Below, piece by piece: positions 1 through 6,326 of a stretch of DNA of 6,326 nt. Source of the stretch: Deltaproteobacteria bacterium. GTDB taxonomy: Bacteria > JAUYMQ01. The translations under genes and the position numbers were made by a program. The stretch spans positions 1-6,326 of the forward strand of contig JAUYMQ010000098.1 of NCBI GenBank assembly GCA_030698575.1, given 5' to 3'. The notes beneath the pieces are model-generated. The model saw only the letters and a program-made list of their open reading frames with translations. It had not been told where the DNA came from and searched no databases. Every line of letters starts with the position of its first letter. The first letter of the stretch is position 1.

Positions 1-282
1 GGTGGTGAGTTCACCGCCGGCTATTGCTGGGACGGCAAGGAGATCATGGGGACAACGGACGTGAAGACGACCGTCGCCACCGACGCAACGGGGCGGCGTC
101 AGACCCGCGCCGAGATCTCCTTCGTCGATGAGCATCTGCGCCGCCACGAGATAACGGCGAAAGTCCTCGACGTGTGCGAGGTCGATCTGGGAAAGACCAA
201 CTGCAACGACGGCTTCGCCGAGTTTCACATGGGAGAGCGCACGGGCTACGGGATCGTGGAGCTGGGCAGCCAGCACCCCTAG
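1..282 (+). CDS. 3' end of an unidentified protein, possibly DUF7064/CrtC-like (partial)
   Basis: An open frame enters from the left edge and ends at TAG (280-282), giving 93 C-terminal residues that start GGEFTAGYCWDGKE. The true start lies outside the window; the internal Met at base 46 is probably not the start, because coding-like sequence continues upstream of it. The fragment looks beta-rich, with alternating polar and hydrophobic strands, and ends in a GERTGYGIVE segment. That ending resembles the C-terminus of the DUF7064 / hydroxyneurosporene-synthase (CrtC)-like lipocalin proteins that often sit near phosphotransferase and acyl-CoA genes, but this recall is weak. No signal or membrane segment is visible in the part seen. 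The gene converges with the minus-strand operon, with only 11 bases between the two stop codons. Coding status is fairly safe; function is not. Confidence 0.6.
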   Translation, partial: GGEFTAGYCWDGKEIMGTTDVKTTVATDATGRRQTRAEISFVDEHLRRHEITAKVLDVCEVDLGKTNCNDGFAEFHMGERTGYGIVELGSQHP

Positions 283-293
283 GGGAACTCCGG

Positions 294-794
294 TCACCAT
301 ACGATCTCGCCTACTTGCACCCATTCGCGATCCCGATTGATCTGCCGGCCGACGTAGCCATGGGCCTCCCGGCGGCAGTGCGCGAGTGCGCTCCCGTCAG
401 GGAGATCGGCGCCGACGATCCGTCCCAGAAGCGACGCGAGCATCGCCCGCCGCTCGCGGACGGAAGCCCGAAGTTCCTCTATCGCGTCGGGCGCCTCATT
501 GCCCGGCGCGGTCGCCACGGCCGACTCGATCTCCCGCAGGATATCCGCTAGGGGCCCCGTCGCCTCACCGGCGGCGCGCGCCGCCGCGATACGCTCGAGC
601 ACGCCCGAAAGATCGTCATGCTCCTCCTTCAGGAATCCTCCCACCCGATCCCAGCGCGCCATGCAGTGCTGAAGCAGGAAGAGCACTGACGTGAGGCGCT
701 CGCGGCCGCGGTCACTCGCCAGATCGGGAAGGATCTCCTCCATCAGCGTGCGCTGGATGCCGCTCAGGATGTCGCTCACGTCCGGTCGCATCAT
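294..794 (-). CDS. Small helical protein downstream of a phosphotransferase; LvaB/DUF6285-like candidate
   Basis: This 166-residue protein starts at ATG 794-792 inside the stop of the phosphotransferase gene (ATGA, 4-base overlap), a typical translational-coupling junction. An in-frame TAA directly upstream (797-795) rules out a longer product. A GGGAG element at 803-799 lies 4 bases before the first ATG and 7 before a second ATG (791-789), so Met2 is an equally good start. The N-terminus (MRPDVSDILSGIQRTLMEE followed by ILPDL) and the next amphipathic helices recall the DUF6285 family that commonly follows APH-type phosphotransferases. LvaB of Pseudomonas putida, needed for activity of the kinase LvaA, is the characterised case of such a partner. 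The middle is Ala/Glu/Arg-rich and probably helical or coiled; the C-terminus (about 125-166) has a distinct HCRREAHGYVGRQ stretch. No catalytic motif, signal peptide or membrane helix is seen. Family assignment is inference; at 166 aa it is longer than I would expect for LvaB. Confidence 0.8.
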   Translation of the reverse strand: MMRPDVSDILSGIQRTLMEEILPDLASDRGRERLTSVLFLLQHCMARWDRVGGFLKEEHDDLSGVLERIAAARAAGEATGPLADILREIESAVATAPGNEAPDAIEELRASVRERRAMLASLLGRIVGADLPDGSALAHCRREAHGYVGRQINRDREWVQVGEIVW

Positions 795-1816
795 TTATCT
801 CCCTGGATGCCGATCTGCGCGGCGATGTCCTCGCACAGGCGGGGAATCATGAACCCGATTAGCGCCAGCACGGGCTCCGCGCCGTCGCCGTCGAGAAAGG
901 CGCGCACCGCGCCCTGCGCAATCACGGCCATCTTCACGTTCCCGAGGACCTGGTAGAAGAACACGCGCGCCCGGTCGACGGGAACGGCAGCGCGGGCTTC
1001 GTAGAGGCGGTAGAACGCCTCTTCCTCCATCAATCCCCCCACCAGCCCCCCGCCGCGCCAGAACTTCATGCTGGCCCATCCGACGTCCTCCATCGGATCG
1101 CCGAGATGGGTCAGCTCCCAGTCGAGCATCGCGGTGATGTTTCCCGCTTCGTCATGAAGGTAGTTGCCCGTGCGAAAGTCTCCGTGCACCAGCGTCACCC
1201 GATCGCTTTCGGGCGCGTTCTTCTCGAGCCAGCCGAAAGCGGCATCGATGATCGGCTCGGCTTCCGGCCGCCGGCGGTTGTAGACCTCCCGCCACCTCCC
1301 GATCTGGGCCATCGCGGCGCCCCTTCCCGGGCCGGGCGCTTCGAGAAAGTCCAGGCCGCGCTCCTTCCAGTCGAGGTTGTGAATTTCGGCGAGAATGTCC
1401 ACGAAGTGAGCCGACAGACGCTCGCGGAACGCGGCGTCGATGCCCGGCGCAAAGGCGGGCGGCGAGGCTTCGCCGGCCATCAACTCCATGATCAGCGACG
1501 GGCGCTCGAGCCACTTGCCCTCGGCGTCCAGCCAGTACATGCGGGGGATCGGGATGGGAAGCCCCTCGAGGGCGCGAAGGGTGCGGAATTCAAAGGAGCG
1601 ATCCGTGGTCAGGCCGGCCTCGAGGAGGCTGCTGCGCGGATCCCGCCGCAGCACGCACGCCCGGTTTCGCTGCTCGCCGTTCTCGGTCCAGGCGGCCTCG
1701 AAGGACCAGGTCTCGCGCGAGGCGCCCCCCGACATTTGCACGAGGTTCCGCACCTCAGGCTTCGCGCCGGGAATCTGCTGCGCCAGGAAGGCGCAAAGGC
1801 TCGCTTCGAGCGACAT
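791..1816 (-). CDS. Phosphotransferase, APH / ACAD10-N-terminal-like kinase family
   Basis: A 341-residue cytoplasmic kinase-fold protein. Near the N-terminus, GGASRETW (30-37) is the nucleotide-binding loop and VLRRDP (55-60) sits where the ATP-phosphate-contacting strand is expected. LVHGDFRTGN (209-218) is the catalytic loop with Asp213 as base and Asn218 as metal ligand. MLDWELTHLGDP (230-241) supplies metal-binding Asp232. These are the family hallmarks, and the length is normal. Members of this COG3173-like group include LvaA, which phosphorylates 4-hydroxyacyl-CoAs, and the N-terminal domain of ACAD10/11; true aminoglycoside resistance is unlikely. The gene starts 4 bases after the molybdoenzyme stop. 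A GAGG overlapping that stop lies only 2 bases from ATG, so translation is probably coupled. There is no signal peptide, so it acts in the cytoplasm. From context it probably phosphorylates a hydroxylated product, either a hydroxyacyl-CoA or a tertiary alcohol such as a 25-hydroxysteroid. The substrate is inference. Confidence 0.93.
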   Translation of the reverse strand: MSLEASLCAFLAQQIPGAKPEVRNLVQMSGGASRETWSFEAAWTENGEQRNRACVLRRDPRSSLLEAGLTTDRSFEFRTLRALEGLPIPIPRMYWLDAEGKWLERPSLIMELMAGEASPPAFAPGIDAAFRERLSAHFVDILAEIHNLDWKERGLDFLEAPGPGRGAAMAQIGRWREVYNRRRPEAEPIIDAAFGWLEKNAPESDRVTLVHGDFRTGNYLHDEAGNITAMLDWELTHLGDPMEDVGWASMKFWRGGGLVGGLMEEEAFYRLYEARAAVPVDRARVFFYQVLGNVKMAVIAQGAVRAFLDGDGAEPVLALIGFMIPRLCEDIAAQIGIQGDK

Positions 1817-1820
1817 GGCC

Positions 1821-4694
1821 TCAGATCTTCTCGACTTCCACGCGTGTGCCGCGGTCGTTCTGTCCCGGCTGCATCGCGATGATCATCGGCTGGAGGTGGA
1901 AGTAGCCGCCCGCGAGCTGGATCGGGTTGATCGGGCTCGGGATGATCGCCTGATCCGAGCGCCGATTGCTGAACTGCTGCGGCTCCCAGGCGTGGTAGAC
2001 GACCACCTGACCAGGCCTCACGGCCGGGAATATTTTCGCCTCGACTTCGAAGTCGCCGAGATCGTTCCGCACCCGCACCCGGTCGCCATCGGAGATTCCC
2101 CGGGTCCTGGCATCCTCGACGCTCATGCACACAACGGGCCCGCCCCGCTGCAACCTCAGCATCAACGGGTCGTCGCGCCAGCTCGAGTGAATCGACCAGC
2201 GCGTGTGTCCGCCGGTCATCTGGAGCGGATGGTCGCCGCCGATCGCGGGATTGTCCTTGTGGGTGGGGAGCTGCTCGCCCAGTTCCATGTAGAGATCCTG
2301 GTCGATGTAGAACTGCATCCGTCGCGTGAGAGTCGGCCAGGGAATCTTCTTCTCGGTGTGCCAGGTGTTCGCCGTGATGGTCTCGTCCGGCTTCACGTCC
2401 GTGGCGGTCCCGATGTTGACGGCCGACTGCCCGACTGCGGTGAAGCGTGCGTATCCCTTCTCCTTCAGCTCCTTCCAGGAGGTCCCCTCCAGGTTCTTCG
2501 ACAGCTTGACCAGCTCGTCGAGCGTCTTCTCGACGTCGCCTTCCGTGTAGCGCCCGCCGTAGGTGAACTGCTCGTACACTTTATCCAGCCTTCTTTCCTT
2601 CCCGCCCCGATCGCGGAAGGTCTTAATTCCCTTCTCCACTGCCCTTTGCTGGATCTTCTTGGTGAGCAAGCAATAGAACACCCATTCGTTTTTAGATTCG
2701 CCGAGCGGATCGATCGCCTTCGTGGTCACATGGGCATAGGGCATGATCGGCGTGGCCCAGGTGACATCGTCCTTTTCATACCAAGCTGCGCTGGGCAGAA
2801 CATAGTCGCTGTACATCGCCGTCGCGCTCATGCGCCAGTCGACCGTCACGAAGAGATCAAGCTTCGGAAGCATCGTCTTGATGATTTCGGGATAGGAACG
2901 AACCCGCCTCAGGATGTTTCCGCCAGCTTCGAAAAAGATCTTCGGTTCTTGCTTGGGCGCGAACTGCCACCCCTTCGCCACCGCCTCGTCCACGTATTCG
3001 CTCACGTCGCGCTTGAGGTAAGGATCCCATTCCCGGCTCCGGCCGCTCACGCCGCGAAGTCCTCCGAAGAAGTAATAGAAGAGGACGGAATTCACGAAGG
3101 GACCTTCTTCGAAAATTTTCCGGGTATTTTCGTAGGTCACCATCTCGTCGGAGTAGCCCTGAAGCTTCATCTTGGCGACTCCCGGCGCGAACCCGGCCAT
3201 GACCGCGAGCGAGCCGAGAGCCAGAGGGAGCGACGCGGGCGCGAGGCTGGCGATCTCCGGGGCGTCGATGCTCATCCACGGGAAGGCGTTGTACCCGCTC
3301 CCCTTCTTCCCGTACTGGCCGCAGAGCGCGAGCACGAGGATCTGCACCCGCTCCATCTCCAGCCCGTGGTAGAACTTCGAAAAATTGGACTGCGTGATGA
3401 TCGTGGCGGCCCGCGCCTTCGCGATGTCGTGGGCGAGGCGCCGGATGACGGCGGCCGGCGTGCCGGTGATCTTCGCCGCGGCCTCGGGCGCGTAGCCGGC
3501 GACCTTCTCCCGCAGCAGTGTGAGAACAGGCGTTACGAGAACCTTCCCTGAAACCGTTTCCGCCTCGTACTCTCCCGCCAGCGCCGGATCGCGCCCCTCG
3601 AGCTTGAGGCTCCGCTTCGGCGCCTCCGCGATCTTTTTTTCCACGAGATCATGGAAGTAGAAAACGTCGTCCTTCCCCCCCCGCTTCATGTCGCTCTCGC
3701 GGAGAAACAGGCCGTTGTCGCGGCGCACGAGAAGCGACAGATCGGTTTGCTCCTTGATGAAGGCGTCGTTCTGGAGGTTCTCCTCGAGGATGACGTGAGC
3801 AATCGAAAGTCCGAGGGCGGCGTCCGTGCCCACGTTGACCGGCACCCACAGGTCCGCGTGCACGGCGGAGGGATTGTAGTCGGGCGTGATGGTCACAACG
3901 CGAGCGCCGTTGTATCGCGCCTCGTTGAAGAAGTGCGCGTTGGGAATCTGCGTCGAGACGGGGTTGCCGCCCCAGATGAGGATCAGATCGGAATAGAAGC
4001 AGTCGTCGCCCGAGCTGGCGAAGACGATCTTGCCGCAGGTGGCCGCGGCGCCCGGATGGTGATCGCCGATCTCGGCGTTCATATCGAGGATCGGCGTATC
4101 GAGAACGTTTCCCGCGCGCAGCACGCCGAGCGCGGCACAGCCGTTGGTAAGCCCCTCGCCGAGATCCCAGTAAATTCCGCCCGACCCCTCGGCGGTCATC
4201 ACCGCGATCATCCGATCGGCGATGTCCGTCAGCGCCTCGTCCCACGTGACGCGCGTCCACTTGCCGCCGCCCCTGGGCCCCATGCGCTTGAGCGGATAGA
4301 GAACGCGCGTGGGGTCGTACATCCGGTGACTGAAGCAGGCGCCCTTCTGGCAGCCGCGGGGGTTGAAGTCGGGGACGTCGGCGTTGGTTTGCGGATAGTC
4401 GGCCGCCTGTTCCTCGCGCAGGACAAGCCCTTCCTTCACGAAGATGTTCCAGCTGCAGGCGCGCTGGTACCAGCAATTAACGTGGTGGGTTCCCTTTGCG
4501 ACGCTGTCCCAGGTCCAGGCCTTGCGGTAGATATCCTGGAACCCCTCGTAGCGAGGGTGGGGTGGAAGCGCGGCCCCCTCTCCGAGTGAGGTCGCACCAG
4601 CGGAGAAGGGGATGCGGAGCTGGCTCAGGCAGAGCGCGAGGGTGCCGGCGCCGGCGCCCTGAAGGAACTGCCGACGCGTCATTCCGAAGGCCAT
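1821..4694 (-). CDS. Tat-exported molybdopterin oxidoreductase, type II DMSO-reductase family alpha subunit (EbdA/S25dA-like), copy 1
   Basis: A complete 957-residue catalytic subunit, close to the length of ethylbenzene and steroid C25 dehydrogenase alpha subunits. A twin-arginine signal, MTRRQFLQGAG (5-15), is followed by a hydrophobic stretch ending near residue 34, so the mature protein should be periplasmic. The [4Fe-4S] FS0 ligands are His70, Cys74, Cys80 and Cys115; the 34 residues between the last two cysteines equal NarG. VTWDEAL (149-155) opens the bis-MGD domain. Asp211 (in EIGD) aligns without gaps to the downstream TxG of NarG and is the candidate Mo ligand. LFVTVDWRMSATAMYSDYVL (614-633) and WYEKDD (638-643) match the NarG core. 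Residues about 820-957 form the molydopterin dinucleotide-binding domain (HTRWSIHSS, RGGPVV). A GAGGA ribosome site 6 bases before ATG 4694 supports that start over Met5. No beta or gamma subunit gene follows; the next gene is a kinase. The family is firm. The hydroxylase role is inferred from closest motif resemblance (NPRGCQKGA); nitrate or other oxyanion reduction is a less likely alternative. Confidence 0.95.
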   Translation of the reverse strand: MAFGMTRRQFLQGAGAGTLALCLSQLRIPFSAGATSLGEGAALPPHPRYEGFQDIYRKAWTWDSVAKGTHHVNCWYQRACSWNIFVKEGLVLREEQAADYPQTNADVPDFNPRGCQKGACFSHRMYDPTRVLYPLKRMGPRGGGKWTRVTWDEALTDIADRMIAVMTAEGSGGIYWDLGEGLTNGCAALGVLRAGNVLDTPILDMNAEIGDHHPGAAATCGKIVFASSGDDCFYSDLILIWGGNPVSTQIPNAHFFNEARYNGARVVTITPDYNPSAVHADLWVPVNVGTDAALGLSIAHVILEENLQNDAFIKEQTDLSLLVRRDNGLFLRESDMKRGGKDDVFYFHDLVEKKIAEAPKRSLKLEGRDPALAGEYEAETVSGKVLVTPVLTLLREKVAGYAPEAAAKITGTPAAVIRRLAHDIAKARAATIITQSNFSKFYHGLEMERVQILVLALCGQYGKKGSGYNAFPWMSIDAPEIASLAPASLPLALGSLAVMAGFAPGVAKMKLQGYSDEMVTYENTRKIFEEGPFVNSVLFYYFFGGLRGVSGRSREWDPYLKRDVSEYVDEAVAKGWQFAPKQEPKIFFEAGGNILRRVRSYPEIIKTMLPKLDLFVTVDWRMSATAMYSDYVLPSAAWYEKDDVTWATPIMPYAHVTTKAIDPLGESKNEWVFYCLLTKKIQQRAVEKGIKTFRDRGGKERRLDKVYEQFTYGGRYTEGDVEKTLDELVKLSKNLEGTSWKELKEKGYARFTAVGQSAVNIGTATDVKPDETITANTWHTEKKIPWPTLTRRMQFYIDQDLYMELGEQLPTHKDNPAIGGDHPLQMTGGHTRWSIHSSWRDDPLMLRLQRGGPVVCMSVEDARTRGISDGDRVRVRNDLGDFEVEAKIFPAVRPGQVVVYHAWEPQQFSNRRSDQAIIPSPINPIQLAGGYFHLQPMIIAMQPGQNDRGTRVEVEKI

Positions 4695-4700
4695 GGCCCA

Positions 4701-4705
4701 TCCTC
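4701..4705 (-). promoter_or_regulatory. Ribosome binding site of molybdoenzyme copy 1, possibly masked by a leader hairpin
   Basis: On the minus strand GAGGA is 6 bases before ATG 4694, favouring that start over the internal Met5. In the same leader UCCUU (4729-4725) can pair with GAGGA, and GCCC/GGGC (4721-4718 with 4711-4708) can pair inside it, forming a modest stem that would hide the site. Confidence 0.65.
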
Positions 4706-4736
4706 ACGCCCGCGCCTGGGCAACAAGGAGATTTTA

Positions 4737-4756
4737 TGAAGCAAAGCTCACATTCA
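4737..4756. promoter_or_regulatory. Operator candidate A (TGAA-N12-TTCA), at the minus-operon start site
   Basis: This 20-base element is 17/20 identical to 4955-4974 and contains the exact nonamer TCACATTCA (4748-4756). TGAA and TTCA form a short dyad around a 12-base spacer; one more base pair on each side extends it to ATGAA/TTCAT (4736-4740 and 4753-4757). It covers the predicted transcription start near 4755 of the minus operon, where a bound protein would block initiation. A shared regulator is inferred; none is encoded in the window. Confidence 0.45.
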
Positions 4757-4761
4757 TTAGA

Positions 4762-4791
4762 AATCTACGCCCCGGCGTTCCGGCCTGTCAA
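4762..4791 (-). promoter_or_regulatory. Predicted sigma-70 promoter of the minus-strand molybdoenzyme-kinase operon
   Basis: On the minus strand TTGACA (4791-4786) is a perfect -35 hexamer. After an 18-base spacer comes TAGATT (4767-4762), which keeps four of six -10 consensus bases including the important first T-A and last T. Transcription would start near 4755, leaving a leader of about 60 bases before ATG 4694. The long spacer and imperfect -10 suggest a moderate, possibly regulated promoter. Prediction by eye only. Confidence 0.5.
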
Positions 4792-4949
4792 GCATGATTT
4801 CCCTGACGGACGGCCCGCGCCAGGAGCGCCGCCGAGGTCCGGGCCACCCCGCCACCCGCGCCCCCTCCGCGTCCGATGAAACCTGCTCACTCGCGTCTTC
4901 AGAGCGCAAAATATGCACCCCCCTCTCCCGGGTCCGGCCGCGCTCCCAC

Positions 4950-4979
4950 CAAGCTGAAGCCTAGGTCACATTCAGCTTG
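4950..4979. promoter_or_regulatory. Operator candidate B: perfect 9-bp inverted repeat overlapping the -35 of copy 2
   Basis: CAAGCTGAA (4950-4958) and TTCAGCTTG (4971-4979) are perfect inverted arms separated by 12 bases. Arm centres are 21 bp apart, two helical turns, as expected for a dimeric regulator reading one DNA face. The right arm overlaps the TTGACA at 4977-4982. The inner part (4955-4974) is the second copy of the 20-base element found at 4737-4756, including the same TGAA-N12-TTCA geometry. The lack of a U-run after it argues against a terminator. Confidence 0.5.
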
Positions 4980-5004
4980 ACATCGCCCGGCGGAAAGATT
5001 TAAC
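4977..5004 (+). promoter_or_regulatory. Predicted sigma-70 promoter of molybdoenzyme copy 2
   Basis: TTGACA (4977-4982) is a perfect -35 hexamer, followed by a 16-base spacer and TTTAAC (4999-5004), a four-of-six -10. The predicted start is near 5011, giving an unusually long leader of about 188 bases. Both divergent promoters share the octamer GCTTGACA. The right arm of an inverted repeat (4950-4979) overlaps the -35, so regulator binding there should affect polymerase access. Prediction by eye only. Confidence 0.5.
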
Positions 5005-5013
5005 GTTTCAGCA

Positions 5014-5039
5014 GAAACATGAGCTTCATTTCATGTTTC
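5014..5039. repeat. Perfect 9-bp inverted repeat at the predicted 5' end of the copy-2 transcript
   Basis: GAAACATGA (5014-5022) and TCATGTTTC (5031-5039) are perfect complements around an 8-base spacer. It begins about 3 bases after the predicted start at 5011, so it could act as an operator covering +1 or as a stem-loop at the mRNA 5' end. The left arm can also pair with GTTTC at 5005-5009, and the right arm with ACATGAAA at 5063-5070, so the three pairings compete. Confidence 0.5.
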
Positions 5040-5070
5040 ATCCGGATGCGGCCGAATAACACACATGAAA
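5029..5070 (+). repeat. Second, competing inverted repeat in the copy-2 leader
   Basis: TTTCATGT (5029-5036) is perfectly complementary to ACATGAAA (5063-5070). Between them lies a 10-base palindrome, CATCCGGATG (5039-5048). This pairing excludes the 5014-5039 stem. The hexamer ACATGA, in either orientation, occurs at 5017-5022, 5031-5036 and 5063-5068, which would also fit repeated protein-binding sites. Confidence 0.35.
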
Positions 5071-5121
5071 GGCAGAGGCCGCCTGTCAGGTTGCACCGCC
5101 ATTGACCGGGCATTGCCCACC

Positions 5122-5141
5122 GGAAGGTGCCGCTACCTTCC
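5122..5141 (+). repeat. Strong hairpin in the copy-2 leader
   Basis: GGAAGGT (5122-5128) and ACCTTCC (5135-5141) pair perfectly, and an inner G-U pair (5129 with 5134) leaves a CCGC tetraloop. No U-run follows on either strand, so it is not a standard terminator. The right arm ACCTTCC could also pair, with one bulged T, to the ribosome site GGAGGT at 5187-5192. It is therefore a possible translation-control element. Confidence 0.4.
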
Positions 5142-5186
5142 CCGCCGGCAAAGCCCGCGTCCCGCAGGCGCCGTTCTTCCCCGCCC

Positions 5187-5192
5187 GGAGGT
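5187..5192 (+). promoter_or_regulatory. Ribosome binding site of molybdoenzyme copy 2
   Basis: GGAGGT lies 6 bases before ATG 5199. It fixes the start that gives a complete Tat signal peptide. Confidence 0.8.
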
Positions 5193-5198
5193 TGCGTC

Positions 5199-6326
5199 AT
5201 GTCATTCGCGGACATCACTCGCCGGGACTTTCTAAAGGCCGGCGGATCTCTCGTCCTCGCCCTCAGCGTTCTTGATCTTCGCACCGTCGCCGGCGGGGCG
5301 GCGATGGCCGCGCCCGTCGCTCCCGCCTACAAGTCAATGGAGGATCTCTATCGCGAACGCTGGCGCTGGGATCGCGTGACACGCGGCACCCACTGCGTGG
5401 ACTGCTACCCGGGCAACTGCGCCTGGAACGTGTACGTGAAGGACGGCGTTGTCATTCGTGAGGAGCAGGCCGCGGAATACCCGGTCATCGAAGCGGGCGT
5501 GCCCGACATGAATCCCCGGGGGTGCCAGAAGGGCGCTTCCTTCAGCAATGTAATGTACGGCGCCGAGCGCATCCGTTATCCCCTGAAGCGCGTCGGCCCG
5601 CGCGGCTCGGGAAAGTGGAAGCGCGTGACGTGGGACGAGGCGCTCGGCGAGATCGCGGAGGCCATGGTTGATGCTGTGGAGACCACCGGGCCCGAGTCGG
5701 TCGTCCTCGAGATGGGTCCCGGCAACCTGGGAATCCTCCAGGCGTCGGGAGTTTCCCGGTTCTTCGTGAACCTGGGCGCCACGCAGCTCGACGTCGACGG
5801 CCTGATCGGCGACTTCAACGCCGGCAACTACATCACCTTCGGCAAGTTCCACCATGTTTCCAGCGTGGACGACAGGTTCCACGCCGATCTCCTGCTCATC
5901 TGGCACATGAACCCCGTCTACACCCGGATCCCCTCCTACCACTTCATCTCGGAAGCCCGTTACAAGGGGGCCGAGGTGATCACGATCGCGCCGGACTTCT
6001 CCCCCTCGGCCGTTCACGCCGACCTGTATATGCCCGTCCAGCCGGGCACCGATGCCGCGCTCGCGCTCGGGGCATGCCAGGTTATTCTCGCCGAGGATCT
6101 GCTCGACAAGGGCTTCGTCCGGGAGCAAACGGATCTTTCATTGCTGGTCCGGAAGGACACGGGGAAGTACCTGCGCGAGAGCGACATGAAGGAAGGCGGC
6201 CGCGAGGATCAGCTCTACTGGCTCGACGAGAAGACGGGGAAGGTGGTGCCCGCGCCGCTCGGCACGCTCGACGCCGGCGCCGTCGTTCCGGCGCTCTCGG
6301 GCACGGCCACGGCGACACTCGCCGGC
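5199..6326 (+). CDS. Tat-exported molybdopterin oxidoreductase, type II DMSO-reductase family alpha subunit (EbdA/S25dA-like), copy 2, 5' part
   Basis: The frame is open from ATG 5199 to the window edge (376 residues); roughly 60% of the protein is missing, judged from its 957-aa paralogue. GGAGGT at 5187-5192, 6 bases upstream, supports the start. ITRRDFLKAGG (6-16) is a near-perfect Tat motif, followed by a hydrophobic stretch and a possible AMA cleavage site at 35-37. FS0 ligands are His65, Cys69, Cys74 and Cys109 (HCVDCYPGNC, then NPRGCQKGA). VTWDEAL (143-149) starts the bis-MGD domain. Asp205 (LIGDF) is the candidate Mo ligand. PSAVHADLYMPV and GTDAALALG (269-291) match both copy 1 and NarG. 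Identity to copy 1 is about 55-60% by eye over the iron-sulfur region and lower after it, so this is an old paralogue rather than a recent duplication. The likely role is water-dependent C-H hydroxylation in the periplasm, with beta and gamma subunits perhaps encoded just past the window. Exact substrate is unknown. Confidence 0.95.
   Translation, partial: MSFADITRRDFLKAGGSLVLALSVLDLRTVAGGAAMAAPVAPAYKSMEDLYRERWRWDRVTRGTHCVDCYPGNCAWNVYVKDGVVIREEQAAEYPVIEAGVPDMNPRGCQKGASFSNVMYGAERIRYPLKRVGPRGSGKWKRVTWDEALGEIAEAMVDAVETTGPESVVLEMGPGNLGILQASGVSRFFVNLGATQLDVDGLIGDFNAGNYITFGKFHHVSSVDDRFHADLLLIWHMNPVYTRIPSYHFISEARYKGAEVITIAPDFSPSAVHADLYMPVQPGTDAALALGACQVILAEDLLDKGFVREQTDLSLLVRKDTGKYLRESDMKEGGREDQLYWLDEKTGKVVPAPLGTLDAGAVVPALSGTATATLAG

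Follow-up and report, generated by a model that had tools for sequence, protein, structure and literature searches.

A molybdenum hydroxylase, a kinase with a small helper and a phosphosteroid-lyase-like protein: a candidate oxygen-independent dehydration cascade in a deltaproteobacterium

The stretch of DNA analyzed here (the window; 6,326 nucleotides, spanning the whole of C102, one of the 653 contigs of a deltaproteobacterial genome) combines genes for a molybdenum (Mo) hydroxylase alpha subunit of the type II DMSO-reductase family, an APH-fold small-molecule kinase, a small helical helper protein and a protein with the unnamed domain pair DUF7065/DUF7064. Taken together, these genes probably code for an ATP-driven, O2-independent dehydration cascade of hydroxylation, phosphorylation and elimination. 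In this scheme, the exported Mo enzyme would use water to hydroxylate a hydrophobic alkyl or isoprenoid chain at an unactivated C-H bond, the carbon of which is probably tertiary or otherwise substituted; a cytoplasmic complex of the APH-fold kinase and the helper would phosphorylate the new hydroxyl; and the DUF7065/DUF7064 protein, predicted to be a lipocalin-like two-domain protein with the fold of 25-phosphosteroid lyase (25-PSL), would eliminate the phosphate to yield an alkene, the allylic carbon of which would next be open to oxidation. In this fashion, the conversion of an inert carbon chain to an alkene would consume one ATP.

The known precedent is the cascade of S25DH, 25-HSK and 25-PSL (PMC8449060, PMC11061730), and the gene set as a whole would be a variant on a cascade of this type. 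Like the window, the S25DH1/25-HSK/25-PSL system of Sterolibacterium denitrificans combines a type II DMSO-reductase-family hydroxylase, an APH-fold kinase and a phosphate lyase with the AttH/DUF7064 fold (PMC8449060; PDB 9fzn, 9g4c, 9g2i). However, no lyase candidate was found near 25-HSK in that organism (PMC8449060), whereas the alpha, kinase, helper and lyase-like genes of the window all lie within 4.7 kb; further differences are the clade of the kinase, the extra helper and the distant lyase subfamily. The second comparable system is the lva operon (LvaA, LvaB and LvaC) along with ACAD10 and ACAD11, in which an APH-fold kinase likewise has a small protein partner, and the alcohol is phosphorylated before the phosphate is lost (PMC6692424, PMC12440821). 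In contrast to these, a putative DUF7064 lyase would replace the acyl-CoA dehydrogenase for elimination in the window, and the Mo hydroxylase would supply the alcohol.

This interpretation provides a probable function for DUF7065/DUF7064, and it suggests that phosphorylation followed by elimination, as found in the anaerobic breakdown of cholesterol, serves as a general route for activating inert carbon chains without O2. More tentatively, we entertain the broader proposition that DUF7065/DUF7064 constitutes a large phosphate-lyase family. Joined by dedicated APH kinases, and in one branch by the helper, its members would make up an ATP-dependent dehydratase system that is widespread and acts on unactivated alcohols far beyond sterols; in the window, the supplier of the alcohol would be the neighboring Mo hydroxylase, acting on a hydrocarbon other than a steroid.

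Organization of the locus

The features of the window are as follows:

1 to 282, plus strand: C-terminal half of a DUF7064 gene, 25-phosphosteroid-lyase-like (PF23212, 44.4 bits), cut by the contig end
294 to 794, minus strand: helper, 166 aa, all-helical, with no Pfam or NCBIfam family match and with kinase-linked relatives
791 to 1816, minus strand: APH-fold small-molecule kinase, 341 aa (PF01636, 105 bits), with the APH catalytic motifs HGDFRTGN and LDWE
1821 to 4694, minus strand: Mo hydroxylase alpha subunit, 957 aa (TIGR03479, 925 bits; NF042978 EbdA, 693 bits; best PDB match 2ivf, EBDH, 652 bits)
4950-4958/4971-4979 and 5014-5022/5031-5039, no strand: two perfect 9-bp inverted repeats, operator-like, in the intergenic region between the divergent Mo alphas
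5196 to 6326, plus strand: another type II Mo alpha, a divergent paralogue truncated at the other contig end (TIGR03479, 463 bits across 374 positions)

The alpha stop is separated from the kinase ATG by a 4-base gap (GGCC), and the kinase and helper genes overlap by 4 bases (ATGA), with a ribosome-binding site of the helper (AGGGAG) that is rated good. The ORF coordinates and these junction bases bear out a preliminary description of three minus-strand genes with junctions of +4 and -4 bases, and the gene classes given in it are equally confirmed: the alpha belongs to the type II DMSO-reductase family, the kinase has the APH fold, and the third product is a helical protein of 166 aa. What it overlooked, in describing a three-gene operon, is a fourth gene, the truncated plus-strand DUF7065/DUF7064 ORF at 1-282, which is arranged tail to tail with the operon, 11 bases separating its end from the helper stop. 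The hydroxylate-then-phosphorylate module proposed at that stage is right in outline, given the EBDH-like alpha and the co-occurrence of kinase and helper; with the lyase-family gene beside the operon it becomes one of hydroxylation, phosphorylation and elimination, shorn of the LvaB label for the helper (see below). The analysis establishes the identities of the genes, the fold of the lyase family and the conserved pairing of the kinase with helper and with lyase; a single pathway shared by all four proteins, the order of its steps and the type of substrate are inferred. The alpha carries a Tat export signal (RRQFLQ), whereas the kinase and the lyase are devoid of export signals; hence, the intermediate would need to cross the membrane.

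The second Mo alpha is a possible partner, its membership in the cassette being a conjecture. The inverted repeats between the two alphas, at 4950-5039 (CAAGCTGAA/TTCAGCTTG and GAAACATGA/TCATGTTTC), resemble operators.

The molybdenum alpha subunit and its neighborhoods

As had been supposed, the window alpha falls on the hydroxylase side of its family, being much closer to ethylbenzene dehydrogenase (EBDH) than to the perchlorate and nitrate reductases. Among solved structures, EBDH (EbdA, 2ivf) at 652 bits is ahead of the perchlorate reductase PcrA (483 bits) and NarG (263 bits), and among family profiles EbdA scores 693 bits versus 296 for NarG. Both Asp223 and Lys450 of EBDH, the Mo ligand and a catalytic residue, respectively, are kept, and PcrA has a His for the latter. 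Neither the bit scores nor the Lys450 position sides with the oxyanion reductases, and on these grounds a reading of the alpha as one of them was dropped; the alpha tree, being rooted on PcrA, is itself no test of that grouping. In this tree, the window alpha occupies a clade separate from EBDH, and the second alpha goes loosely with the EBDH-side alphas. The window alpha further differs from EBDH in the replacement of His192 by Glu (Thr, Gly, Ser or Pro in its relatives) and in having no adjoining beta or gamma subunit genes. His192 is not known to be required in S25DHs. Elsewhere in the genome, contig C330 carries a complete EBDH-like alpha-beta-gamma operon (L030, 2075-6778) in which EBDH His192 and Asp485 are kept; the presence of such a set makes a hydrocarbon substrate plausible.

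Relatives of the locus were gathered via alpha matches in a scan of named genomes, which recovered 18 related alpha loci (55-65% identity) from metagenome-assembled proteobacterial and Nitrospinota genomes. Within the flanks available, some of them short, neither kinase nor lyase was present near 13 of these 18, and among the loci surveyed the exact order alpha-kinase-helper occurs in the window only. Nevertheless, a Mo alpha is accompanied by a lyase and/or a kinase within 4 kb in L058, L185, L102, L093, L150, L152, L043, L044, L051 and L056; L102 combines lyase, kinase and Mo alpha, and L058 and L185 share with the window the full complement of alpha, kinase, helper and lyase. The three-gene order of the preliminary description was not seen outside this contig among these loci; kinase and helper do go together in many genomes, and near Mo alphas in some.

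These data bear on the possibility that the neighbors are fortuitous, with the alpha being a reductase or an orphan and the unit comprising kinase, helper and lyase only. The uniqueness of the gene order and the scarcity of kinases near most of the related alphas agree with it, as does the TIGR03479 score of 925 bits, which lies below the curated cut-off of 984.75 (a cut-off that the EBDH-like alpha on C330, at 971 bits, also falls under). Set against it are the junction of only 4 bases between alpha and kinase, the EBDH-like rather than reductase-like character of the alpha and the Mo alphas near a lyase or kinase in about ten other loci; we hold this possibility to be the most improbable of those considered here.

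A phytoene-desaturase/amine-oxidase-like FAD protein is repeatedly encoded beside these Mo alphas (L043, 12886-14391; L046, 12661-14136; L048, 1891-3477; L185, 5974-7281). 'Phytoene dehydrogenases' constituted one band in the purification of 25-HSK (PMC8449060).

The kinase and its helper

The nearest solved structures to the window kinase are 3dxp, ACAD11 (8v3v) and 9fsg, the last of which is probably 25-HSK, judging from its 379 aa against the 43.3 kDa of that enzyme and from the context of its deposition. In a tree with solved relatives, the window kinase groups with the kinases of L185, L187 and L098, apart from the 9fsg/3ats, ACAD11/3dxp and DUF6285-linked clades. This position speaks against the two affiliations contemplated earlier, the 25-hydroxysteroid kinase type (represented by 9fsg, taken as 25-HSK) and the ACAD10/11 type, for which an acyl-CoA dehydrogenase partner is also wanting in the window.

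The identification of the helper with LvaB/DUF6285 was not established: the helper has no PF19802 match, a DUF6285 profile is likewise silent on the window, and three hhalign profile comparisons with DUF6285 returned probabilities of 24, 51 and 14%, with consistent alignment confined to the N-terminal helix. The AF2 model of the helper is poor (pLDDT 61.5, pTM 0.34). Its family is rare, being found in 2 of 369 gammaproteobacterial genomes and in 10 of the 282 genomes of another phylum sample; its members lie beside or are fused to the same kinase type, a trait common to DUF6285. In the latter sample, the helper adjoins a kinase in 17 of 19 matches, and it is fused to the kinase N-terminus in L095, L096 and L186, with the lyase gene following. 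The order kinase-helper-lyase recurs in L185 and L187, where successive genes overlap by ATGA, and L098 has the same order. The adjacency, the fusions and the overlapping runs are strong evidence for the helper being a physical partner of the kinase, and the helper defines a new kinase-partner family. True DUF6285 proteins are always kinase-linked in our sample and, like the helper, may have a kinase-partner role.

Kinship with LvaA and ACAD10/11 could alternatively mean that hydroxyacyl-CoAs destined for beta-oxidation are the substrates of the kinase and its helper, the Mo gene having a separate function within the same operon. Although the kinase matches the ACAD11 kinase domain (29%), and the kinase LvaA is likewise bound by a small protein, LvaB (PMC6692424), this appears unlikely: the window lacks an acyl-CoA dehydrogenase, the helper is not DUF6285 by Pfam, the adjoining and recurrent gene is of the lyase family, and the genome has two separate kinase+DUF6285+acyl-CoA dehydrogenase sets on contigs C278 and C621. 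The kinase-DUF6285 pairs of these sets (L035, 8101-10745; L034, 13443-16673) are genuine and LvaABC/ACAD11-like.

The DUF7064 family, 25-phosphosteroid lyase and kinase linkage

The dehydration cascade favored here would have its eliminating step in the DUF7065/DUF7064 protein, a domain pair of which there is no mention in the literature searched. Profile A1, built for the DUF7064 family, matches the window ORF (E 6e-20) as its sole match in the genome, and the missing half of the gene was found nowhere else in it. The same profile matches 25-PSL (9fzn) with an E-value of 7.6e-27. Fold comparison was made on a complete relative, L098, standing in for the truncated window protein. Its AF2 model (pLDDT 89.4, pTM 0.87) retrieves, as top Foldseek matches, the 25-PSL entries 9g4c, 9fzn and 9g2i (E 6.6e-14 to 1.1e-12, TMq 0.72-0.74), which were released by the PDB in January 2026, followed by AttH (2ich) and then kievitone hydratase. 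By VIA-align, the model scores Z 26 with 25-PSL, 27.6 with 2ich and 24.7 with 7a0q, i.e., it has the AttH/CrtC/kievitone hydratase-like lipocalin fold. The phosphate-lyase reading draws on the greater sequence similarity to 25-PSL, together with the kinase linkage. In 2021, the 25-PSL enzyme itself had yet to be identified (PMC8449060), and a 2024 paper termed it putative (PMC11061730).

An RD[HRK]SWG motif is common to the DUF7064 homologues of related genomes, including L094 and most of the family; its position in the window lyase gene lies before the contig start. The product-bound structure 9g4c has Asn in place of the motif Asp, which points to this Asp as the catalytic residue. The closest relative of the window protein is that of L094 (45%), itself 21% identical to 9fzn, and the two form a branch separate from 9fzn.

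The likeness to 25-PSL raises the question of sterol side-chain degradation proper, in which the genes would provide the S25DH, 25-HSK and 25-PSL reactions for breaking down cholesterol or phytosterols. Three enzyme classes are indeed shared with the known cascade (PMC8449060, PMC11061730) and the genome has several type II alphas, but the window kinase lies outside the 9fsg/3ats clade and the window lyase is not a 25-PSL orthologue. Moreover, the PF00890 (FAD_binding_2) matches of the 91.6% complete genome include SdhA, NadB, GlpB and a CrtI-like protein and no 3-ketosteroid dehydrogenase, though this is a weak argument. With the kinase outside both the 9fsg and ACAD11 clades and this dehydrogenase absent from those matches, we give such a role, with a sterol as the substrate, a low likelihood.

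The linkage of lyase and kinase is conserved well beyond the window. Of the 97 distinct DUF7064 genes collected, 28 have an APH kinase within 1.5 kb, a frequency with a binomial p of about 1e-14 even if a background of 5% is assumed; most of these kinases are on the same strand. When the spacing is relaxed slightly, the kinase-linked cases are spread over about 20 genomes. L175 has a 25-PSL orthologue (69%) with a kinase and a further DUF7064 gene as its neighbors. A high-scoring DUF7064 subfamily without a kinase (L085, L087) possibly has a different function; judged by sequence starts alone, its conserved neighborhood may be a TRAP-type transporter. Finally, clusters of about 20 kb (L243-L246; G286 contig C430 and G222 contig C91) hold three kinase-helper pairs with lyase-family genes, which suggests several parallel substrates.
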